Shown one piece after another: positions 1 through 64,000 of a DNA stretch of 64,000 nt. The notes beneath the pieces were generated by a model. That model was not told the origin of the DNA, did no database searches, and saw nothing but the letters and a program-made list of their open reading frames with translations. Source of the DNA: Pelagibacterium luteolum. Its GTDB lineage: Bacteria > Pseudomonadota > Alphaproteobacteria > Rhizobiales > Devosiaceae. The DNA is taken from assembly GCF_900100665.1 (NCBI RefSeq), contig NZ_FNCS01000001.1, forward strand, positions 479,119-543,118, written 5' to 3'. A program made the position numbers and the translations under genes. Within the stretch, counting starts at the first letter, position 1, and each line of letters begins with the position of its first letter.

Positions 1-124
1 TATAGTCCGGATGGGCCAGATACGCCCTGGCGAGCTCGGGCTGAATGGGATTGTCGAAGACACTGGTGTCGGCGGAGCACAAAAGGTCGAAGTCGGAGGA
101 ATCGAGCAGCTTGACGGTGACCAT
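1..124 (-). CDS. GNAT-family N-acetyltransferase, N-terminal fragment (cut by window edge)
   Basis: An open minus-strand frame starts with ATG at 124 and runs off the left edge, so only about 41 residues are visible. They begin MVTVKLLDSSDFDLL and include a VFDNPIQPELARAYLAHPDY stretch. That stretch resembles the N-terminus of small GNAT acetyltransferases, which carry an F-D-x-P motif followed by a helix. The acetyl-CoA-binding motif lies outside the window, so the family call rests on this N-terminal similarity only. The gene starts 8 bases after the rlmN stop on the same strand, so it may be co-transcribed with rlmN. Confidence 0.55.
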   Translation of the reverse strand, partial: MVTVKLLDSSDFDLLCSADTSVFDNPIQPELARAYLAHPDY

Positions 125-132
125 GGCCCCTC

Positions 133-1332
133 TCAGAGCATGAACGCTTCGCGGTCCTTCTTTTTCAGCCGTTCGGTTTCCGATTTCAATTGCCCGCACG
201 CGGCAAAGATATCGCGCCCGCGCGGCGTTCTGACCGGGGACGCATAACCGGCCCGATTGACGATATCGGCAAACGCCTCGATCCGATCCCAGTCCGAACA
301 GACATAGTTCGACCCCGGCCATGGATTGAACGGGATCAGATTGATCTTGGCCGGAATATGCTTGAGCAGCCGCACCAATTCGCGCGCATCGGCGTCGGAA
401 TCGTTGATGTCCTTGAGCATAACATATTCAAATGTAATGCGTTTTGCGTTCGACACGCCCGGATAGGTCCGGCACGCCTCAAGCAATTGCTCCAGCGGCC
501 ATTTCTTGTTGATCGGCACCAGGACGTCGCGCAGATCGTCGCGAACGGCATGCAGCGAAATCGCCAGCATCACCCCAATTTCCGACCCCGTCGGCTCGAT
601 CTGCGGCACGACACCCGACGTCGAAAGCGTGATGCGGCGCTTCGACAGCGACAACCCCTCGCCGTCCGAGGCGATCAGCAAAGCCTGCTTGACGGCCTCG
701 TAATTATAGAGCGGTTCGCCCATCCCCATCATGACGATATTGGTGATCGCCCGGCTATCGCCATGCGGCACCAGACCATCGGTAGGCCGCACCCCGCCCG
801 GGAAATCCCCAAGACGCTCGCGTGCCATCATCACCTGGCCCAGGATTTCCCCAGCCGTCAGATTACGCACCAGCTTTTGCGTTCCCGTATGGCAGAACGA
901 ACACGTGAGCGTACACCCGACCTGCGAGGACACGCACAGCGTTCCACGATCCGATTCAGGGATATAGACGGTTTCGACCTCGACAGGCGGCATGTTGGGA
1001 TGGGCGGGATCGCGAAACCGGAACAGCCATTTGCGCGTCCCGTCGATCGACACCTGTTCGGAAACGATCTCCGGCCGCCCGATCGTGAACGCCTGCGCCA
1101 GATCGGCGCGCAGCCCCTTGGCGATATTGCTCATATCGCCAAAATCGGTAGCTCCGTTCACATACATCCAGTTCCAAAGCTGGCTGGCGCGCATACGGCT
1201 GTCGCGCTCTGAAAGCCCGATGGCACCAAGCTGCGCTGCAATGTCTTTTTTGGACAGCCCCAACAGATCAACCGGTCCGGTTCGTTCCGGACGCGGCACA
1301 GAGCCATGATCGATATTGAGCGCCAAACTCAT
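133..1332 (-). CDS. rlmN: 23S rRNA (A2503-C2)/tRNA (A37-C2) dual-specificity methyltransferase RlmN
   Basis: Radical-SAM methyltransferase that methylates C2 of A2503 in 23S rRNA and A37 in some tRNAs, in the cytoplasm. Numbering from a TTG at 1347 (404 aa), the CxxxCxxC iron-sulfur cluster motif is C145, C149, C152. The two cysteines that form and resolve the methyl-enzyme intermediate are C138 (in LCVSSQVGC) and C384 (in FAACGQL). An N-terminal accessory domain precedes the barrel. I prefer the ATG at 1332 (399 aa, starting [10 protein letters not shown]): a GGA-type ribosome site lies about 9-12 bases upstream, whereas the upstream TTG has none. All key residues are present. The GNAT fragment lies directly downstream. 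Confidence 0.95.
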
Positions 1333-1453
1333 GGGCGTACGTTCCAAATAATGTGTGAGGCGAATATGGATCGGGGCGCCGCCAATTCAAGCGCGCCAAG
1401 GATCCGGGCTCGCCTTTAGCACACCGGGCCGGTCAGCGCAAAGCGAAGGCTTG

Positions 1454-1966
1454 CTAACAGGCCCCATCGATAGCATTGGTCGCAGCGGTCGCGCCGGAAA
1501 GTGAAAAGGTCTGCCGCACGGTTGAACCATCCGCCTGTGTTCCTTCCACAACCATTGTCGATCCCCCACGAATGGCCTGGATCGCGCTGGTGGTCTCTCC
1601 GGTGTCTGCAAGCCATGCCGCGTCGTCCTGGGTATAGAGTTCGAAACTCTGGCTGCCTACGATGAGCGATGCAGTGGCTTCGCTGTCCAAGCCATACCCC
1701 GTCACGATATTGATCTCTGACCGCACGCCCTGGTCTGGTCTGTGGGTAATGTAGAAATACCCTTCGCTCGTCCCCGCCTCCGGTTCGGTCGCCGTGGGTC
1801 GGGACAACACGAAACAGATCTGACCGGCACTTTCGGTCGTCGCATAGGCTGTCCAGGCGTTGTGCTCGCTCAGAACGCGCACCGATTGCGCCATGGCCGG
1901 CAGCGTGGTCGCAGCAAGCACCGTTGCGGCCAAAACGATGGAGAGACGGCGATGAAGTCCAGTCAT
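1454..1966 (-). CDS. invasion-associated locus B (IalB)-family secreted protein, copy 1
   Basis: A 170-aa protein with a clear signal peptide (about residues 1-26, ending LPAMAQ), so it is predicted to be periplasmic. The mature part has the IalB-family pattern: a W-T-A start (HNAWTAYATT), a G-Q-I-C-F-V-L-S segment, and a C-terminal cysteine (AIDGAC) that could pair with the internal one. IalB proteins were named in Bartonella, but related proteins are common in free-living alphaproteobacteria, so the name does not imply virulence. The ATG at 1966 has AAGGA about 10-14 bases upstream. A longer in-frame extension to 2092 runs through the terminator of the preceding gene and is rejected. A paralogue lies directly upstream. 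Confidence 0.8.
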   Translation of the reverse strand: MTGLHRRLSIVLAATVLAATTLPAMAQSVRVLSEHNAWTAYATTESAGQICFVLSRPTATEPEAGTSEGYFYITHRPDQGVRSEINIVTGYGLDSEATASLIVGSQSFELYTQDDAAWLADTGETTSAIQAIRGGSTMVVEGTQADGSTVRQTFSLSGATAATNAIDGAC

Positions 1967-2004
1967 GACGGCGAGGTCCTTCAGGTCTTTTTTGAGAGAA
2001 CGCG

Positions 2005-2035
2005 AAAAGGCCGGGAACGGCGCCCCGGCCTTTTT
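2005..2035 (-). terminator. rho-independent terminator after the second IalB-family gene
   Basis: A GC-rich hairpin with arms AAGGCCGGG and CCCGGCCTT around a short GCGCCGTT-type loop, flanked by a T-run on both strands. It sits 38 bases after the stop of the gene ending at 2073 and separates the two IalB paralogues into different transcripts. Confidence 0.8.
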
Positions 2036-2072
2036 GCCCAATTGAGAAGCTGAACGCAACAGGCGCAAACCG

Positions 2073-2600
2073 CTATTGCGGGCATTCCTCATTGGCTTTG
2101 TTCAGTGCCGCGGTGATCCCGCGCAGCGAGTATGTGTCGACCGTATTGGTCCCACGCTGCGAAGTGGCACGCACCACCATGGCAGCACCCGCACGCATGG
2201 CGGTAACGAAACCCGGTTCATCCTCGATCGAGGCGAGCCAGGCAGCGTTGCCCTGCGCAACCATCGGGTATGAACGTCCATCGACGGATGTTGAAGCATT
2301 GGCGTTGGTTTCGTGGATGGGATAGCCCACGATCGTCGCGACCTCGTTGCGATTGGTCGCCCGGATGGTCACGATGAAATGTATGTCGCCTCGACTGACC
2401 CCGGATGGCTCCATCGTCTGCGGCGTGGACGACACATAACAGATCTTGCCCGTCGAATCCTGATCGCTCCATGCGGTCCAGAAATCGAATGTCCCAAGAT
2501 TGGTGGCAGCGAAAGCTGCCGGGCCGGTCGCAAATACGGCTACGCAGGCCACGCCTGCGGTCACAATGCGGCGAATATGGCTGCGAAATGCTGACGGCAT
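2073..2600 (-). CDS. IalB-family secreted protein, copy 2
   Basis: A 175-aa secreted protein, related to the downstream copy at 1454-1966. It has a signal peptide (about residues 1-31, ending PAAFA), then NLGTFDFWTAWSD, a G-K-I-C-Y-V-S-S segment and a C-terminal E-E-C-P-Q. The spacing of the two cysteines matches the other copy, suggesting a conserved disulfide. The ATG at 2600 has a good purine-rich ribosome site (AAGGGAAGGG) just upstream; a TTG two codons earlier is possible. The two copies differ greatly in sequence, so the duplication is old. The function is not known from sequence. Confidence 0.8.
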   Translation of the reverse strand: MPSAFRSHIRRIVTAGVACVAVFATGPAAFAATNLGTFDFWTAWSDQDSTGKICYVSSTPQTMEPSGVSRGDIHFIVTIRATNRNEVATIVGYPIHETNANASTSVDGRSYPMVAQGNAAWLASIEDEPGFVTAMRAGAAMVVRATSQRGTNTVDTYSLRGITAALNKANEECPQ

Positions 2601-2848
2601 CGCCAAACCCTTCCCTTACTCTAGATTACGCTATTCACTCGGACCGATTTTGCATTGGTATGGTTACCAGAGAGCAAATGCCGACCCCAAATATCGCCAG
2701 GAAGTGCGAACCTAGTGACGAATTTGGCCGGAATTTGGCCCGCATGCCTTTGCAGACCGGCCCGGCTGTTGTGCCGCATGCGCGCTGAATGCTGGCTGAA
2801 TGGCACATCGGGCGTACCGTAAATTTATCACGATTCCGTGACGCGCTT

Positions 2849-3388
2849 TCATGCTGCCAGGGGGTAATCCTGTTCGATGATATAGGGTCCGCCCCCCACG
2901 CTCTCCCGGCTGGAGAGCAGCACGAAGCGATCGACAGTAAACGACATGGCCATGAACTGCCCCGACTGCGCGATATGGCGTGCGAGATCGAGGGCGGCGG
3001 TATCGCGCAATCGCGCCAAAGTGACATGGGGTACGAACTTTCGCCCGTCCGCCGGCACCCCGACGCGTTGCAGCAAGCGTTCCTGGCCTGCCTGCAGCCG
3101 CGCCAAAGGCTCTGATGGCTCGATCCCGGCATAAAGCGCCCGCGGCTTGTTCGACCCGAAAACCCCGAGATGGGAAAGCGTTATGGGAAAGGGATCGATC
3201 ACGGGACCATGATCGAGGGCGTCGAGGATTTCGTCAGCGGTGTGATGATCCACATCGCCGATAAACCTGAGCGTGATGTGATAATTTTCGGGAGAAATCC
3301 AGCGCGCACCATGCAGCCCACCGCGCTTGAGCGACAAGGCAAAGCCAATGTCGGGGGGAAGCTGGAGACCCGTAAACAATCGGGGCAT
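2849..3388 (-). CDS. thpR: RNA 2',3'-cyclic phosphodiesterase (2H/LigT family)
   Basis: A 2H-phosphoesterase of 179 aa. From the ATG at 3388 (MPRLFTGLQL) the two catalytic H-x-T-L motifs are H37-I-T-L and H121-V-T-L, the hallmark of the LigT/ThpR family. Members hydrolyse 2',3'-cyclic phosphate RNA ends and in vitro can ligate tRNA halves. The start at 3388 has a strong AAGGAGG about 7-10 bases upstream; an in-frame extension to 3439 lacks one. The gene stands alone, with about 240 bases on either side in which I see no other gene. Confidence 0.9.
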   Translation of the reverse strand: MPRLFTGLQLPPDIGFALSLKRGGLHGARWISPENYHITLRFIGDVDHHTADEILDALDHGPVIDPFPITLSHLGVFGSNKPRALYAGIEPSEPLARLQAGQERLLQRVGVPADGRKFVPHVTLARLRDTAALDLARHIAQSGQFMAMSFTVDRFVLLSSRESVGGGPYIIEQDYPLAA

Positions 3389-3631
3389 GATCGCCTCCTT
3401 GCTGCCGGCAGGGCCGCGATGGTCGGCCCGACGAATCAAAGCCTATCATATCGATGCGCCGATTGGCGCCGAAACAGAGGCGCCCGCCGCTTCAAACGGT
3501 CGCGAGAACATCGGTTTCGCTTGTAATTTCAAAGTGCCAACGCCATATTGATCGCGAACCGGCGATTGATGCGGCACCACATGCCAAGGCGTCGTCCGGA
3601 CCGCCACTTTAAACCGAGGATGGAACACGAC

Positions 3632-4357
3632 ATGGCACAATACGACCGTCAGACCGTCTCAGGGCGCGTAGGCACGGCCGCCGCCATCGACGAGGGTCTG
3701 CGCAGCCATATGCTGCGCGTTTACAACTATATGGGCATCGGCCTCGCCGTGACGGGCCTCGTTGCTTATTTCTTCGCACAGTGGGCAATTTCCAGCCCCG
3801 CCGTCGCGCAAGCCGTTTATGGCAGCCCGCTGGCATGGGTGATCATGCTTTCGCCACTGGCCTTTGTGCTGGTGCTCTCGTTCGGGATCAACAAGCTGTC
3901 CTTCCCGGCAGCACAGGCCACGTTCTGGGCCTTCGCCGCCGTTATGGGGCTTTCGCTGTCCTCGATCTTCCTCGTCTATACGAGCGCATCGATCGCCAAG
4001 GTGTTCTTCATCACCGCAGCGATGTTCGGTTCGATGAGCCTTTACGGGTACACGACCAAGCGCGACCTGACCGGAATGGGCTCCTTCCTGTTCATGGGCC
4101 TGATCGGCATCATCATCGCAATGGTGGTCAACATCTTCCTACAGAGCTCGGCGCTTGAATTCGCCATCTCGGCAATCGGTGTTGTGATCTTTGTCGGCCT
4201 GACCGCCTATGACACCCAGAAGATCAAGGAAGCCTATGCCGAAAACATCGGACGTGAAGGCTTGGGCAAGCTCGCCATCATGGGCGCGCTGACCCTTTAT
4301 CTGGACTTCATCAACCTGTTCATGATGCTGCTGCGCCTGTTCGGCAATCGCGAATAG
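3632..4357 (+). CDS. Bax inhibitor-1 (BI-1)/YccA-family membrane protein
   Basis: An integral membrane protein of 241 aa with about seven hydrophobic segments. It starts with a short charged N-terminus (MAQYDRQTV) and an RSHMLRVYNYM motif leading into the first membrane helix. It ends with the family pattern around A-Y-D-T-Q-K-I-K, followed by G-A-L-T-L-Y-L-D-F-I-N-L-F. BI-1 proteins are calcium-leak or stress-related channels in the inner membrane; the bacterial role is poorly defined, and some family members interact with FtsH. I chose the ATG at 3632 because it gives the usual family length. An ATG at 3620 has GAGG directly against it, and longer extensions to 3548 look non-coding. Confidence 0.9.
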   Translation: MAQYDRQTVSGRVGTAAAIDEGLRSHMLRVYNYMGIGLAVTGLVAYFFAQWAISSPAVAQAVYGSPLAWVIMLSPLAFVLVLSFGINKLSFPAAQATFWAFAAVMGLSLSSIFLVYTSASIAKVFFITAAMFGSMSLYGYTTKRDLTGMGSFLFMGLIGIIIAMVVNIFLQSSALEFAISAIGVVIFVGLTAYDTQKIKEAYAENIGREGLGKLAIMGALTLYLDFINLFMMLLRLFGNRE

Positions 4358-4377
4358 CCCAGCGCATACCGGAACAA

Positions 4378-4414
4378 GAAAGGGCCGCGGAGTTCTCTGC
4401 GGCCCTTTTGTTTT
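4378..4414 (+). terminator. rho-independent terminator after the BI-1 gene
   Basis: Hairpin with arms AAAGGGCCGC and GCGGCCCTTTT around a 10-base loop, starting about 20 bases after the stop at 4357. It also lies just past the 3' end of the converging DUF2794 gene and may serve both strands. Confidence 0.85.
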
Positions 4415-4427
4415 GCGCAAGTTCGGA

Positions 4428-4808
4428 TTATCGGACCACGTAAAGCTGCGGATCGAGGATGCGCAATACCGAAGCCAGATCGTGGCCACGCTTGAGAATA
4501 CGTCCATCCGCACCGATCACCATGTACTGGCCCTGCTTGCGCGCCAGCTTGGGGTTCTTCTCGACCACATACAATGGCCGCTCGGACGTGCGCTGATAGA
4601 TCGAGAACATCGCGCGTTCCCGACCGAAATCGAGCGCATAGTCACGCCATTCGCCGGCAGCGACTTTCTTGCCATACACATTGAGGATGAGCGCGAGCTC
4701 CTTACGGTCGAAGCTGACAAGGGCAACCATGCGGGAATGAGCGCTGGTTCGGGCGGGGGTGAAGGCATGGATACCCGCATCGTCCTTGCCATCGTCGCGA
4801 TCCGTCAA
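4428..4808 (-). CDS. DUF2794-family protein
   Basis: A small soluble protein of unknown function found widely in alphaproteobacteria. The conserved core is VSFDRKELALILNVYG, then A-A-G-E-W-R-D-Y-A, F-S-I-Y-Q-R-T-S-E, P-K-L-A-R-K-Q-G-Q-Y and L-K-R-G-H-D-L. I place the start at TTG 4808 (126 aa, beginning with a T-D-R-D-D-G-K-D-D acidic head). This matches the family length, and GGG-rich sequence precedes it. An ATG at 4730 would give about 100 aa and lose the head. The frame stays open upstream to 4874 with no better start. It faces the BI-1 gene tail to tail. Confidence 0.8.
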   Translation of the reverse strand: MTDRDDGKDDAGIHAFTPARTSAHSRMVALVSFDRKELALILNVYGKKVAAGEWRDYALDFGRERAMFSIYQRTSERPLYVVEKNPKLARKQGQYMVIGADGRILKRGHDLASVLRILDPQLYVVR

Positions 4809-4971
4809 ACCCTGCGACCCTTCAAAAGAAAACCGTCCATGCCCGATGATTGCCCCGTTCGCCGGTGCTGGCAAGGGCCTTTCCTTGGCGTAAAGGCTGC
4901 AAACTTTCCGCCAATTGACCGGATTTGCGACACAATCTGACCCTTGTGGCGCCCCAAACCGGGTCTAGCCT

Positions 4972-5142
4972 TCGATCATTGCCTCCAGTAAGCCGGCCTC
5001 CGAGTTCACCGAGCCCCCAAACCATGAACTCGGCAGGCCGGCACCCTTCCCGGCCTTGCCTCCGGGATATTCCTAGCTCCGATGGAGGTAATCTCCAGAG
5101 TCGCTACGCCCCGATCCGGATGGTTCGGGGCGTTTCTTTTTT
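4972..5142 (+). ncRNA. candidate structured small RNA with own terminator (family not recognised)
   Basis: This gap between two minus-strand genes shows nested plus-strand pairing. An outer stem joins ATTGCCTCC (4978-4986) to GGAGGTAAT (5084-5092). Inside is a long hairpin of 17 pairs with one bulge: GCCGGCCT+CCGAGTTCA (4992-5008) with TGAACTCGG and AGGCCGGC (5025-5042). A short hairpin CCCGG/CCGGG follows (5049-5066). A strong terminator follows at 5106-5142. No start codon follows the GGAGG, so it is not a leader peptide. I do not recognise SRP RNA, tmRNA, RNase P RNA or a convincing 6S layout. The 5' end is approximate. Confidence 0.6.
5106..5142 (+). terminator. rho-independent terminator of the candidate small RNA
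   Basis: A perfect 9-bp stem, ACGCCCCGA (5106-5114) with TCGGGGCGT (5125-5133), runs directly into TTTCTTTTTT. It points along the plus strand, where no protein gene lies upstream for 700 bases. This is the main argument that a separate RNA is transcribed here. Confidence 0.85.
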
Positions 5143-5156
5143 GTCGCGTGCATAGA

Positions 5157-5900
5157 TTAGCGGTCGAAAGCGGACGCCGCGATGATCGCGCCGGGCAGAT
5201 TGCCGTGCTTTTCCTGAATGATGACGGCAGCGCCATCCGAATGCGTACCAAGGACCTCGGCCAACGGAATGGTGAGATTGGCCCCCGATTGCGGGTCCCA
5301 CATGCCGATCGCCTGTCGGCCCGTGACGATATGGGTGTAAGGCAGAACGCGGCCTGAATTTTCACCGCGCTCCACCACCACCTCAGCCAGAGCGCGGTAG
5401 GTTACCAGCCAGACGACCGACGCCTGATGCGTACCATTGGCGGGTGCACTGACAGTAACCGAGTCCGCATCGGCAGCGACAAGTGAAATCTCAAGCGGCG
5501 TCCTCGCTGCCGAGATCGCGTTTTCCGCCTCCCGTGCGTCCGAGCCCACCACCGCATGAGCACCATTGATCACCATTTGCGGCGTGTAGATGCGGTTTTT
5601 GCCCCAGGCCTGCGCATAGCCCTTTTGCAACTCGGTGTTGCCAGGCAGCGCAAAGGTATCCTGCCAGCCGATATAGTCCCAATAATCGATGTGATAGGCG
5701 AGAGCCACGATATCGTCGCGTTCACCGAGTTCGGCCAGAAGCCGATCGGCGTCCGGACAGCGCGAGCACCCCTGGCTGGTGAATAGCTCGACGACCGTAT
5801 CGGCATTGCTGCGAATATCGATTGCGCCAGCAGGCGCAACGACAAACCCGAACATCACCAATGGCGCCAGCCAGGCGGACAATAAACGCGCAAACATCAT
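5157..5900 (-). CDS. DUF1223-family secreted thioredoxin-like protein
   Basis: About 247 aa from the first ATG at 5900 (MMFARLLSAWL). A hydrophobic signal segment ends near APAGA, so the protein should be exported. The DUF1223 signature V-V-E-L-F-T-S-Q-G-C-S-R-C-P-D-A-D follows, with a CxxC pair at C45 and C48. Later motifs are A-Y-H-I-D-Y-W-D-Y-I-G-W and Y-T-P-Q-M-V-I-N-G. The family has a thioredoxin-like fold, and a redox role in the cell envelope is likely but unproven. A TTG at 5942 overlapping the selO stop would add 14 residues, which I reject for lack of a signal-like start. It lies just downstream of selO. Confidence 0.85.
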   Translation of the reverse strand: MMFARLLSAWLAPLVMFGFVVAPAGAIDIRSNADTVVELFTSQGCSRCPDADRLLAELGERDDIVALAYHIDYWDYIGWQDTFALPGNTELQKGYAQAWGKNRIYTPQMVINGAHAVVGSDAREAENAISAARTPLEISLVAADADSVTVSAPANGTHQASVVWLVTYRALAEVVVERGENSGRVLPYTHIVTGRQAIGMWDPQSGANLTIPLAEVLGTHSDGAAVIIQEKHGNLPGAIIAASAFDR

Positions 5901-5938
5901 GGGCGGAAGTTGTACGCGCTGGCGCGGTGACCGACCAG

Positions 5939-7396
5939 TCAATTCGCGGTGAAAATCGCCTCTCGATACGCCGCGCCCATGACATCGATATCCCCAAGGG
6001 CAGCGTCGAGACCTGACCAGTCGTCGTTTTCGGCAATCGGCGCCCAGATGGCTTCCAACTCCTCGATCAGCATCGTCCGCGGATGCGTGCGTTTGAAATA
6101 AGCGTGATCGAGATTCGCCGAGATGGACGGCTCGTACCCATTGAGCGCGGCGCTGAAGTCGGCAAACGCAGCACCGCTGTAGAGGTCGGCCTGTGGGCTG
6201 CCTTTTGCCCGCTCCGCCGACGCCGGACCACCCCGCCAGTCGAAGAATACCTGCTCATAAAGAGGTTTTTCTGCCTGCATGAAGCCGAAGAATGCCGCGA
6301 GCAACGCGCCATCGGCCTCCGCTCCCCGGGATATGAGCCCGAGCCGCGAGACGATCGATCCGGCAAGCGCTGCCTGAAACGCAGGCCAAAACCTGTTGAG
6401 TTCAGGTTCCAGCGCCGAAACAGTCGAGAGCGGGACAAGGCATTCCGCAAGCCGCGTCAAATTCCACGCCATGGTGTCGGGCTGGCGGCCGAAGGCATAA
6501 AGGCCATTTTCGTCAAAATAGGCTGCAGTAAATTGCGGATCATACCGTGGCAGGAACCGCCACGGTCCATAGTCGAAACTCTCGCCGGTGATGTTGGTGT
6601 TGTCGGTATTGAGCACGCCGTGCACGAAACCCGCAGCGATCCATTGCGCGGTAACGCGCGCGACATTTGTCGCCACCGCACCCAAAAAGGCCGGCACCCG
6701 CTCGGCCCGCGGAAGGTCAGCCAATTGCGGATAGTAATGGGCGATACAATGGTCGACCAACCGCGCCATGTTGGCGTGGTCGTCCAGCATATCGAGACGC
6801 TGAAACGTTCCGATCCGGATATGGGAATGCGACAGACGAACAAGCACCGAGGAGCGAGTTGGAGACGGCTCGTCGCCACGAAATAGCGCCTCACCCGTTT
6901 CGATGAGCGAAAAGCTTTTCGAGGTTTCGACGCCCAAAGCCTCAAGCATGCTGGTCGCCAGAACCTCGCGCACCCCGCCCTTGAGCGTCAGGCGCCCATC
7001 GCCGCCCCGGGACCATGGCGTGGTTCCCGATCCTTTCGTCCCGAAATCGCGCAAGGTGCCATCGATATGGTCGAAGCCCTGGGCAAAGAGAAATCCACGT
7101 CCATCGCCGATGTCGGGATTATAGGATCGAAACTGATGACCGTGATATCGCAGAGCCAGTGGCTTTTGGAAACTGTCCGGCAAGGGGGCAAACCGGCCAA
7201 AATGATTGATCCACTCCTCGTCCGAAAGTGTCTCCAGCCCCATGCGCTCCGCCCAGGGCTGATTGCGATAGCGTAGAATGGTTTTTGGGAAATCCGCTGC
7301 AGTGACGGGATCGAAAAAATCAGGGCCAAGATTGGCATGTGCAGTGCTGCCGGAAAACTTTTGGGGCAAAACAATATCCTTTGAGCACGACGCCAT
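5939..7396 (-). CDS. selO: protein adenylyltransferase SelO (YdiU/UPF0061 family)
   Basis: Pseudokinase-fold enzyme that transfers AMP to protein hydroxyl groups, linked to redox stress responses. 485 aa, the usual bacterial length. Family blocks visible in order are ALRYHGHQF, the glycine-rich GTKGSGTTPWSRGGDGRLTLKGG split around the nucleotide loop, the R-D/E-V-L-A-T-S-M-L-E-A-L helix, and the catalytic/metal block F-V-H-G-V-L-N-T-D-N-T-N followed by F-D-Y-G-P-W. I see no selenocysteine context and no C-terminal cysteine. The ATG at 7396 is the first in frame. The DUF1223 gene follows within 40 bases and may share its transcript. Confidence 0.93.
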   Translation of the reverse strand: MASCSKDIVLPQKFSGSTAHANLGPDFFDPVTAADFPKTILRYRNQPWAERMGLETLSDEEWINHFGRFAPLPDSFQKPLALRYHGHQFRSYNPDIGDGRGFLFAQGFDHIDGTLRDFGTKGSGTTPWSRGGDGRLTLKGGVREVLATSMLEALGVETSKSFSLIETGEALFRGDEPSPTRSSVLVRLSHSHIRIGTFQRLDMLDDHANMARLVDHCIAHYYPQLADLPRAERVPAFLGAVATNVARVTAQWIAAGFVHGVLNTDNTNITGESFDYGPWRFLPRYDPQFTAAYFDENGLYAFGRQPDTMAWNLTRLAECLVPLSTVSALEPELNRFWPAFQAALAGSIVSRLGLISRGAEADGALLAAFFGFMQAEKPLYEQVFFDWRGGPASAERAKGSPQADLYSGAAFADFSAALNGYEPSISANLDHAYFKRTHPRTMLIEELEAIWAPIAENDDWSGLDAALGDIDVMGAAYREAIFTAN

Positions 7397-7420
7397 TTTG
7401 GCGAACAGTTGGCCTCAGGA

Positions 7421-8206
7421 CTATATCGCCTCGAAATGATCGTAAACCGCGCGGGTGATGTCTTCGAGCGCACCGCGATCGAGAAAGCCGGTGATGGCAT
7501 AGGCCAGTGGGCCGTCGATCCATCGGAAGGTATTGACCCCATCGCCCTCGGAAAACTGGAACGCCGTATCGCGCGCGCCGGCATTGCGCGCGAGAAGAAG
7601 AGTGGCGCGATCGCCCTGCCCATTCTCATACATCAGCATCGCGCCCGGCCGGCCATTGATGGGCAGCAGGCGCCCACCCACGAGCCCAAAACCCAGCTCG
7701 GCGAGACTGGGCGCTGTGAAAGGACGGTCGATGCGATTGCCCAGCCAATTAGTGAGGTGCTCTTGCTCATCGGCGCCGACTTCGACGGGGTGACGCACCT
7801 CTCCCACATAGGTCAAGAACACCTCCCGCGCTGCAGCATCGAGCCAGAGCGCGTCTAAGTCACGAACGGCGGAGGGTGTTTCGATAAGCGATCGACCAAG
7901 ATATCCGGCACCGCCACCAAGACTGAACGCAACGACAACCGCGGCAACCATCGCTGTCCATTTGAAGCGTCTGCCCTCGGTGCGTTGAGGTTCAGCGACG
8001 GGGATCTCATCTGCAGCGCCAAAACTGTACGCCCCAAGGACCGCGCGCAGATCAGTTTCGCGGTGACGCCAGCGTTCAATCTCTCCTGCCACATCGGGAT
8101 TTCCCGCGAGATGACGTTCGACGTCGGCCACACGGTCCTGATCGAGCGCGCCATCGAGAAATGCGTGCAGATCGTCTTCGGAGATCGGGGCAGAAGGTTT
8201 TGTCAT
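7421..8206 (-). CDS. membrane-anchored anti-sigma factor
   Basis: A 261-aa partner of the ECF sigma factor that starts just upstream; 10 bases separate them. The cytoplasmic N-terminus (about 1-80) has the anti-sigma opening E-D-D-L-H-A-F-L-D-G-A-L and E-R-H-L-A-G-N-P-D-V-A. The HxxxCxxC zinc motif of ZAS domains is absent: the cysteine positions are G/N and V/A. One membrane helix spans about residues 83-104, then a periplasmic domain of about 155 residues. It most likely holds the sigma factor inactive until an envelope signal releases it. This is inferred from family and context, as no cleavage site is evident. Confidence 0.85.
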   Translation of the reverse strand: MTKPSAPISEDDLHAFLDGALDQDRVADVERHLAGNPDVAGEIERWRHRETDLRAVLGAYSFGAADEIPVAEPQRTEGRRFKWTAMVAAVVVAFSLGGGAGYLGRSLIETPSAVRDLDALWLDAAAREVFLTYVGEVRHPVEVGADEQEHLTNWLGNRIDRPFTAPSLAELGFGLVGGRLLPINGRPGAMLMYENGQGDRATLLLARNAGARDTAFQFSEGDGVNTFRWIDGPLAYAITGFLDRGALEDITRAVYDHFEAI

Positions 8207-8216
8207 TGCTAAGCCG

Positions 8217-8723
8217 TCATCGTCGCACGAAGGGGGTTACGCTGGGATAATCGACACGCGCGCTCAACTGCCGCCGCGCCCGTGACAGACGGGACATGAC
8301 CGTGCCTATGGGAACATTCAGGATGTCGGCAGCCTCCCGATAGGTAAAGCCCTCGATCGAGACGAGGAGCAGCGCGGCGCGTGCATCGGGCTCAAGCGCG
8401 CCCAAGGCACGCACGAGCTGATTATGAACCAGGGGATCGCTGTTGCGACCGTCACCCATCTCCTCCGTGTCGTCGATCGAGATGAGGACTGGCTGCCGTG
8501 AGCGCCCGCGCAATCGATTCAAATTGAGGTTGGTCATTATCGCATAAAGCCAGGCGCGACCGTTTTCGCCGCGCCAGCTCTTTTCATGTTCGATGGCCCG
8601 AAGCAGCGTTGCCTGCAACAAATCCTCAGCATCTGCACGGTGGCCGGTCAGCCCATGCGCGTAGCGCCGCAGGACCGGCAAATGCACAACGAGCAGATCG
8701 CGTACGGAAGGATGGCGCCCCAT
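8217..8723 (-). CDS. ECF-type RNA polymerase sigma factor
   Basis: A 168-aa group-4 sigma factor. Region 2 includes A-D-A-E-D-L-L-Q-A-T-L-L-R-A-I, followed by W-L-Y-A-I-M-T-N-L-N. Region 4 has F-T-Y-R-E-A-A-D-I-L-N-V-P-I-G-T-V-M-S-R-L-S-R-A-R, a clear helix-turn-helix. It has no region 1.1 or 3 and no fused C-terminal domain. It sits between a small secreted protein gene (31 bases upstream) and its anti-sigma factor (10 bases downstream), all in the same direction, so the three look like one operon. I could not identify a confident ECF promoter upstream. Confidence 0.92.
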   Translation of the reverse strand: MGRHPSVRDLLVVHLPVLRRYAHGLTGHRADAEDLLQATLLRAIEHEKSWRGENGRAWLYAIMTNLNLNRLRGRSRQPVLISIDDTEEMGDGRNSDPLVHNQLVRALGALEPDARAALLLVSIEGFTYREAADILNVPIGTVMSRLSRARRQLSARVDYPSVTPFVRR

Positions 8724-8753
8724 CGATCAACTCCGGGACCGCGCCGAGGGCGC

Positions 8754-9143
8754 TTATGGCCGCGCCACGTCCCAATTACCTCCGACCCCATCGCCGGTGG
8801 TCATACCCGGTTCGGTGTCCTCGATCCAATAATAGAGCGGCATGCCGTCCTTTGCCCAGACCATCGTTCCATCGGTACGCTCGACGATGGAATAGGGGTC
8901 TTCGGCGACGTCGCCTTCCTCGGCAAAGAACGGCGGCCAGTTGACGGCGCATTGCTCATAGCAATTGGACACGCCAGGCTCGTCATTGGCAAATGTGTAG
9001 AGAACCATGCCGTCGGCATCGGCGATCACCTCGCCGATATCGGTCTCGAGCGTTTGGACATCCGGGGCGGCCAACGCGACGCCGGTCGCAAGGACAAGGC
9101 CGACGCCGGCATAGCCCAGTCTTGATAAGAATTTCGTCCGCAT
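8754..9143 (-). CDS. small secreted protein with COG4315/Lipoprotein_15-type repeats
   Basis: A 129-aa exported protein. The signal peptide ends near GVALA-AP and has no lipobox cysteine, so it is secreted rather than lipidated. Two imperfect repeats of the family are visible: M-V-L-Y-T-F-A-N-D-E-P-G-V-S-N-C-Y-E-Q-C with W-P-P-F, and M-P-L-Y-Y-W-I-E-D-T-E-P-G. Such repeats occur in small periplasmic proteins of unknown function. The start at 9143 has AAGGGAGA about 6 bases upstream; an extension to 9251 reads through the rplS terminator and is rejected. It is the first gene of the sigma/anti-sigma operon, so it is a candidate sensor or target. Confidence 0.82.
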   Translation of the reverse strand: MRTKFLSRLGYAGVGLVLATGVALAAPDVQTLETDIGEVIADADGMVLYTFANDEPGVSNCYEQCAVNWPPFFAEEGDVAEDPYSIVERTDGTMVWAKDGMPLYYWIEDTEPGMTTGDGVGGNWDVARP

Positions 9144-9236
9144 AACGATCTCCCTTTGGGTTAGTGAGCGACCGGGGCCTAGCCCTGTCCTCGACACTAA
9201 GACACCAAAGAGAGACCGATTATTCTCGGTAGAACG

Positions 9237-9262
9237 AAAAAACCCGGCCACAAGGACCGGGT
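9237..9262 (-). terminator. rho-independent terminator after rplS
   Basis: Hairpin with arms ACCCGG(T)CC and GG-CCGGGT followed by six T residues on the minus strand, about 27 bases after the rplS stop. It ends the ffh-to-rplS operon and insulates the ECF operon. Confidence 0.85.
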
Positions 9263-9288
9263 CTTAAATCTTGCGTAGCAAGGCGGGA

Positions 9289-9855
9289 TTATTCGCTCTT
9301 GTTGTCTTCGGCCGGTGCTTCGTTGGCAGCAGCGGCTTCAGCGGCGGCGGCCTCTTCGGCGGCCTTCTTGTCAGCGGCTTCCTTGGCTGCGGTCTCGGCG
9401 GCCAGAGCCTCTGCAGCGGCAACCTTTTCCGCTTCGCGCGCGGCGCGGGCGTCGGACGCAACCTGGCGCTCATCGGCCTCGATGCGCTTGGTGCGGGCGT
9501 TGGTCGATTCGAAAATACGAGCCGACTTACCGCGACGATCGCGCAGGTAGTAGAGCTTGGCGCGACGGACCTTACCGCGCTTCAGGATTTCGATGCGATC
9601 GATCATCGGCGAGTGGATCGGGAACACACGTTCCACGCCTTCACCGTAGGAGATCTTGCGAACCGTAAAGCTCTCCATCAGACCGCCGCCGGAGCGCGCG
9701 ATCACGACGCCTTCATAGGCCTGAAGACGTTCTTTTTCGCCTTCACGGATCTTGACCCAGACCTTGACGGTATCGCCATGGGAGAATTCGGGAATGGAGC
9801 GCTTTGCAACAAGCGCTTCGAGCTGCTCTTTCTCGAGCTGCTGAATGATGTTCAT
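9289..9855 (-). CDS. rplS: 50S ribosomal protein L19 with long Ala/Glu-rich tail
   Basis: L19 sits at the 30S-50S interface. The core (residues 1 to about 118) is canonical: it starts [11 protein letters not shown] and includes [12 protein letters not shown] and [18 protein letters not shown]. The protein is 188 aa, whereas most L19 proteins are about 115-130. The extra 70 residues are a low-complexity, charged, alanine/glutamate-rich segment (A-A-E-A-L-A-A-E type) likely to be helical or disordered. GGATAA precedes the ATG at 9855. It is the last gene of the operon, separated from trmD by 112 bases that hold no gene I can see. Confidence 0.97.
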
Positions 9856-9967
9856 CTTATTTATCCGTTCTGATCTTTTCGCTGGAGCCCTTATGGGCCC
9901 GGTCTTGTTTGGACGGCGGGGATACCCCGAAAGTCGAGCGCGCTATACACGCCTTGGGGCCTAGAGT

Positions 9968-10666
9968 CTAGGGCTTTTGCGGCAATCTGGCCCAGAGATC
10001 GGGGCGGCGCTCGCGCGTCAAAGCTTCAGATTGCTCACGTCGCCATTTTTCGACCCGACCATGATCGCCGGACGTGAGGATTTCGGGAATGTCGCGGCCC
10101 TCGAAACTCTGCGGGCGGGTATATTGCGGATATTCGAGCAGGCCGTTCTCAAAACTCTCGTCAGCATGGCTCTCGGCAGCGCCTAGAACACCGGGCAGCA
10201 ACCGCACTACGGCTTCGAGGAGCACCATGGCCGCCACTTCACCCCCCGCCAGCACATAGTCGCCGATCGAGATTTCCTCGAGCAGCCGCGCGTCGATGAC
10301 CCGCTGGTCGATGCCCTCGAACCGCCCGCAGACGATCACCGCTCCAGGTCCGGCGGCAAGCCCGCGCACCCGTGCCTGCGTCAAAGGCTTGCCACGTGGG
10401 CTCATGAGAATTTTGGGACGCGGATCACCTGGAGGCGCAACCGCGTCGAGCGCAGCCGCCAGGATATCAGGCCGCAGCACCATACCCGCGCCGCCGCCCG
10501 ATGGGGTGTCGTCCACGGTGCGGTGCTTGTCATGTGCATAATCGCGCAGGAAATGCGTGTCGAGCGACCAGGCACCTTTCTCGATGCCTCGACCGATGAC
10601 GGATGCACCGAGCGGGCCTGGAAAGAGATTGGGAAACAGCGTGATGACAGAGGCGCGAAAACTCAT
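9968..10666 (-). CDS. trmD: tRNA (guanine-N1)-methyltransferase TrmD
   Basis: SPOUT-fold enzyme that makes m1G37 in tRNAs reading CNN and some other codons, preventing +1 frameshifting. 232 aa, normal length. It begins [17 protein letters not shown]. It contains [14 protein letters not shown] and the knot/SAM-binding segments [10 protein letters not shown] and [10 protein letters not shown]. The start overlaps the rimM stop by 4 bases (ATGA), implying translational coupling. This order (rpsP-rimM-trmD-rplS) is the standard bacterial one. Confidence 0.97.
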
Positions 10667-11232
10667 GCGCCCTCTTCGGGATCACGATCCTCGGGGTCGC
10701 GTGGCGTTTCGTCCAGCCAGCCTTCGGGCGGAATGGCGATCATATAGCCCTGGGCGATGTGAAGTTCGGGCACCACGGCTTTGGTGAACGGCAGATAGAC
10801 CGATTTGCGGGTCTCTTGGAGCTTGATGTCGAGCAGATCGTCGGAGCCGAAGTTCTCAACGCTTGTGACGATGCCCAGAACCGAACCGTCAGACTGGCGC
10901 ACCTCGAGCCCGATCAGATCGGAATAGTAAAACTCGTCTTCATCGGGTTCGTCGAGCCGGTCGCGATCGACAAAGAGCGAAACGCCGTTGAGCTTTTCGG
11001 CGTCGTTGCGATCGGCAACGCCCTTGAGCGAGGCGATAACGACTCCTTTGGCCACGCGCGCCTTGGCGATCGATATCGAAAGGCCCTTGCGGTCGGTTTC
11101 GAGCGGATCGTAATCGGCAATGGCCAGCGGGTCGGCGGTAAAGGCGGTGATCCGCACTTCACCCTTGATCCCATGGGCCGCACCGATGCGGCCCATGAGA
11201 ATGCGGGTTTCAGGCTGTTTGGGCCCGGTCAC
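10663..11232 (-). CDS. rimM: 16S rRNA processing/30S maturation protein RimM
   Basis: Assembly factor for the 30S head that binds S19. 189 aa. The N-terminal RimM domain starts at [18 protein letters not shown], and a PRC-barrel follows (about residues 95-170, with [11 protein letters not shown]). An acidic, proline-rich tail of about 15 residues ([11 protein letters not shown]) closes it. Translation starts with GTG at 11232, five bases after the rpsP stop, so it probably relies on coupling. Confidence 0.96.
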
Positions 11233-11237
11233 CAGAC

Positions 11238-11651
11238 TTACTCGGCAGGCGCTTCTTCGGCGGCAGTTTCGGCCGGAGCCTCTTCAGCCGGAGCATTTGC
11301 TGCTTCCTTGGCAGCTTCTTCAGCGGCCTTCTTTTCCTCGGCGCGTTCGAGCGCCTTGGCACCCGGCTTTGCCTTGTTGGGGTTGTTGCGCGCTTCGCGC
11401 TTCAAAAGACCGGCTGCATCGAGGAAACGCTCGACGCGCTCTGTCGGCTGTGCGCCGCTCTGGAGCCAATGGGTCGCGCGCTCGACATCGAGAACGACGC
11501 GCTTTTCGTCGTCCTTGGTCAGCATGGGGTTGTAGGCACCGATGCGCTCGATGACGCGGCCGTCGCGCGGGGCGCGAACGTCGGCAATCACGATGTGGTA
11601 GTAAGGGCGCTTCTTGGAGCCGGCGCGAGCCAGGCGGATTTTGGTAGCCAT
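11238..11651 (-). CDS. rpsP: 30S ribosomal protein S16 with Ala/Glu-rich tail
   Basis: S16 core (residues 1 to about 82) begins [20 protein letters not shown] and continues with V-A-D-x-R-A-P-R-D-G-R and I-E-R-I-G-A-Y-N-P. The remaining roughly 55 residues are alanine/glutamate/proline-rich (A-E-E-A-P-A-E type). Most S16 proteins are about 80-90 aa, but long tails of this kind are common in alphaproteobacteria. Its composition closely resembles the tail of L19 in the same operon. The gene follows ffh after 37 bases. Confidence 0.97.
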
Positions 11652-11688
11652 GATCGGTCTTTCTTTATGTCTGATCGTTTAAGTCGGT

Positions 11689-13248
11689 TTACTTCTTTTT
11701 GCCCGGCAATCCGGGCAGTCCCGGGAGACCCGGGAATTTCGAGCCGCCAAGTCCGGGAAGGCCGGGCAATCCGCCCGCGCCGCCCTGCTTGACGAGTTTG
11801 GAAAAATCATCGGGCAGCTTGGTCGGATCGCCCCCCAACTGCTTGGCCATCTCTTCGAGCTGCTTGGGATCCATGTCGGGCATGCCCCCGCCATTGCCCA
11901 TCATGCCCTTGCCCATGCCGCCAAACATACTGGCCAGCCCGCCAGCCCCGCCGCGCGACACCTTTTTCATCATGTCCGCCATCTGGCGATGCATCTTGAT
12001 GAGCTTGTTGATCTCGGACACTTCAACCCCGGCCCCCGAAGCGATGCGCTTGCGGCGTGAGGCATTGAGCAGGTCGGGCTTTTCGCGTTCCTTGCGCGTC
12101 ATCGACTGGATGATAGCGATCTGGCGATCAAACATCTTGTCGTTCGTCCGGTCGGCAGGCAGATTCTTGGCCATTGCGCCCATGCCCGGCATCATCTTCA
12201 TGAGCGATGCCATGCCGCCCATCTTTTTCATCTGCTCGAGCTGGCCTTTAAGATCGTCAAGATCGAACTGGCCCTTCTTGAGCTTTTTGGCCATCTTCTG
12301 GGCGTCTTCGGCCGTGACGTTGGCCGCTGCCTTTTCGACGAGCGAAACGATGTCGCCCATGCCCAGAATACGGTCGGCGATGCGCTTGGGATGGAAATCT
12401 TCCAGCGCATCCATCTTTTCGCCGACACCGATCAGCTTGATCGGCTTGCCGGTTGCCGCGCGCATGGAGAGCGCAGCACCGCCTCGCCCATCGCCATCAA
12501 CGCGCGTAAGGACGATACCGGTGACATCGACGCGGGTATCGAACGAGCGCGCCAGATTGACGGCGTCCTGACCGGTCAGGCTGTCTACGACGAGCAGGAT
12601 TTCATGCGGATTGGAGACACGCTTGATCTCGGCCGTTTCCGCCATCAACTCTTCGTCGATATGCGTGCGACCGGCGGTATCGAGCATCACAACGTCATAG
12701 CCACCCGTCCGGGCGCTGGAAATCGCACGCTTGGCGATCTCGACGGCAGACTGGTTGGGCACGATCTCGAGAACGTCGACGCCGATCTGGCCACCAAGCG
12801 TCTTCAGCTGCTCCATGGCCGCCGGACGGCGCGTATCGAGCGAGGCGAGAAGAACGCGTTTGCCCTGCTTGTCTTTCAGGCGCTTGGCGATCTTGCCGGT
12901 GGTCGTCGTTTTACCCGAGCCCTGAAGACCGACCATGAGGATCGGGACGGGCGCAGGTGCGTTGAGGGAAATGGGCGACGCCTCTTCGCCCAGAACGGCG
13001 ACCAGTTCGTCATGGACGATCTTGATCACCTGCTGGCCCGGCTTGACCGAGCGGGTGACTTCCGCACCCACGGCGCGCTGGCCGACCTGTTCGGTGAACG
13101 CCCGCACCACTTCGAGCGACACGTCGGCCTCGATCAGCGCGCGGCGGACTTCGCGCAGCGCCGCTTGGACATCGGCTTCGCTTAGCGCACCCCGTCCGGT
13201 AATCCCGGAAAAGATCTTGCCCAAGCGGTCTGACAGGCTCTCAAACAT
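11689..13248 (-). CDS. ffh: signal recognition particle protein Ffh
   Basis: SRP54 GTPase that binds signal sequences with its M domain and docks on FtsY. 519 aa from ATG 13248 (MFESLSDRLGKIF). N domain about 1-90; G1 loop G107-LQGSGKT; G3 D-T-A-G-R-T-H; G4 reads T-R-V-D-G-D-G-R-G-G rather than the usual TKxD, a form I believe is frequent in alphaproteobacteria. The M domain (from about 300) is methionine-rich, with M-M-P-G-M-G-A-M and I-I-Q-S-M-T-R-K-E-R. The C-terminus is an unusual glycine/proline/leucine run (repeated G-L-P). A longer in-frame start at 13335 is rejected as lacking family similarity. Confidence 0.97.
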   Translation of the reverse strand: MFESLSDRLGKIFSGITGRGALSEADVQAALREVRRALIEADVSLEVVRAFTEQVGQRAVGAEVTRSVKPGQQVIKIVHDELVAVLGEEASPISLNAPAPVPILMVGLQGSGKTTTTGKIAKRLKDKQGKRVLLASLDTRRPAAMEQLKTLGGQIGVDVLEIVPNQSAVEIAKRAISSARTGGYDVVMLDTAGRTHIDEELMAETAEIKRVSNPHEILLVVDSLTGQDAVNLARSFDTRVDVTGIVLTRVDGDGRGGAALSMRAATGKPIKLIGVGEKMDALEDFHPKRIADRILGMGDIVSLVEKAAANVTAEDAQKMAKKLKKGQFDLDDLKGQLEQMKKMGGMASLMKMMPGMGAMAKNLPADRTNDKMFDRQIAIIQSMTRKEREKPDLLNASRRKRIASGAGVEVSEINKLIKMHRQMADMMKKVSRGGAGGLASMFGGMGKGMMGNGGGMPDMDPKQLEEMAKQLGGDPTKLPDDFSKLVKQGGAGGLPGLPGLGGSKFPGLPGLPGLPGKKK

Positions 13249-13421
13249 TCGCGTTCGCTCATTTTTCGTGTCGGTATGATGGAGACGAATATGGGTTGCA
13301 AACCGGTCAAATGCAAAACGCACCCGCGGGCGCAACGCGCTGACGGGTGGTGACCGGTTGTCTCGTTGAGATCAACCCAGTGACTCGTTAATCCATCAAT
13401 TCTGACAGAAGGTCGAGGCGG

Positions 13422-13450
13422 CTTATAGGGTTCGCGCCGCCGCGAGTCAA
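13422..13450 (-). promoter_or_regulatory. sigma-70-type promoter for the ffh-rpsP-rimM-trmD-rplS operon
   Basis: On the minus strand, TTGACT (13450-13445) is followed after exactly 17 bases by TATAAG (13427-13422). Both hexamers are near consensus. Transcription would start near 13415, leaving a leader of about 165 bases before the ffh ATG at 13248. I see no gene in that leader and no obvious attenuator. Confidence 0.7.
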
Positions 13451-13473
13451 TTGGACGGGCCGGATTTTAGTCC

Positions 13474-14910
13474 CTACGCGACAGTATAGGCGAGGCGCAA
13501 TCCGCCCCAATGGCGGCCATTGACCATGATGGGCACAGAGCAATCCTTCATTAATACAAACTGCCCACCGCCCATGTCCCGGCGATACGTCTGAAGGAGG
13601 AAGGGCTTGGTGCTTCGGCCCGCCGAAAGCCCGGTGCGATCGTCAAATATGCGCCGATTGCGGCAATGAGCTGCGTTCCAAACCGGATCATCACCCTGGG
13701 GATGCGCATATTTGAGGTTGTGGGTCGGAAGGTATCCATTCCGATCGACCGCTGCGCAAAACGCCACGCGTTTATCGAAATCGAGCACAGGTTCCTGGAT
13801 AGCCGGCAGGCACGCATCGGTCAGCGCCACGAACCGCGTCATCACCTGACGCGGATTGCTGCCCGGGATGGGTCTGTAGTCATCATCGAACAATGACCCC
13901 ATGGCAATCTTGCCTGACCCGATCGCTTGGGAAAAGACGTCCGAAATCATCGCAGCACGTTCGGTGCACAGCTTGATGAACGGGGTGTCCGATGTTTCGA
14001 CGCCGCTCTGGGCGATAAACAGGATAAAATCTTCGGAGATTGAGAGGATCGACTGCGCCCGGCCTTCGGCTTTGCCCAGATGGGACGTGCTCTGATCAAA
14101 GGAATCCGAAAGTGCATCGAGCCCCATCTGCACCGCTGCAAAGCTCTGGCCGTTCGATTTGACCGGCGCATGCATGCGCTCGATACCTGCAACGAGCGTA
14201 TCGACCGACCCGACCAGGCGGGAGAGTGATTCCGTCGCTTCACTGGCCGCCTTAGTCTGTTCCAGGGCATCGCGCGCCATCTCGGCATTGTCCTTGGCGC
14301 GAACACGCAATTCGCCCAGGACCGTTTCCATCGACCCCAACTGCGTGGCGATTTCGCCCGAAAACCCCTGGATTTGATCGGCCAGAGATTTGACCGCCTG
14401 GGCGATGATGGCAAATCCGGCGCCTGCCTCGCCGGCTCGCGCGGCCTCGACACTGGCGTTGAGGGCCAAGAGCCGTGTTTCGCGAGCGATCTGCCCGATG
14501 GCCGCGCTGGCGGCATGAACCCGGCGCGAGGTTACTTCGACATTTTCGAGCGTCTCGCGCACTTTGAGCGCGCCGTCGCCGAGATCGTGCATGGTCCGCG
14601 CGCTGGTATCAACGACGCCGCTTAAAACACTGGCGCTGCTGTCGATGACCGAACGCGTTTCATGCGCCAACGCCAGGGACGCATCCATAGACGTGTCGAG
14701 TTCCGCCGTCGCCGCGCCCATATCGGCCGCTGCGCCCATGACGGTGCGTGTGTCGTCTGCCTGTTTCTGACTTGCCGCCGAAAGATCGGCAATCAAGCCG
14801 ACAATGTCGGCAATAGCTACGCCCAACCTGCCAGCGCGCTCACCGATCGGGGCGAGCGTCTGGGCGATATCGGTTAGAGCGCGCTCCTCCTCATGTGGCT
14901 GGGCCAGCAT
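13474..14910 (-). CDS. cytosolic methyl-accepting chemotaxis protein with C-terminal sensor-like domain
   Basis: A 478-aa chemoreceptor without membrane segments. The N-terminal two thirds is the coiled-coil signalling module, with the hairpin-tip block [16 protein letters not shown] and [13 protein letters not shown]. The last 150 residues form a conserved domain with [10 protein letters not shown] and [10 protein letters not shown], ending H-W-G-G-L-R-L-A-Y. This resembles Cache/PAS-like ligand modules and holds several cysteines. The start at ATG 14910 has GAGGAGGG about 4-5 bases upstream; the extension to 14952 lacks one. No che gene is nearby, so the array it joins is encoded elsewhere. 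Confidence 0.85.
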
Positions 14911-15094
14911 GATCCCTCCTCGCGCTTGGTAAACAACGATCCTAAAGAGCAATCCCGTAACAAGCCCTTAACCACATCCCACACGCAATGCGCGATCCGA
15001 TATCCCGCCGGTGCTGGAAATTGTGGCGCGTTTGCTCCATATAGTGCCCATATCGCTGTTGCCCTTCGGCAGCAGCCGGAAATCGAGATTTGCG

Positions 15095-15964
15095 ATGCGC
15101 GCGACAGCACTGCCCTATTTGAAGATGAATGGTTTGGGGAACGACTTCGTTGTTCTTGATGCGCGCGCTGAAAATATCCGCCTTTCGCGCGATCAGGTGC
15201 GCGCCATTTCCGATCGCACCAATGGGATCGGTTGCGACCAGCTGATCATCATCGAGCCCGATACCGTCGCCGGCATCGATGCTTTTATGCGCATCTATAA
15301 TGCCGAGGGTGGCGAGGTCGACGCATGTGGCAATGCAACGCGCTGCGTGGCTGGTCTCCTCGCTGAGGAGACAGGCGATACCAGCGTTACGATCCGCACC
15401 AATGCCGGCATTCTGGCAACGCGGATCGCCGGGGAACTCGTCACCGTCGATATGGGTGAGCCGAAGTTCGACTGGGCGCAAATACCGCTCTCCGAACCCT
15501 TTGCGGACACGACGGGTATCGAACTCCAGGTTGGCCCGATCGATGCGCCAGTCCTCCACACGCCGTCAGTCGTCAATGTCGGCAATCCGCACGCCATTTT
15601 CTGGGTCAAGGATCTCGACGCGCACGATCTGGGCCGCTTTGGCCCTCTGCTCGAAAACCACCCGCTGTTTCCCGAGCGCGCCAACATCACAATCGCCCAG
15701 GTGATCGCCGACGACTATATCAACGTGAAGGTCTGGGAACGCGGTGCTGGCCTGACACTGGCCTGCGGCACGGCAGCATGCGCCACCGCCGTCGCTGCTG
15801 CACGCAAGGGCCTGACCGGCCGCAAGGTCACCGTCGAACTGCCCGGGGGACCGCTGGAGATCGAATGGCGCGAAAGCGACGACCATATCCTCATGACAGG
15901 CCCATGGACCCTTGATGGCGAGGGCGTCATCTCGCCTCAGCTTTTGGGGGAAGACGCCGCATGA
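15095..15964 (+). CDS. dapF: diaminopimelate epimerase
   Basis: Converts LL- to meso-diaminopimelate for lysine and peptidoglycan synthesis. 289 aa from ATG 15095 (MRATALPYLKMNGLGNDFVV). The two catalytic cysteines of this cofactor-free epimerase are C78 in D-A-C-G-N-A-T-R and C224 in L-A-C-G-T-A-A-C-A. An in-frame extension to 15011 would come before the conserved M-N-G-L-G-N-D-F start and is rejected. The stop overlaps the mtaB ATG by 4 bases; dapF-mtaB-ftsY-yciB form one plus-strand operon. Confidence 0.97.
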   Translation: MRATALPYLKMNGLGNDFVVLDARAENIRLSRDQVRAISDRTNGIGCDQLIIIEPDTVAGIDAFMRIYNAEGGEVDACGNATRCVAGLLAEETGDTSVTIRTNAGILATRIAGELVTVDMGEPKFDWAQIPLSEPFADTTGIELQVGPIDAPVLHTPSVVNVGNPHAIFWVKDLDAHDLGRFGPLLENHPLFPERANITIAQVIADDYINVKVWERGAGLTLACGTAACATAVAAARKGLTGRKVTVELPGGPLEIEWRESDDHILMTGPWTLDGEGVISPQLLGEDAA

Positions 15965-17223
15965 GCATCGAAGCGATCACCTTTGGTTGCCGGCTCAATG
16001 CTTATGAATCTGAAGTGATCAAGGCCGAGGCGCAAAAATCGGGCCTTACGGACGCGATCATCGTCAACACCTGCGCGGTGACCGCCGTTGCGGTGCGCCA
16101 GGCGCGGCAAACGATCCGCAAAGTCCGGCGAGACAATCCCGGCGCCAAGATCATCGTTACCGGCTGCGCGGCGCAAACCCAGGCGCGCGACTTCGGCAAC
16201 ATGGCCGAAGTGGATCTCGTCATCGGCAACAACGACAAACTCAAGGCGGAAAGTTATGCCCCGCTCGCGTTCGGCGTGCCGCTGAACGACAAGGTTCAGG
16301 TCAACGACATTATGAGCGTGACCGAAACCGCTGGTCATTTGATCGATGGACTCGATGGCCGCGTGCGCGCTTTCGTGCAGGTGCAGAACGGCTGTGACCA
16401 CCGCTGCACCTTCTGCATAATTCCCTTCGGCCGTGGCCCGTCGCGCTCGGTACCGATGGGCGTGGTCGTCGACCAGATCAAACGATTGGTGGGCAATGGC
16501 TATTCCGAAATCATCCTCACCGGAGTCGATATCACCTCCTACGGCGGCGATTTGCCTGGGACGCCGACCCTTGGCAAGCTGACGCAGGCGATATTGAAAC
16601 ACGTGCCCGATCTGCCACGTTTGCGGATTTCCTCGATCGATTCCATCGAAGCCGACTCTGCGCTCTATGATGCGGTCGGCGATACTCGCCTCATGCCGCA
16701 CTTGCACCTGTCGCTGCAGTCGGGTGACGACATGATTTTAAAGCGCATGAAGCGCCGGCACAGCCGCGCCGATGCGATGGCGATCGTGGAAAAACTGCGC
16801 GGCGTGCGCCCCGACATGGTGTTCGGTGCAGATATCATCGTTGGTTTCCCGACCGAAACCGACGCCATGTTCGAAAATACCTTGGCCTTCGTAACCGAAG
16901 CTGATTTGACATATCTACACGTCTTTCCCTTTTCCCCGCGTGAAGGTACGCCAGCCGCGCGGATGCCGCACGTTGCGCCGTCCATCGCAAAAAGGCGCGC
17001 CGCACAATTGCGTGCGGTTGGCGATCGGCAATTTGCCCGCCTTTGTGCCTCCCGTGTCGGTGGTACCGAAAAAATCCTGGTCGAGCATGGCGGTCGGGGT
17101 CGCACGGAACACTTCATTCCCGTGTCGGTTGAACAGGGACAGCCGGGCGACATCATGCCTGTCGAAATCCAGTCGCACACTTTAAATGGGCTTGTTGCCC
17201 GCCCTACCAAGGTTGCCGCATGA
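15961..17223 (+). CDS. mtaB: tRNA t6A37 methylthiotransferase MtaB
   Basis: Radical-SAM methylthiotransferase that converts t6A37 to ms2t6A37 in ANN-decoding tRNAs. 420 aa. The N-terminal MTTase domain carries cluster cysteines C10 (F-G-C-R-L-N), C38 (V-N-T-C-A-V) and C69 (V-T-G-C-A). The radical-SAM cluster is C145-x3-C149-x2-C152 in G-C-D-H-R-C-T-F-C. The F-G-C-R-L-N start is the MtaB form, not MiaB or RimO. The gene overlaps dapF and ftsY by 4 bases on each side. Confidence 0.93.
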   Translation: MSIEAITFGCRLNAYESEVIKAEAQKSGLTDAIIVNTCAVTAVAVRQARQTIRKVRRDNPGAKIIVTGCAAQTQARDFGNMAEVDLVIGNNDKLKAESYAPLAFGVPLNDKVQVNDIMSVTETAGHLIDGLDGRVRAFVQVQNGCDHRCTFCIIPFGRGPSRSVPMGVVVDQIKRLVGNGYSEIILTGVDITSYGGDLPGTPTLGKLTQAILKHVPDLPRLRISSIDSIEADSALYDAVGDTRLMPHLHLSLQSGDDMILKRMKRRHSRADAMAIVEKLRGVRPDMVFGADIIVGFPTETDAMFENTLAFVTEADLTYLHVFPFSPREGTPAARMPHVAPSIAKRRAAQLRAVGDRQFARLCASRVGGTEKILVEHGGRGRTEHFIPVSVEQGQPGDIMPVEIQSHTLNGLVARPTKVAA

Positions 17224-18551
17224 GCGAAGATAAAAAGCCCGGGTTCTGGGGTCGCCTGTTCGGCCTCGACCAGCCGCAGCCCAAATCGGACACCGAACAG
17301 GCGCTTGAGCGCGCAACCGACGAAAACCGCGGTGAAGAGGAAGCGCTCGAGGCTCTGCGCGCGCGGAGAGAGACGCCTGACGAGCCAGTCGAAGAAACGG
17401 TACCCGATGGAGCGCCAGACAGCCGCGATGCTGCGCCTCCCGAAATGCAGGCCGAGTGGCTTAAAGAGGGCCACCCCAATCCCCCCGCGCACGAGCCGCC
17501 AACGCCAGATGACGTCACCGACCCCTTCGAGCATCCCGATGCCATCGAGGACGCTGTGGCTGTCGAGCAGGCGGAGCCAGCTGTCGAGCCGCCACCGCTC
17601 GCCACCCCGATCGTGCCCGCCCCTGGGACCGCGCCACAGAACTGGTTCCAGCGCCTCAGCTCTGGCCTAAAGCGCTCCTCGGACAATCTGACGTCTTCGA
17701 TCAGCGCCATTTTCACCAAGCGCAAGCTCGACGATCAGACGCTCCAAGATCTCGAGGACACACTGATCGCGGCTGACCTTGGCATCGATACCGCGATGGC
17801 CATCACCGACAAACTACGGGCCGAAAAATTCGACAAGGATGTTTCGACTGATGACGTGCGCGCTATTCTCGCCGCGGAAGTCGAGAATGTGCTAGGCCCC
17901 GTTGCCGTCCCGCTATCGATCCCCATCGCCACGACGCCGTTTGTGATCCTCATGGTCGGCGTCAACGGGTCAGGCAAGACGACCACCATCGGCAAGCTCA
18001 CCGCCCGGTTCAAGGCGGAGGGAAAATCGGTGCTCCTCGCTGCCGGCGACACGTTTCGCGCCGCTGCCGTCGAACAGCTTCAAGTCTGGGGACAGCGCAA
18101 CGATGTTGAAGTGCTCACTCGTCCGACGGGCGCCGACGCTTCGGGTCTGGCCTTCGATGCCGTTGCCAAGGCCCAGGAAACTGGAACCGATATCGTCATT
18201 ATCGATACCGCTGGACGGTTGCAGAACCGCGCGGAGTTGATGGACGAACTGGAGAAGATAATCCGCGTGATTAAAAAGCGCGACGCGAGTGCCCCGCACG
18301 CAACGTTATTGACCCTTGATGCGACCACCGGGCAAAATGCCCTCAATCAGGTCGAAATCTTCGGTCAAAAGGCAGGGGTGACGGGTCTCGTGATGACCAA
18401 GCTCGACGGCACGGCGCGCGGCGGCATTCTGGTTGCCATCGCGAAAAAGTTCGGGCTGCCCATTCATTATATCGGCGTTGGAGAGTCCATCGGCGACCTC
18501 GAACCCTTCCGCGCTGACGAGTTCGCGCGGGCTATCGCCGGCAAGGAGTAA
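17220..18551 (+). CDS. ftsY: signal recognition particle receptor FtsY
   Basis: Membrane-associated GTPase that receives Ffh-ribosome complexes. 443 aa. An acidic, proline-rich A domain fills residues 1 to about 140 (low complexity, many E/D/P) and probably mediates membrane contact. The N domain begins near F-Q-R-L-S-S-G-L-K-R-S-S. The G domain has G1 G-V-N-G-S-G-K-T (about 247-254), the A-A-G-D-T-F-R-A-A-A insertion motif, D-T-A-G-R-L-Q-N, and T-K-L-D-G-T-A-R-G-G. Its partner ffh lies 4 kb away on the opposite strand. Confidence 0.97.
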   Translation: MSEDKKPGFWGRLFGLDQPQPKSDTEQALERATDENRGEEEALEALRARRETPDEPVEETVPDGAPDSRDAAPPEMQAEWLKEGHPNPPAHEPPTPDDVTDPFEHPDAIEDAVAVEQAEPAVEPPPLATPIVPAPGTAPQNWFQRLSSGLKRSSDNLTSSISAIFTKRKLDDQTLQDLEDTLIAADLGIDTAMAITDKLRAEKFDKDVSTDDVRAILAAEVENVLGPVAVPLSIPIATTPFVILMVGVNGSGKTTTIGKLTARFKAEGKSVLLAAGDTFRAAAVEQLQVWGQRNDVEVLTRPTGADASGLAFDAVAKAQETGTDIVIIDTAGRLQNRAELMDELEKIIRVIKKRDASAPHATLLTLDATTGQNALNQVEIFGQKAGVTGLVMTKLDGTARGGILVAIAKKFGLPIHYIGVGESIGDLEPFRADEFARAIAGKE

Positions 18552-18557
18552 GACACA

Positions 18558-19244
18558 ATGGCAGATATCGACGCCAAATCGCGTGACGCAAGCCTCGACG
18601 ATCTAAAGCCCGCGATTACGAAGCTCTCGCTCGAACTGGGCCCGCTCGTTGTATTCTTTATCGTCAACGCGCAGGGCGAGCGCATTCTTGAGGCCTTTCC
18701 CGTGCTTCAGGACTGGTTCACCCAGCCGATCATCTTTGCGACGGCGGTCTTTATGGTCGCGATGGCGATTTCGCTCGTCCTGTCCAAAATGATCTTGAAG
18801 CGCATTCCCGTAATGCCACTGGTTACCGGCGTTGTGGTGCTGGTGTTTGGCGGCATGACGCTTTATTTCCAGGACGCGCTGTTCATCAAGCTCAAGCCCA
18901 CCATCACCAATGTGCTGTTTGGCTCAGTGCTTTTGGGCGGGTTGTTATTCGGTCAATCCCTGCTGCGCTATGTCTTTGGTGAAGTTTACAAATTGCAGGA
19001 TCGCGGCTGGTATCTGATGACGCTGCGCTGGGGCATATTCTTCTTCGTCCTAGCCGCGCTCAATGAAATCGTCTGGCGCAATTTTTCTGACGATTTCTGG
19101 GTCGGATTCAAGGTCTGGGGCATCATGCCCATCACCATGATCTTCGCCATGGCGCAATTGCCGCTTTTGACCAAATACGCAGCGCAGGATGAAAAGCCTC
19201 GTCCAGTCGACACCGCAGCGGAAGCCGCACAGACCGAGATGTGA
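18558..19244 (+). CDS. yciB: inner membrane-spanning protein YciB (septation protein A / IspZ family)
   Basis: A 228-aa inner-membrane protein with about five to six hydrophobic segments. Family pattern: K-L-S-L-E-L-G-P-L-V-V-F-F-I, then F-V-x-W-G-I-M-P-I-T near the end, and R-W-G-I-F-F-F-V-L-A-A-L-N-E-I-V-W-R in the middle. YciB affects septation and envelope synthesis in several bacteria. AAGGAG lies about 9-12 bases before the ATG at 18558. It ends one base before the converging ccmG stop, leaving no space for a terminator. Confidence 0.92.
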   Translation: MADIDAKSRDASLDDLKPAITKLSLELGPLVVFFIVNAQGERILEAFPVLQDWFTQPIIFATAVFMVAMAISLVLSKMILKRIPVMPLVTGVVVLVFGGMTLYFQDALFIKLKPTITNVLFGSVLLGGLLFGQSLLRYVFGEVYKLQDRGWYLMTLRWGIFFFVLAALNEIVWRNFSDDFWVGFKVWGIMPITMIFAMAQLPLLTKYAAQDEKPRPVDTAAEAAQTEM

Positions 19245-19796
19245 TCAGGCCGGTTCGGCCGCAGCAGCAATGGCGGGCAGCAATACGTTTTCGTAGCTGT
19301 CCGCATCAAGCGGGCCGACATGCTTGAATCGGATCACGCCATCATTGTCGACGACGAAGGTTTCGGGCACGCCATAAACGCCCCATTCGATCCCGACGCG
19401 GCGGTCGCGATCTGAACCCACCGCGTCATAGGGATTGCCGAGCTCGGCCAGGAACGCGCGCGCGTTATCGGCCGGGTCGTCGTAGTTGATGCCGTAGATC
19501 AGGACATCGCGCTGGGCGAGGTCCATGAGCATTGGATGTTCGTCACGGCACGGCACGCACCAGCTTGCAAAGACGTTGACCACAACGACGCCCTGGCCTG
19601 ATAGATCTGCCGTTGCAAAACCGGGTTGGTCGTGGCCCTCGACTGCCGCTAGGGCGAAATCGGGCACCGGTTTGTCCAGCAGCGCGGAAGGCACGAAGCT
19701 CGTTGAACGTCCCATTTGCGTTGCAAAGACACCGAGTAACGCAACGAGCACCACGAGCGGTAAAATTGCCAAAGCGATACGAACCGGACGCGTCAT
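19245..19796 (-). CDS. ccmG: cytochrome c maturation thioredoxin CcmG (DsbE)
   Basis: Membrane-tethered periplasmic thioredoxin that reduces apocytochrome c or its CcmH partner before haem attachment. 183 aa. One N-terminal membrane anchor (about 7-28), then P-V-P-D-F-A-L and the active site W-C-V-P-C (C80, C83), followed by G-V-Y-G-V-P-E-T-F with the cis-proline typical of CcmG. Its start overlaps the ccmD stop by 4 bases. It is the last gene of the ccmABCDG cluster. Confidence 0.95.
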   Translation of the reverse strand: MTRPVRIALAILPLVVLVALLGVFATQMGRSTSFVPSALLDKPVPDFALAAVEGHDQPGFATADLSGQGVVVVNVFASWCVPCRDEHPMLMDLAQRDVLIYGINYDDPADNARAFLAELGNPYDAVGSDRDRRVGIEWGVYGVPETFVVDNDGVIRFKHVGPLDADSYENVLLPAIAAAAEPA

Positions 19797-19954
19797 TGCA
19801 ACTTGCGCGCCGCCCGCGCCGCTTCAAGCTCGGACACCCGCGCTTTGGCGCGTATGGCAGAAACGATCGTCCACCCCGTGAGGGCCGCAACGATAGCAAA
19901 CGCGCCACCATAGGCTGCAGCGATGAATTCCCAATGCTGGCCGAGTTCGATCAT
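19793..19954 (-). CDS. ccmD: haem exporter protein CcmD
   Basis: A 53-aa single-pass membrane protein that helps release haem-loaded CcmE from CcmABC. It starts MIELGQHWEF, has a hydrophobic span of about residues 9-33 (I-A-A-A-Y-G-G-A-F-A-I-V) and a basic, alanine-rich cytoplasmic tail. The short frame lies inside a longer open frame to 20161, but the ATG at 19954 overlaps the ccmC stop by 4 bases and gives the right family size. Confidence 0.9.
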   Translation of the reverse strand: MIELGQHWEFIAAAYGGAFAIVAALTGWTIVSAIRAKARVSELEAARAARKLQ

Positions 19955-20721
19955 GCCGCGCCTCCCGCAGCGCGCGCCTGCGCCAGTTCCAGAGACCTGA
20001 TACGACGACGCGTGATTTCGGTGCGCATACGCACCAAATGCAGGGTCATGAACAACAGCGAAAACGCCAGCGTCATGACCAAGAGCGGCACGAGGATCGA
20101 CCCGTCGACTGTGGGACCATCCATACGGAACACCGAGGCCGGCTGATGCAGCGTCTGCCACCAGTCGACCGAGAACTTGATGACGGGGATGTTGACGGCG
20201 CCGACAAGTGTGACCACGGCAACGATACGCGCGGCCTTGAGCTGATCGTCAAAGGCCCGCCAGAGCGCGATGATACCGAGATAGATAAAGAGGAGGACAA
20301 GCGTCGACGTCATGCGACCGTCCCATTCCCAGAACGTGCCCCAGGTGGGACGTCCCCACATCGAGCCGGTAAAGAGCGCCAGCGCGGTAAACGCCGCCCC
20401 GAGGGGCGCTGCCGCCTTTTGGCTGACATCGGCCATAGGATGGCGCCAGACGAGCGTGCCGATCGCCGAGGCAAACATCACTGCGTAACAGAACTGGCTT
20501 AGCCAGGCCGTGGGCACGTGCACATACATCATGCGCACCGTATCGCCCATCTGGTAATCGGCGGGTGACGCCAGGAACGAAAAATAGAGTCCCACACCAA
20601 AGGCGATGACGGTGATCGCCACGAGCGGCAGAACCAGATGTCTGGACCAACCCATGAACATGCCCGGATGGGCAATGCGCGTGAACCAGCCCGGATGGGC
20701 ATTGGGAGATGTATCGGCCAT
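19951..20721 (-). CDS. ccmC: haem exporter membrane protein CcmC
   Basis: Haem-handling membrane protein that loads haem onto CcmE. 256 aa with about six membrane helices. The tryptophan-rich W-W motif is visible as M-W-G-R-P-T-W-G-T-F-W-E-W-D, with the V-H-V-P-T-A-W-L-S histidine segment before it and an H-Q-P-A-S loop after. It begins directly after the ccmB stop (TAGATG). Transcription comes from ccmA. Confidence 0.96.
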   Translation of the reverse strand: MADTSPNAHPGWFTRIAHPGMFMGWSRHLVLPLVAITVIAFGVGLYFSFLASPADYQMGDTVRMMYVHVPTAWLSQFCYAVMFASAIGTLVWRHPMADVSQKAAAPLGAAFTALALFTGSMWGRPTWGTFWEWDGRMTSTLVLLFIYLGIIALWRAFDDQLKAARIVAVVTLVGAVNIPVIKFSVDWWQTLHQPASVFRMDGPTVDGSILVPLLVMTLAFSLLFMTLHLVRMRTEITRRRIRSLELAQARAAGGAA

Positions 20722-21384
20722 CTATTCCCCGGAAATCTTTAATGCCAGCGCCGCGGCAAACGGTGCCAGCGCCATGCTGACCAGACTAAGCGCACACAAA
20801 AGCAGCAAAGCCTGCGTCGATGCTTCGACCCGCGTCGGATCGAAAGCACCCGTGCCGAAAATAAGCACAGGCAGGCTCAGCGGCAAGACGAGAACCGGCG
20901 CAACCAGCCCGCCACGCTTGAGGCCAACTGTCACAGCCGCCCCGATTGCGCCGAACGCGGTCAGGGCCGGCGTGCCCGCAAGAAGAGTGAGGACCGCCAG
21001 CCAGAAATTGTCGGCTGTCAGCCCCAGCACGAGGGCTAGAACCGGCATCGCGACGACCAGTGGCAACCCCGTGAGCAGCCAATGAGCGATGAGCTTGGCA
21101 AAGACAATGCCGTCAAGCGAAAGTGAAGCGTGCCGGAACAGCGCCAATGAGCCATCTTCGAAATCGGACCGAAACAATCGGTCGTGCGACAGAAGCTGGG
21201 CGAGGAGCGCTGCCACCCAGATGATGGCAGGCGCGAGTTGGGCCAGAAGAGGCCGATCCGGTCCCACCGCGAACGGCAGCAAGACGCCGACGATGACAAA
21301 GAACAAGACCAAGGTCAAAAGATCACCGCCCTGGCGCAGGCCGAGCCGAAGATCGCGCCCGATGATGGCCGTAAACGCCCTCAC
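20722..21384 (-). CDS. ccmB: haem exporter permease CcmB
   Basis: Membrane subunit of the CcmAB ABC complex, which drives release of holo-CcmE. 220 aa with about six hydrophobic segments. It starts MRAFTAIIGRDLRLGLRQGG. The family pattern F-F-V-I-V-G-V-L-L-P-F-A-V-G-P and D-x-E-D-G-S-L near the first loop are present. The ATG overlaps the ccmA stop by 4 bases. Confidence 0.95.
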   Translation of the reverse strand: MRAFTAIIGRDLRLGLRQGGDLLTLVLFFVIVGVLLPFAVGPDRPLLAQLAPAIIWVAALLAQLLSHDRLFRSDFEDGSLALFRHASLSLDGIVFAKLIAHWLLTGLPLVVAMPVLALVLGLTADNFWLAVLTLLAGTPALTAFGAIGAAVTVGLKRGGLVAPVLVLPLSLPVLIFGTGAFDPTRVEASTQALLLLCALSLVSMALAPFAAALALKISGE

Positions 21385-22001
21385 GCCGCGGCCCGCGAAA
21401 AATTGAGGGTTTCAACCTCTCCAGCAATGGCGATGTCGAGATGGGTGGCGATCACCGCCAGCCCCCCACTCGCGATGTGCTGTGAAATCAGCCGGGCCAC
21501 CCAGTCGGCGCCTTCGCTGTCGAGCGCGCTGGTCGGTTCATCGAGCAGCCAGAGTGGTCGCGGCACGGCGATCAGCCGTGCCAATGCGAGACGCCGGGTT
21601 TGCCCGGCCGAGAGCATCCCGGCATCGATCTTGTCGAGACCTCCCAGCCCCGCTTCGCTCAGGGCCTGGGAGACAGTGCCGGCGTCGCCGCCGAGGACAT
21701 CGACCCAGAACGCGAGATTTTCCGCAAGGCTCATCCCTGTCTTGATCGCTGGATCGTGCCCTACATAATGGAGATGCGAGAGCGGCTGCACGTCAGGATC
21801 GCCGCCCTCGAAAGCCGTGCTCCCCCCCTGGGGGGCCAGCAAGCCGGCGAGAACCATGAGCGCAGAGCTCTTGCCCACCCCGTTGGGCCCGCGCAAATAA
21901 AGCGCCTGACCGGAGCGAACCGTAAAACTCAAATCTGACAACACGGGCCTGCCCCCGCGGATCAGCGTGAGGTCTTTGGCCACGAGGCGCTTTTCCAGCA
22001 T
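21381..22001 (-). CDS. ccmA: haem exporter ATP-binding protein CcmA
   Basis: ABC ATPase of the CcmABCD complex. 206 aa from ATG 22001 (MLEKRLVAKDL). Walker A G-P-N-G-V-G-K-S-S, signature L-S-A-G-Q-T-R-R-L-A-L-A-R, and Walker B L-W-L-L-D-E-P-T-S-A-L-D. In the signature, A-G-Q-T replaces the common S-G-G-Q, as usual in CcmA. A TTG at 22031 would add ten residues without support. It is the first gene of the cluster. ccmE, ccmF and ccmH are not in this window. Confidence 0.95.
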   Translation of the reverse strand: MLEKRLVAKDLTLIRGGRPVLSDLSFTVRSGQALYLRGPNGVGKSSALMVLAGLLAPQGGSTAFEGGDPDVQPLSHLHYVGHDPAIKTGMSLAENLAFWVDVLGGDAGTVSQALSEAGLGGLDKIDAGMLSAGQTRRLALARLIAVPRPLWLLDEPTSALDSEGADWVARLISQHIASGGLAVIATHLDIAIAGEVETLNFSRAAA

Positions 22002-22254
22002 ACGAGAAAGCCCAAAACTTTGACGAACCAAGCTCTATTGAACCAAAGTCCGGGCTGGCAAGTGCAAATTGGATTCATTATAGAGAAGACGAATTTGGTG
22101 GGGAGCGGGACAAATTTCGGGTCCGACCCCAACCCTTTCGCCTCCGGACGTGCCGGTGGCCATTGCAGCGTTGAGCTTTTTTATGACGCGATTGGTCGTT
22201 TGGCCCGGTCTCATTCGGGGGTAGTCGCAACCCTATTGAGACAAGGCGGATCGC

Positions 22255-25023
22255 GTGACCGAGACATCCAATAGCTTCAATGCCAAAAAGTCCCTCACCG
22301 TTGGAAACAAGGCCTATACGATCTATTCGCTGGCCGACGCTGAGCAGAACGGCCTTGATGGAATTTCAAGACTCCCCCATTCGCTGAAAGTCGTGCTCGA
22401 AAACCTGCTGCGCTTTGAAGATGAGCGCACGGTCAAGGCCGCCGATATCACGGCGGTAAAGGCATGGCTCGACGATCGCGGTCGTGCCGGTCACGAAATT
22501 TCTTATCGCCCTGCCCGCGTCCTGATGCAGGACTTTACCGGCGTTCCAGCCGTTGTTGACCTTGCCGCCATGCGCGACGCCACCGCCAAACTCGGCGCCG
22601 ACCCGCAAAAGATCAATCCGCTCGTTCCCGTCGATCTCGTCATTGATCACTCGGTCATGGTGGACTATTTCGGCACACCGGGCGCCTTCGAGCAGAACGT
22701 GGCGCGCGAATATGAGCGCAATGGCGAGCGCTATGAATTCCTGCGCTGGGGTCAGTCGGCGTTCGAAAACTTCCGCGTCGTGCCTCCCGGAACCGGCATC
22801 TGCCACCAGGTGAACCTCGAATATCTCGCCCAGACCGTCTGGACAAAGACCGAAAACGGCGAGGAAATCGCCTATCCCGACACGCTCGTTGGCACGGACA
22901 GCCACACGACAATGGTCAACGGCATGGCCGTTCTGGGCTGGGGCGTCGGCGGCATTGAGGCGGAAGCGGCAATGCTCGGCCAGCCCATCTCCATGCTGAT
23001 CCCCGAAGTCATCGGCTTCAAGTTTACCGGCAAGCTGCCCGAAGGCACGACGGCAACCGACCTCGTGCTGCACGTCACCGAGATGCTGCGCAAAAAGGGC
23101 GTCGTCGGCAAGTTCGTCGAGTTCTTCGGAGCGGGCCTCTCCAACCTTTCTCTCGAGGACAAGGCGACCATCGCCAACATGGCGCCCGAATATGGCGCGA
23201 CCTGCGGTTTCTTCCCCATCGATAAGGAAACCATCAAGTACCTGACCGATTCGGGTCGCGAGCCCGATCGCGTAGCGCTGGTCGAAGCCTACGCCAAGGC
23301 CCAGGGCATGTACCGCACCGACGAAGACGCAGATCCGGTGTTTACCGATACGCTCGAACTCGATCTGGGCACTGTCGTGCCCTCGCTCGCCGGCCCCAAG
23401 CGCCCGCAGGACCGCGTTGCGCTAACCAACGCGGCCACCGCATTCGTCAAGGCGCTCGAAGAAATCTCGGGCGGCCGTCGCGACACAAAGGAAGTGCCCG
23501 CCGACAAGCCTGAGAGCCGCTATGTCGATGAAGGCGCGACCGGTGTCCACGATACCCCGGAAGACAATGAAAGCCACGGCTATGCCGTCGATGGCGCCCA
23601 GTACAAAATTTCGGACGGTGATGTCGTCATCGCCGCGATCACCTCATGCACCAACACGTCCAACCCTTCCGTGCTGATTGCCGCCGGCCTCGTCGCGAAA
23701 AAGGCTCGCGAGAAGGGCCTTAAGCCGCAGCCCTGGGTCAAGACATCGCTGGCGCCCGGCTCGCAGGTCGTCACCGAATACCTCACCAAATCAGGTCTGC
23801 AGGAAGATCTCGACGCGATGGGCTTCAACACGGTCGGTTATGGCTGCACGACCTGCATCGGCAATTCCGGACCGCTCGACGAATCGATTTCCAAATGCAT
23901 CAACGACAACGACCTTGTTGCCGTTTCCGTGCTTTCGGGTAACCGCAACTTCGAGGGCCGCGTCAATCCAGACGTGCGCGCCAACTATCTGGCATCACCC
24001 CCGCTCGTCGTTGCCTATTCCTTGCTTGGCAAGATGACAAAGGACATCACGACAGTGCCTCTGGGCACAGGTTCGGATGGCCAGCCCGTCTATCTCAAAG
24101 ACATCTGGCCTTCGTCCCAGGAAGTGGCAGAAGTGCTGCGGTCAGCGATCTCTGTCGATATGTTCCGCCGCCGCTATGGTGACGTCTTCAAAGGCGACAA
24201 GCGCTGGCAGGAAATCAAGGTCGATGGTGGCGAGACCTACAAGTGGAATTCGTCCTCGACCTATGTTCAGAACCCGCCCTATTTCGAGGGTCTGACCATG
24301 GAGCCAAAGCCGATCACCGATATCGAGAACGCTCGCGTCCTCTCGCTGTTTCTCGATTCGATCACGACCGACCACATCTCCCCGGCAGGTTCGTTCAAAC
24401 CCGGAACACCGGCGGGCAAATACCTCGTCGAACGCCAGGTTTCCCCGATCGATTTCAATTCCTACGGCGCGCGTCGCGGCAATCATGAGGTGATGATGCG
24501 CGGCACGTTCGCCAATATCCGCATCAAGAACCAGATGCTCGACAACGTCGAAGGCGGCTTCACCAAGTCCCCATCCGGGGAAGTCGTGCCGATCTATGAC
24601 GCTGCCATGGAATACAAAGCCAAGGGCACGCCGCTGGTGATCTTTGCCGGTAAGGAATATGGCACGGGCTCTTCGCGTGACTGGGCAGCCAAGGGCACGA
24701 CCCTGCTCGGCGTTCGTGCCGTCATTGCCCAAAGCTTTGAGCGTATTCACCGCTCCAATCTTGTGGGCATGGGCGTCCTGCCTCTGGTGTTCAACGATGG
24801 CGCATCCTGGCAGTCACTGGGGATTACTGGCGACGAAACGGTCTCGATCCGTGGCCTGACCAGCATAGAGCCGCGCCAGACGCTCGAGCTCGACATCACC
24901 TATGCTGATGGCCGAAAGGAAATCGTGCCGGTTCTGCTGCGCATCGATACGCTCGATGAGCTGGAGTATTACCGCCACGGGGGTATCCTGCACTACGTGC
25001 TGCGCAATCTGGTTGCGGCGTAA
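22255..25023 (+). CDS. acnA: aconitate hydratase A
   Basis: TCA-cycle enzyme that isomerises citrate to isocitrate. 922 aa, of the AcnA/IRP type. The [4Fe-4S] ligands are in I-T-S-C-T-N-T-S and [12 protein letters not shown]. Other blocks are [12 protein letters not shown] and, near the C-terminus, [10 protein letters not shown]. Translation begins with GTG at 22255, preceded by AAGGCGGA. It is divergent from ccmA across 253 bases in which I see no gene and no convincing promoter consensus. Confidence 0.97.
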
Positions 25024-25049
25024 GCCCAGCTCAAGCCAATGCGATCACT

Positions 25050-25078
25050 AAAAAAGGCGGCCCCGGGCCGCCTTTTTT
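25050..25078 (+). terminator. bidirectional terminator between acnA and the TSUP gene
   Basis: A near-perfect palindrome, AAAAAAGGCGGCCC with GGGCCGCCTTTTTT, with a T-run on each strand. It lies 27 bases past the acnA stop and 28 bases past the converging permease gene. Confidence 0.92.
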
Positions 25079-25105
25079 GCATTCAAGCACGGTCAGCTTA
25101 AAGAG

Positions 25106-25846
25106 CTAGATGCCAAGCACCATTTTCACGCCAATGACGCCAAGGAAAACGAGGATCATATTGTCGAATGCAGCCCGAGAAAGCTTGCCGGCCAGCCACT
25201 GACCCACCGGCATGAAAATGAACGTCGGAATGAGCGCAAAAGCGCCCTGCAACAGCCATTCCGGCCGCAAAATGCCGGTGACCCAAAGCGATGGCGCCTG
25301 CACCACTGCTAGAACCAGAAACATTGCTGAGACCGCATAAACGTGCTGATCGCGCTCAAAGCGCATGGCGTGGATAAACGTCACTCCGACGGGCGCGGAT
25401 ATCCCCGTGGCGCCGTGCAGCAATCCTGACCCCAGCCCCGCCGGCAACGCCCAGCGCTTGGCGGCGAGAGGTCCGACGACGAAATGCGGTCGCGACAGGC
25501 GCAACGCGAGATAGCCCAAAAGCAGGACACCCAGCGTCAGCGCCAAGCCCCGGGCCGGCACCACTGCAAGAAACCCAGTTCCAACCACCACGCCTAATGC
25601 ACAGGCGATCAGCATCGGTTTGAGAAATCCAAGACGGTCGTCGTGGCGCGCATGGCGAAAGCGCCAGATCTGCCAGATATTGGACACCAGAACCGGCACC
25701 AGCATGACGACGATGGCATGTTGCAGCCCGAACCAGGCGGCAAGGAAGGGAATGGCGATCAGGGGCATCCCCATACCGGTCGCGCCTTTGGCGATGGCGC
25801 CTGCGCCGACGGCAAGGAAAATGACGGTCAGCGTCGCGATGTCCAT
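25106..25846 (-). CDS. sulfite exporter TauE/SafE (TSUP)-family membrane protein
   Basis: A 246-aa inner-membrane permease with about seven to eight hydrophobic helices. It opens with a short N-terminus and the family G-A-I-A-K-G-A-T-G-M-G-M-P motif. The repeat-half counterpart is G-L-G-S-G-L-L-H-G-A-T-G-I-S-A-P. TSUP proteins move organosulfonates, sulfite, sulfoacetate or similar anions; nothing nearby identifies the substrate. The gene stands alone. Confidence 0.85.
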   Translation of the reverse strand: MDIATLTVIFLAVGAGAIAKGATGMGMPLIAIPFLAAWFGLQHAIVVMLVPVLVSNIWQIWRFRHARHDDRLGFLKPMLIACALGVVVGTGFLAVVPARGLALTLGVLLLGYLALRLSRPHFVVGPLAAKRWALPAGLGSGLLHGATGISAPVGVTFIHAMRFERDQHVYAVSAMFLVLAVVQAPSLWVTGILRPEWLLQGAFALIPTFIFMPVGQWLAGKLSRAAFDNMILVFLGVIGVKMVLGI

Positions 25847-25935
25847 GGCATACCGATAGATAGGGAGAAGACGAAAGGCAGGATGCTCCGTCCTAACGGG
25901 TAGGGCGCGTTACGACAACCAAACTTTCGGACAAC

Positions 25936-25957
25936 AAAAAAGGGCCCTTGCGGCCCT
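25936..25957 (-). terminator. terminator after tRNA-Gly
   Basis: Hairpin AGGGCC/GGCCCT with a five-base loop, followed by six T residues on the minus strand. It starts about 26 bases past the tRNA CCA end. Confidence 0.8.
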
Positions 25958-25982
25958 CTTGCTCCCGTCTAACGGGAAATTT

Positions 25983-26057
25983 TGGAGCGGGCGATGAGAT
26001 TCGAACTCACGACCCTAACCTTGGCAAGGTTATGCTCTACCCCTGAGCTACGCCCGC
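25983..26057 (-). tRNA. tRNA-Gly (anticodon GCC)
   Basis: On the minus strand a full cloverleaf reads from 26057 to 25983. The acceptor stem is GCGGGCG paired with CGCCCGC, with discriminator T and an encoded CCA. The D arm has GCTC...GAGC, the anticodon stem AACCT/AGGTT encloses TTGCCAA with anticodon GCC, and the T arm contains GTTCGAATC. It is a single tRNA with its own terminator. Confidence 0.97.
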
Positions 26058-26102
26058 ACTCCAATCGGGGCCCCACAACTTGGCAGCACCGCGATGCGCG
26101 CC

Positions 26103-26131
26103 TATATGCCCAACCGAAATGACAATTGCAA
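26103..26131 (-). promoter_or_regulatory. candidate promoter of tRNA-Gly
   Basis: On the minus strand, TTGCAA (26131-26126) is followed after 17 bases by CATATA (26108-26103). Transcription would begin near 26096, giving a leader of about 40 bases before the mature tRNA. The -10 element is only a fair match. Confidence 0.45.
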
Positions 26132-26279
26132 CCCCAATTTTTGCTTCCTTTGCCAACCTGCCGACGCGTGTGCACGGCACTGCGATTTTGCACAGCCTGT
26201 CGCCATGGTGTAATGGACCAAGCATGACATAGCGCACGGCTAAGCGGCCTCGCGTGAACTTAAGAAAGTGCCGTCAAAG

Positions 26280-27218
26280 ATGGATCTCTCATTGTCCCCA
26301 TCCGCCCAAAATGCCTCCAAGGATGCATTGATCGTCGAGTCGTCGACGACAAAGTTTCAAGCCGACGTGCTTGAAGCATCGATGGAGCGGCCTGTGCTTG
26401 TCGATTTCTGGGCGCCATGGTGTGGCCCGTGCAAGCAGCTGACCCCGGCGCTTGAAAAGGTCGTGACCGCCCTCAAGGGCAAGGTCGCGGCGGTCAAGAT
26501 CAATGTCGATGAGAACCAAGCGCTCGCCGGACAGATGGGTGTCCAATCCATTCCAGCGGTTTTTGGTTTTGTAGGCGGCCGTCCTGTCGATGGGTTCATG
26601 GGCGCCCTCCCCGAAAGCGAAGTGGCGCGCTTTGCCCAAAAGCTGGTCGACATGGCAGCCCAGTCCGGCATCGGCGGCCCGTCGGAAGCCGAGAGCCAGA
26701 TCGCCGCTGCCCTCGAAGCGGCGCAGGCCGCTCTCGATGCGGAAGATTATGAGCGAGCCTATCAGGTGTTCGCCACCGTTCTTCGCCACGCGCCCGACAA
26801 TGTGGACGCGGTGGTGGGTATAGCGAGCGTCCAGTTCAAAACTGGCGATAGCGATGGCGCGCGCGAAACGCTTTCGATGCTGCCTGAAGACGCTTCACAC
26901 GCGGGTGCTGACGCGTTGATCAAGGCGATCGCGCTCGAAGATGAAGCCAAAAAGCTCGGCAATCCTTCCGATTTCGAAGCACGGCTTGCCGCGGACCCGC
27001 TCGACCACCGCGCGCGCTTCGATCTCGCGATGGTTCTTAACGCGCGGGGCGACAGGTTGGGCGCAGCTCAAGCGCTCATCGCCATCATGGAGCGCGACCG
27101 GGAGTGGGAAGACGACGGCGCCCGTAAAAAGCTGCTCGAATTTTTCGAGGCCTGGGGACCCAAGGATGCTGCAACGCTAAAAGGCCGCCGCATGCTCTCG
27201 ACCCTATTATTCCGCTAG
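26280..27218 (+). CDS. YbbN-type thioredoxin-TPR protein (co-chaperone-like)
   Basis: A 312-aa cytoplasmic protein. The N-terminal thioredoxin domain (about 20-130) keeps the active site W-A-P-W-C-G-P-C-K and the P-A-V-F-G-F cis-proline loop. The C-terminal half is TPR-like helices, with A-L-D-A-E-D-Y-E-R-A and R-F-D-L-A-M-V-L-N-A-R-G-D. YbbN/CnoX of E. coli protects substrates of DnaK and GroEL, but it lacks the CPGC pair; this protein keeps a full CxxC, so it may be redox-active. I chose ATG 26280; GTG at 26268 in frame is also possible. The Lon-N-domain gene follows after 24 bases. Confidence 0.9.
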   Translation: MDLSLSPSAQNASKDALIVESSTTKFQADVLEASMERPVLVDFWAPWCGPCKQLTPALEKVVTALKGKVAAVKINVDENQALAGQMGVQSIPAVFGFVGGRPVDGFMGALPESEVARFAQKLVDMAAQSGIGGPSEAESQIAAALEAAQAALDAEDYERAYQVFATVLRHAPDNVDAVVGIASVQFKTGDSDGARETLSMLPEDASHAGADALIKAIALEDEAKKLGNPSDFEARLAADPLDHRARFDLAMVLNARGDRLGAAQALIAIMERDREWEDDGARKKLLEFFEAWGPKDAATLKGRRMLSTLLFR

Positions 27219-27242
27219 ACGCACAAACCAGAGGATTTCACC

Positions 27243-27902
27243 ATGCGCCGCCCGGCTTCGATCGCAGAACTGCCCGACATGCTGGCGCTGTTTCCGCTCA
27301 GCCGGGCATTGCTGCTACCCGGCAGCCACCGGCCCCTCAACATCTTCGAACCCCGCTTCGTCGCCATGATCGACGATGCCTTGGCCGGCAATCGCATGGT
27401 GGGGCTGATCCAGCCGCGCGAAACCGCCGAAGAGGCCCCGCGCGGCAGCGTTCCGCTTGAACGAGTTGGTTGCATAGGGCGCATCACACATTTCGAAGAA
27501 CAGGCTGACGAGCGCTATTTCGTCATTCTCGAAGGCGTTTGCCGGTTCGAGCCCATCGAAGAGCTGACCACCGCCACGCCCTATCGGCAGGCCAAAATCT
27601 CGACCGCTGCCTTCCAAACGGATTTTACGCCCCTTCTGGGCGAAGACGCCATCAATCGCGACAGGTTGACGGGCGTGCTCAAGGCCTATGCCGATTTTTC
27701 ACAGATTGAAGTCGATTGGGAGGAGGTCGACGATATGAGCACTGGCGAGCTCGTCAATCTTTCGGCCATGCTGACCCCTCACGGGGCGCGCGAAAAGCAG
27801 GCTCTCTTAGAGGCTCTTACCCTCACCGACCGCGCCGAGACTCTCATAGCGCTCGCTGAAATGGAAATGGCACGGGCCAAGGCCGGTGCCGTCCTGCAAT
27901 GA
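27243..27902 (+). CDS. Lon protease N-terminal-domain protein (LON substrate-binding domain only)
   Basis: 219 aa, consisting only of the LON substrate-binding fold. No ATPase or protease domain is present. Visible pattern: L-F-P-L-S-R-A-L-L-L-P, then N-I-F-E-P-R-F-V-A-M-I-D-D-A and G-C-I-G-R-I-T-H-F-E, and a helical C-terminal half. AGAGGA precedes the ATG at 27243. It overlaps the Trm112-like gene by 4 bases. The trxA-like/LON/Trm112/UbiH neighbourhood recurs in Rhizobiales (from memory). The biochemical role is not known. Confidence 0.88.
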   Translation: MRRPASIAELPDMLALFPLSRALLLPGSHRPLNIFEPRFVAMIDDALAGNRMVGLIQPRETAEEAPRGSVPLERVGCIGRITHFEEQADERYFVILEGVCRFEPIEELTTATPYRQAKISTAAFQTDFTPLLGEDAINRDRLTGVLKAYADFSQIEVDWEEVDDMSTGELVNLSAMLTPHGAREKQALLEALTLTDRAETLIALAEMEMARAKAGAVLQ

Positions 27903-28156
27903 GCGCGCCCCCGCCAACCGAAGGCGAGAACCCGCGTTACAAGCTCGATCCCAAGACGATAGAAATGCTCGTCTGTCCGATCACCAAGACGCGGCTGATT
28001 CTCGCGTCCGATGGCAGTGAACTGATTTCGATCGTCGCCCGCTACGCGTTCCCGATATCCAAGGGCGTCCCGCTTCTGGTCGTCGATGCAGCGCGTCGTC
28101 TGGACGAAGCTGAGGTCGATGCGCTGCGCAACCGGCCGCAATCCTATAACGACTGA
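27899..28156 (+). CDS. Trm112/YcaR-like protein
   Basis: An 85-aa protein of the Trm112 family. The core reads M-L-V-C-P-I-T-K-T-R-L and ends with the Y-A-F-P-I-S-K-G-V-P-L-L signature. Only one cysteine remains, so the zinc ribbon of the eukaryotic and some bacterial members is absent. This is common in alphaproteobacteria. Trm112 in other organisms activates methyltransferases; here the role is unknown. It is translationally coupled to the LON-domain gene and ends 22 bases before the converging UbiH-family gene. Confidence 0.85.
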   Translation: MSAPPPTEGENPRYKLDPKTIEMLVCPITKTRLILASDGSELISIVARYAFPISKGVPLLVVDAARRLDEAEVDALRNRPQSYND

Positions 28157-28178
28157 GCACCGGCGGTGTCGCTATAAT

Positions 28179-29402
28179 TTAGAGCGGCAGCCCCTTGAGA
28201 AGCTTTGCGCCCTGCGCTCCGGCAGCCTGACTGATAAACACATCCTTGAGTGGCCCAAGCCGATCAACGACGGAAAGTCCGAAATCGCGAACCGCCCGCA
28301 CTGGTGCGATATCATTTGAAAACAAGCGGTTGAGCCCATCGGTCGCCATGGCCATCAGCGCGGTATCGGCCCGGCGCCTCGCCTGATAACGACCCAGAAC
28401 GTCCACACCGCCGATATCTTCGCCCAATCGCGCTGCATCAACCAGAACCTCGGCCAAAACGGCGACGTCCTTGAGGCCCAGATTGAGCCCTTGCCCTGCA
28501 ATGGGGTGAATGACATGAGCCGCGTCGCCCACCAGCGCAAGGCGCGGAGAAATGAAGTTGTGTGCCAGCATCAATCCAAGCGGAAAGCTCTGGACGGCAT
28601 CAACGATTTCAACGCGTCCCAGGCTGTGTCCCATAGCGGCTTCGATCGCCATGGCGATATCGCTTTCTGCCATGGCAAGAACGGATTTGGCGTGCTCGGG
28701 CTGCTCGGTCCAGACAAGCGATGATCTGTTGCCTTTGAGCGGCAGCGAGGCGAACGGGCCGGCCGGGCGGAAGTGCTCGTACGCCACGTTGTCATGGTCA
28801 AGCTCATGGGCGATGGTCGTAACGATTCCCGACTGACCATAGTCGTGGGTAAAGGCGCCGATCCCGGCTAGTCCACGCAATGTCGATTTACCACCATCCG
28901 CGGCAATCACCAGCCGCGCCGACACCTCGCGCCCATCCTCGAGCGTCACGACCGCTTGAGCAGGCTCTACGCGGAAGGCTCTGACTGCGCCTGGCTCGAT
29001 AACGGTGAACTGGCCCTCACTTGCCGCTAGCAAAGCGGCAGCGCTGGCGGTATTGGGCACCATGTGCGCAAACGGCTCATGAGGCGCCTTGGGGCCATCG
29101 AAACGCAGATAGAGCGGTCGCGAGAGGTCGGTTTTACCCGAATCGGTGATCTTCATCTGCGCAATGGGATTGGCTTCGCCTGCCATACCATCCCACACAC
29201 CGATGGTTTCAAAGACGTGCCGCACACCCGCAGCGATCGCCGATGCACGCGCATCCTTGGGCACGCTGAGTGCGCGCCGATCGAGCAGCCCCAGCTTTAG
29301 TCCGGGCAAAAACCGCGTCAGCGCCAAGGACAGGGTCAGCCCGACTGGACCACCGCCGACCACCAGGACGTCAAAGCCGGTTTTTTCTCCGAGATCGGCC
29401 AT
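28179..29402 (-). CDS. UbiH/UbiF/Coq6-family FAD-dependent monooxygenase
   Basis: 407 aa. FAD-binding G-G-G-P-V-G-L-T-L-S near the N-terminus (residues 16-25), the D-G motif V-I-A-A-D-G-G-K-S, and the C-terminal G-D-A-A-H-V-I-H-P-I-A-G-Q-G-L-N-L-G. This matches the hydroxylases of the ubiquinone pathway. Sequence alone does not tell which ring position it modifies, so I give no symbol. GAAGGAGG lies about 12 bases before the ATG. It is divergent from glnK across 304 bases. Confidence 0.88.
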   Translation of the reverse strand: MADLGEKTGFDVLVVGGGPVGLTLSLALTRFLPGLKLGLLDRRALSVPKDARASAIAAGVRHVFETIGVWDGMAGEANPIAQMKITDSGKTDLSRPLYLRFDGPKAPHEPFAHMVPNTASAAALLAASEGQFTVIEPGAVRAFRVEPAQAVVTLEDGREVSARLVIAADGGKSTLRGLAGIGAFTHDYGQSGIVTTIAHELDHDNVAYEHFRPAGPFASLPLKGNRSSLVWTEQPEHAKSVLAMAESDIAMAIEAAMGHSLGRVEIVDAVQSFPLGLMLAHNFISPRLALVGDAAHVIHPIAGQGLNLGLKDVAVLAEVLVDAARLGEDIGGVDVLGRYQARRRADTALMAMATDGLNRLFSNDIAPVRAVRDFGLSVVDRLGPLKDVFISQAAGAQGAKLLKGLPL

Positions 29403-29542
29403 GCTTACCCGTCCTCCTTCATCGCATCACGCTGATCAGCAGAATGCGCCGCAGTCGTCTCGACATGCAAGAGACTGCTTGCCGCATCGCACGCAGGCGC
29501 TGCTTTTTTATTCACCATTGGTCAACCTTTGCAACCTGACCG

Positions 29543-29557
29543 GCCTAAATTTTAGGC
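29543..29557. promoter_or_regulatory. perfect 7-bp inverted repeat in the ubiH-family/glnK divergent gap (operator-like)
   Basis: GCCTAAATTTTAGGC is a perfect palindrome with a one-base centre. It lies in the 304-base region between divergent genes, about 150 bases from each start. It has no T-run after it, so it is not a terminator. No regulator is assigned. The rest of this gap (29403-29706) holds no gene that I can see. Confidence 0.45.
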
Positions 29558-29645
29558 AACATTGATTGTGGCGGCAATTGGGCGACAAATCACCGAGCCC
29601 ATTTCCCTAAATGATATCAACTGGTTGCATGGTTTTTTCCCTGTT

Positions 29646-29661
29646 TGGCACGGCTTTTGAG
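29646..29661 (+). promoter_or_regulatory. weak sigma-54-like -24/-12 element before glnK-amtB
   Basis: TGGCACGGCTTTTGAG has a perfect TGGCACG -24 element and the right spacing to TTG, but the invariant C of the -12 GC is replaced by A. It ends 45 bases before the glnK ATG. glnK-amtB is under NtrC/RpoN control in many alphaproteobacteria. I see no clear NtrC site, so this is only a candidate. Confidence 0.35.
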
Positions 29662-29706
29662 TCCTGAGGTCTGCGTATCAGGTGCGGAGTTCGGAAAGGA
29701 GCACCC

Positions 29707-30045
29707 ATGAAACTGCTAATCGCCATCATAAAGCCGTCGCGGCTCGAGGAGGTCCGGCAGGCCCTCAATTCTCTCGACGTCCACGGCATGACCGTTACCG
29801 AAGTGAAGGGGTATGGCCGCCAGAAGGGTCACTCCGAGATTTATCGCGGCACTGAATATGCCGTGCATTTCCTGCCCAAGCTCAAGGTTGAGATCGCTGT
29901 TGACGCCGCCCAGGTCGATGCAGTTGCCAGCGCCATCAAGGATTCCGCCCAGACGGGCCGTATCGGCGACGGCAAGATTTTCATTCTCGACCTCGAACAG
30001 GCCATCCGCATCCGCACCGGGGAAACCGGAAGCGAAGCGCTTTGA
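29707..30045 (+). CDS. glnK: P-II nitrogen regulatory protein (GlnK type)
   Basis: 112-aa P-II signal protein that senses 2-oxoglutarate, ATP/ADP and, through uridylylation, glutamine status. The T-loop reads G-R-Q-K-G-H-S-E-I-Y-R-G-T-E-Y, with the uridylylated tyrosine at Y51. The C-terminal block I-G-D-G-K-I-F-I-L-D and I-R-I-R-T-G-E is intact. AAGGAG lies 5-10 bases before the ATG. The neighbouring amtB, 32 bases downstream, marks it as the GlnK paralogue, which blocks the channel when nitrogen is ample. Confidence 0.95.
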   Translation: MKLLIAIIKPSRLEEVRQALNSLDVHGMTVTEVKGYGRQKGHSEIYRGTEYAVHFLPKLKVEIAVDAAQVDAVASAIKDSAQTGRIGDGKIFILDLEQAIRIRTGETGSEAL

Positions 30046-30077
30046 GTGCCTGGCGTCCAACTAGGAGACGGACAATC

Positions 30078-31457
30078 ATGAATCTCAAGACAACAAAATT
30101 GTTGGGCACGGCGGCGCTGGCCTCCCTGCTCATCGCCTTGCCTGCCCTTGGGCAGGACGCGCCGGTCGAAGAAGCCGCTGAAGTTGCCGCTACCCTTTCC
30201 GAGGGCGTTTCGGCGGATGTGGTCTTTATCCTCAACTCGTTCCTGATGATCTTCGGTGGCGTTTTGGTGATGTGGATGGCCGCAGGCTTTGCCATGCTCG
30301 AAGCCGGGCTGGTCCGCACCAAGAACGTGTCTATGCAGCTTTTGAAAAACATCTCGCTGTTTTCGATCGCCGCAATTGCCTACTACCTCATCGGCTACAA
30401 TCTCATGTACCCGCTCGGCAACTGGACCATCGGCTCCGATGAGACCGGTGGCTATCTCGGTGCCTTTGGCATCGGCATCCTCGAAGCCGTTGGTATCACT
30501 GCTGATGACGCCGACGATTTCGGCTACGCGGCAACGAGCTCTGACTTCTTCTTCCAGGTCATGTTCTGCGCCACCGCCGCCTCGATCGTATCGGGCACCC
30601 TGGCCGAACGCATCAAGATCGCACCCTTCCTGGTCTTTACCCTCGTTCTGACCGCGCTGATCTACCCGATCCAGGCTTCCTGGAAATGGGGCGGCGGTTT
30701 CCTCGATGCCATGGGCTTCCTCGATTTCGCGGGCTCCACGGTCGTTCACTCCGTTGGTGGCTGGGCCGCTCTGGCCGGTGCTATCCTGCTGGGCGCGCGT
30801 GCTGGAAAATACAATCCCGACGGTACCGTAAATGCCATGCCCGGTTCATCCATGCCGCTCGCCACGCTTGGCACCATGATCCTGTGGATGGGCTGGTTCG
30901 GCTTTAACGGCGCGTCTCAGCTGGCCATGGGCTCGGTGGGCGATATCGCCGATGTCGGTCGCATCATGGCCAACACCAATGCCGGCGCTGCCGGCGGTGC
31001 GGTCGCTGCGCTGATCCTTACAGCCATCATCTACAAGAAGGTCGATCTGACCTTTGTCCTGAACGGCGCCCTCGGTGGTCTGGTTTCGATCACCGCTGAA
31101 CCTCTGATGCCGGGCCTTGGTACGGCGTCGCTGCTCGGTGCCGTCGGTGGCGTCATCGTCGTCTTCTCGGTTCCGCTTCTCGACAAGCTCAAGATCGACG
31201 ACGTCGTCGGCGCCATCCCCGTGCACCTTCTGTGCGGCATCTGGGGCACCATCGCGGTCATCTTCACCAATCCTGACGCGAATCTCGGCGTACAGCTGTT
31301 CTCGATTGTCGTCGTTGGTGTGTTCGTCTTCGTAGTCAGCTTCGTTGTGTGGTTCATCCTCAAGGCGACTATGGGCCTGCGTCCCACCGAAGATGACGAG
31401 GCACTCGGTCTCGATAAGGTAGAAGTCGGCGTGGAAGCCTACCCCGAATTCCGCTGA
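30078..31457 (+). CDS. amtB: ammonium transporter AmtB
   Basis: 459-aa ammonium channel. A cleavable signal peptide (about 1-26, ending A-L-G) is followed by about 11 membrane helices. Family motifs include V-x-W-M-A-A-G-F-A-M-L-E-A-G, G-T-L-A-E-R, D-F-A-G-S-T-V-V-H-S-V-G-G-W, and the pore histidine in V-H-L-L-C-G-I-W-G. The ATG at 30078 has GGAG about 9-13 bases upstream; a frame opening earlier overlaps the glnK stop and is rejected. Co-transcribed with glnK. Confidence 0.96.
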   Translation: MNLKTTKLLGTAALASLLIALPALGQDAPVEEAAEVAATLSEGVSADVVFILNSFLMIFGGVLVMWMAAGFAMLEAGLVRTKNVSMQLLKNISLFSIAAIAYYLIGYNLMYPLGNWTIGSDETGGYLGAFGIGILEAVGITADDADDFGYAATSSDFFFQVMFCATAASIVSGTLAERIKIAPFLVFTLVLTALIYPIQASWKWGGGFLDAMGFLDFAGSTVVHSVGGWAALAGAILLGARAGKYNPDGTVNAMPGSSMPLATLGTMILWMGWFGFNGASQLAMGSVGDIADVGRIMANTNAGAAGGAVAALILTAIIYKKVDLTFVLNGALGGLVSITAEPLMPGLGTASLLGAVGGVIVVFSVPLLDKLKIDDVVGAIPVHLLCGIWGTIAVIFTNPDANLGVQLFSIVVVGVFVFVVSFVVWFILKATMGLRPTEDDEALGLDKVEVGVEAYPEFR

Positions 31458-31466
31458 TCCAAACTG

Positions 31467-31495
31467 GATGGTCCGGGCGAAAGCCCGGGCCTTTT
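31467..31495 (+). terminator. rho-independent terminator after amtB
   Basis: Stem GGTCCGGGC with GCCCGGGCC closed by a GAAA tetraloop, then TTTT. It starts about 10 bases past the amtB stop. Confidence 0.8.
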
Positions 31496-31587
31496 CCGAA
31501 GATGGCATGCAGCCCGTATCCCTCCTTGACCCCACATCAATGAGGCCTTCCCACTCGCAAACGATACGGGCTGCATCCCATCTTCGG
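31496..31587. repeat. 25-bp near-perfect inverted repeat with 42-base spacer
   Basis: Arms at 31496-31520 and 31563-31587 are reverse complements with a single mismatch (24 of 25). The spacer of 42 bases is C-rich and holds a CCTCC stretch. The element lies between the amtB terminator and a second terminator at 31620-31647. No open frame fits. It could fold as a long hairpin RNA, be a miniature palindromic element, or bind a protein. Confidence 0.75.
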
Positions 31588-31619
31588 CTCCTCCCGCCTG
31601 CCAAATGGTGGGCACTTTC

Positions 31620-31647
31620 AAGCCCCGCCCAAGCGGGGCTTTTTTTG
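31620..31647 (+). terminator. second terminator in the amtB/ftsK gap
   Basis: AGCCCCGC and GCGGGGCT arms with a CCAA loop are followed by seven T residues. It ends any transcript crossing the inverted repeat and isolates ftsK. Confidence 0.88.
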
Positions 31648-31679
31648 TGTTTCGGTCAGCGGGAAATTTGCATCGTCTG

Positions 31680-31698
31680 CTAAGGCAAGGTTAACCAT
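31680..31698 (+). promoter_or_regulatory. candidate CtrA box upstream of ftsK
   Basis: CTAA-N7-TTAACCAT (half-sites at 31680-31683 and 31691-31698). The CtrA consensus is TTAA-N7-TTAA, and TTAACCAT is a known half-site variant in alphaproteobacteria. One base of the first half-site differs. Confidence 0.45.
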
Positions 31699-31710
31699 GC
31701 GGGCGCTAGG

Positions 31711-34353
31711 GTGAGCACCAATCAGTATTGCGTAACCGCTCCGGCAGCATCCATGACCTTGCACTCCACTTCGCATCTGGACGATGGCCACCGCTCCACT
31801 CCGGTCCTTTCGATAACCATTCCGGTTCGCCTGATCGGAATTGCCATTGCCGCGTTCTGCGCCATGGTTCTGGTTTCACTGGCCTCGTGGTCGGTCGATG
31901 ATCCCTCGTTCTCCTATGCGACCGACAAGGCCGCGGAAAACTGGCTTGGCTTTTTCGGCGCCGCGATGGCCGATATCGGCTTTCAGCTTTTGGGCCTGGC
32001 CGCGCCTCTAGCGCTACTGCCACCGCTTGTCTGGTCGTGGTCGCTGATTCGCCGCACCGTCCCCTCCTATCTCGGGATCAGGCTGACGGGCTGGGTTCTC
32101 GGCACGGCGCTTGCAACAGGGCTTTTCTCGAGCTTTCCGACGCCTGAAAGCTGGCCGCTGCCGCTTGGGCTTGGCGGTTTTATCGGCACGGGATTTTCCG
32201 GGCTCTATACGATGGTGCTCGGCACGGCACCCGAAGGCTGGCAGGCAATAGCCTATGCGGCGGTGATCGGCATTCCAGCATTGTTCAGTCTCTGGCTGTC
32301 GGCCCGCACACGACCCGCCTTTGAGAGCGAACCTAAACTCCCCGTCAAGGCAAAGGCGGCCAGATCCACGGGCCGGCGCGCATCGCAGCCCGAACCCGAG
32401 CCAGAACTCGACGACGAACCTGATTCGCCCGGCCTCTGGGACATGACGCTCGGCTATGCGGCCCACACAGCCTACGGCGCCCGCGCCGCGCTCAAGCGCG
32501 TCTTTACTCGCCGCAAGCAGGAAGAGCCGATCCGCACTTTCCGCCCGAGCGATTTCGAACCGCAGCTCGATCGGTCTATAGCACTCGACAGGGCTCCCGA
32601 TATCCGCTCCGAACCGCCGGTCGAAGACGACTGGAACGACTATCAGCCTGACGACTATGATGACGATTCCTACGATGTTGCTCCAGCACCACGTCGGCAG
32701 CAGGGCACTGACGATATCGCGCGCCTGATTGGCGACGATCTGCCGGGATCCCGGGCCCGGGTGACCGCTCCGGCCCCGCGTCCACAACCCTCACCGCGTC
32801 AGCAGCGCGAAGCACAGGCGACTTTTCTGCCCACCGATGGGTTCGAATTGCCTCCGCTCGAACTCCTCGCCATGCCGAGCGCAAATCAGAGTTCGCCTGA
32901 ACATCATCCCGAGGCGCTCGAAGCCAACGCCAAACGGCTCGAAGGCGTGCTCGAAGATTTTGGCGTCAAGGGCGACATCATCAATGTCCGCCCCGGACCC
33001 GTCGTGACGCTTTACGAACTCGAACCCGCTCCGGGCATCAAATCGAGCCGCGTCATCTCGCTGGCCGATGATATCGCACGCTCGATGAGCGCCATTTCCG
33101 CTCGCGTCGCCGTGGTTCCCGGGCGCAATGCCATCGGCATTGAACTGCCCAACAAGACTCGCGAAACCGTTTTCCTGCGCGAGCTTTTGGCCTCGACCGA
33201 TTTCGACAAGGCCAAGTCAAAACTGCCCATATGCCTGGGCAAGACCATTGGCGGCGAGCCGATCATCGTCGATCTGGCCCGCATGCCGCACCTTTTGATC
33301 GCCGGTACCACCGGTTCGGGCAAGTCGGTAGGCATCAATACGATGATCCTGTCGCTGCTCTACAAGATGAGCCCAGAGCAATGCCGGTTGATCATGATCG
33401 ACCCCAAAATGCTCGAGCTCTCGGTCTATGACGGCATCCCCCATCTCCTGACGCCGGTCGTGACCGATCCCGCAAAGGCCGTGGTCGCGCTCAAATGGGC
33501 CGTCCGCGAGATGGAAGACCGCTACAAGAAGATGAGCAAGATCGGTGTCCGTAACATCGACGGCTTTAATCAGCGCGTTGCCGAAGCCTCGGCAAAAGGC
33601 GAAGTTATCACCCGTACGGTCCAGACCGGGTTCGACCGCGAGACGGGCGAAGCAATTTTCGAAAGCGAACAGTTCGATCTCGAGCCGCTCCCGTTCATCG
33701 TGGTCATCGTCGACGAAATGGCCGACCTGATGATGGTGGCTGGCAAGGACATCGAAGGCACCATCCAGCGCCTCGCGCAGATGGCGCGTGCAGCTGGCAT
33801 CCACATTATCATGGCCACCCAGCGCCCTTCGGTTGACGTCATCACCGGCACGATCAAGGCCAACTTCCCCACCCGCGTATCCTTCCAGGTGACCTCGAAA
33901 ATCGATTCGCGCACCATTCTGGGCGAACAGGGCGCCGAACAGCTCCTCGGCAATGGCGACATGCTCTATATGGCCGGTGGCGGACGCATCAAACGCCTGC
34001 ACGGTGCCTTTGTGGCCGACAATGAAGTCGAAGACATCGTCGCTCACCTCAAGAGCCAGGGTTCGCCCGAATATCTCGAATCGATCACTGCGGACGAGGA
34101 TGACGGCCAGATGGGCGGCCTCGACGACGATGGCGGGTTTGGCGGTTCAGGCGACGAGCTTTACGACAAGGCGGTCAATATCGTGCTGGCGGACAAGAAG
34201 GCATCGACCTCCTATATTCAGCGGCGCCTGTCGGTCGGTTATAACAAGGCGGCAACGCTCATCGAGCGCATGGAGCAGGAAGGCATCATTTCCCCTGCCA
34301 ACCATGCCGGCAAGCGCGAAGTCCTGATCGGCGACAATGCGGATGGCTACTAG
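31711..34353 (+). CDS. ftsK: DNA translocase FtsK
   Basis: Septal DNA pump that clears chromosomes and activates XerCD at dif. 880 aa from GTG 31711. The N-terminal membrane domain (about 30-205) has four to five hydrophobic helices. A charged, proline-rich linker (about 206-395) follows, then the motor: Walker A G-T-T-G-S-G-K-S (about 532-539), [10 protein letters not shown] Walker B, and the [12 protein letters not shown] block. The gamma winged helix with [14 protein letters not shown] ends it. An ATG at 31753 is an alternative start; the CtrA-like box 13 bases before the GTG would favour it. Confidence 0.96.
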
Positions 34354-34505
34354 AGCGCGTTCGCCAAGCGCAATCTGAGTGGGAACCGGGCTGGACACGG
34401 CGAGTTTACCGAACCATACCAGCCTCGTTTCCCCATCTTGCCGCAATTGATCTCTACCCAGAATTGCAAGGGGCAAACTTTGCTTCCAACCGACCGGAGT
34501 TTGCG

Positions 34506-35138
34506 ATGACTCGCCTGATTGCCGCCCTCGTGTCCGCCGTTTTTCTATTCGGCACGCTCGCAGCGCCCGCCTTTTCTCAAGCCCGTACTCTGACACCCGA
34601 CGAGGAGTTCGCGCTGCAGGAGATTTCCGCCCACAACACCGCCATCCGCACCATGGCGGGCAGGTTCGAGCAGATCGACAGCCAGGGCGGTCGTATCGAG
34701 GGCACTTTCTGGCTCAAGCGCCCCAACAATGTGCGCTTTCGTTATGGTCCGCCCAGCCGCGAAGAAATCATTTCGCAAGGCTCGGGCTTTTACGTGATCG
34801 ACCGCCAGTCCCGCACGCAATACGCTTACCCGCAGGAAAACGTGCCGCTGCGCCAGTTTCTCGGCGATACGGTGAGCCTTATCAACTCGAGCCTCTCTGA
34901 CGTCGTGATGTCGGAAAGCCATGTTTCGGTGATGATCGCCGACGACAGCCCCATCGGTACCGTGCAGGTTTCGCTGATTTTTGATCGCCAGACCAATGAT
35001 CTCGTGCAGTGGAGCCTGATCGAACCTTCTGGTGTCGAAACAACCTTTTCGATCTACGACACGCAAAAAGGCGTCGACATTCCCGACCAGTATTTCCGCA
35101 TCGATCCCACTTATCGCTCGGTCAACGCACCCAACTGA
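34506..35138 (+). CDS. lolA: outer-membrane lipoprotein carrier protein LolA
   Basis: Periplasmic chaperone that carries lipoproteins from LolCDE to the outer membrane. 210 aa. Signal peptide of about 24 residues ending A-P-A-F-S, then the LolA fold with M-A-G-R-F-E-Q-I-D, G-T-F-W-L-K-R-P-N-N-V-R-F-R-Y and the second-half Q-V-S-L-I-F-D-R-Q-T-N. CGGAG lies about 8 bases before the ATG at 34506. The frame is open upstream to 34464 but lacks signal-peptide character there. It follows ftsK, a common alphaproteobacterial order. Confidence 0.92.
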   Translation: MTRLIAALVSAVFLFGTLAAPAFSQARTLTPDEEFALQEISAHNTAIRTMAGRFEQIDSQGGRIEGTFWLKRPNNVRFRYGPPSREEIISQGSGFYVIDRQSRTQYAYPQENVPLRQFLGDTVSLINSSLSDVVMSESHVSVMIADDSPIGTVQVSLIFDRQTNDLVQWSLIEPSGVETTFSIYDTQKGVDIPDQYFRIDPTYRSVNAPN

Positions 35139-35212
35139 CAGCGCGCTCGGGGTTTACCCCGTTCGCCCCTATGGTCATAAAGGCGGCTCGGTCCCAAACA
35201 ATCGAGTCGCCG

Positions 35213-36013
35213 ATGCCTTCTCTTGCCACCTGGAACATCGATTCGGTGCGGCTGCGCCTGCCAATCGTCCTCGATTTTCTCGCGCAATACGCGCCCGATG
35301 TTTTGTGCCTGCAAGAAATCAAATGCACCAATGATCAATTTCCCGCCAAGGCGTTCGCCGAGGCTGGATACGCCCATCAGGCCGTACATGGTCAAAAAGG
35401 CTATCACGGCGTCGCCATCCTCTCCAAAACCCCGGTCGACGAGATTGCAACGCGTGGCTTCTGCGACATTCCCGATTCGCGTCACGTTTCAGCCCGGCTC
35501 GACTTCGGACGTGGCCCGGTAACGGTTCATAATTTTTACATCCCGGCCGGCGGCGACGAGCCCGATCCCGAGATCAATCCCAAGTTCCGCCATAAGCTCA
35601 ACTTTCTCGCCGAGATGCAGGATTGGTTCGACGATCTTGTCTTCGATAGCGGCCAGATCATTTGTGGCGACTTCAATGTTGCGCCGCACGAAAACGACGT
35701 TTGGAGCCACAAGCAGCTCTTAAAAGTCGTCTCGCACACGCCAGTAGAGACCGAAGCGCTCAATCGCCTTCTCGAACGCCGCAACTGGGTCGATCTGGTG
35801 CGCCAGCACATTCCCATCGAAGAAAAAATCTATTCCTGGTGGAGTTATCGCGCCAAGGATTGGGATCTGTCCGACCGCGGGCGCCGGCTCGACCATATCT
35901 GGTCCACGCGCGATGTGGCGGCACATGCCCGCGCCGCGCACATTCTGAGACCAGCCCGTGGATGGTCTGAAAAACCCTCAGACCACGTGCCGGTGATCGT
36001 CGAGTTCCAATAG
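35213..36013 (+). CDS. xthA: exodeoxyribonuclease III
   Basis: Class II AP endonuclease and 3'-exonuclease for base-excision repair. 266 aa from ATG 35213 (MPSLATWNID). Catalytic elements are N8 in T-W-N-I-D-S, E35 in L-Q-E-I-K, the G-D-F-N-V-A-P block, and the terminal S-D-H-V-P-V. The open frame extends back into lolA in another reading frame, but family length and start support 35213. It ends directly against the stop of the converging cNMP-domain gene. Confidence 0.95.
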   Translation: MPSLATWNIDSVRLRLPIVLDFLAQYAPDVLCLQEIKCTNDQFPAKAFAEAGYAHQAVHGQKGYHGVAILSKTPVDEIATRGFCDIPDSRHVSARLDFGRGPVTVHNFYIPAGGDEPDPEINPKFRHKLNFLAEMQDWFDDLVFDSGQIICGDFNVAPHENDVWSHKQLLKVVSHTPVETEALNRLLERRNWVDLVRQHIPIEEKIYSWWSYRAKDWDLSDRGRRLDHIWSTRDVAAHARAAHILRPARGWSEKPSDHVPVIVEFQ

Positions 36014-36466
36014 CTAATTGGAAAAGCGCCCGCTCAACCCGGAAATCGAATCGAGATAGCGGAGCAATTCTCCTCGTAGCGTAGCGGCGACCCCTTGCGC
36101 GAGGTCGGGATGGCTACGTAGCAATTTCATGAACGCTTCACGTGGCACGAAGAGCACTTCGCTGCGCCTTAGGGCAACTACGCCTGTTGCGCGCGGTTTA
36201 TCGAGCATGAGCCCGATTTCTCCGATCAGCGACGGCGGCATGATGCGATAACGCCCGCCCCCTTCGGCAGCGGAATGCACAGCCTCTAGTTGTCCGGTCA
36301 CGAGGACATGCGCGCCGCCGACCATATCGCCCGCTTCGCAGAGCGTTTCACCGGCCGCAAGAATGCGCTCCTGGCAGACGAAAGCCAGAAGACGCAAATG
36401 ATCGTCGTTGAAATCGGCAAACAGCTCAAGCTCGCGGAATGCGGCCATCGCCGTCTCGTCGTCCAT
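36014..36466 (-). CDS. stand-alone cyclic-nucleotide-binding-domain protein (Crp-type, no HTH)
   Basis: 150 aa containing a single cNMP-binding beta-roll: F-R-E-L-E-L-F-A-D-F-N-D-D-H-L at the start, then R-I-L-A-A-G-E-T-L-C-E-A-G-D and the phosphate-cassette-like L-I-G-E-I-G-L-M-L-D-K-P-R-A-T-G-V-V-A. There is no C-terminal DNA-binding helix-turn-helix, so it is not a transcription factor by itself. It may act on a partner protein. It is directly downstream of a CenR-like response regulator (78-base gap, same strand). A TTG one codon earlier is possible. Confidence 0.85.
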   Translation of the reverse strand: MDDETAMAAFRELELFADFNDDHLRLLAFVCQERILAAGETLCEAGDMVGGAHVLVTGQLEAVHSAAEGGGRYRIMPPSLIGEIGLMLDKPRATGVVALRRSEVLFVPREAFMKLLRSHPDLAQGVAATLRGELLRYLDSISGLSGRFSN

Positions 36467-36544
36467 CAAGGCCCCCAGAGAATGGCTCTAGGGCCATGAT
36501 TGCCATATATTGCCGAAATGGCAAAGGCTTAGACGAAATCGCCC

Positions 36545-37228
36545 TTATGGGACCAGTCGATAACCGCCCTCTTCGGTCACCAGCAGCCGCGCATTGGAGG
36601 GATCGCGCTCGATCTTTTGCCGCAGCCGGTAGATGTGCGTCTCCAGCGTGTGCGTCGTCACGCGGTTATTGTAGCCCCAGACTTCGGCCAAAAGGATGTC
36701 GCGCGAGATGGTCTTGGAGCCCTGGCGATAGAGGAATTTAAGGATCGAGGTTTCCTTGTCGGTCAGCCGGATCTTGGCGCCATCGCCGTTTTCGAGCAGC
36801 TTGGCGGCGGGTTGGAAGGAATAGGGCCCGATCGTAAAGACGACGTCCTCGCTCTGATCGTGCTGTCGCAAGGCTGCCCGCATGCGCGCCAGGAGCACCG
36901 AAAACCGGAACGGCTTGGTTACATAGTCGTTGGCGCCACTTTCAAGGCCGAGGATCTCGTCCGCTTCGCTGTCTTGCCCCGTTAGCATGATCACCGGCGC
37001 GCGAAATCCGTCCTTGCGCATGATCTTGAGCGCCTCGCGGCCGTCCATGTCGGGCAGGCCGACATCGAGCAACACCATGTCGATGCGGTCCGACTTCGCC
37101 TTGGCACGCGCCGCTTCGGCGTTGTCAGCCTCAACGATATCGAATTCGCGATACGCTTCCAGCTGCCCGATCAGGGCGGATCTAAGTTCGGTGTCGTCGT
37201 CAACGACCAACAAGCGGCGTTTGTTCAT
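36545..37228 (-). CDS. OmpR-family response regulator, CenR-like
   Basis: 227 aa. Receiver domain with acidic pocket D10-D-D, phospho-acceptor D55 in L-L-D-V-G-L-P-D-M-D-G, and K in V-T-K-P-F-R. The C-terminal winged helix includes L-L-A-E-V-W-G-Y-N-N-R-V-T-T-H-T-L-E-T-H-I-Y-R-L-R-Q-K. The Q-S-E-D-x-V-F-T-I-G-P-Y-S-F linker and R-L-T-D-K-E-T-S-I-L-K-F-L-Y are like the Caulobacter cell-envelope regulator CenR, from memory. No histidine kinase is next to it. ATG 37228 was chosen because the receiver begins there; the frame opens at 37273. Confidence 0.88.
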   Translation of the reverse strand: MNKRRLLVVDDDTELRSALIGQLEAYREFDIVEADNAEAARAKAKSDRIDMVLLDVGLPDMDGREALKIMRKDGFRAPVIMLTGQDSEADEILGLESGANDYVTKPFRFSVLLARMRAALRQHDQSEDVVFTIGPYSFQPAAKLLENGDGAKIRLTDKETSILKFLYRQGSKTISRDILLAEVWGYNNRVTTHTLETHIYRLRQKIERDPSNARLLVTEEGGYRLVP

Positions 37229-37333
37229 GGCCCGGTCCCATCGCTCGATCGCAGCGGTCCAAAAGCCACGCAATCTCGAATTTTCTACGATTCAATCTAG
37301 GGTTAGGTTGTGGTCTCGCCAATCACATGCGCG

Positions 37334-38008
37334 TTATCGCGCGCCGAACAGCGCCGAACCGACCCTCACCTCTGTTGCACCCATCAGGATCGCCGTTTCG
37401 AAATCGGAGCTCATGCCCATCGACAATTGTGAAACTCCGGCGTCTCTCGCCAGAGCCGCCAATTGCGCGAAATAAGGTCCGGGCGCCTCTTCAAGCGGCG
37501 GGATGCACATTAAACCAACGATATCGAGCCCATATTGATCCCGGCACCGCGCGACGAATGCGATAGTTTCGCCAGCCGCCACCCCAGCCTTTTGGTCCTC
37601 GGCTCCGATATTGACTTGCACAAAGCAAGGCAGATGTCGGCCCTGCTTGGCCATCTCCTGGCCCAATATCTTGGCCAGCTTGTCGCGGTCCACGCTTTCA
37701 ATCACATCGAACAGCGCGACGGCATCGGCCGCCTTGTTGCTCTGCAGGGGCCCGATCAGATGCAGCACGATATCGGGAAACTCGGTCTTGAGCACCGGCC
37801 ATTTCCCTTGCGCTTCCTGGACGCGGTTTTCGCCAAAATGGCGTTGCCCGGCTTCCAGCAGTGGCAGGATCGCGTCAGCCTCAAAGGTCTTGGACACAGC
37901 GATGAGGTCGACCGCCTGGCTGCCCTCGATGCGTGCTGCGGCCTTCTCGATCCGATCCTGGATGGCAATCAGCCGCTCTGCGGCAGTTTCCCGGGCGTTT
38001 GCACTCAT
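37334..38008 (-). CDS. YggS-family pyridoxal-phosphate homeostasis protein (PLPBP)
   Basis: 224 aa, a single-domain PLP-binding barrel. The lysine forming the Schiff base is K40 in I-A-V-S-K-T. Other blocks are H-F-G-E-N-R-V-Q-E-A, H-L-I-G-P-L-Q-S-N-K, the C-terminal S-M-G-M-S-S-D-F-E-T-A-I and V-R-V-G-S-A-L-F-G-A-R. The protein buffers free PLP and has no known catalysis. It is divergent from leuS. Confidence 0.94.
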   Translation of the reverse strand: MSANARETAAERLIAIQDRIEKAAARIEGSQAVDLIAVSKTFEADAILPLLEAGQRHFGENRVQEAQGKWPVLKTEFPDIVLHLIGPLQSNKAADAVALFDVIESVDRDKLAKILGQEMAKQGRHLPCFVQVNIGAEDQKAGVAAGETIAFVARCRDQYGLDIVGLMCIPPLEEAPGPYFAQLAALARDAGVSQLSMGMSSDFETAILMGATEVRVGSALFGAR

Positions 38009-38101
38009 GGCAATGGTTGACCTTCCAACGCTTTTCTGGTGATGGTCGCCTACCCAATTTCTCTTTATTTCTCAAGTATAGGGCCGCGACCGGTACTCTC
38101 T

Positions 38102-40720
38102 ATGGCAAACGCTCCCGAGCGCTACAATCCGCGTGAACAAGAACCCTTCTGGCAAAAGACCTGGGCCGAAAACCAGACCTTTGTCACGAACAATGAAGAC
38201 GCGCGCCCGCCCTACTACGTGCTTGAGATGTTCCCCTATCCGTCGGGCCGCATCCATATGGGGCACGTCCGCAATTATACGATGGGCGACGTCGTCGCCC
38301 GTTTCCAGCGCGCCAAGGGTAAGAACGTTCTGCACCCCATGGGTTGGGACGCGTTCGGCATGCCGGCGGAAAACGCTGCGATGGCCAACAAGGTCCACCC
38401 GCGCGCCTGGACATATGAAAACATCGCTTCGATGCGCAAGCAGTTGCAATCGATGGGCTTTTCGCTCGATTGGAGCCGCGAGTTCGCAACCTGCGACGAA
38501 GATTATTATCATCGCCAGCAGATGCTGTTCATCGATTTCCTCGCCGCAGGGCTCGTGACCCGCAAGACCTCCAAGGTCAACTGGGACCCCGTCGACCAGA
38601 CCGTCCTCGCCAATGAACAGGTGATAGACGGCCGCGGCTGGCGATCCGGTGCGCTTGTCGAACAGCGCGAATTGACCCAGTGGTTCTTCAAGATTTCCGA
38701 TTACGCCGAAGAATTGCTCTCCGCCATCGACGGCCTGAACGATTGGCCGGATAAGGTGCGCTTGATGCAGCGCAACTGGATCGGCCGGTCTGAGGGCCTT
38801 CGCGTGCTGTTCGAGTTCGCCTCGGGCGATGCCGGCGCAAAATCGGTCGAGGTGTTTACTACGCGCCCCGATACTCTGTTTGGCGCGTCGTTCGTGGCGC
38901 TGTCGCCGGATCACCCAATCGCGGCCCATTTGGCAGAAGATGACCCGGCGCTTGCCGAATTCATCGCCGAATGCCGCCGTATGGGCACTTCCGCGGAAGC
39001 CATCGAGACGGCCGAAAAGAAGGGCTATCTCACCCCGCTCACCGTGAAACATCCGGTGATCGACGGCGCGACGCTGCCCGTTTATGTCGCCAATTTTGTC
39101 CTGATGGATTACGGCACCGGCGCCATTTTCGGCTGCCCGGCCCATGACCAGCGCGACCTTGATTTTGCGCGCAAATACGATCTGCCGGTCATTCCCGTCG
39201 TCTTGCCGCCCGAGGGCGACGCTGACGAGTTTGCCATCGGCACCGAGGCCTATACCGGCCCCGGCGTTGCGTTCAATTCGTCATTCCTTGACGGGATGGA
39301 CGTCGAAGCAGCAAAGGCGGCTATCGCAGAATATCTGGAAACCAAAAAGATCGACGGCAAGCCGCAGGCGGCTCGCCAGGTCAATTTCCGCCTGCGCGAC
39401 TGGGGCATTTCGCGCCAGCGCTATTGGGGTTGTCCGATCCCGGTTATCCATTGCGACACCTGCGGCATCGTGCCGGTGCCCAAGGACCAATTGCCCGTGC
39501 GTCTGCCAGAGGATGTCGAATTCGACACCCCCGGCAACCCTCTCGACCGGCATCCACGCTTTAAACACGTCGATTGCCCGACCTGCGGTTCCAAGGCGCG
39601 GCGCGAAACCGATACGATGGACACATTCGTTGATTCCTCCTGGTATTTCGCGCGCTTTACAGCCCCCCATGCCGAGACACCGACCATTCCCGAAATGGCG
39701 GATAAATGGCTGCCGGTCGATCAGTATATCGGCGGCATCGAGCACGCGATCCTGCACCTGCTCTATTCGCGCTTTTTCGCCCGCGCCATGCAGAAAACCG
39801 GCCATATGGAGGTGACTGAACCCTTCAAGGGCCTGTTCACCCAGGGCATGGTTACGCACGAGACCTATCGTGATGCCGACGGCAATTGGGTGGCGCCGGC
39901 CGACATCGTTTTCGACACGATAAATGGCGACCGCACAGCGCGCTCGGCCACAGGTGAACCGGTCTCGATCGGCTCTGTCGAGAAGATGAGCAAATCGAAA
40001 AAGAACGTCGTCGACCCCGACGACATGATCGCCGCCTATGGCGCCGATACGGCCCGATGGTTCGTCTTGTCGGATTCGCCCCCCGAGCGCGACGTCCAAT
40101 GGACGGAGGCGGGCATTGAGGGCGCATGGCGCTTTGTTCAGCGCGTTTATAAGCTTGTGAGTGAAGCCAGCGACATCCTGGCGCTCGATCCGCTCACGGT
40201 GGAAGCGGAAGACCCGCGTTCGATCGACATGCTCAAGATCGCGCACAGGACGACCGCACAAATCGATACCGATCTGGCCGGCCTTCGCTTCAACCGCGCC
40301 GTCGCTCAGATTTACGAGCTGGCAAATGCCATTCAAAAGTTCATGCCAGTCGTCGCTCAGGCGCCGTCCATGGCAAATTTGGGCGCATTGCGGGTTGCCA
40401 TCGAGAGGTTGGTCCAGTTCACGGCCCCGATGATGCCCCATCTGGCGGAAACCTGCTGGCGGTTTCTAGCACACGACACGATGGTGTGCGACACGCCATG
40501 GCCGGCAGCCGATGAGAGCTATCTGGTCGATGACACTGTGGTTTTGGCCGTTCAGGTGAATGGCAAGCGTAGAGGCGAGATCGAGATCCCCAAGGACGCG
40601 CCCAATGCTCAGGCCGAGGCTGCCGCCTTGTCACTGGAGGCCGTTGCGCGCATTCTGGAGGGCAATGCCCCAAGAAAAGTCATTGTGGTGCCCAATAGGA
40701 TCGTCAATATCGTCGCTTGA
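38102..40720 (+). CDS. leuS: leucyl-tRNA synthetase
   Basis: Class I synthetase of 872 aa, normal length. The HIGH motif is H-M-G-H at residues 52-55 ([13 protein letters not shown]). The CP1 editing domain lies roughly at 225-415, with the conserved T-rich region [16 protein letters not shown] is intact near residue 628 (E-K-M-S-K-S-K-K-N). It starts at ATG 38102; the frame runs open to 38039 without family similarity. lptE and holA follow, a common arrangement in proteobacteria. Confidence 0.97.
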
Positions 40721-40777
40721 GGAAGCCTTGAACATTGAGATTTTCTAGATCCACAAAACTACCGGCACCGCACTAGA

Positions 40778-41317
40778 GTGAAACAGAACGGATATTTCGT
40801 GCAGCGAAATCAATTCACTAGCTTCCGCAACCGTGCTGTGCGCGCTCTATTTGTCATTGCTGCTCTGGCCCTGCCTCTTGGGGTCGCGGGCTGTTCAATG
40901 ACCCCGGTTTATGGTGATGCGGCGGCGACACAGTCCGTATTGGCTCTGACTTATGCAGAGCCGCAATCGCGGCTCGAGCAGGTGTTTTATCGTGAACTGT
41001 CCGCCCGGCTTTCAGCGCCACACAACCCAAACGCACCAGAACTGTCTGCACGGGTCAGCGTCTCGGCGACGCGTTTGGGGCTATCGGAGGTAGCAAGCCC
41101 GGTTGTTGATCGCCAGATTGTTGCCAACGTCACCTACAGCGTCACGCGAGACGGAGCTGTGATTGCCAGCGGTTCGCGTCGCGCCAGCGCCAATTATCAG
41201 ACCACGGGTCAGATCGTTGGGGACGATGAAGCCCGCATCAATGCGCAAGAAGCGGCGGTTCGCGCCGCGGCCGATATGGTCCGCCTTGCTCTGCTTGCTG
41301 AGCTGGCGCCCCAATGA
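40778..41317 (+). CDS. lptE: LPS-assembly lipoprotein LptE
   Basis: 179-aa outer-membrane lipoprotein that plugs LptD. After a basic N-terminus and a hydrophobic stretch, the lipobox is L-G-V-A-G-C39 followed by S-M-T-P-V-Y-G, a typical rhizobial LptE start. The remainder is a small alpha/beta domain with little sequence conservation. Translation begins at GTG 40778, or at an in-frame GTG at 40799; neither has a strong ribosome site. The stop overlaps the holA ATG by 4 bases. Confidence 0.88.
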   Translation: MKQNGYFVQRNQFTSFRNRAVRALFVIAALALPLGVAGCSMTPVYGDAAATQSVLALTYAEPQSRLEQVFYRELSARLSAPHNPNAPELSARVSVSATRLGLSEVASPVVDRQIVANVTYSVTRDGAVIASGSRRASANYQTTGQIVGDDEARINAQEAAVRAAADMVRLALLAELAPQ

Positions 41318-42336
41318 CTGCCCTAAAGGGGCGCGACATTGAGCGTTTCCTGGAAAAACCCGACATCTCAAGCGGGTTTGTTCTCGTCTACGGTCCAGAT
41401 CTCGGCCTTGTTGGGGAAAATGCCGGGCGTCTGGTCCGGCAGTTCGCTGGCAATCCGCCCGACCCGGAATCCTTTACCACGCTCCATATGAGCGAGATCG
41501 ATGCCGATCCCCAAAGACTTGGTATATTAGCGCGCAGTCCCTCTCTATTTGGCGGAGGCACGACGATCCGCGTGCGCGGCGCGACAAACAAGCTGGCGCC
41601 GGTGTTGGCGGAGCTGCTGGATGAAAAGGCCGAGGCAATCATCATCGTCGAAGGCGGCGATTTAAAACCGTCAGACGCCTTGCGCAAAGCGGCCGAAGCG
41701 CGAAGAGATGCGCGCGCGCTGCCATGCTACGCCGACAACGGTCAAACGCTTGATGCCCTGATTCGCGACACTTTTGCCAAAGCGCAGATCAACCTCGAAG
41801 CCGATCTTGTCGGTTTTCTCCGTGACATGCTGGGCAATGATCGCCAGGTCACCCGCCAAGAGCTTGAAAAGCTAGTGCTTTTCGCTGGAAATGGTGGGAC
41901 GCTCACCCGCCAGGATGTCATTGCGCTGTGTGGCGACAACGCAGCCCTCGCGACAGACTCTGTCGTCGACGCGATAGCGTCCGGCCACGCGCGAAAATTT
42001 GACGAGTCCATTACACGCGTAACGAGCGCCGGGACCGACATCCAGAGACTGCTGATCGTGACGCAGCAGCATTTTTCACGACTGCGTACCATGCGCGCCG
42101 AGATTGACGCTGGATCGTCGACCGATCACGTCGTCGGACGCGCGACGCCCCGCATCCACTTCTCACGCAAAGCCAGTGTCGAGCAGCAATTGCGATTGTG
42201 GAATGACGACGGATTGGCGGCGGCCTGCAACCGGCTGAGCACTGCCATCGCCGATAGTCGCAAGACGGGGCCTCTCGCCGCAGCCATCGGTCGGCAAGCC
42301 ATGCTCGCCGTGTGCCTGGCTGCGGCGCGTCGTTAA
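41314..42336 (+). CDS. holA: DNA polymerase III subunit delta
   Basis: Clamp-loader subunit that opens the beta clamp. 340 aa. The N-terminal AAA-like domain begins with F-V-L-V-Y-G-P-D-L-G-L-V-x-E, and a three-helix lid and collar domain follow (Q-L-R-L-W in the C-terminal part). Coupled to lptE by ATGA overlap. It faces parB tail to tail, with a parS-like site in the 51-base gap. Confidence 0.93.
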   Translation: MTALKGRDIERFLEKPDISSGFVLVYGPDLGLVGENAGRLVRQFAGNPPDPESFTTLHMSEIDADPQRLGILARSPSLFGGGTTIRVRGATNKLAPVLAELLDEKAEAIIIVEGGDLKPSDALRKAAEARRDARALPCYADNGQTLDALIRDTFAKAQINLEADLVGFLRDMLGNDRQVTRQELEKLVLFAGNGGTLTRQDVIALCGDNAALATDSVVDAIASGHARKFDESITRVTSAGTDIQRLLIVTQQHFSRLRTMRAEIDAGSSTDHVVGRATPRIHFSRKASVEQQLRLWNDDGLAAACNRLSTAIADSRKTGPLAAAIGRQAMLAVCLAAARR

Positions 42337-42365
42337 ACGCCCGAAAACGTCGAGCGTTAGCTCAA

Positions 42366-42381
42366 TGTTTCACGTGCAACA
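42366..42381. promoter_or_regulatory. parS: parS-like site between holA and parB
   Basis: TGTTTCACGTGCAACA matches the bacterial parS palindrome TGTTTCACGTGAAACA except for one position (C for A in the second arm). It lies 7 bases downstream of the parB stop. Confidence 0.75.
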
Positions 42382-42387
42382 TCGAAA

Positions 42388-43278
42388 TCAGTGCGACATC
42401 AACTTGCTACACACGGCGTCAAGTTGCTCGAGCGTCTTGTAGCGGATTTCAAGTTTCCCACCCCGATCCTTATGGTCCAAGGTGACCGACAGGCCCAGAG
42501 CATCTGACAACTGGCGTTCGAGCGCCAGAGTGTCAGCGTCCTTGCTCGGCGCAGAGCCTCGCTCGCGCACCGTGCCGGGTTCGCGCCGCGAATCGCTATC
42601 CTGCTGATGCAGCGCTTCAGCTTCTCGGACCGATAGCCCCGCATCAACAATCCGCCGTGCCAGCGCCAGCGGATCATCGGACGTGATCAGCGTGCGCGCG
42701 TGACCGGCCGTCAATTCGCCGGCTTCGAGCATGGTTTGCACTTCGCGCGGCAGGCGCAACAAGCGCAGCGTATTGGCGACATGGGATCGCGATTTGCCGA
42801 TCACTTGCGCAAGGTCTTGCTGCGTATAGGAAAACTGCTCGATTAGCTGGCCATAGCCTTGCGCCTCTTCAAGCGGATTGAGGTCAGCGCGCTGGACGTT
42901 CTCAATGATGGCAAGCTCGAGTGCTTCTTTGTCATCGACCTCTCGGATGATCACCGGAACTTCGTGCAGTCCCGCTCGCTGCGCAGCCCGCCAGCGCCGT
43001 TCGCCGGCGATGATTTCGTAGACATCCGGACCTTGATCGCTGGGACGGACAAGGAGCGGCTGCATGACACCTTTTTCGCGGATCGAATTGGTCAGATCCT
43101 CGAGCAATTCGGCATCGAAATCCTTCCGCGGGTTGGCGCGGCTGGCGATGACGAATTCGACGGGAAGGCGCCGGACGCCAGAGCCCGTATCGGCCTGTCG
43201 CGGAGCGGTCTCTATGGGGGCCATGTCGCCGATGAGGGCGGCGAGGCCGCGGCCAAGTCGTGTGGGCTTGTCTTGCAT
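42388..43278 (-). CDS. parB: chromosome-partitioning protein ParB
   Basis: CTPase clamp that loads at parS and spreads along DNA. 296 aa from ATG 43278 (MQDKPTRLGRGLAALIGD). The N-terminal CTP-binding domain has P-R-K-D-F, the E-I-I-A-G-E-R-R-W-R-A-A box and N-P-L-E-E-A. The parS-binding HTH includes Y-T-Q-Q-D-L-A-Q-V-I-G-K-S-R-S-H-V-A-N. A C-terminal dimerisation domain ends it. GGAGA is 6 bases before this ATG; upstream ATG 43290 overlaps the parA stop. Confidence 0.97.
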   Translation of the reverse strand: MQDKPTRLGRGLAALIGDMAPIETAPRQADTGSGVRRLPVEFVIASRANPRKDFDAELLEDLTNSIREKGVMQPLLVRPSDQGPDVYEIIAGERRWRAAQRAGLHEVPVIIREVDDKEALELAIIENVQRADLNPLEEAQGYGQLIEQFSYTQQDLAQVIGKSRSHVANTLRLLRLPREVQTMLEAGELTAGHARTLITSDDPLALARRIVDAGLSVREAEALHQQDSDSRREPGTVRERGSAPSKDADTLALERQLSDALGLSVTLDHKDRGGKLEIRYKTLEQLDAVCSKLMSH

Positions 43279-43289
43279 CGTCTTCTCCA

Positions 43290-44090
43290 TCACGCCGCCC
43301 GCAGCTGGCGTTCGCGCCGTATAACTTCAGTGGCCAGACGCAGATAAGCCTGGCTTCCAGCGCATTTCAAATCGTAAAGCAGGGCGGGCTTGCCATAAGA
43401 TGGCGCCTCTGAAAGCCTAACATTACGCGGTATCACCGTATCGTAAACTAGATTGCCCATATGCTCGCGCACGTCGTTGAGAACCTGTTCAGATAGATTG
43501 TTCCGCTTATCAAACATCGTCATCACAACGCCCTGAATCGACAGGCGTGGATTGAGCGTGGTACGAATTTGTTCAATGGTCTGAAGGAGTTGGCTTAAAC
43601 CTTCAAGCGCGAAGAATTCGCACTGCAGAGGCACCAATACCGCATCAGCGGCGGTCAGCGCATTGATCGTCAGGAGATTGAGCGAGGGCGGGCAGTCGAT
43701 CAGGACATAGGTGATCGGTTTGCCGTCTATGGTGACCTCGGATACATTTTCCAGCGCTGTCTTTAAACGAAACGCCCGATCTCGCTCGGCCGCGATCATA
43801 AGCTCGACGCCTAAAAGATCCATTGTCGACGGGACAACTGCGACGTTCGGAACCGACGTCAGCACAGCCGATTCTTTGACCGTCGCTTCATTGAGCAACA
43901 GATCGTAGGACGAACGCTCGCGATGCTGGCGGCCGATGCCGAGCCCTGTCGAGGCGTTGCCTTGGGGATCGAGGTCAATGATCAAAACGCGCTCACCGAT
44001 AGCGGCAAGCGCCGTGGCAAGGTTGATCGCGGTTGTCGTTTTGCCGACACCGCCCTTCTGATTGGCGAGAGTGAGTATCCGAGGGTGCAT
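43290..44090 (-). CDS. parA: chromosome-partitioning ATPase ParA (Soj)
   Basis: 266-aa deviant-Walker ATPase that moves ParB-bound origins. N-terminal A-N-Q-K-G-G-V-G-K-T-T-T carries both the deviant and signature lysines. D-L-D-P-Q-G-N-A-S-T-G-L-G and V-L-I-D-C-P-P-S-L are the other nucleotide motifs. GGAGG lies about 3-7 bases before the ATG at 44090. It follows rsmG by 38 bases and precedes parB by 11. Confidence 0.97.
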   Translation of the reverse strand: MHPRILTLANQKGGVGKTTTAINLATALAAIGERVLIIDLDPQGNASTGLGIGRQHRERSSYDLLLNEATVKESAVLTSVPNVAVVPSTMDLLGVELMIAAERDRAFRLKTALENVSEVTIDGKPITYVLIDCPPSLNLLTINALTAADAVLVPLQCEFFALEGLSQLLQTIEQIRTTLNPRLSIQGVVMTMFDKRNNLSEQVLNDVREHMGNLVYDTVIPRNVRLSEAPSYGKPALLYDLKCAGSQAYLRLATEVIRRERQLRAA

Positions 44091-44128
44091 CTGGCCTCCG
44101 AAACCGGTTCGGTTTCAAACACTTGCGG

Positions 44129-44779
44129 TCAGCGCTTCGGAGACAATGCCCTGATGTCTAAAATGACTGCATCAGCATCCGTCGCACTTGGATGCTTTAA
44201 CACATCGTAAACCCAATCTGAATCCGCTGATTTCAGTTCTTCCCCAAATTCGCGCCCTTTGTGGAGCAAGGCGCGAGATTCCGGAGACCAGAACCGATGG
44301 ATATACGAGAGCAGAAGCGGCATCGGCGCCAAGGCACGCGACGTAAAAATATCAACGACGCCAATGGATTGGGGATCGATCGCCTCGATACGATCGGTGT
44401 GCACCGTAATCGGTAAGTCAAATTCGCGCGCCGCGGCGCGCAAGAATGCACATTTGCGTGCATTGGATTCGACGAGCTGCATCGAAAAATCGCGCCCTTT
44501 GAGCGCGATGGCGAGGGGAAGCGCTGGAAATCCGCCGCCACTCCCGATATCGAGCATGCGAATCGGTGTTTCACTGGCGCCGATCAATGGCAAAAGCTGA
44601 AGCGAATCAAGGATATGGCGTTGCCAAAGATCACCGGGTGTTTCACGTGAAACCAGGTTTTGGACCTTTTGCCACTTCGCTACAAGGCGCACATATGAGT
44701 CGAGATCGGCGTTCGTGGACGTGATCGACCGACCTATCCACAGTTTGAAAACACCGATGTGCGAATCAGACCCGCTCAT
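44129..44779 (-). CDS. rsmG: 16S rRNA (G527-N7)-methyltransferase RsmG
   Basis: Methylates G527 in the 530 loop of 16S rRNA. 216 aa. It has a Rossmann SAM fold with [11 protein letters not shown] at about residues 75-84, preceded by the family N-L-V-S-R-E-T-P and R-H-I-L-D-S-L motifs. The V-S-R-E-T codons are supplied by a parS palindrome at 44639-44654. The ATG overlaps the mnmG stop by 4 bases. Confidence 0.96.
44639..44654. promoter_or_regulatory. parS: parS site inside the rsmG coding region
   Basis: TGTTTCACGTGAAACC differs from the consensus TGTTTCACGTGAAACA only at the last base. It encodes part of the conserved V-S-R-E-T segment of RsmG, as in other bacteria whose rsmG carries parS. 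Confidence 0.92.
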
Positions 44780-46641
44780 GAAGCTTTACGGTCGATGCGG
44801 CCGCGGCGGATGACTGCCAGAATCAAAGTGAGGGCCGCGGGTGTTACGCCCTCGATGCGTTGTGCCTGCGCAATTGTCTGCGGTTGCGCGGCGATCAGCT
44901 TTTGCTTCATCTCGTTCGAGAGACCTGGCAGCTGTGCATAGTCGAGCCAGTTCGGAATGCCGCGCGACTCGTCGCGGCGCACGGCGTCTACATCCGCTTG
45001 CTGACGCTCAAGATAGACGGCATATTGCGCATCGATTGCCAGCTGATCGTAAGTCTTTGTTTCCATAGCGGAAATCTCTGGCCAAACGGCTTCTATATCG
45101 GCGCGAGAGGTGGTTGGATAGCTCATCAACTCAAAAGCTGTGCGGCGCACGCCGTCCGCATTGACGTTCACCCCGGATTTTCGGGCTTCGGTTGGTGTGA
45201 CCGTAAGGGTTTGCAGAAGTGTGCGGCCTGACTGGAGCCCATTAATGCGGGCTATGAAATGATCCTGGCGCGCCGGCCCGACGAGGCCATGATCGATGCC
45301 AAGTTGGGTGAGCCGCTGATCGGCGTTATCGACGCGCAGGTGCAGGCGGAACTCCGCGCGCGAGGTAAACATGCGATAAGGCTCTGTAATACCACGCGAA
45401 ATGAGATCATCGATCATCACGCCAAGGTATGAGTTCGTGCGCGAAAGGATCAGAGGATCGCGTCCCAACGCCGCTAGGGCGGCATTGGCGCCGGCAAGAA
45501 GGCCCTGGGCGGCGGCTTCTTCATATCCGGTGGTGCCATTGATCTGACCGGCAAGATAGAGCCCGGGCAGTGCGCGCAGCATCAGGGCCGGCGATAACTC
45601 GCGCGGATCGACATGGTCATATTCGATGGCATAACCAGCGCGCTTGATGACTACATTTTCCAAGCCCGGCATCGCCTTGAGAAACGCAAGCTGGACATCT
45701 TCTGGAAGTGAGGTCGAAAGCCCGTTCGGATATATGGTGGGATCGTCGAGCCCTTCGGGTTCGAGAAAGACGAGATGGCTGTCCTTATCAGCGAAGCGAA
45801 CGATCTTGTCTTCGATCGAGGGACAATAGCGCGGGCCGCGCGACTGGATACGGCCCGAATACATAGCTGATTTTGAAAGGTTATCGGCGATGATCCGATG
45901 CGCTTCAGCCGTCGTGCGGGTTTCAAAACACGAAATCTGCGGTGTGGTAATGGCGTCGGTCAGAGCCGAAAACGGTTCGGGCGGGGAGTCACCCTGTTGT
46001 TCGGCCAGGATACTAAAATCGATAGAATTTGCGTCGAGCCGCGGCGGCGTGCCTGTCTTGAGACGTCCAAGGCTCAGCCCGAGCGCTTCGAGCCGCGTCG
46101 AGAGGCCGAGAACCGGCCGTTCGCCAGCCCGCCCCGCCGGGATTGTTTCTTCGCCACGATGGATAAGACCACGGAGGAAGGTGCCGGTCGTTAGAACCAC
46201 AGCCTTCGCGGCGATCCGACGGCCATCCAGCAAGACGACACCGCAGATCTGCCCGTCGGTGACGATCAGATCATCAACTTCACCTTCTATAATGTCGAGA
46301 TGTTCGGTGCCTGAAAGCTCATCCTGCATGGCCTGGCGGTAAAGCGCCCTGTCCTGCTGTGCACGGGGGCCACGTACGGCTGGACCTTTGCGTTTGTTAA
46401 GCACCCGAAACTGAATGCCGCCTTGGTCGGCGATGCGGCCCATGACACCATCAAGCGCGTCGATTTCGCGAACCAGATGACCCTTGCCCAGGCCGCCAAT
46501 TGCGGGATTACAGCTCATTTCGCCGATGGTCGCGAATTTATGGGTGACCAGCGCCGTTGCGACGCCAAGGCGAGCCGACGCCGCGGCCGCTTCAGCTCCC
46601 GCATGTCCCCCGCCAACAATGATCACGCCATAATCGTGCAT
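44776..46641 (-). CDS. mnmG: tRNA uridine-34 5-carboxymethylaminomethyl-modification enzyme MnmG (GidA)
   Basis: FAD enzyme that works with MnmE on the wobble uridine of tRNAs. 621 aa, normal length. It starts with [14 protein letters not shown] (FAD), then [20 protein letters not shown]. Later blocks are [11 protein letters not shown], the N-G-L-S-T-S-L-P region and [13 protein letters not shown]. Three parS sites lie between it and mnmE. Confidence 0.97.
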
Positions 46642-46655
46642 GGTTTTACGTCCGA

Positions 46656-46671
46656 TGTTTCACGTGAATCC
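46656..46671. promoter_or_regulatory. parS: parS site 1 of the mnmE-mnmG cluster
   Basis: TGTTTCACGTGAATCC, with 14 of 16 bases matching the parS consensus TGTTTCACGTGAAACA and the core TTTCACGTGAA intact. It lies 15 bases upstream of the mnmG ATG. Confidence 0.85.
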
Positions 46672-46690
46672 GGATCACGCGATTTGAGAG

Positions 46691-46706
46691 TGTTTCACGT
46701 GAATCC
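46691..46706. promoter_or_regulatory. parS: parS site 2 of the mnmE-mnmG cluster
   Basis: Same sequence as the first copy (TGTTTCACGTGAATCC), starting 35 bases after it. Confidence 0.85.
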
Positions 46707-46726
46707 AAGAGCAGGCTGGCCTCTTA

Positions 46727-46742
46727 TGTTTCACGTGAATCA
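46727..46742. promoter_or_regulatory. parS: parS site 3 of the mnmE-mnmG cluster
   Basis: TGTTTCACGTGAATCA, one mismatch from consensus, starting 36 bases after the second copy. Its last three bases form the mnmE stop codon on the minus strand. Confidence 0.88.
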
Positions 46743-48050
46743 TTTTCCGATACAGAAGCCAGCGAACAAGCGGTCCAGAACGGCTTCGCTGTCCATCAGG
46801 CCAATCAGCGTCGCCAGACCGTCCGCAGCGCGCCGCAATTCTTCAGCACACAATTCAGGGCGGTCGATGCGCGTGAGGCTGGCCTCGATATGACCGATGG
46901 CCATGGTCAACGCATCACGATCCCGCATATGACTGACAAGGGCTGGTTCGTCGCTGCCCAGCCGCGCTTCAATATGGCTTTTCAATCGGCTTAGCAAGAC
47001 GTCGAGCCCCTGCCCGGTCTGCGTCGAGATGACCATATCCACGGGCCCGGCTGGTGGCGACAAGTCCGATTTCGTGGCAATAACCCAGGTCTCGACATCG
47101 CCGATACACCGATCTGCGGCCTCAGTGTCCGGGGCCTGGAGCCAGAGGACCAGATCGGCCGCGTCCATGGCAATCTGGGCGCGCTTGATGCCCTCACCCT
47201 CGGCGATACTGTCCGTCTGGCGGAGGCCAGCGGTATCTGTGACGATAACCAATTGGCCACCCAGATCGATCGCCACATCCTTGGTGTCGCGGGTCGTGCC
47301 GGCTTCGGCCGTGACGATTGCGAGGTTCGATCCCGATAAGGCATTGAGAAGACTAGACTTTCCGGCATTGGGTGCGCCCGCCAGAACGACGCGAAATCCT
47401 TCCCTAACGATACGACCGGAATTGTACCGCGCCAAGGTCTCCGCGAGCGCGGATCGCAGGAGCTCGAGATCGGACACGAAATGCGCGGGGAGTTCGAAGG
47501 GAACGTCGTCCTCGTCTGAAAAATCGAGCCGCGCTTCGATCTCGGCGCGTGCATCAAGCAAGAGGGAACGCCAGAGGGATATCTGATCGGCAAGTCCGCC
47601 TTCGAGACGCACCAGCGCCTGGCGGCGCTGTGTTTCGGTTTCGGCGGCGAGCAGATCGCCCAGACCTTCGATGGCGGTGAGATCGAGTTTGCCGTTTTCA
47701 AAGGCGCGGCGGGTGAAATCACCTGCGGCAGCAAGGGTGACACCATCTAGGGCAGTGAGGGCCGAAAGCACCGCCTTCACGCCGGCGGGTGAGCCGTGGA
47801 TCTGCATTTCGGCGCAGTCTTCGCCGGTAAACGACGCTGGGCCGGGGAAAATGGCAATGAGGCCGCGGTCAAGAATTTCACGGGTTATCGGGTGGCGCAG
47901 AGATTTAAGGGCCAACGTGCGGGGCTGTGGGAGCGCGCCAGCGAGAGCCTGGACGGTATCGAAACTAGCCGGGCCCGACAGGCGGATAATCGCAACGCCC
48001 GAGGGCAGGCTGCCGGACGAAAGGGCGACGATGGTCGAAGGTTGAGGCAA
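46740..48050 (-). CDS. mnmE: tRNA uridine-34 modification GTPase MnmE (TrmE)
   Basis: GTPase partner of MnmG. About 436 aa. The folate-binding N-terminal domain starts with S-T-I-V-A-L-S-S-G and contains S-F-T-G-E-D and E-I-L-D-R-G. The inserted G domain has G1 G-A-P-N-A-G-K-S-S, D-T-A-G-L-R, and T-K-S-D. The C-terminus is F-C-I-G-K, with the conserved cysteine. No ATG lies near the expected N-terminus: I favour TTG at 48050 (AGGA about 11 bases upstream), while TTG at 48107 would add 19 residues. Confidence 0.94.
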   Translation of the reverse strand: MPQPSTIVALSSGSLPSGVAIIRLSGPASFDTVQALAGALPQPRTLALKSLRHPITREILDRGLIAIFPGPASFTGEDCAEMQIHGSPAGVKAVLSALTALDGVTLAAAGDFTRRAFENGKLDLTAIEGLGDLLAAETETQRRQALVRLEGGLADQISLWRSLLLDARAEIEARLDFSDEDDVPFELPAHFVSDLELLRSALAETLARYNSGRIVREGFRVVLAGAPNAGKSSLLNALSGSNLAIVTAEAGTTRDTKDVAIDLGGQLVIVTDTAGLRQTDSIAEGEGIKRAQIAMDAADLVLWLQAPDTEAADRCIGDVETWVIATKSDLSPPAGPVDMVISTQTGQGLDVLLSRLKSHIEARLGSDEPALVSHMRDRDALTMAIGHIEASLTRIDRPELCAEELRRAADGLATLIGLMDSEAVLDRLFAGFCIGK

Positions 48051-48137
48051 GGCGATGATTTTCCTGGGTGTCGGGCAGGAAATAGCGCCGATCGACCGGC
48101 CGAGCAAGGTTTGGCGTAGGGTGTTGGGACGAGAGGG

Positions 48138-48163
48138 GTCCTCGGGGCAGGCTCGAGGATGAC
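48138..48163. repeat. REP-like short palindrome
   Basis: GTCCTCG-gggcaggct-CGAGGATGAC: short arms CCTCG/CGAGG with a flanking GATGAC. It resembles intergenic palindromes scattered through alphaproteobacterial genomes. It lies in the mnmE/rho gap. Confidence 0.5.
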
Positions 48164-48209
48164 GGTGGTGGGAGGTTGTCCGCTGCGGGCGCTCAAAAGG
48201 ACCGGCAAG

Positions 48210-48236
48210 AAAAAGGGCGGCTGGGTGGCCGCCCTT
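48210..48236 (-). terminator. rho-independent terminator after rho
   Basis: Stem AAGGGCGGC with GCCGCCCTT around CACCCA, followed by T residues on the minus strand. It sits just past the rho stop at 48242. Confidence 0.85.
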
Positions 48237-48241
48237 GATGC

Positions 48242-49507
48242 TTAGGTGTTCATCGAATCGAAGAACTCGCCATTGGTCTTGGTCTGGCGGAGTTTATCCA
48301 AAAGGAACTCCATGGCGTCGACTGTGCCCATCGGGTTGAGAATGCGGCGCAGGACATACATCTTGCGAAGGACATCGGGCTCGACCAGCAGCTCTTCCTT
48401 GCGGGTGCCGGACTTCGTGACGTCGATGGCGGGGAAGACGCGCTTGTCGGAGACCTTACGATCGAGAACGATTTCCGAGTTACCGGTGCCCTTGAACTCT
48501 TCAAAGATCACTTCGTCCATCCGGCTGCCGGTGTCGATCAGCGCTGTCGAAATGATGGTTAGCGAGCCGCCATCTTCGATGTTGCGGGCGGCGCCGAAAA
48601 AGCGCTTGGGGCGCTGCAGGGCATTGGCGTCCACACCACCCGTCAGAACCTTGCCCGATGACGGCACGACGGTGTTGTAGGCACGGCCCAGACGGGTGAT
48701 CGAATCGAGAAGGATCACGACGTCACGCTTGTGCTCAACGAGACGCTTGGCTTTTTCGATAACCATCTCAGCCACTTGGACGTGACGCGAGGCCGGTTCG
48801 TCGAAGGTCGAGGAGATGACCTCGCCTTTGACCGAGCGCTGCATGTCGGTGACTTCTTCGGGACGTTCGTCGATCAGAAGCACGATGAGATAGCATTCGG
48901 GGTGATTGGTCGCGATCGATTGTGCAATATTTTGCAACAATACGGTCTTACCAGTACGCGGCGGCGCAACGATCAGGGCGCGCTGGCCCTTGCCCAGTGG
49001 CGCGACGAGATCGATGACGCGGGCCGAACGATCCTTAGTGGTCGGATCAGCCAGTTCCATATTCAGCCGCTCGTCGGGATAGAGCGGCGTCAAATTGTCG
49101 AAATTGATCTTGTGGCGAACCCGCTCGGGATCTTCGAAATTGATCGTATTGACCTTGAGAAGCGCGAAATAGCGTTCGCCTTCCTTGGGAGAGCGGATCT
49201 GGCCCTCGACCGTATCGCCCGTTCTGAGACCAAAGCGGCGAATCTGGGAGGGACTGACGTAAATGTCGTCGGGACCTGGAAGGTAGTTCGCATCGGGGGA
49301 GCGCAGGAATCCGAACCCGTCGGGCAGGACTTCGACTACGCCTTCACCAATGATTTCCACATCCCGCGTGGCCAATTGCTTTAGTATTGCAAACATCAAT
49401 TCCTGCTTGCGCAGGGTATTGGCGTTTTCGACTTCGAGCTCTTCGGCAAAGGACTGCAATTCGGCCGGAGATTTGGCCTTTAAGTCCCTGAGCTTCATGA
49501 ATTCCAT
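48242..49507 (-). CDS. rho: transcription termination factor Rho
   Basis: Hexameric RNA-dependent ATPase/helicase. 421 aa from ATG 49507 ([14 protein letters not shown]), close to the E. coli length. The N-terminal helix bundle and cold-shock RNA-binding domain contain [12 protein letters not shown]. The ATPase core has the P-loop [10 protein letters not shown] and [13 protein letters not shown]. Its secondary-site block T-G-G-V-D-A-N-A-L and K-R-F-F-G-A-A-R-N follow. AAGAAGG precedes the start; the longer frame to 49621 lacks similarity. Confidence 0.97.
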
Positions 49508-49669
49508 GATCAGCCTTCTTAAGGGAGATGGAGATGAGACAAATAAGGAGGGGAGGTGCGGGGCAAGGCGGATGCTGCCCGTCTCGCAACGAATACGCGA
49601 GTTGGCATTTTCATAGACCATTCGGCCCGCTCATTGCAAGCGGAACCGAAATTTTTGGTCGCGCCGGTC

Positions 49670-50098
49670 CTAGAACGGTTTGACGATGACCGCGATGACG
49701 ATAACGATCATCAGAATGGTCGGGACTTCGTTGATCATGCGGTAGAATTTAGCCGGACGGGTGTTGTCGTCGCGCGCAAAGCGTTTGAGCGACGCGCCGA
49801 GAAAGCCGTGAAAGCCCGAAAGCAGCACGACAAAGGCCAGTTTGAGCCAGATCCAGCCCATCGCGAAGATGGCCGAGCCGTATAGATGGATCATCCAGAG
49901 CCCGAACACCCAGCTCGCGATCATCGCGGGCGTAGTGATGGCGCGATAAAGACGGCGTTCCATCACCTTGAAGGTTTCGGACTGCACCGAGCCCTTCTCG
50001 GCATCGGCGTGATAGACGAACAACCGCGGCAGATAGAGCATTCCGGCCATCCAGGCGATGACGGAAATGACATGCAGCGCTTTGACCCATTCGAGCAT
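49670..50098 (-). CDS. hemJ: protoporphyrinogen IX oxidase HemJ
   Basis: 142-aa integral membrane haem-synthesis enzyme of the CopD/HemJ family. Four hydrophobic helices; the conserved H-V-I-S-V-I-A-W-M-A-G-M-L-Y-L-P-R-L-F-V-Y-H start holds the essential histidines, and R-L-Y-R-A-I-T-T-P-A-M follows. It starts 3 bases after the hemE stop, with GAGGG inside the end of hemE as ribosome site. Both act in the same pathway. Confidence 0.93.
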   Translation of the reverse strand: MLEWVKALHVISVIAWMAGMLYLPRLFVYHADAEKGSVQSETFKVMERRLYRAITTPAMIASWVFGLWMIHLYGSAIFAMGWIWLKLAFVVLLSGFHGFLGASLKRFARDDNTRPAKFYRMINEVPTILMIVIVIAVIVKPF

Positions 50099-50101
50099 GT
50101 T

Positions 50102-51148
50102 TTAATCCCTCGTTCCTTTGACCGTGGCGATCAGGTCGGCGACGTGATCAATCGGGGTTTGCGGGACGATGCCGTGGCCCAGATTGAAGATATGCGGGCG
50201 ATCGGCAAAGGCCGAGACAATCTCACGCGCTCTCGTGCGCATCTGCTCGCCGCCGGCAACGAGGCGCAGGGGATCGAGATTGCCCTGTAGCGGCAGGGTT
50301 TTGGCGAAAGTGCTCGACGCGAAATCGAGCGGGGTCGCGTAATCGAGGCCCAGCGCTGAAACGCCGGTCTTTTCTACGTATTCGGCCAGCATGCCGGCAG
50401 CGCCACGGGGAAAACCGGTGATCGGTGCGCCGGGGATAAGTTCGCGTAAACGGGCGACGAGGCGGCGATTGGGCTCGATTACATTGGTGCGAAATGCGGT
50501 CTCGTCGAGATTGAGAGCCCAGGATTCGAAAATCTGCACCATATCGGCGCCCGACTTGAATTGTGCGGCGAGATAAAGCGCCGAGGCTTCGACAAGCACG
50601 TCCATCAGGGCGGAAAAAGCTTCAGGGTGCTCAAGCGCGAAAATGCGGGCCGCAGCCTGATCGGGCGATCCGCGTCCGCCGATCATATAGGTCGCAACGG
50701 TCCAGGGGGCGCCACAGAACCCGATCAGGGTCTTGTCCGGGGCCAGGGCAGGCTTGATGCGACTAAGCGTCTCCAAAACGGGTGCCAGACGCTCCACGAC
50801 CCTTTCGGGATCGAGACGGGCGACATCGCTGGCCTTTATGGGCTCAAGCATTGGCCCCTCGCCTTTTTCAAAGCGGACTGACTGGCCAAGGGCGTCGGGG
50901 ATGACGAGGATATCGGAAAACAGGATCGCTGCATCGAGATCGAAGCGTTTGAGGGGCTGCAGCGTTACCTCGGCAGCAAGCTTTGGATTGTAGCAGAGAT
51001 CGAGAAACGATCCGGCCTCTTCGCGGACCTTCAGATATTCGGGCAGATAGCGACCGGCCTGGCGCATGATCCAGATAGGGGGTGTTGCCTGGCGATGCCC
51101 GAGAACGGTGTCGAGCAGCGGCTTGCCTTGTGGAGAGGTCTGGGTCAT
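50102..51148 (-). CDS. hemE: uroporphyrinogen decarboxylase
   Basis: Decarboxylates uroporphyrinogen III to coproporphyrinogen III. 348 aa, normal length. The substrate motif P-I-W-I-M-R-Q-A-G-R-Y-L-P-E-Y is near the N-terminus. The catalytic F-S-D-I-L-V-I-P block, G-F-C-G-A-P-W-T and the terminal F-N-L-G-H-G-I are intact. It starts at the edge of the oriC gap and reads away from it. Confidence 0.97.
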   Translation of the reverse strand: MTQTSPQGKPLLDTVLGHRQATPPIWIMRQAGRYLPEYLKVREEAGSFLDLCYNPKLAAEVTLQPLKRFDLDAAILFSDILVIPDALGQSVRFEKGEGPMLEPIKASDVARLDPERVVERLAPVLETLSRIKPALAPDKTLIGFCGAPWTVATYMIGGRGSPDQAAARIFALEHPEAFSALMDVLVEASALYLAAQFKSGADMVQIFESWALNLDETAFRTNVIEPNRRLVARLRELIPGAPITGFPRGAAGMLAEYVEKTGVSALGLDYATPLDFASSTFAKTLPLQGNLDPLRLVAGGEQMRTRAREIVSAFADRPHIFNLGHGIVPQTPIDHVADLIATVKGTRD

Positions 51149-51613
51149 GGGGCCTTTGGAAATTGTCTTGGGCGGTCTTCGGGCGGGACTTAATTAGAAG
51201 TCTTAAAAGACTCTTCTTTATTATTATGGCTGTGTTTTGCACCAATTCTAAAGCGCCCACAACCGATGGGTCGCAAAGAGGCTTGCGGCGGTTTCGCACA
51301 GTGAGGTGGAGTCCAAAACCCTTGGGCGCTTCGGGGTGATCTGGCCCTAAAGCGCCGGGCGTTAACGGTTTGTTAAGAGGTGTGGCTGTGCAAAACCTTA
51401 ACGAAAGGTAAACGGCGATCCGGGCGCCCGACACGCGGTTTTACCCGCTGTTTTGCACATGGCTCCACGCTCGCCCACAGGTAACGAACTGTTAACGCAA
51501 ATCGAGACGATGGGGATAAACCTCGCCCTTGGTCGAGAATGGGGCGTTTGGGCTTTCCCTGTGCGCAGCCTTGTGAAAAACCAGCGTACCAACCAACCGT
51601 CAAACGCCCGGCC
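51149..51613. other. oriC: chromosomal replication origin (oriC) between hemE and maf
   Basis: This 465-base gap has no gene. An AT-rich patch (51189-51229) lies next to hemE. DnaA-box matches to TTWTNCACA are exact at 51387-51395 (-), 51451-51459 (+) and 51572-51580 (-), and near-exact at 51235-51243, 51292-51300 and 51511-51519. CtrA-type TAA-repeat sites and two GANTC sites (51209-51213, 51309-51313) are present. The hemE flank matches the Caulobacter origin, and genes diverge from the gap. The parS cluster is about 5 kb away. No replication data are available to me. Confidence 0.85.
51362..51376 (+). promoter_or_regulatory. CtrA-binding-site match in oriC
   Basis: TTAACGGTTTGTTAA is an exact TTAA-N7-TTAA match. 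Two further near-matches lie at 51398-51412 (second half TAAA) and 51481-51495 (first half GTAA), both with seven-base spacers. CtrA represses origin firing in Caulobacter by binding such sites. Confidence 0.65.
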
Positions 51614-52222
51614 ATGCTGATCTTAGCTTCCAAAAGCCCGATCCGGAAAACCCTGCTCGATAACGCGGGTTTACACTTTTTGGTTGCAAGCGCGCCGATC
51701 GACGAACGGGAAATCGAAGATCGTCTGTTGACGCAGGGCGAGAATCGCCAAGGGCTCGCCGTCGCTTTGGCCAAGTCCAAGGCGCTGGCAGTGAGCAAGG
51801 CGAACCCAGGCGCTGTGGTGATCGGGGCCGACCAAACATTTGATCAGGACGGCGAGGGTCGGCATAAACCTGCAACGATCGCGGAAGCGGCGGGTAATTT
51901 GATGGCGATGGCAGGCACCAGCCACAGCCTCCATTCCGGCGTCGCGCTGGCGCGGGACGGCGAAATCGTCTGGAGCGCTGTCGATACCGCGACCCTGACG
52001 TTTAAGGATTTTTCGCGCGCCGAGCTCGATATCGTCTTAAGGCTCGAGGGAGAGGCCATCCTTGGTTCGGTCGGCGGCTATCGCCTTGAAGGCCCATCGG
52101 TGCGGCTCTTTTCGCGCGTGCAAGGGGACTATTTCACCATATTAGGGTTGCCGCTTCTGGCCCTGCTCGATGCGCTGGCGGTCCATGCGCCCGAAACCCT
52201 GTCGCAAGGGGGAGAGCGGTGA
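51614..52222 (+). CDS. maf: Maf/Ham1-like nucleotide pyrophosphatase
   Basis: 202 aa. Maf proteins hydrolyse non-canonical or regular NTPs. The opening L-I-L-A-S-K-S-P-I-R-K-T-L-L resembles the Maf S-x-S-P-R-R start; G-A-D-Q-T-F and D-E-R-E-I-E are further family blocks. ATG 51614 follows the end of oriC; an upstream frame to 51539 runs through DnaA boxes and is rejected. It overlaps aroE by 4 bases and begins the maf-aroE-coaE-dnaQ run. Confidence 0.88.
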   Translation: MLILASKSPIRKTLLDNAGLHFLVASAPIDEREIEDRLLTQGENRQGLAVALAKSKALAVSKANPGAVVIGADQTFDQDGEGRHKPATIAEAAGNLMAMAGTSHSLHSGVALARDGEIVWSAVDTATLTFKDFSRAELDIVLRLEGEAILGSVGGYRLEGPSVRLFSRVQGDYFTILGLPLLALLDALAVHAPETLSQGGER

Positions 52223-53040
52223 AAAACGCGTTCGTCATCGGCCACCCGATCGCCCATTCCAAATCGCCGTTGATCCATGGGTCATGGCTCGATGAACTCG
52301 GGATCGATGGGTCCTACAGCGCAATCGATGTCGCCCCTGAAAATCTGGCGGCATTCATCGACAGGGTCAGGCAGGGCGAATTTGTCGGCGGCAATGTCAC
52401 CATTCCCCACAAGGAAGCGGTGATGGGCCTCCTCGATGAGGTCGATCCACTGGCCAGAACGATCGGCGCCGTCAACACCATCGTCTCCGAGACGGGGCGC
52501 TTGATCGGACGAAACACCGACTATCTCGGGTTTCTGGCCAATCTCGATCAGGGCGCGCCTGGGTGGTCCGATATAAGCGGCGCGGCGATCGTCATCGGGG
52601 CCGGTGGCGCGGCGCGGGCCGTCCTGGCCGGATTGATCGATAGGGGCATCGATCGCATCCATCTCCTCAACCGCACGCTGTCCCGGGCCGAAAGCCTTGC
52701 TGCGGCTTTTGCGCCGAGTGTCGTGCCCGGCGCGCTCGAGGATTTCAACGCCGTCGCGCCGGCGGCGACGCTTCTGGTCAACACCTCGTCGGTCGGAATG
52801 GGTGGTACCCAGTTTCCAGATTTCGACCTGGCGCGCCTCGATGGCCGCGCTGTCGTGACCGATATCGTCTATGCGCCGCTGATCACGCCGCTTTTAGCTG
52901 ATGCATCGGCCAAGGGGTTTTCCACGGTGGATGGGCTGGGTATGCTGCTCCATCAGGCCGTTCCGGGTTTTGAGGCCTGGTTCGGGGTCCGGCCAGAGGT
53001 GGATGCAGCGCTGCGCGCCCGCGTTCTGGCTGCAACATGA
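52219..53040 (+). CDS. aroE: shikimate 5-dehydrogenase
   Basis: NADPH-dependent reductase of the aromatic amino-acid pathway. 273 aa from GTG 52219, overlapping the maf stop (GTGA). Substrate motif H-S-K-S-P-L-I-H, then N-V-T-I-P-H-K-E with the catalytic lysine, and the nucleotide-binding G-A-G-G-A-A-R-A-V. The C-terminal G-L-G-M-L-L-H-Q-A block is intact. Confidence 0.96.
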   Translation: MKNAFVIGHPIAHSKSPLIHGSWLDELGIDGSYSAIDVAPENLAAFIDRVRQGEFVGGNVTIPHKEAVMGLLDEVDPLARTIGAVNTIVSETGRLIGRNTDYLGFLANLDQGAPGWSDISGAAIVIGAGGAARAVLAGLIDRGIDRIHLLNRTLSRAESLAAAFAPSVVPGALEDFNAVAPAATLLVNTSSVGMGGTQFPDFDLARLDGRAVVTDIVYAPLITPLLADASAKGFSTVDGLGMLLHQAVPGFEAWFGVRPEVDAALRARVLAAT

Positions 53041-53060
53041 CGGTTGGGGATAAGCGAGAT

Positions 53061-53654
53061 ATGCTCAGGGTCGCGCTGACGGGATCGATCGCCACGGGCA
53101 AATCCACTGTTCTTGCACGCTTTGCTGAACAGGGGATTGCCACCTATTCGGCCGATGAGGCCGTGCACGCGCTCTATGCCGGCAAGGCCGCCCCGCTTGT
53201 CGAGACCCTCTTTCCCGGAACGGTTATCGATGGGGCCGTCGATCGCAGGAAACTGTCCGCCGCCATTGCCGCCGAACCCCAGAGGATCGGAGAGCTCGAA
53301 GAGGTGATTCATCCTCTCGTGCGCGAAAAGGCCATCGACTTCATGGAAGCTGCCGAGGCCAATGGGGCAGAGATTGCGGTCATCGAAATCCCGCTATTTT
53401 TCGAAACGGGCGCCAAATATTCGATCGATAAGGTCGTGGTCACCTGGTGCGATCCAGATATTCAACGCCAGCGTGTTCTGGAACGACCGGGGATGAGCGA
53501 AGACAAGCTCAAACTCATCTTGTCGCGCCAGCTATCCCAGGACGAAAAGCGCCGGCGGGCCGACTATACCATCGACACATCGGGCTCAATGGACCAGACC
53601 CTTGCCGAAACAGACGCGGCGATCATAGCGCTCAAAAAGGATGTCGGCTTGTGA
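53061..53654 (+). CDS. coaE: dephospho-CoA kinase
   Basis: Last step of coenzyme A synthesis. 197 aa from ATG 53061 (MLRVALTGSIATGKST), whose P-loop is G-S-I-A-T-G-K-S-T. The substrate motif Y-S-A-D-E-A-V-H and I-E-I-P-L-F-F-E follow. An ATG at 53037 overlaps the aroE stop and would add eight residues before the conserved start; I prefer 53061. The stop overlaps the dnaQ GTG. Confidence 0.94.
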   Translation: MLRVALTGSIATGKSTVLARFAEQGIATYSADEAVHALYAGKAAPLVETLFPGTVIDGAVDRRKLSAAIAAEPQRIGELEEVIHPLVREKAIDFMEAAEANGAEIAVIEIPLFFETGAKYSIDKVVVTWCDPDIQRQRVLERPGMSEDKLKLILSRQLSQDEKRRRADYTIDTSGSMDQTLAETDAAIIALKKDVGL

Positions 53655-54370
53655 ACCTGTTGCGCGAAATCGTCCTGGATACCGAAACCACGGGGCTTTC
53701 ACCGGCCGGTGGAGACAGGGTCGTCGAGATCGGCTGCGTGGAACTGATCAACCACGTACCGACCGGACGCCATCATCACGTCTATATCAACCCCGAGCGC
53801 GACATGCCCGAAGAGGCGTTTCGGGTGCACGGGCTGTCGGAAGAATTTTTGCGCGACAAGCCCAAATTTGCCGAACTAGCGCAAGGGTTTCTCGATTTTA
53901 TCGGCGATGATCCGCTGATCATCCACAATGCGCCCTTCGATATGGGCTTTCTGAACGCCGAACTCGAATGGAGCGGTCGCAAGCACCTCGTCAATCCGGT
54001 GATCGATACGGTGACGCTGGCGCGGAAAATTCATCCTGGCGCGCGGGTGAGCCTTGATGCCCTGTGCAAGACGTATGGCATCGATAATTCCCGCCGCAGT
54101 CTTCACGGCGCGCTGCTGGACAGCGAAATCCTCGCCGAGGTCTATCTTGAGCTGATCGGCGGTCGGCAAGTGGCACTTGCGCTTTCGGCAGAGGCCGAAA
54201 GCCAGTTCCGTTCCGGCATGGTCCGCCCGCCGGCGCGCCAGCGGCCAACGCCCCTGCCCGCCCGGCTGACGGATCGCGAACGCGAACTGCATGCGGCGTT
54301 CGTTGGGGAGATGGGCGACAAGGCGATGTGGCTGGAATATTTGACAATCGAGGTCGAGTTGCGGGCCTAG
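53651..54370 (+). CDS. dnaQ: DNA polymerase III subunit epsilon (3'-5' exonuclease)
   Basis: Proofreading subunit. 239 aa from GTG 53651, coupled to coaE by GTGA overlap. The DEDDh exonuclease motifs are D10-T-E-T-T-G (Exo I), H-N-A-P-F-D-M-G-F (Exo II) and H-G-A-L-L-D-S (Exo III). The start MNLLREIVLDTETTG matches the family. A longer frame starting inside coaE is rejected. Confidence 0.95.
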   Translation: MNLLREIVLDTETTGLSPAGGDRVVEIGCVELINHVPTGRHHHVYINPERDMPEEAFRVHGLSEEFLRDKPKFAELAQGFLDFIGDDPLIIHNAPFDMGFLNAELEWSGRKHLVNPVIDTVTLARKIHPGARVSLDALCKTYGIDNSRRSLHGALLDSEILAEVYLELIGGRQVALALSAEAESQFRSGMVRPPARQRPTPLPARLTDRERELHAAFVGEMGDKAMWLEYLTIEVELRA

Positions 54371-54482
54371 GCCAGTCCCGGCAACGATCGCGAGCCTGGT
54401 GCTGGGTGGCGTTCTACCATTCGTACATCCCGCCTCCAGGCGTCAACCCGGCCTTGAGCCCACAAAAGACGTCGCTGACCAC

Positions 54483-54516
54483 AAAAAAGCCCCGAGGCGT
54501 CCGCCCGGGGCTTTTT
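54483..54516. terminator. bidirectional terminator between dnaQ and secB
   Basis: AAAAAGCCCCG and CGGGGCTTTTT arms around an eleven-base centre, with T-runs on both strands. It lies about 110 bases past dnaQ and 23 bases past the secB stop. The rest of the dnaQ/secB gap (54371-54538) holds nothing else that I see. Confidence 0.9.
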
Positions 54517-54538
54517 CAAATGCTTTTATCGCAACCGC

Positions 54539-55081
54539 TTAGTTGACGGTCGGGCTCGGCTCGGTGGTGCCGTCGGGCTGGGCCTGCTTGATCTTTTCAG
54601 CGGCTGTAGCGAGATTGCGGCGGTAGAGGGCGAGGAAGTCAACGGGCTCGAGCAGCAGCGGGGGGAAACCGCCCGACTGGATTGTCTGCGCCAGGACCTG
54701 GCGCGCGAACGGGAAGATCAGGCGCGGGGCTTCGACCATAAGCAGTGGCCCGAGCTGGTTTTCGGGGATGTTCTTGGTGCGGAACAGGCCGCCATAGACC
54801 AGTTCGAGCGCGTAAAGCACCTTTGAATCGCGCTCGGTCTTGACGTTCAAGCCGATTTCGACGGCGTAAAGATCGTCGGCCTGCTTTTTGACCTGGACGT
54901 TGATATTGACGTTTGAGCCCGGATTGGTCTGGCCGGAGACGAGCGATGCGGGCGCGTTGGGGTTCTCGAAGCTGAGATCCTTGACGTACTGGCCGGCAAT
55001 GCCGAACTGGGGCGCCTGGCCGCTGGGCTGGCCGGCTTCGTTGGCGGTCACATCCGGGGTGTTGCTATCGTCTTCAGCCAT
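54539..55081 (-). CDS. secB: protein-export chaperone SecB
   Basis: Tetrameric chaperone that holds preproteins for SecA. 180 aa. Conserved core: Y-V-K-D-L-S-F-E-N-P-N-A-P, then V-Q-V-K and F-P-F-A-R-Q-V-L-A-Q-T-I-Q-S-G-G-F-P-P-L-L-L split over the dimer face, and a disordered N- and C-terminus. ATG 55081 has GAGGAAAAG upstream; the frame to 55180 runs into non-coding sequence. Confidence 0.96.
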   Translation of the reverse strand: MAEDDSNTPDVTANEAGQPSGQAPQFGIAGQYVKDLSFENPNAPASLVSGQTNPGSNVNINVQVKKQADDLYAVEIGLNVKTERDSKVLYALELVYGGLFRTKNIPENQLGPLLMVEAPRLIFPFARQVLAQTIQSGGFPPLLLEPVDFLALYRRNLATAAEKIKQAQPDGTTEPSPTVN

Positions 55082-55191
55082 TGGCCTAATCTTTTCCTCA
55101 ACGGTTATACGGGACACCCCAAGCGGGCGGGGCGCGAAATTTTTCGCCGGTTGGCTAGCATTTTTGCGCCCGTGCCACAAGCAAAGAGGGC

Positions 55192-55620
55192 CTAGCGATA
55201 GGAATCGCTATCGAGATCGATGGCCCTTTGGGCCGGTCCGGGCTGGGATGGCCGGTAATTGGTGACGATCACCATGTTGCGGCTCATCGCCTGGTAAATC
55301 CAGCTGCGGACGGGTGGTATGAGCAGCAGGAGCCCCAGGACGTCGGTGAGAAATCCGGGCACGATGAGCAGGAAGCCGGCCACAGCGATCATCATCATTT
55401 CGGCGAACTGCTTTTGCGGCATTTCTCCCCGCGCCATCATGGCGCGCGTGTCCATGATCATGCCCAAACCTTGCCAGCGCACGATGGCGATGCCGGCAAA
55501 GGCGGTGAGGATAATGGCGGCAAGCGTGCCCAATATGCCGATCTGTCCGCCCACCCAGATGAAGGTCGCGATTTCAAGGAAGGGCAGTGCCAGGACTGCG
55601 AGAACGATCATGCGTCCCAA
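55192..55620 (-). CDS. fxsA: FxsA-family membrane protein
   Basis: 142-aa inner-membrane protein of the FxsA family, with about three hydrophobic segments and the G-G-Q-I-G-I-L-G-T and L-L-I-V-P-G-F-L-T-D-V-L-G-L-L-L-L-I-P-P blocks. E. coli FxsA affects phage exclusion; the general role is unknown. TTG at 55620 has GGAGA about 9 bases before it; ATG at 55611 lacks one. It lies upstream of secB on the same strand with a 110-base gap. Confidence 0.85.
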   Translation of the reverse strand: MGRMIVLAVLALPFLEIATFIWVGGQIGILGTLAAIILTAFAGIAIVRWQGLGMIMDTRAMMARGEMPQKQFAEMMMIAVAGFLLIVPGFLTDVLGLLLLIPPVRSWIYQAMSRNMVIVTNYRPSQPGPAQRAIDLDSDSYR

Positions 55621-55818
55621 AGCGCTCTGTCTCCGTTAAAGGGGGCGCAATAACGCCCCAGATCACAATAATGCCACCGCAAACTGGTTTGCAGGGCCGG
55701 TTTACATATATATAGGTCACAACCTAGAGATTGCGACCGTCCGCAGCGAAGGCGCCATGGCTTGATTTGCCAGGGTCCGCGGGCGCCGACCGTTACATTT
55801 GGAGCCAGAACCACACTC

Positions 55819-56535
55819 ATGGGCGAATTTTTGGATTTCCCGACCCTCATCGTCATCATCGTCGCGATCGTGGTTCTTCTGCGGCTGCGCTCGGTGCTGG
55901 GCACGCGGACCGGAAACGAACGTCCGCCCTCCCAGCGCTATGAATCCGTGTCGCGCACCCGCCCTGACAATGACGAAAACGTCGTCCAGATGCCCCGCCG
56001 GGGCCAGGTCGACAATGCCGAGGCCGAGCGCGCCCAGCGCAAGCTCGAAGCGGAGATCGAAAAATTCTCGGCTGGAAAGCCTGAAGTCGAGGCCGGATTG
56101 CGCGCTATTGCCGATGTCGATCCCGCGTTTTCGCCAAAACAATTTCTCGAAGGGGCGAAGGCCGCTTACGAGATGATCGTCACAGCTTACGCCGCCGGCG
56201 ACCGCAAGGCGCTCAAGGGCCTGCTCGACAAGGACGTCTATGACAGCTTCGATGCAGCGATCACCGAGCGCGAAGCGGCCGGGCATTCGACCGAATTTAC
56301 CTTCGTCGGCCTTTCCAACATCGAATATGTCGAAGCCGAGCTCGACAAGCGCAACGCGGTGGTAACGCTCAAGATCGACGCCGAAGTGGTTTCCATCACC
56401 AAGGACCGCGAAGGCGAAATCGTCGAGGGCACGCCCGGCCAGGTCGTGGCGATTGCCGACGAGTGGACCTTCATGCGCAACACCAAGTCGCGCGATCCCA
56501 ACTGGAAGCTCGTCGCCACCAACGATTTAGAATAA
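55819..56535 (+). CDS. Tim44-like (TimA) domain protein
   Basis: 238 aa. A short N-terminus (MGEFLDFPTL) runs into one membrane helix (about 9-25), then a charged linker, then the Tim44 domain (from about 95 to the end), with A-A-Y-E-M-I-V-T-A-Y-A-A-G-D and the terminal D-E-W-T-F-M-R-N. Tim44 anchors the import motor in mitochondria; bacterial homologues are membrane proteins of unclear function. I chose ATG 55819; the frame extends back to 55762 without family similarity. It is divergent from fxsA. Confidence 0.88.
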   Translation: MGEFLDFPTLIVIIVAIVVLLRLRSVLGTRTGNERPPSQRYESVSRTRPDNDENVVQMPRRGQVDNAEAERAQRKLEAEIEKFSAGKPEVEAGLRAIADVDPAFSPKQFLEGAKAAYEMIVTAYAAGDRKALKGLLDKDVYDSFDAAITEREAAGHSTEFTFVGLSNIEYVEAELDKRNAVVTLKIDAEVVSITKDREGEIVEGTPGQVVAIADEWTFMRNTKSRDPNWKLVATNDLE

Positions 56536-56558
56536 CACCCGGCTCCGGGGCTTTAGTC

Positions 56559-57170
56559 ATGGCGCGAAAACCGCCCGGCACGCGAAAACCAAAGAGCGGG
56601 CCGGTGCGCGACTGGCATTTGTGGAATGCCGTCGGCAAGACGGTCGACCCGCTTGCCAAGCGCAAGAGCGCCGATCCCAAGGCCGTGCTCGATGCGATCG
56701 TCGAGCCGGACGCGCCTCAGGATGCGCAAATGCGGCGCCCAGAGCCGTCCCGGTTTGCCAAACCCCCAATGCCCTCACGGCGTCCGATGATCGCGGCCTC
56801 AAAGGTCGCGGCGAGCGAAAAGCCCATCGAGCCCAATCTCAAGCGGCGCGTGGCCAGCGGGCGCGAGCCGATCGACGGCACGATCGATCTCCACGGCATG
56901 ACCCAGATGCAAGCCCAGATCGCGCTTGAAAATTTCGTTGCCGCGCGCGCGGCGCGGGGAGATCGGACGCTTCTGGTTATTACGGGCAAAGGGATCAAAA
57001 AGACCGGCTATCTCCAGCTCGAACGCAAGGGCGTGCTGCGAGACATGGTGCCGCTCTGGCTCAACGCGCCGCATCTCTCGCCTCTTGTGGCGGGGATCGA
57101 CCCGGCCCATCAGAGCCATGGCGGTGGCGGTGCGCTCTACGTTCGCCTCAAACGCCGGAGGGAAATGTGA
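56559..57170 (+). CDS. Smr-domain protein
   Basis: 203 aa. Basic N-terminal half of low conservation (R-K-P-P-G-T-R-K-P-K-S and W-x-L-W-N-A-V-G-K), then the Smr nuclease-like domain from about residue 115: T-I-D-L-H-G-M-T-Q and L-L-V-I-T-G-K-G-I-K. Smr domains nick or bind DNA/RNA. ATG 56559 is 24 bases after the Tim44 gene; the stop overlaps the HTH gene's GTG by 4 bases. Confidence 0.88.
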   Translation: MARKPPGTRKPKSGPVRDWHLWNAVGKTVDPLAKRKSADPKAVLDAIVEPDAPQDAQMRRPEPSRFAKPPMPSRRPMIAASKVAASEKPIEPNLKRRVASGREPIDGTIDLHGMTQMQAQIALENFVAARAARGDRTLLVITGKGIKKTGYLQLERKGVLRDMVPLWLNAPHLSPLVAGIDPAHQSHGGGGALYVRLKRRREM

Positions 57171-57538
57171 CCCCGCTTGGAGCGAAACTGCGCAGACTGC
57201 GCGCCGATCGCAATATTGCGCTGAAAGACATGGCCAAGGCGCTCAATGTTTCGAGCGCCTATCTCTCCGCCCTCGAGCACGGCAAGCGCGGCAAGCCGAC
57301 CTGGTTCATGATCCAGCGCATCATCGCCTATTTCAACGTCATCTGGGACGAGGCCGAGGAAATCCAACGGCTGGCCGAGGTGTCCGACCCCAAGATCACT
57401 ATCGACACCGCCGGCATGCCGCCCGAAGCGACCGAATTGACCAATGTTCTGGGTCGGGAAATTTCGAAACTTTCGCCCGAGGACCTCAAGGCAGTGCGCG
57501 ACGAGGTAATGCGGCGAGCGGTGCGCGCAAAACCTTGA
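57167..57538 (+). CDS. Cro/CI-type helix-turn-helix regulator
   Basis: 123 aa from GTG 57167. The N-terminal HTH reads L-G-A-K-L-R-R-L-R-A-D-R-N-I-A-L-K-D-M-A, then L-N-V-S-S-A-Y-L-S-A-L-E-H-G-K-R-G-K-P. The C-terminal half is a short helical domain with no known effector motif. It sits at the end of the Tim44-Smr run, a recurrent rhizobial neighbourhood. Targets are unknown. Confidence 0.85.
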   Translation: MTPLGAKLRRLRADRNIALKDMAKALNVSSAYLSALEHGKRGKPTWFMIQRIIAYFNVIWDEAEEIQRLAEVSDPKITIDTAGMPPEATELTNVLGREISKLSPEDLKAVRDEVMRRAVRAKP

Positions 57539-57610
57539 GCTTCCTTGCCTGCGCCACATTGTCGCGCGAGGCTATTGCCTTCGACACGTGCAGAAACGGG
57601 AGTGTTCGCC

Positions 57611-57997
57611 ATGTCGCCGTTGTCTCGCCTTCTGGCTCTTTTCGCCGCCCTGCCCTTGATGGTCGCCGTGCCGGCACTGGCCCATCACGGTTGGAGCTGG
57701 GCCAGTGAGGACTGGTTCGAACTCGAAGGCAGTTTGACCGATATCTATATCGGCCAGCCCCACCCCACATTAACGCTCAACGATGGGACCAACGACTGGA
57801 CTGTCGAGCTGGCGCCGGTCGATCGCACGCTGGCCTCGGGGTTCGATGAGGATGTCGTGGCCATCGGTGACACGGTGGTCGCGCACGGGCATCGGGCGCT
57901 CGATGAGGCCGATTATCGCATGAAGGCGGTGCGGCTGGTCGTCGGGGACGCGACATACGACGTCTATCCCGAATTTGCCGCCGAGCTCGACCAGTAG
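57611..57997 (+). CDS. DUF6152-like secreted protein
   Basis: 128 aa with a signal peptide ending V-P-A-L-A and a mature start H-H-G-W-S-W-A. The rest is a beta-rich domain containing L-E-G-S-L-T-D and P-H-P-T-L-T-L, resembling the small periplasmic DUF6152 family. The histidine pair at the mature N-terminus could bind metal. GGGAG lies about 10 bases before the ATG. The next gene starts 2 bases after the stop. Confidence 0.72.
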   Translation: MSPLSRLLALFAALPLMVAVPALAHHGWSWASEDWFELEGSLTDIYIGQPHPTLTLNDGTNDWTVELAPVDRTLASGFDEDVVAIGDTVVAHGHRALDEADYRMKAVRLVVGDATYDVYPEFAAELDQ

Positions 57998-57999
57998 GG

Positions 58000-58458
58000 A
58001 TGCTTGAGGCGATCGAGAGCCTGCCGCTGGCCATCTATCTGCGCCGCGATCTTTTCGCCTATCCGATCGTCAACGCGCTGCACATCCTGTCGCTGGGGAT
58101 GCTGGTGACTAGCGCCGTGCTCATGGATGCGCGGGTACTTGGGGCTGGACGCGCGGTACCGCTCGATGCGGCGATCGGGGTTTTGCGGCCAGTGGCCATT
58201 GCGGCGCTTGCCGTGGCACTGGTGACGGGTGCGCTGCTGTTTTCGGTCCGACCCGGCGAATATGCCGGCAATCCTGTGTTTCTGACCAAGCTGGGGCTGA
58301 TCGGGCTGGCGCTGGCCAATGCTGGGTTTTTCGTGTTTGGGCGCCGGCATCTTTGGCCCGAAAGCGCGGTGACGCGGGTCTCGGCGACGGTCTCGATCCT
58401 ATTGTGGATCTCGGTGTTGTTTGCTGGCCGGGCCATCGCGTTCTTCGGGGGGAGTTAG
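58000..58458 (+). CDS. small integral membrane protein (DUF6644/DUF2214-like)
   Basis: 152 aa with four hydrophobic segments. The pattern A-I-Y-L-R-R-D-L-F-A-Y-P-I-V-N-A-L-H-I-L, followed by S-A-V-L-M-D-A-R-V-L-G, resembles the DUF6644 membrane family, where the H in A-L-H-I-L is conserved. Function unknown. Starting 2 bases after the DUF6152-like stop, the two genes form an obvious pair. Confidence 0.72.
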   Translation: MLEAIESLPLAIYLRRDLFAYPIVNALHILSLGMLVTSAVLMDARVLGAGRAVPLDAAIGVLRPVAIAALAVALVTGALLFSVRPGEYAGNPVFLTKLGLIGLALANAGFFVFGRRHLWPESAVTRVSATVSILLWISVLFAGRAIAFFGGS

Positions 58459-58477
58459 ACTCTAGTCGGCACGCAGC

Positions 58478-58571
58478 ATACTGGGCGCCGGGTCTTCGCC
58501 CGGGGTGACAGTGGGGGTAAGCAGGCTGCGAAAACCCCCAGCCGTCGTCCCGGCTTTGAGCCGGGATCCAG
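58478..58571. repeat. tandem REP-like palindromes after the DUF6644-like gene
   Basis: Two short palindromic units lie in the 129-base gap before hslU. One has a CGGGTCTTCGCCCGG core with GGTGACAG. The other (58544-58571) is GTCGTCCCGG-CTTTGAG-CCGGGATCCAG. The second is a form I recognise as widespread in alphaproteobacterial intergenic DNA. They may also act as terminators. Confidence 0.6.
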
Positions 58572-58587
58572 TTTTCGGAGGCTGTGT

Positions 58588-59898
58588 TTACAGCACGTAG
58601 CGGCTCAAATCGGCGTCGCCGGCCATCTTCCCGACGGTGTTCCTGACCATCTCGCCGTCGATGGTGACCGCGGTGCCGGATTTATCGGATGCGGTGAACG
58701 AGATGTCCTCGACGAGTCGTTCCAGCACCGTCTGCAGGCGGCGGGCGCCGATGTTTTCGACAGTCGAGTTGACAGAAACCGACACGTCGGCCACCGCCTC
58801 GATGGCGTCGTCGGTGAAATCGAGCGTGACGCCTTCGGTTCCCATCAGGGCCACATACTGCCGGATCAGCGAATATTCGGTGTCCGTGAGGATTTTGATG
58901 AAATCCTCGCGCGTCAGAGCTTTCAGTTCCACCCGGATCGGAAGGCGGCCCTGGAGTTCGGGCAAAAGGTCCGATGGCTTTGAGACGTGGAAGGCGCCCG
59001 AGGCAATGAACAGGATATGGTCGGTGTTGACCGGGCCGTATTTGGTCGAGACCGTCGTGCCTTCGATCAAAGGCAGCAAATCGCGCTGCACGCCTTCGCG
59101 CGACGGACCGCCGGTGACCCCGCCTTCCTTGGCCGCGACCTTGTCGATCTCATCGATAAAGACGATGCCGTGGTTTTCGACGAGTTCGATGGCCTCGGTG
59201 TTGATCTTGTCCTGATCGAGCAGCTTGTCGGCTTCCTGGTTGATGAGGATTTCGTAGCTGTCTTTGACCTTGACGGTACGCTTCTGGGTCTTGCCGCCGA
59301 ACGCCTTGCCGAACATGTCGGAGAGATTGATCATCCCCATCGAGCCACCCGGCATGCCGGGCATATCGAACATCGGCATGCCGGAGTTCGCCGGCACTTC
59401 GATCTCGATTTCCTTGTCGTCGAGTTCGTTGTCGCGGAGCTTTTTCCTGAACGCATCGCGCGTCGATGGCGTGGCCGACTGCCCGACCAGCGCGTCGATG
59501 ACGCGCTCCTCGGCGGCCAGATGGGCCTTGGCCTTGACCTCGGCGCGCTTTTTTTCCTTCAGGATCACGATGCCGGCTTCGACAAGATCGCGGATCATCT
59601 GCTCGACGTCGCGGCCGACATAGCCCACTTCGGTAAATTTCGTGGCTTCGACCTTGACGAAGGGCGCCTGCGCCAGCCGGGCCAGGCGGCGGGAAATCTC
59701 GGTCTTGCCAACACCGGTCGGCCCGATCATCAAGATGTTTTTGGGGCTGACCTCGCGCCGGATGTCCTCGGGCAATTGCTGGCGGCGCCAGCGGTTGCGG
59801 AGTGCGATGGCGACGGCGCGCTTGGCTTCAGCCTGACCAATGATGTAGCGGTCCAGCTCGGAAACGATCTCGCGGGGGGAAAAACTTCTATCGGTCAT
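58588..59898 (-). CDS. hslU: ATP-dependent protease ATPase subunit HslU
   Basis: Unfoldase of the HslUV protease. 436 aa. Walker A G-P-T-G-V-G-K-T at residues 59-66; Walker [10 protein letters not shown]; the I domain sits between about 110 and 240; the GYVG-type pore loop appears as [10 protein letters not shown]. The C-terminus ends L-S-R-Y-V-L, which inserts into HslV. The ATG directly follows the GNAT stop (TAAATG). Confidence 0.97.
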
Positions 59899-60408
59899 TT
59901 ACCTGTCTTCTTTGTCCAGAAAGAGCACCATCAGATGCTCGTCGATGTCTTCATCGCCAATATGGAGGGCGCGCGGTTCGGTGCCGTAGGTGCAAAACCC
60001 CAGGCGCTTGTAGAGATGGATCGCGGCGACGTTATAGGCGCCGACTCCAAGGTGAAGCTGGCGCAGGTTCTGCGCCTTTGCATCCTCGACCAGTGCCGAA
60101 AGCACACTACGCCCGATGCCCTGCCCACGATGGGATTTGGCAACGATCATGCCCCAGACATGGCCGCGATGGGCCATCGAGGCGTGGCGCGGCACGAAAT
60201 AGCCGACCGATCCGACAAGAGTGTCGCCGTCAAAGGCCCCCACCATGCGATTAGCATCAAGGGTCTTGCGGTGGTCGGTGACCGTCAGCTTGGCTTCGGC
60301 AGCGTAATCGGACGCAAAAGCCCGTGCATCCGCCTTGAGCCCGGCCAGTCGAAGCTGGCCATAAGCCTCTGCGTCGTCGGGGGTCAGTGGGCGGATCGAA
60401 AGGCTCAA
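59899..60408 (-). CDS. GNAT-family N-acetyltransferase between hslV and hslU
   Basis: 169 aa. The acetyl-CoA motif is S-H-R-G-Q-G-I-G-R, and the N-I-x-A-x-x-L-Y-x-x-x-G-F block appears as [14 protein letters not shown]. The ATG overlaps the hslV stop by 4 bases and its stop abuts hslU, so the three are translated as one unit. Substrate unknown; the position suggests a link with protein quality control but does not prove it. Confidence 0.88.
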
Positions 60409-60932
60409 GAGCTCGTCTCGAGCGTCTCGACCGCTACATCGGCATTGGTGTAAACGCAGATGTCGGCTGCGATCGCCATGGCTTTTCGCGAGATGTCCTC
60501 GGCCGACTTATCGCTGTCGGCAAGGGCGCGAGCCGCGGCAAGCGCATAATTGCCGCCCGACCCGATGGCGGCGATGCCGTCTTCGGGGCTGAGCACATCG
60601 CCGGTGCCCGTGAGAATCAGCGTGTCGGATTTATCGACGACGATCATCATGGCTTCGAGGCGGCGCAGATAGCGGTCGGTGCGCCAATCCTTGGCCAGTT
60701 CCACGCAGGCGCGCATCAACTGTCCGGGATATTGTTCGAGCTTGGCTTCGAGGCGTTCCGACAGCGTGAAAGCGTCGGCGGTGGCGCCGGCAAATCCGGC
60801 GATCACCGAGCCTCCGGCCAGGCGGCGGACCTTTTTGGCCGAGTGCTTCATGACCGTCTGACCGAGCGAAACCTGTCCGTCACCGGCCACAACGACCTGA
60901 TTACCTTTGCGCACTGAAACGATTGTTGTCAT
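60405..60932 (-). CDS. hslV: ATP-dependent protease peptidase subunit HslV
   Basis: Threonine protease of HslUV. 175 aa. The start must leave T2 (M-T-T-I-V-S-V) as the N-terminal nucleophile, which fixes the ATG at 60932; a TTG three codons earlier is wrong for this reason. [13 protein letters not shown] and the G-S-G-G-N-Y-A block are intact. It is divergent from hisB. Confidence 0.97.
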
Positions 60933-61101
60933 GGAGACCAAATGCCTTTGCTAACAAAACGCGTTGGCCTTTATTTAGGATTGCGCGCGCTAAATGCAAT
61001 GCGATGAGCCGGAGGGCGGGCTTTCCCCCTGCCCTGCAAGCTGTTAGAGCAATCGCGAAATTTCCCATTGGCAGAAAATGGGCAGGCAAGAGGGCCGGGA
61101 C

Positions 61102-61689
61102 ATGCGCAAGGCAACGCTCGATCGCAAGACCAACGAAACCGAGATCGTCGTCACACTCGATCTCGACGGCACGGGCGCGCGCGACATCGCGACCGGGGTC
61201 GGCTTTTTCGATCACATGCTCGACCAGTTGTCCCGCCACTCCCTGATCGACATGACGATCAAGGCCAAGGGCGATCTTCATATCGATGATCACCACACTG
61301 TCGAGGATGTGGGCATCGCCATCGGCCAGGCGATCAGGACCGCCCTGGGCGACAAGACAGGCATTGTGCGCTATGGCGCCAGCGATCTCGTCATGGACGG
61401 CACAAAATCGTCGGTGGCGCTCGATGTTTCGGGCCGGGCGTTTCTTGTCTGGCGCGTAGCGTTCACGGCACCCAAGATCGGGACGTTCGACACCGAACTG
61501 GTGCGCGAATTCTTCCAGGCCATCGCGATCAATGCCGGCATTACGCTGCACGCCGAAAACCATTATGGCGACAACAATCACCATGTTGCCGAGAGCCTGT
61601 TCAAGGCTTTGGCGCGGGCGCTGCGGCAGGCCATCGAAATCGATGCCCGCGCCAGCGACAAGGTGCCCTCGACCAAGGGCGTTCTCTAA
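61102..61689 (+). CDS. hisB: imidazoleglycerol-phosphate dehydratase
   Basis: Sixth step of histidine synthesis. 195 aa, single-function form without the phosphatase domain. Metal-binding [10 protein letters not shown] and D-D-H-H-T-V-E-D, then the second histidine pair [15 protein letters not shown] 61102 gives the usual length; an ATG at 61078 adds eight unconserved residues. First gene of the his run. Confidence 0.97.
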
Positions 61690-61730
61690 CCCATAAGGGG
61701 GCAATAAGCCCTCGGCGGGATGTTTCGATC

Positions 61731-62099
61731 ATGAGCCTTTATACAATTTATGCCAAGCCGGAGGCCGGACCCGACGCCATTGCGGTTCTCGGCGACCGGT
61801 TTTCCTGGTTCGCTTTCCTTGTGACACCGCTATGGGCGCTGCTCCGTGGCGCGGTCGCGTTCTTTTGCCTCTGGGCGGTCATAGCGATCGGCCTTTATCG
61901 TCTGGCGCCCCATATCGGAGACGACGCGGCCATCGTCCTCTATCTGGTCTTTGCGCTGTGGGCGGGCTATGCCGCGCCACAGATTGCCGGGCGCGTCCTG
62001 CGTCGGCGCGACTGGATTACGAGCGGCGAGCTGGTTGCGCCCGATACCGAAACCGCCGAGCGCCTGTGGCTGGAGCGAACCTATGGAGCCCGGCCATGA
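61731..62099 (+). CDS. DUF2628-family membrane protein in the his operon
   Basis: 122 aa, two to three membrane helices flanked by short termini. The DUF2628 pattern starts S-L-Y-T-I-Y, then F-x-x-x-P-L-W-A-L-x-R. Rhizobial his operons commonly carry this gene between hisB and hisH (from memory). Coupled to hisH by a 4-base overlap. Function unknown. Confidence 0.8.
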
Positions 62100-62746
62100 C
62101 CCAGACCGTCGCGATCATCGATTACGGCGCCGGCAATCTCAAATCGGCGGAAAAAGCCTTTTTGCGCGCCGCGCAGGAGACTGACACGAAGGTGCTGGTC
62201 AGTGCTGACGCCGAAGCCGTGCGCCTGGCCGATCGGATCGTCTTGCCCGGCGTGGGTGCCTTTGCCGATTGCATGGCAGGGCTCGACGCCGTCGCGGGCA
62301 TGCATGAGGTCCTGAACGAAAAAGTCATCGAGGGTGGGACCCCGTTTTTCGGCATCTGCGTCGGCATGCAATTGCTGGCCAGCGTCGGGCGCGAAAAAGT
62401 CGAAACGCTGGGGCTGGGCTGGATCGACGGAGCGATTGAAAAGATCGTGCCGAGCGATGCGACGCTCAAAGTGCCACATATGGGCTGGAACACGCTCGAT
62501 ATCGCAAAGCCGCATGCCCTCCTCGATGGGATTGAGACGGGCGAAGATGGGCTGCACGCCTATTTCGTGCACTCCTATCACATGCGGGTCGAACACCCCG
62601 GCGACGTGATCGCCACCGCCGATTATGGCGGACCGATCACCGCGATCGTCGGGCGTGACAATATCTTCGGCACCCAGTTCCACCCTGAAAAGAGCCAGAC
62701 GCTCGGCCTGGCCCTGATTTCCAACTTTTTGAAGTGGCGTCCATGA
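62096..62746 (+). CDS. hisH: imidazole glycerol phosphate synthase glutaminase subunit
   Basis: Glutamine amidotransferase that feeds ammonia to HisF. 216 aa. The nucleophile is C88 in F-G-I-C-V-G-M-Q; the H-E pair is in Q-F-H-P-E-K-S-Q. It starts D-Y-G-A-G-N-L-K, as in other HisH. The stop overlaps the hisA ATG by 4 bases. Confidence 0.97.
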
Positions 62747-63474
62747 TCCTTTTCCCAGCCATCGACCTCAAGGACGGCCAATGCGTCAGGCTCAAGCTTG
62801 GCGACATGGAGCAGGCAACTGTCTTTAACGACGACCCGGCAGCGCAGGCCAAGAGTTTTGAGGCTCAGGGGTTCGAATATCTCCACGTCGTCGATCTCAA
62901 TGGCGCCTTTGCCGGCGAGAGCGTCAATGGCGCGGCGGTAGATGCGATCTTGAAGGCCGTGGATTTCCCCGTGCAGCTCGGCGGCGGTATCCGCACGCTG
63001 GCCCATATCGAAAGCTGGCTCGACAAAGGTCTGGCGAGGGTGATCCTCGGAACTGTCGCCGTGCGCGATCCCGCGCTGGTCAAGGCCGCCTGCAAGGCGT
63101 TTCCCGGGCAGGTGGCGGTTGGGATCGACGCGCGCGGCGGCAAGGTGGCGGTGGAAGGTTGGGCCGAAACGTCCGAGCTGACCGCAATCGAATTGGCGCA
63201 GCGCTTCGAGGGCGCCGGCGTTGCGGCGATCATCTATACCGATATCGATCGCGATGGTGTCCTGAAGGGCATCAATTGGCCCTCGACGCTGGAACTGGCC
63301 AACGCGACGACAATTCCAGTCATTGCCTCAGGTGGACTGGCCGGCATCGAGGACGTACGGCGCATGATCGAGCCGGATGCGAAAATCCTCGAAGGCGCGA
63401 TTTCGGGCCGCGCCTTGTACGACGGGCGTATTGATTCACGTGAAGCACTGGCGCTTTTGAGGGCCGCGGCGTGA
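62743..63474 (+). CDS. hisA: ProFAR isomerase (HisA)
   Basis: Amadori isomerase on a (beta/alpha)8 barrel. 243 aa. Catalytic D8 in P-A-I-D-L-K-D-G and the opposing D in I-Y-T-D-I-D-R-D-G; phosphate loops L-G-G-G-I-R-T and A-S-G-G-L-A-G. I chose ATG 62743; an in-frame GTG three codons earlier lies inside hisH. Confidence 0.97.
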
Positions 63475-63812
63475 GCACGGTGCGTGGCCGGCCCTTTCCC
63501 TGGCTGCCCTATGCCATAACGCTGGTGCTCATCATCCTCTTTGCGGTGTTTCCGATCCTTTCGGTTTGGATCGTCTATCTCATCGCCGATCCAAATGGCT
63601 GCCGCGTGGATGAGGCGGGTGTGTACCCATGCATCGTCAACGGCACCGACATCGGGGGTCTATTGGCCTTCATGGGCGTATTGGGCTGGCTGATGCTGGC
63701 CACAGTGCCCATGGGCGGAACGGCGCTGCTGTTCTGGGGGATTGCGCTTTTGAGCCATATTATCTATCGCCGCTACAAAGCCGACCGCGACCGCATGCGC
63801 GATCCGCAATGA
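63471..63812 (+). CDS. small hypothetical membrane protein in the his operon
   Basis: 113 aa starting at GTG 63471, overlapping the hisA stop. Two hydrophobic spans (about 14-38 and 61-96) with a short cysteine-containing loop ([14 protein letters not shown]) that could form a disulfide outside, and a basic cytoplasmic tail ([10 protein letters not shown]). I recognise no family. Its place between hisA and hisF may be specific to this lineage. Confidence 0.75.
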
Positions 63813-63831
63813 GAAACGGAGGGGTCCAGTC

Positions 63832-64000
63832 ATGACCCTCAAGGCCCGCATTATTCCCTGTTTGGACGTTAAGGACGGTCGCGTCGTCAAGGGCGTCAAT
63901 TTCGTCGATCTGCGCGATGCTGGCGATCCAGTCGAGGCGGCGATTGCCTATGACGCGGCGGGAGCGGACGAATTGTGCTTTCTCGACATCGCCGCCAGCC
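63832..64000 (+). CDS. hisF: imidazole glycerol phosphate synthase cyclase subunit, N-terminal part (cut by window edge)
   Basis: Fifth his-operon enzyme, cyclising PRFAR to IGP and AICAR. Only 56 residues are visible: [19 protein letters not shown], with the catalytic D of P-C-L-D, then [18 protein letters not shown] lies about 8 bases before the ATG. The frame is open at the right edge. Confidence 0.96.

Follow-up and report, generated by a model that had tools for sequence, protein, structure and literature searches.

Does the chromosome of Pelagibacterium luteolum start its replication in the gene-free interval between hemE and maf, and could the start be held back there by CtrA, as in Caulobacter? 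An earlier note on this DNA, a stretch of 64,000 nucleotides that we call the window, had placed a replication origin in this interval. The 465 bp concerned (window positions 51149 to 51613) are bordered on the left by hemE (50102 to 51148, minus strand; TIGR01464, 381.8 bits with a cut-off of 303), whose start codon closes the gene at 51148, and on the right by maf (51614 to 52222, plus strand), for which the top models are Maf-like proteins under their curated cut-offs and whose start at 51614 is conserved in the genus. There is also an in-frame ATG upstream, at 51539, for whose use as a start codon the alignment shows no conservation. The extent claimed for the gap is thus confirmed by the hemE start and the conserved maf start, and the genes diverge from it as the note had said, with parB to hemE on the minus strand and maf to dnaQ on the plus strand. 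The parB gene for chromosome partition (42388 to 43293, minus strand; NCBIfam ParB/RepB/Spo0J domain model TIGR00180, 196 bits with a cut-off of 58) is 7.9 kb away from the gap, and the neighboring parA (43290 to 44090, minus strand) encodes a ParA-type ATPase, judged by NCBIfam matches under the equivalog cut-offs and by its position beside parB. The names of parB, hemJ and hemE are based on NCBIfam, while rsmG, mnmG, mnmE, rho, aroE, coaE and dnaQ were named by eye. A small ffh-type sRNA (Rfam RF01793, 50.5 bits) was also found at 13313 to 13364 of the window.

We compared the gap with those of its relatives at three levels. With the HemE of UBA3584, an uncultured relative, and with that of Pelagibacterium montanilacus, the HemE encoded in the window shares 76% identity, and with those of named Devosia 66-72%; across the family, 127 of 136 genomes have a hemE match. 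The genus alignment takes in 11 gaps from the 13 genomes of the genus, our own included (without G130, and without G120, whose gap is identical to G119's), and the family set has 42 Devosiaceae gaps, all distinct after leaving out the repeats L135, L049 and L050. Beyond the family we used 64 other named loci (65 minus L123, which is too short), mostly from Hyphomicrobiales with a few labelled Alphaproteobacteria only, and, for the class as a whole, a sample of 40 from the 119 further genomes in which hemE was matched. Our statements about orders follow the NCBI names, by which Devosiaceae belong to Hyphomicrobiales; by the genome tool's own taxonomy just 2 of 143 class-wide genomes fall in the same order, which may be narrower there. 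In 42 of the 45 Devosiaceae loci read, maf directly follows the gap (412-478 bp), and in the other three no maf was found. The hemE-maf distance is 1.2-1.9 kb in 49 of the 65 other named loci, leaving space for one gene, which, from known origins, we take to be probably COG1806.

The density of DnaA boxes singles out this gap from the rest of the genome. Searching for TTWTNCACA, exactly or with one mismatch, we recovered the three exact and three near matches that had been claimed. The exact boxes are at 51387 to 51395 (minus strand, TTTTGCACA), 51451 to 51459 (plus strand) and 51572 to 51580 (minus strand), the last one adjoining maf with a mean identity of 96% over the 42 gaps. The boxes with one mismatch are TTTTGCACC at 51235 to 51243 (plus strand), overlapping a block, CTGTGTTTTGCA, without any variation among the 11 gaps of the genus, the DnaA-like TTTCGCACA at 51292 to 51300 (plus strand), which is not conserved in the genus, and the weak DnaA-type box TTATCCCCA at 51511 to 51519 (minus strand), a TCCCCA-type word. 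TCCCCA is also the type of sequence of the weak W-boxes in Caulobacter. The whole genome of 4.30 Mb has 73 exact sites, so that 0.0079 are expected per 465 bp where three are seen (P for at least three is 8e-8 per place), and 0.00075 windows of 465 bp with at least three are expected genome-wide. Among all the 73 sites, three exact boxes fall inside 194 bp only in this gap. It is also the top 500-bp window for DnaA boxes in contig C14, which holds the window (score 12, the next seven scoring 4; scan with one mismatch over 795 of 825 kb, the first 30 kb left out), and the same is true for the gap of the sister genome G129 in the 432 kb around hemE (score 9, next 4). Strict boxes are few in the relatives, with 0-2 exact ones per gap in the ten sister gaps. 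The shorter words are enriched in the 11 genus gaps on both strands together, with 23 TCCCCA, 16 TCCACA and 13 TGCACA vs 3.4, 2.4 and 3.1 in the shuffles, respectively, and the reversed control words have no such enrichment (20 mononucleotide shuffles).

Some DnaA boxes were observed in other arrangements elsewhere. A pair of opposed exact boxes (TTTTCCACA on the minus strand and TTATCCACA on the plus strand), 260 bp apart, occurs in two Devosia genomes at G038:2226471-2226739 and G049:1731995-1732263, that of G038 being near the polarity terminus of its chromosome, and tandem exact boxes 12 bp apart are at C11:47477-47497 of our own genome.

The AT-rich patch and the GANTC sites of the earlier note are both there. 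The 40 bp from 51188 to 51227, a probable unwinding element, are 80% AT, a level reached by just 0.003% of the 40-mers of C14, and are CTT/ATT-rich in the 11 aligned gaps; the gap as a whole has 45% AT vs about 40% for the window. One GANTC site (CcrM-type) is inside the stretch at 51209 to 51213 and the other is at 51309 to 51313, two being seen vs 0.54 expected. A close GANTC pair in the AT-rich stretch was found in 8 of the 11 genus gaps (this species not among them), 7 of the 31 other Devosiaceae gaps and 28 of the 64 other named loci, and in 0, 1 and 0 of their shuffles (one each), respectively. In the Devosiaceae outside the genus GANTC is not enriched beside hemE (1.81 vs 2.14 per 150 bp). 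We also observed doublets or triplets of GANTC, for instance GATTCTTAGAGTCTGT, in 28 of the 64 other named gaps (L067, L072, L077, L079, L085, L090 and others), their distance to the start of hemE being 24-143 bp.

Across the genus alignment four elements vary little or not at all: a CCACAA block, the maf-side DnaA box, the CTGTGTTTTGCA that adjoins the CTT-rich AT stretch, and the two halves of a TTAA-N7-TTAA pair at 51362 to 51376. The CTGTGTTTTGCA block was considered as an order-wide element and rejected, as the 17-mer around it in the 64 other loci resembles that in shuffles. A consensus search for an IHF site, which is degenerate, gave no WATCANNNNTTR in the gap at up to one mismatch.

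The TTAA-N7-TTAA pair is a CtrA-type site, and here the earlier reading of the gap was incomplete: its origin is supported, and the CtrA-type sites were overlooked. Site C1 (51362 to 51376) is exact, and C2 (51398 to 51412) and C3 (51481 to 51495) each have one mismatch in this genome, with the minus-strand box TTTTGCACA lying between C1 and C2. The P value for at least three such sites, one exact and two with one mismatch, is 5e-6, and among the 300-bp windows of C14 the gap ranks second in its density of CtrA-type sites, behind the one at C14:674.7 kb. C1 is exact in all 11 genus gaps, 9 of which have a second exact site (C2) and 4 a third (C3). Over the 42 Devosiaceae gaps, the half-sites of C1 are 96% and 99% conserved and belong to the top 2% of the 4-column windows by conservation, whereas the spacer of C1 is ordinary (57%, the gap mean being 53%); C2 and the left half of C3 have no conservation in this family alignment. 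An exact TTAA-N7-TTAA is found in 41 of the 42 gaps (11/11 in the genus, 30/31 in the other Devosiaceae), and the sole gap without one, L145 of genome G038, has three sites with one mismatch. The spacer length is highly specific: the 42 gaps have 64 exact sites with spacer 7 (24 in the genus and 40 in the other Devosiaceae), and only 0-3 TTAA pairs overall, or 0-2 per set, for each spacer of 2-6 and 8-13. Outside Devosiaceae an exact site was found in 9 of the 64 other named loci, all four Cohaesibacter included, and in 1 of the 40 class-wide genomes, which have no enrichment of spacer 7. The exact site lies in the middle of most Devosiaceae gaps, 170-220 bp from hemE, and in 10 of the 42 gaps an exact DnaA box follows it within 80 bp, at a distance of either 25 bp (2 gaps, in the genus) or 50 bp (8 gaps, outside it).

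The CtrA orthologue of the genome is at C42:463028 (NF045991, 427 bits with a cut-off of 350), and it also has GcrA, DnaA and a CcrM-type methylase bearing a RAMA domain, with two near-CtrA sites at most 90 bp upstream of the ccrM-type ORF. Exact TTAA-N7-TTAA occurs 43 times in the whole genome, and the reversed-pattern control 21 times; in C14 there are 11 pairs with spacer 7 and 0-3 for each of the other spacers from 3 to 13.

Several of these places outside the gap are observations in their own right. The densest CtrA-type window of C14 has two exact sites 17 bp apart (C14:675007-675038), 76-93 bp ahead of a gene whose start is at 675116. At C14:704516-704580 an exact site is about 50 bp before a ParA-like gene, which we take by eye to be MipZ-like. 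Eight of the 43 places are located in C29 at 29.7-53.9 kb and are alike (TTAAG...CTTAA palindromes), perhaps another repeat.

The strand polarity of the chromosome gives a less simple picture. The GC skew was expected by the earlier note to turn at the gap, and this check failed: the cumulative minimum of C14 is at C14:695,615, 165 kb from the gap on the maf side, and near the gap there is only a shallow local minimum, near 43 kb of the window (about 522 kb of C14). A minimum elsewhere is the result that the note had named as refuting the origin. We do not accept it as a refutation, since the third-position skew tracks the gene strand (negative for plus-strand genes in 39 of 40 bins of 20 kb, and from -0.15 to +0.31 for minus-strand genes) and no clean V is seen in the complete sister genomes G129 and G120 (20 pieces sampled each). 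For the same reasons the GC skew of C14 was rejected as a decisive origin finder. A contrast in how 6-mers are oriented, computed for ten break points along C14, did not single out one of them: it is highest at 500 kb (4.08), followed by 3.65 at 695.6 kb, which has shorter flanks, and 3.50 at 530.5 kb.

A cleaner signal than the GC skew comes from the motif GGGNAGGG, presumably the KOPS of E. coli. In 20 sampled pieces of 20 kb per genome, G129 has 49 plus and 5 minus copies at 390 to 1775 kb and 4 plus and 40 minus copies at 1950 to 3725 kb, and G120 has 37 plus and 4 minus copies at 195 to 1970 kb and 5 plus and 28 minus copies at 2145 to 3725 kb. In Devosia G038 the complement becomes dense from 2.235 Mb, after 2.130 Mb, among the first 100 places listed. 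If equal arms are assumed, the point opposite the polarity terminus falls between 3.72 Mb and about the record end in G129, at 0.005-0.18 Mb in G120 and at 0.147-0.252 Mb in G038; the gap is at 3.854 of 3.888 Mb, 0.114 Mb and 0.218 Mb, respectively, and hence within this span in all three complete genomes.

The local turning of GGGNAGGG is at the gap in one genome and displaced in four. In Devosia G049 (stretch read: 40 kb to the side of hemE, 100 kb to that of maf), the turn falls in the interval from -3.2 to +5.8 kb relative to hemE: the seven copies from -11.6 to -3.2 kb are all minus (the eight further left being four plus and four minus), and the maf side has 38 plus and 11 minus copies, with 11 of the first 12 being plus. 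In our own genome (G000) the maf side of the gap has 2 plus and 34 minus copies from 530.5 to 690.1 kb of C14, and then 15 plus and 5 minus. The maf side has 6 plus and 29 minus copies up to +175 kb in G120, and 6 plus and 23 minus copies from +6 to +146 kb in G129, the lowest GC skew in the stretch read of the latter being at +306 kb. In G038 the copies between 150 and 218 kb are 16 to 0 of the hemE-side sign, so that the switch is about 70 kb from the gap. The polarity is therefore offset toward maf, by at least 70 kb, in four of the five genomes (G000, G120, G129 and G038), and not in G049.

Inversion of a whole block is not the cause of this offset in our reading, because the gene order near the gap matches that of G049 save for small inversions, and the two stretches fetched from G038 have the same inversions as G049. 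An inversion of 571-695 kb of C14 was rejected, as the block is collinear with G129; G000 and G120 do differ by the inversion of a smaller block (651-714 kb), and the offset persists in the 120 kb adjoining the gap. The offset may have a dull answer, namely weak selection on such motifs near the origin, or a bold one, a second initiation zone.

A rival explanation puts the working origin at the polarity turn, 70-175 kb away or further on the side of maf, and makes the gap a secondary origin or a former one. This would agree with the GC-skew minimum of C14 and with the GGGNAGGG switch beyond 690.1 kb, which has its counterparts on the same side in G120, G129 and G038. However, we looked for a DnaA-box cluster near the displaced switch and found none: the best 500-bp windows score 4 in C14 and in G129 (the gaps scoring 12 and 9), and G038 has only single exact boxes there, at 141 and 173 kb. 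The C14 minimum falls inside a gene resembling folC, with a convergent gene resembling trxA next to it (both named by eye); homologues of these also hold the minimum of G129 in the stretch read. Furthermore, the polarity of G049 turns at the gap despite a largely matching gene order nearby, and the point opposite the terminus excludes the displaced switch in G129 and G120, spanning both switch and gap only in G038. We hence regard an origin elsewhere as very unlikely. A related idea is that Pelagibacterium and some Devosia keep an intact origin of CtrA sites and DnaA boxes while initiation has moved, or extended, to a second zone on the side of maf (70-175 kb away or more), CtrA closing the old origin for part of the cycle; this too we find quite improbable.

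Could the gap be merely a regulatory intergenic region, with DnaA as a transcription factor? Single or paired DnaA boxes do occur elsewhere as well, but the three within 194 bp are unmatched among the 73 exact ones, and both neighborhood and layout fit the known alphaproteobacterial origins, which leaves this explanation with hardly any probability. A more serious rival accepts the origin and takes the TTAA-N7-TTAA sites for promoter elements of hemE or maf, with CtrA as a transcription factor, or for the sites of another regulator, having no role in initiation. CtrA is chiefly a transcription factor (PMC4433202), and some of the non-Devosiaceae sites are near hemE (positions 68-69 in Bartonella L067 and L069, position 4 in Afifella L071). 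All 11 exact sites of C14 are intergenic, but this alone is uninformative because 12 of the 13 TTAA pairs with other spacers in C14 are intergenic too. Against a pure promoter role are the mid-gap position of the exact site in most Devosiaceae gaps and its fixed distance where an exact DnaA box closely follows; moreover, both roles may combine in Caulobacter (PMC4468827), so the two readings are not fully separate. We consider the promoter explanation unlikely, although it deserves more weight than the others.

Overall, the hemE/maf gap is very probably the chromosomal oriC; the DnaA-box cluster, the AT-rich stretch, the hemE/parAB neighborhood, the conservation in 11 sister species and the polarity of the relatives support what the earlier note had claimed. 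We further think it likely that this is an origin of the Caulobacter kind, in which CtrA-type sites hold back DnaA. DnaA would load onto its boxes and open the AT-rich stretch beside hemE. In mid-gap, phosphorylated CtrA would occupy two to three TTAA-N7-TTAA sites that flank a DnaA box and would thereby exclude DnaA; as in Caulobacter, this would restrain initiation in one growth state or cell type. Methylation by CcrM of GANTC in the AT-rich stretch may serve as a second timer. The CtrA binding, the exclusion of DnaA and the timing of initiation in this scheme are predictions from Caulobacter.

The gap is ordinary as an origin, and what is new within Hyphomicrobiales is an origin bearing CtrA sites. 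Two cases have been studied in this order, and both are without CtrA at the origin: that of Sinorhizobium meliloti has no CtrA motif and is not bound by CtrA (PMC4433202), and the CtrA of Brucella abortus does not bind to the origin (PMC2877005, citing earlier work). Both genera share with Devosiaceae the order, by NCBI taxonomy, and the hemE gap; Brucella pituitosa (L122) and Mesorhizobium (L102) also have a GANTC-rich AT stretch beside hemE, S. medicae (L099) having a single GAGTC. Unlike the Devosiaceae gaps, those of S. medicae L099 and Brucella pituitosa L122 have no exact TTAA-N7-TTAA. We read the gap as an origin that CtrA would control much as in Caulobacter, inside an order believed to be without such control. 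In the open-licence literature, judged by titles and the starts of abstracts, we found no description of CtrA sites at a Devosiaceae origin; the literature consulted also includes PMC10225481 and PMC8116508. CtrA sites at the origin throughout the family would mean that direct CtrA control has been kept or regained inside Hyphomicrobiales, and Devosiaceae would be a non-pathogenic group where the loss or gain of this brake can be placed on the tree and tested through one 15-bp site.

CtrA sites at the hemE-linked origins of Rickettsia, Wolbachia and relatives were predicted in silico for several species and partly tested in R. prowazekii (PMC1914354); these have the hemE border with CtrA sites in common with our gap, but differ in order, in their right border (COG1806 or COG1253) and in their intracellular hosts. 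According to PMC4468827, CtrA sites have not been seen in origins other than that of Caulobacter and possibly that of R. prowazekii. In Hyphomonas neptunium, a member of another group, ChIP puts CtrA next to the origin with one site reported (PMC7200025), which parallels the CtrA-type sites here. A parallel within Hyphomicrobiales is Cohaesibacter, another family with another gap layout, whose four hemE gaps (L068, L070, L075 and L084) all have an exact site. We observed in them two CtrA-type sites 21 bp apart, each exact or with one mismatch and both exact only in L075, and found no published description of these gaps in the literature searched.

For the hemE-linked origins in general, not every element is required and the GC skew is no good universal predictor, according to PMC1914354. 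Our gap has the hemE border and, with 465 bp, a size near the usual 400 bp or so, the top DnaA-box density and an AT-rich stretch, and lacks the COG1806 border and a GC-skew shift; having maf instead of COG1806 does not exclude it from this class because other borders occur, e.g. COG1253 in Wolbachia (same source). Two marks of a CtrA-controlled origin are present, TTAA-N7-TTAA near DnaA boxes in the origin and a CtrA orthologue in the genome; for a third, the IHF site that overlaps a CtrA site in Caulobacter, the search with a degenerate consensus gave no match at up to one mismatch. The Cori of Caulobacter crescentus, in the gap between hemE and COG1806, has five CtrA sites, five DnaA sites and one IHF site (PMC1914354), and weakening the CtrA affinity of all five CtrA sites had only a mild effect on the cycle in constant culture (PMC4468827). 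Unlike Cori, our gap has maf as its right border, one exact and two one-mismatch CtrA-type sites instead of five, strong consensus DnaA boxes in this species, and no IHF site by the consensus used with one mismatch allowed. The two are alike in the hemE border, as the earlier note had pointed out, and also in TTAA-N7-TTAA sites close to DnaA boxes, the AT-rich stretch and the weak boxes of the TCCCCA type.
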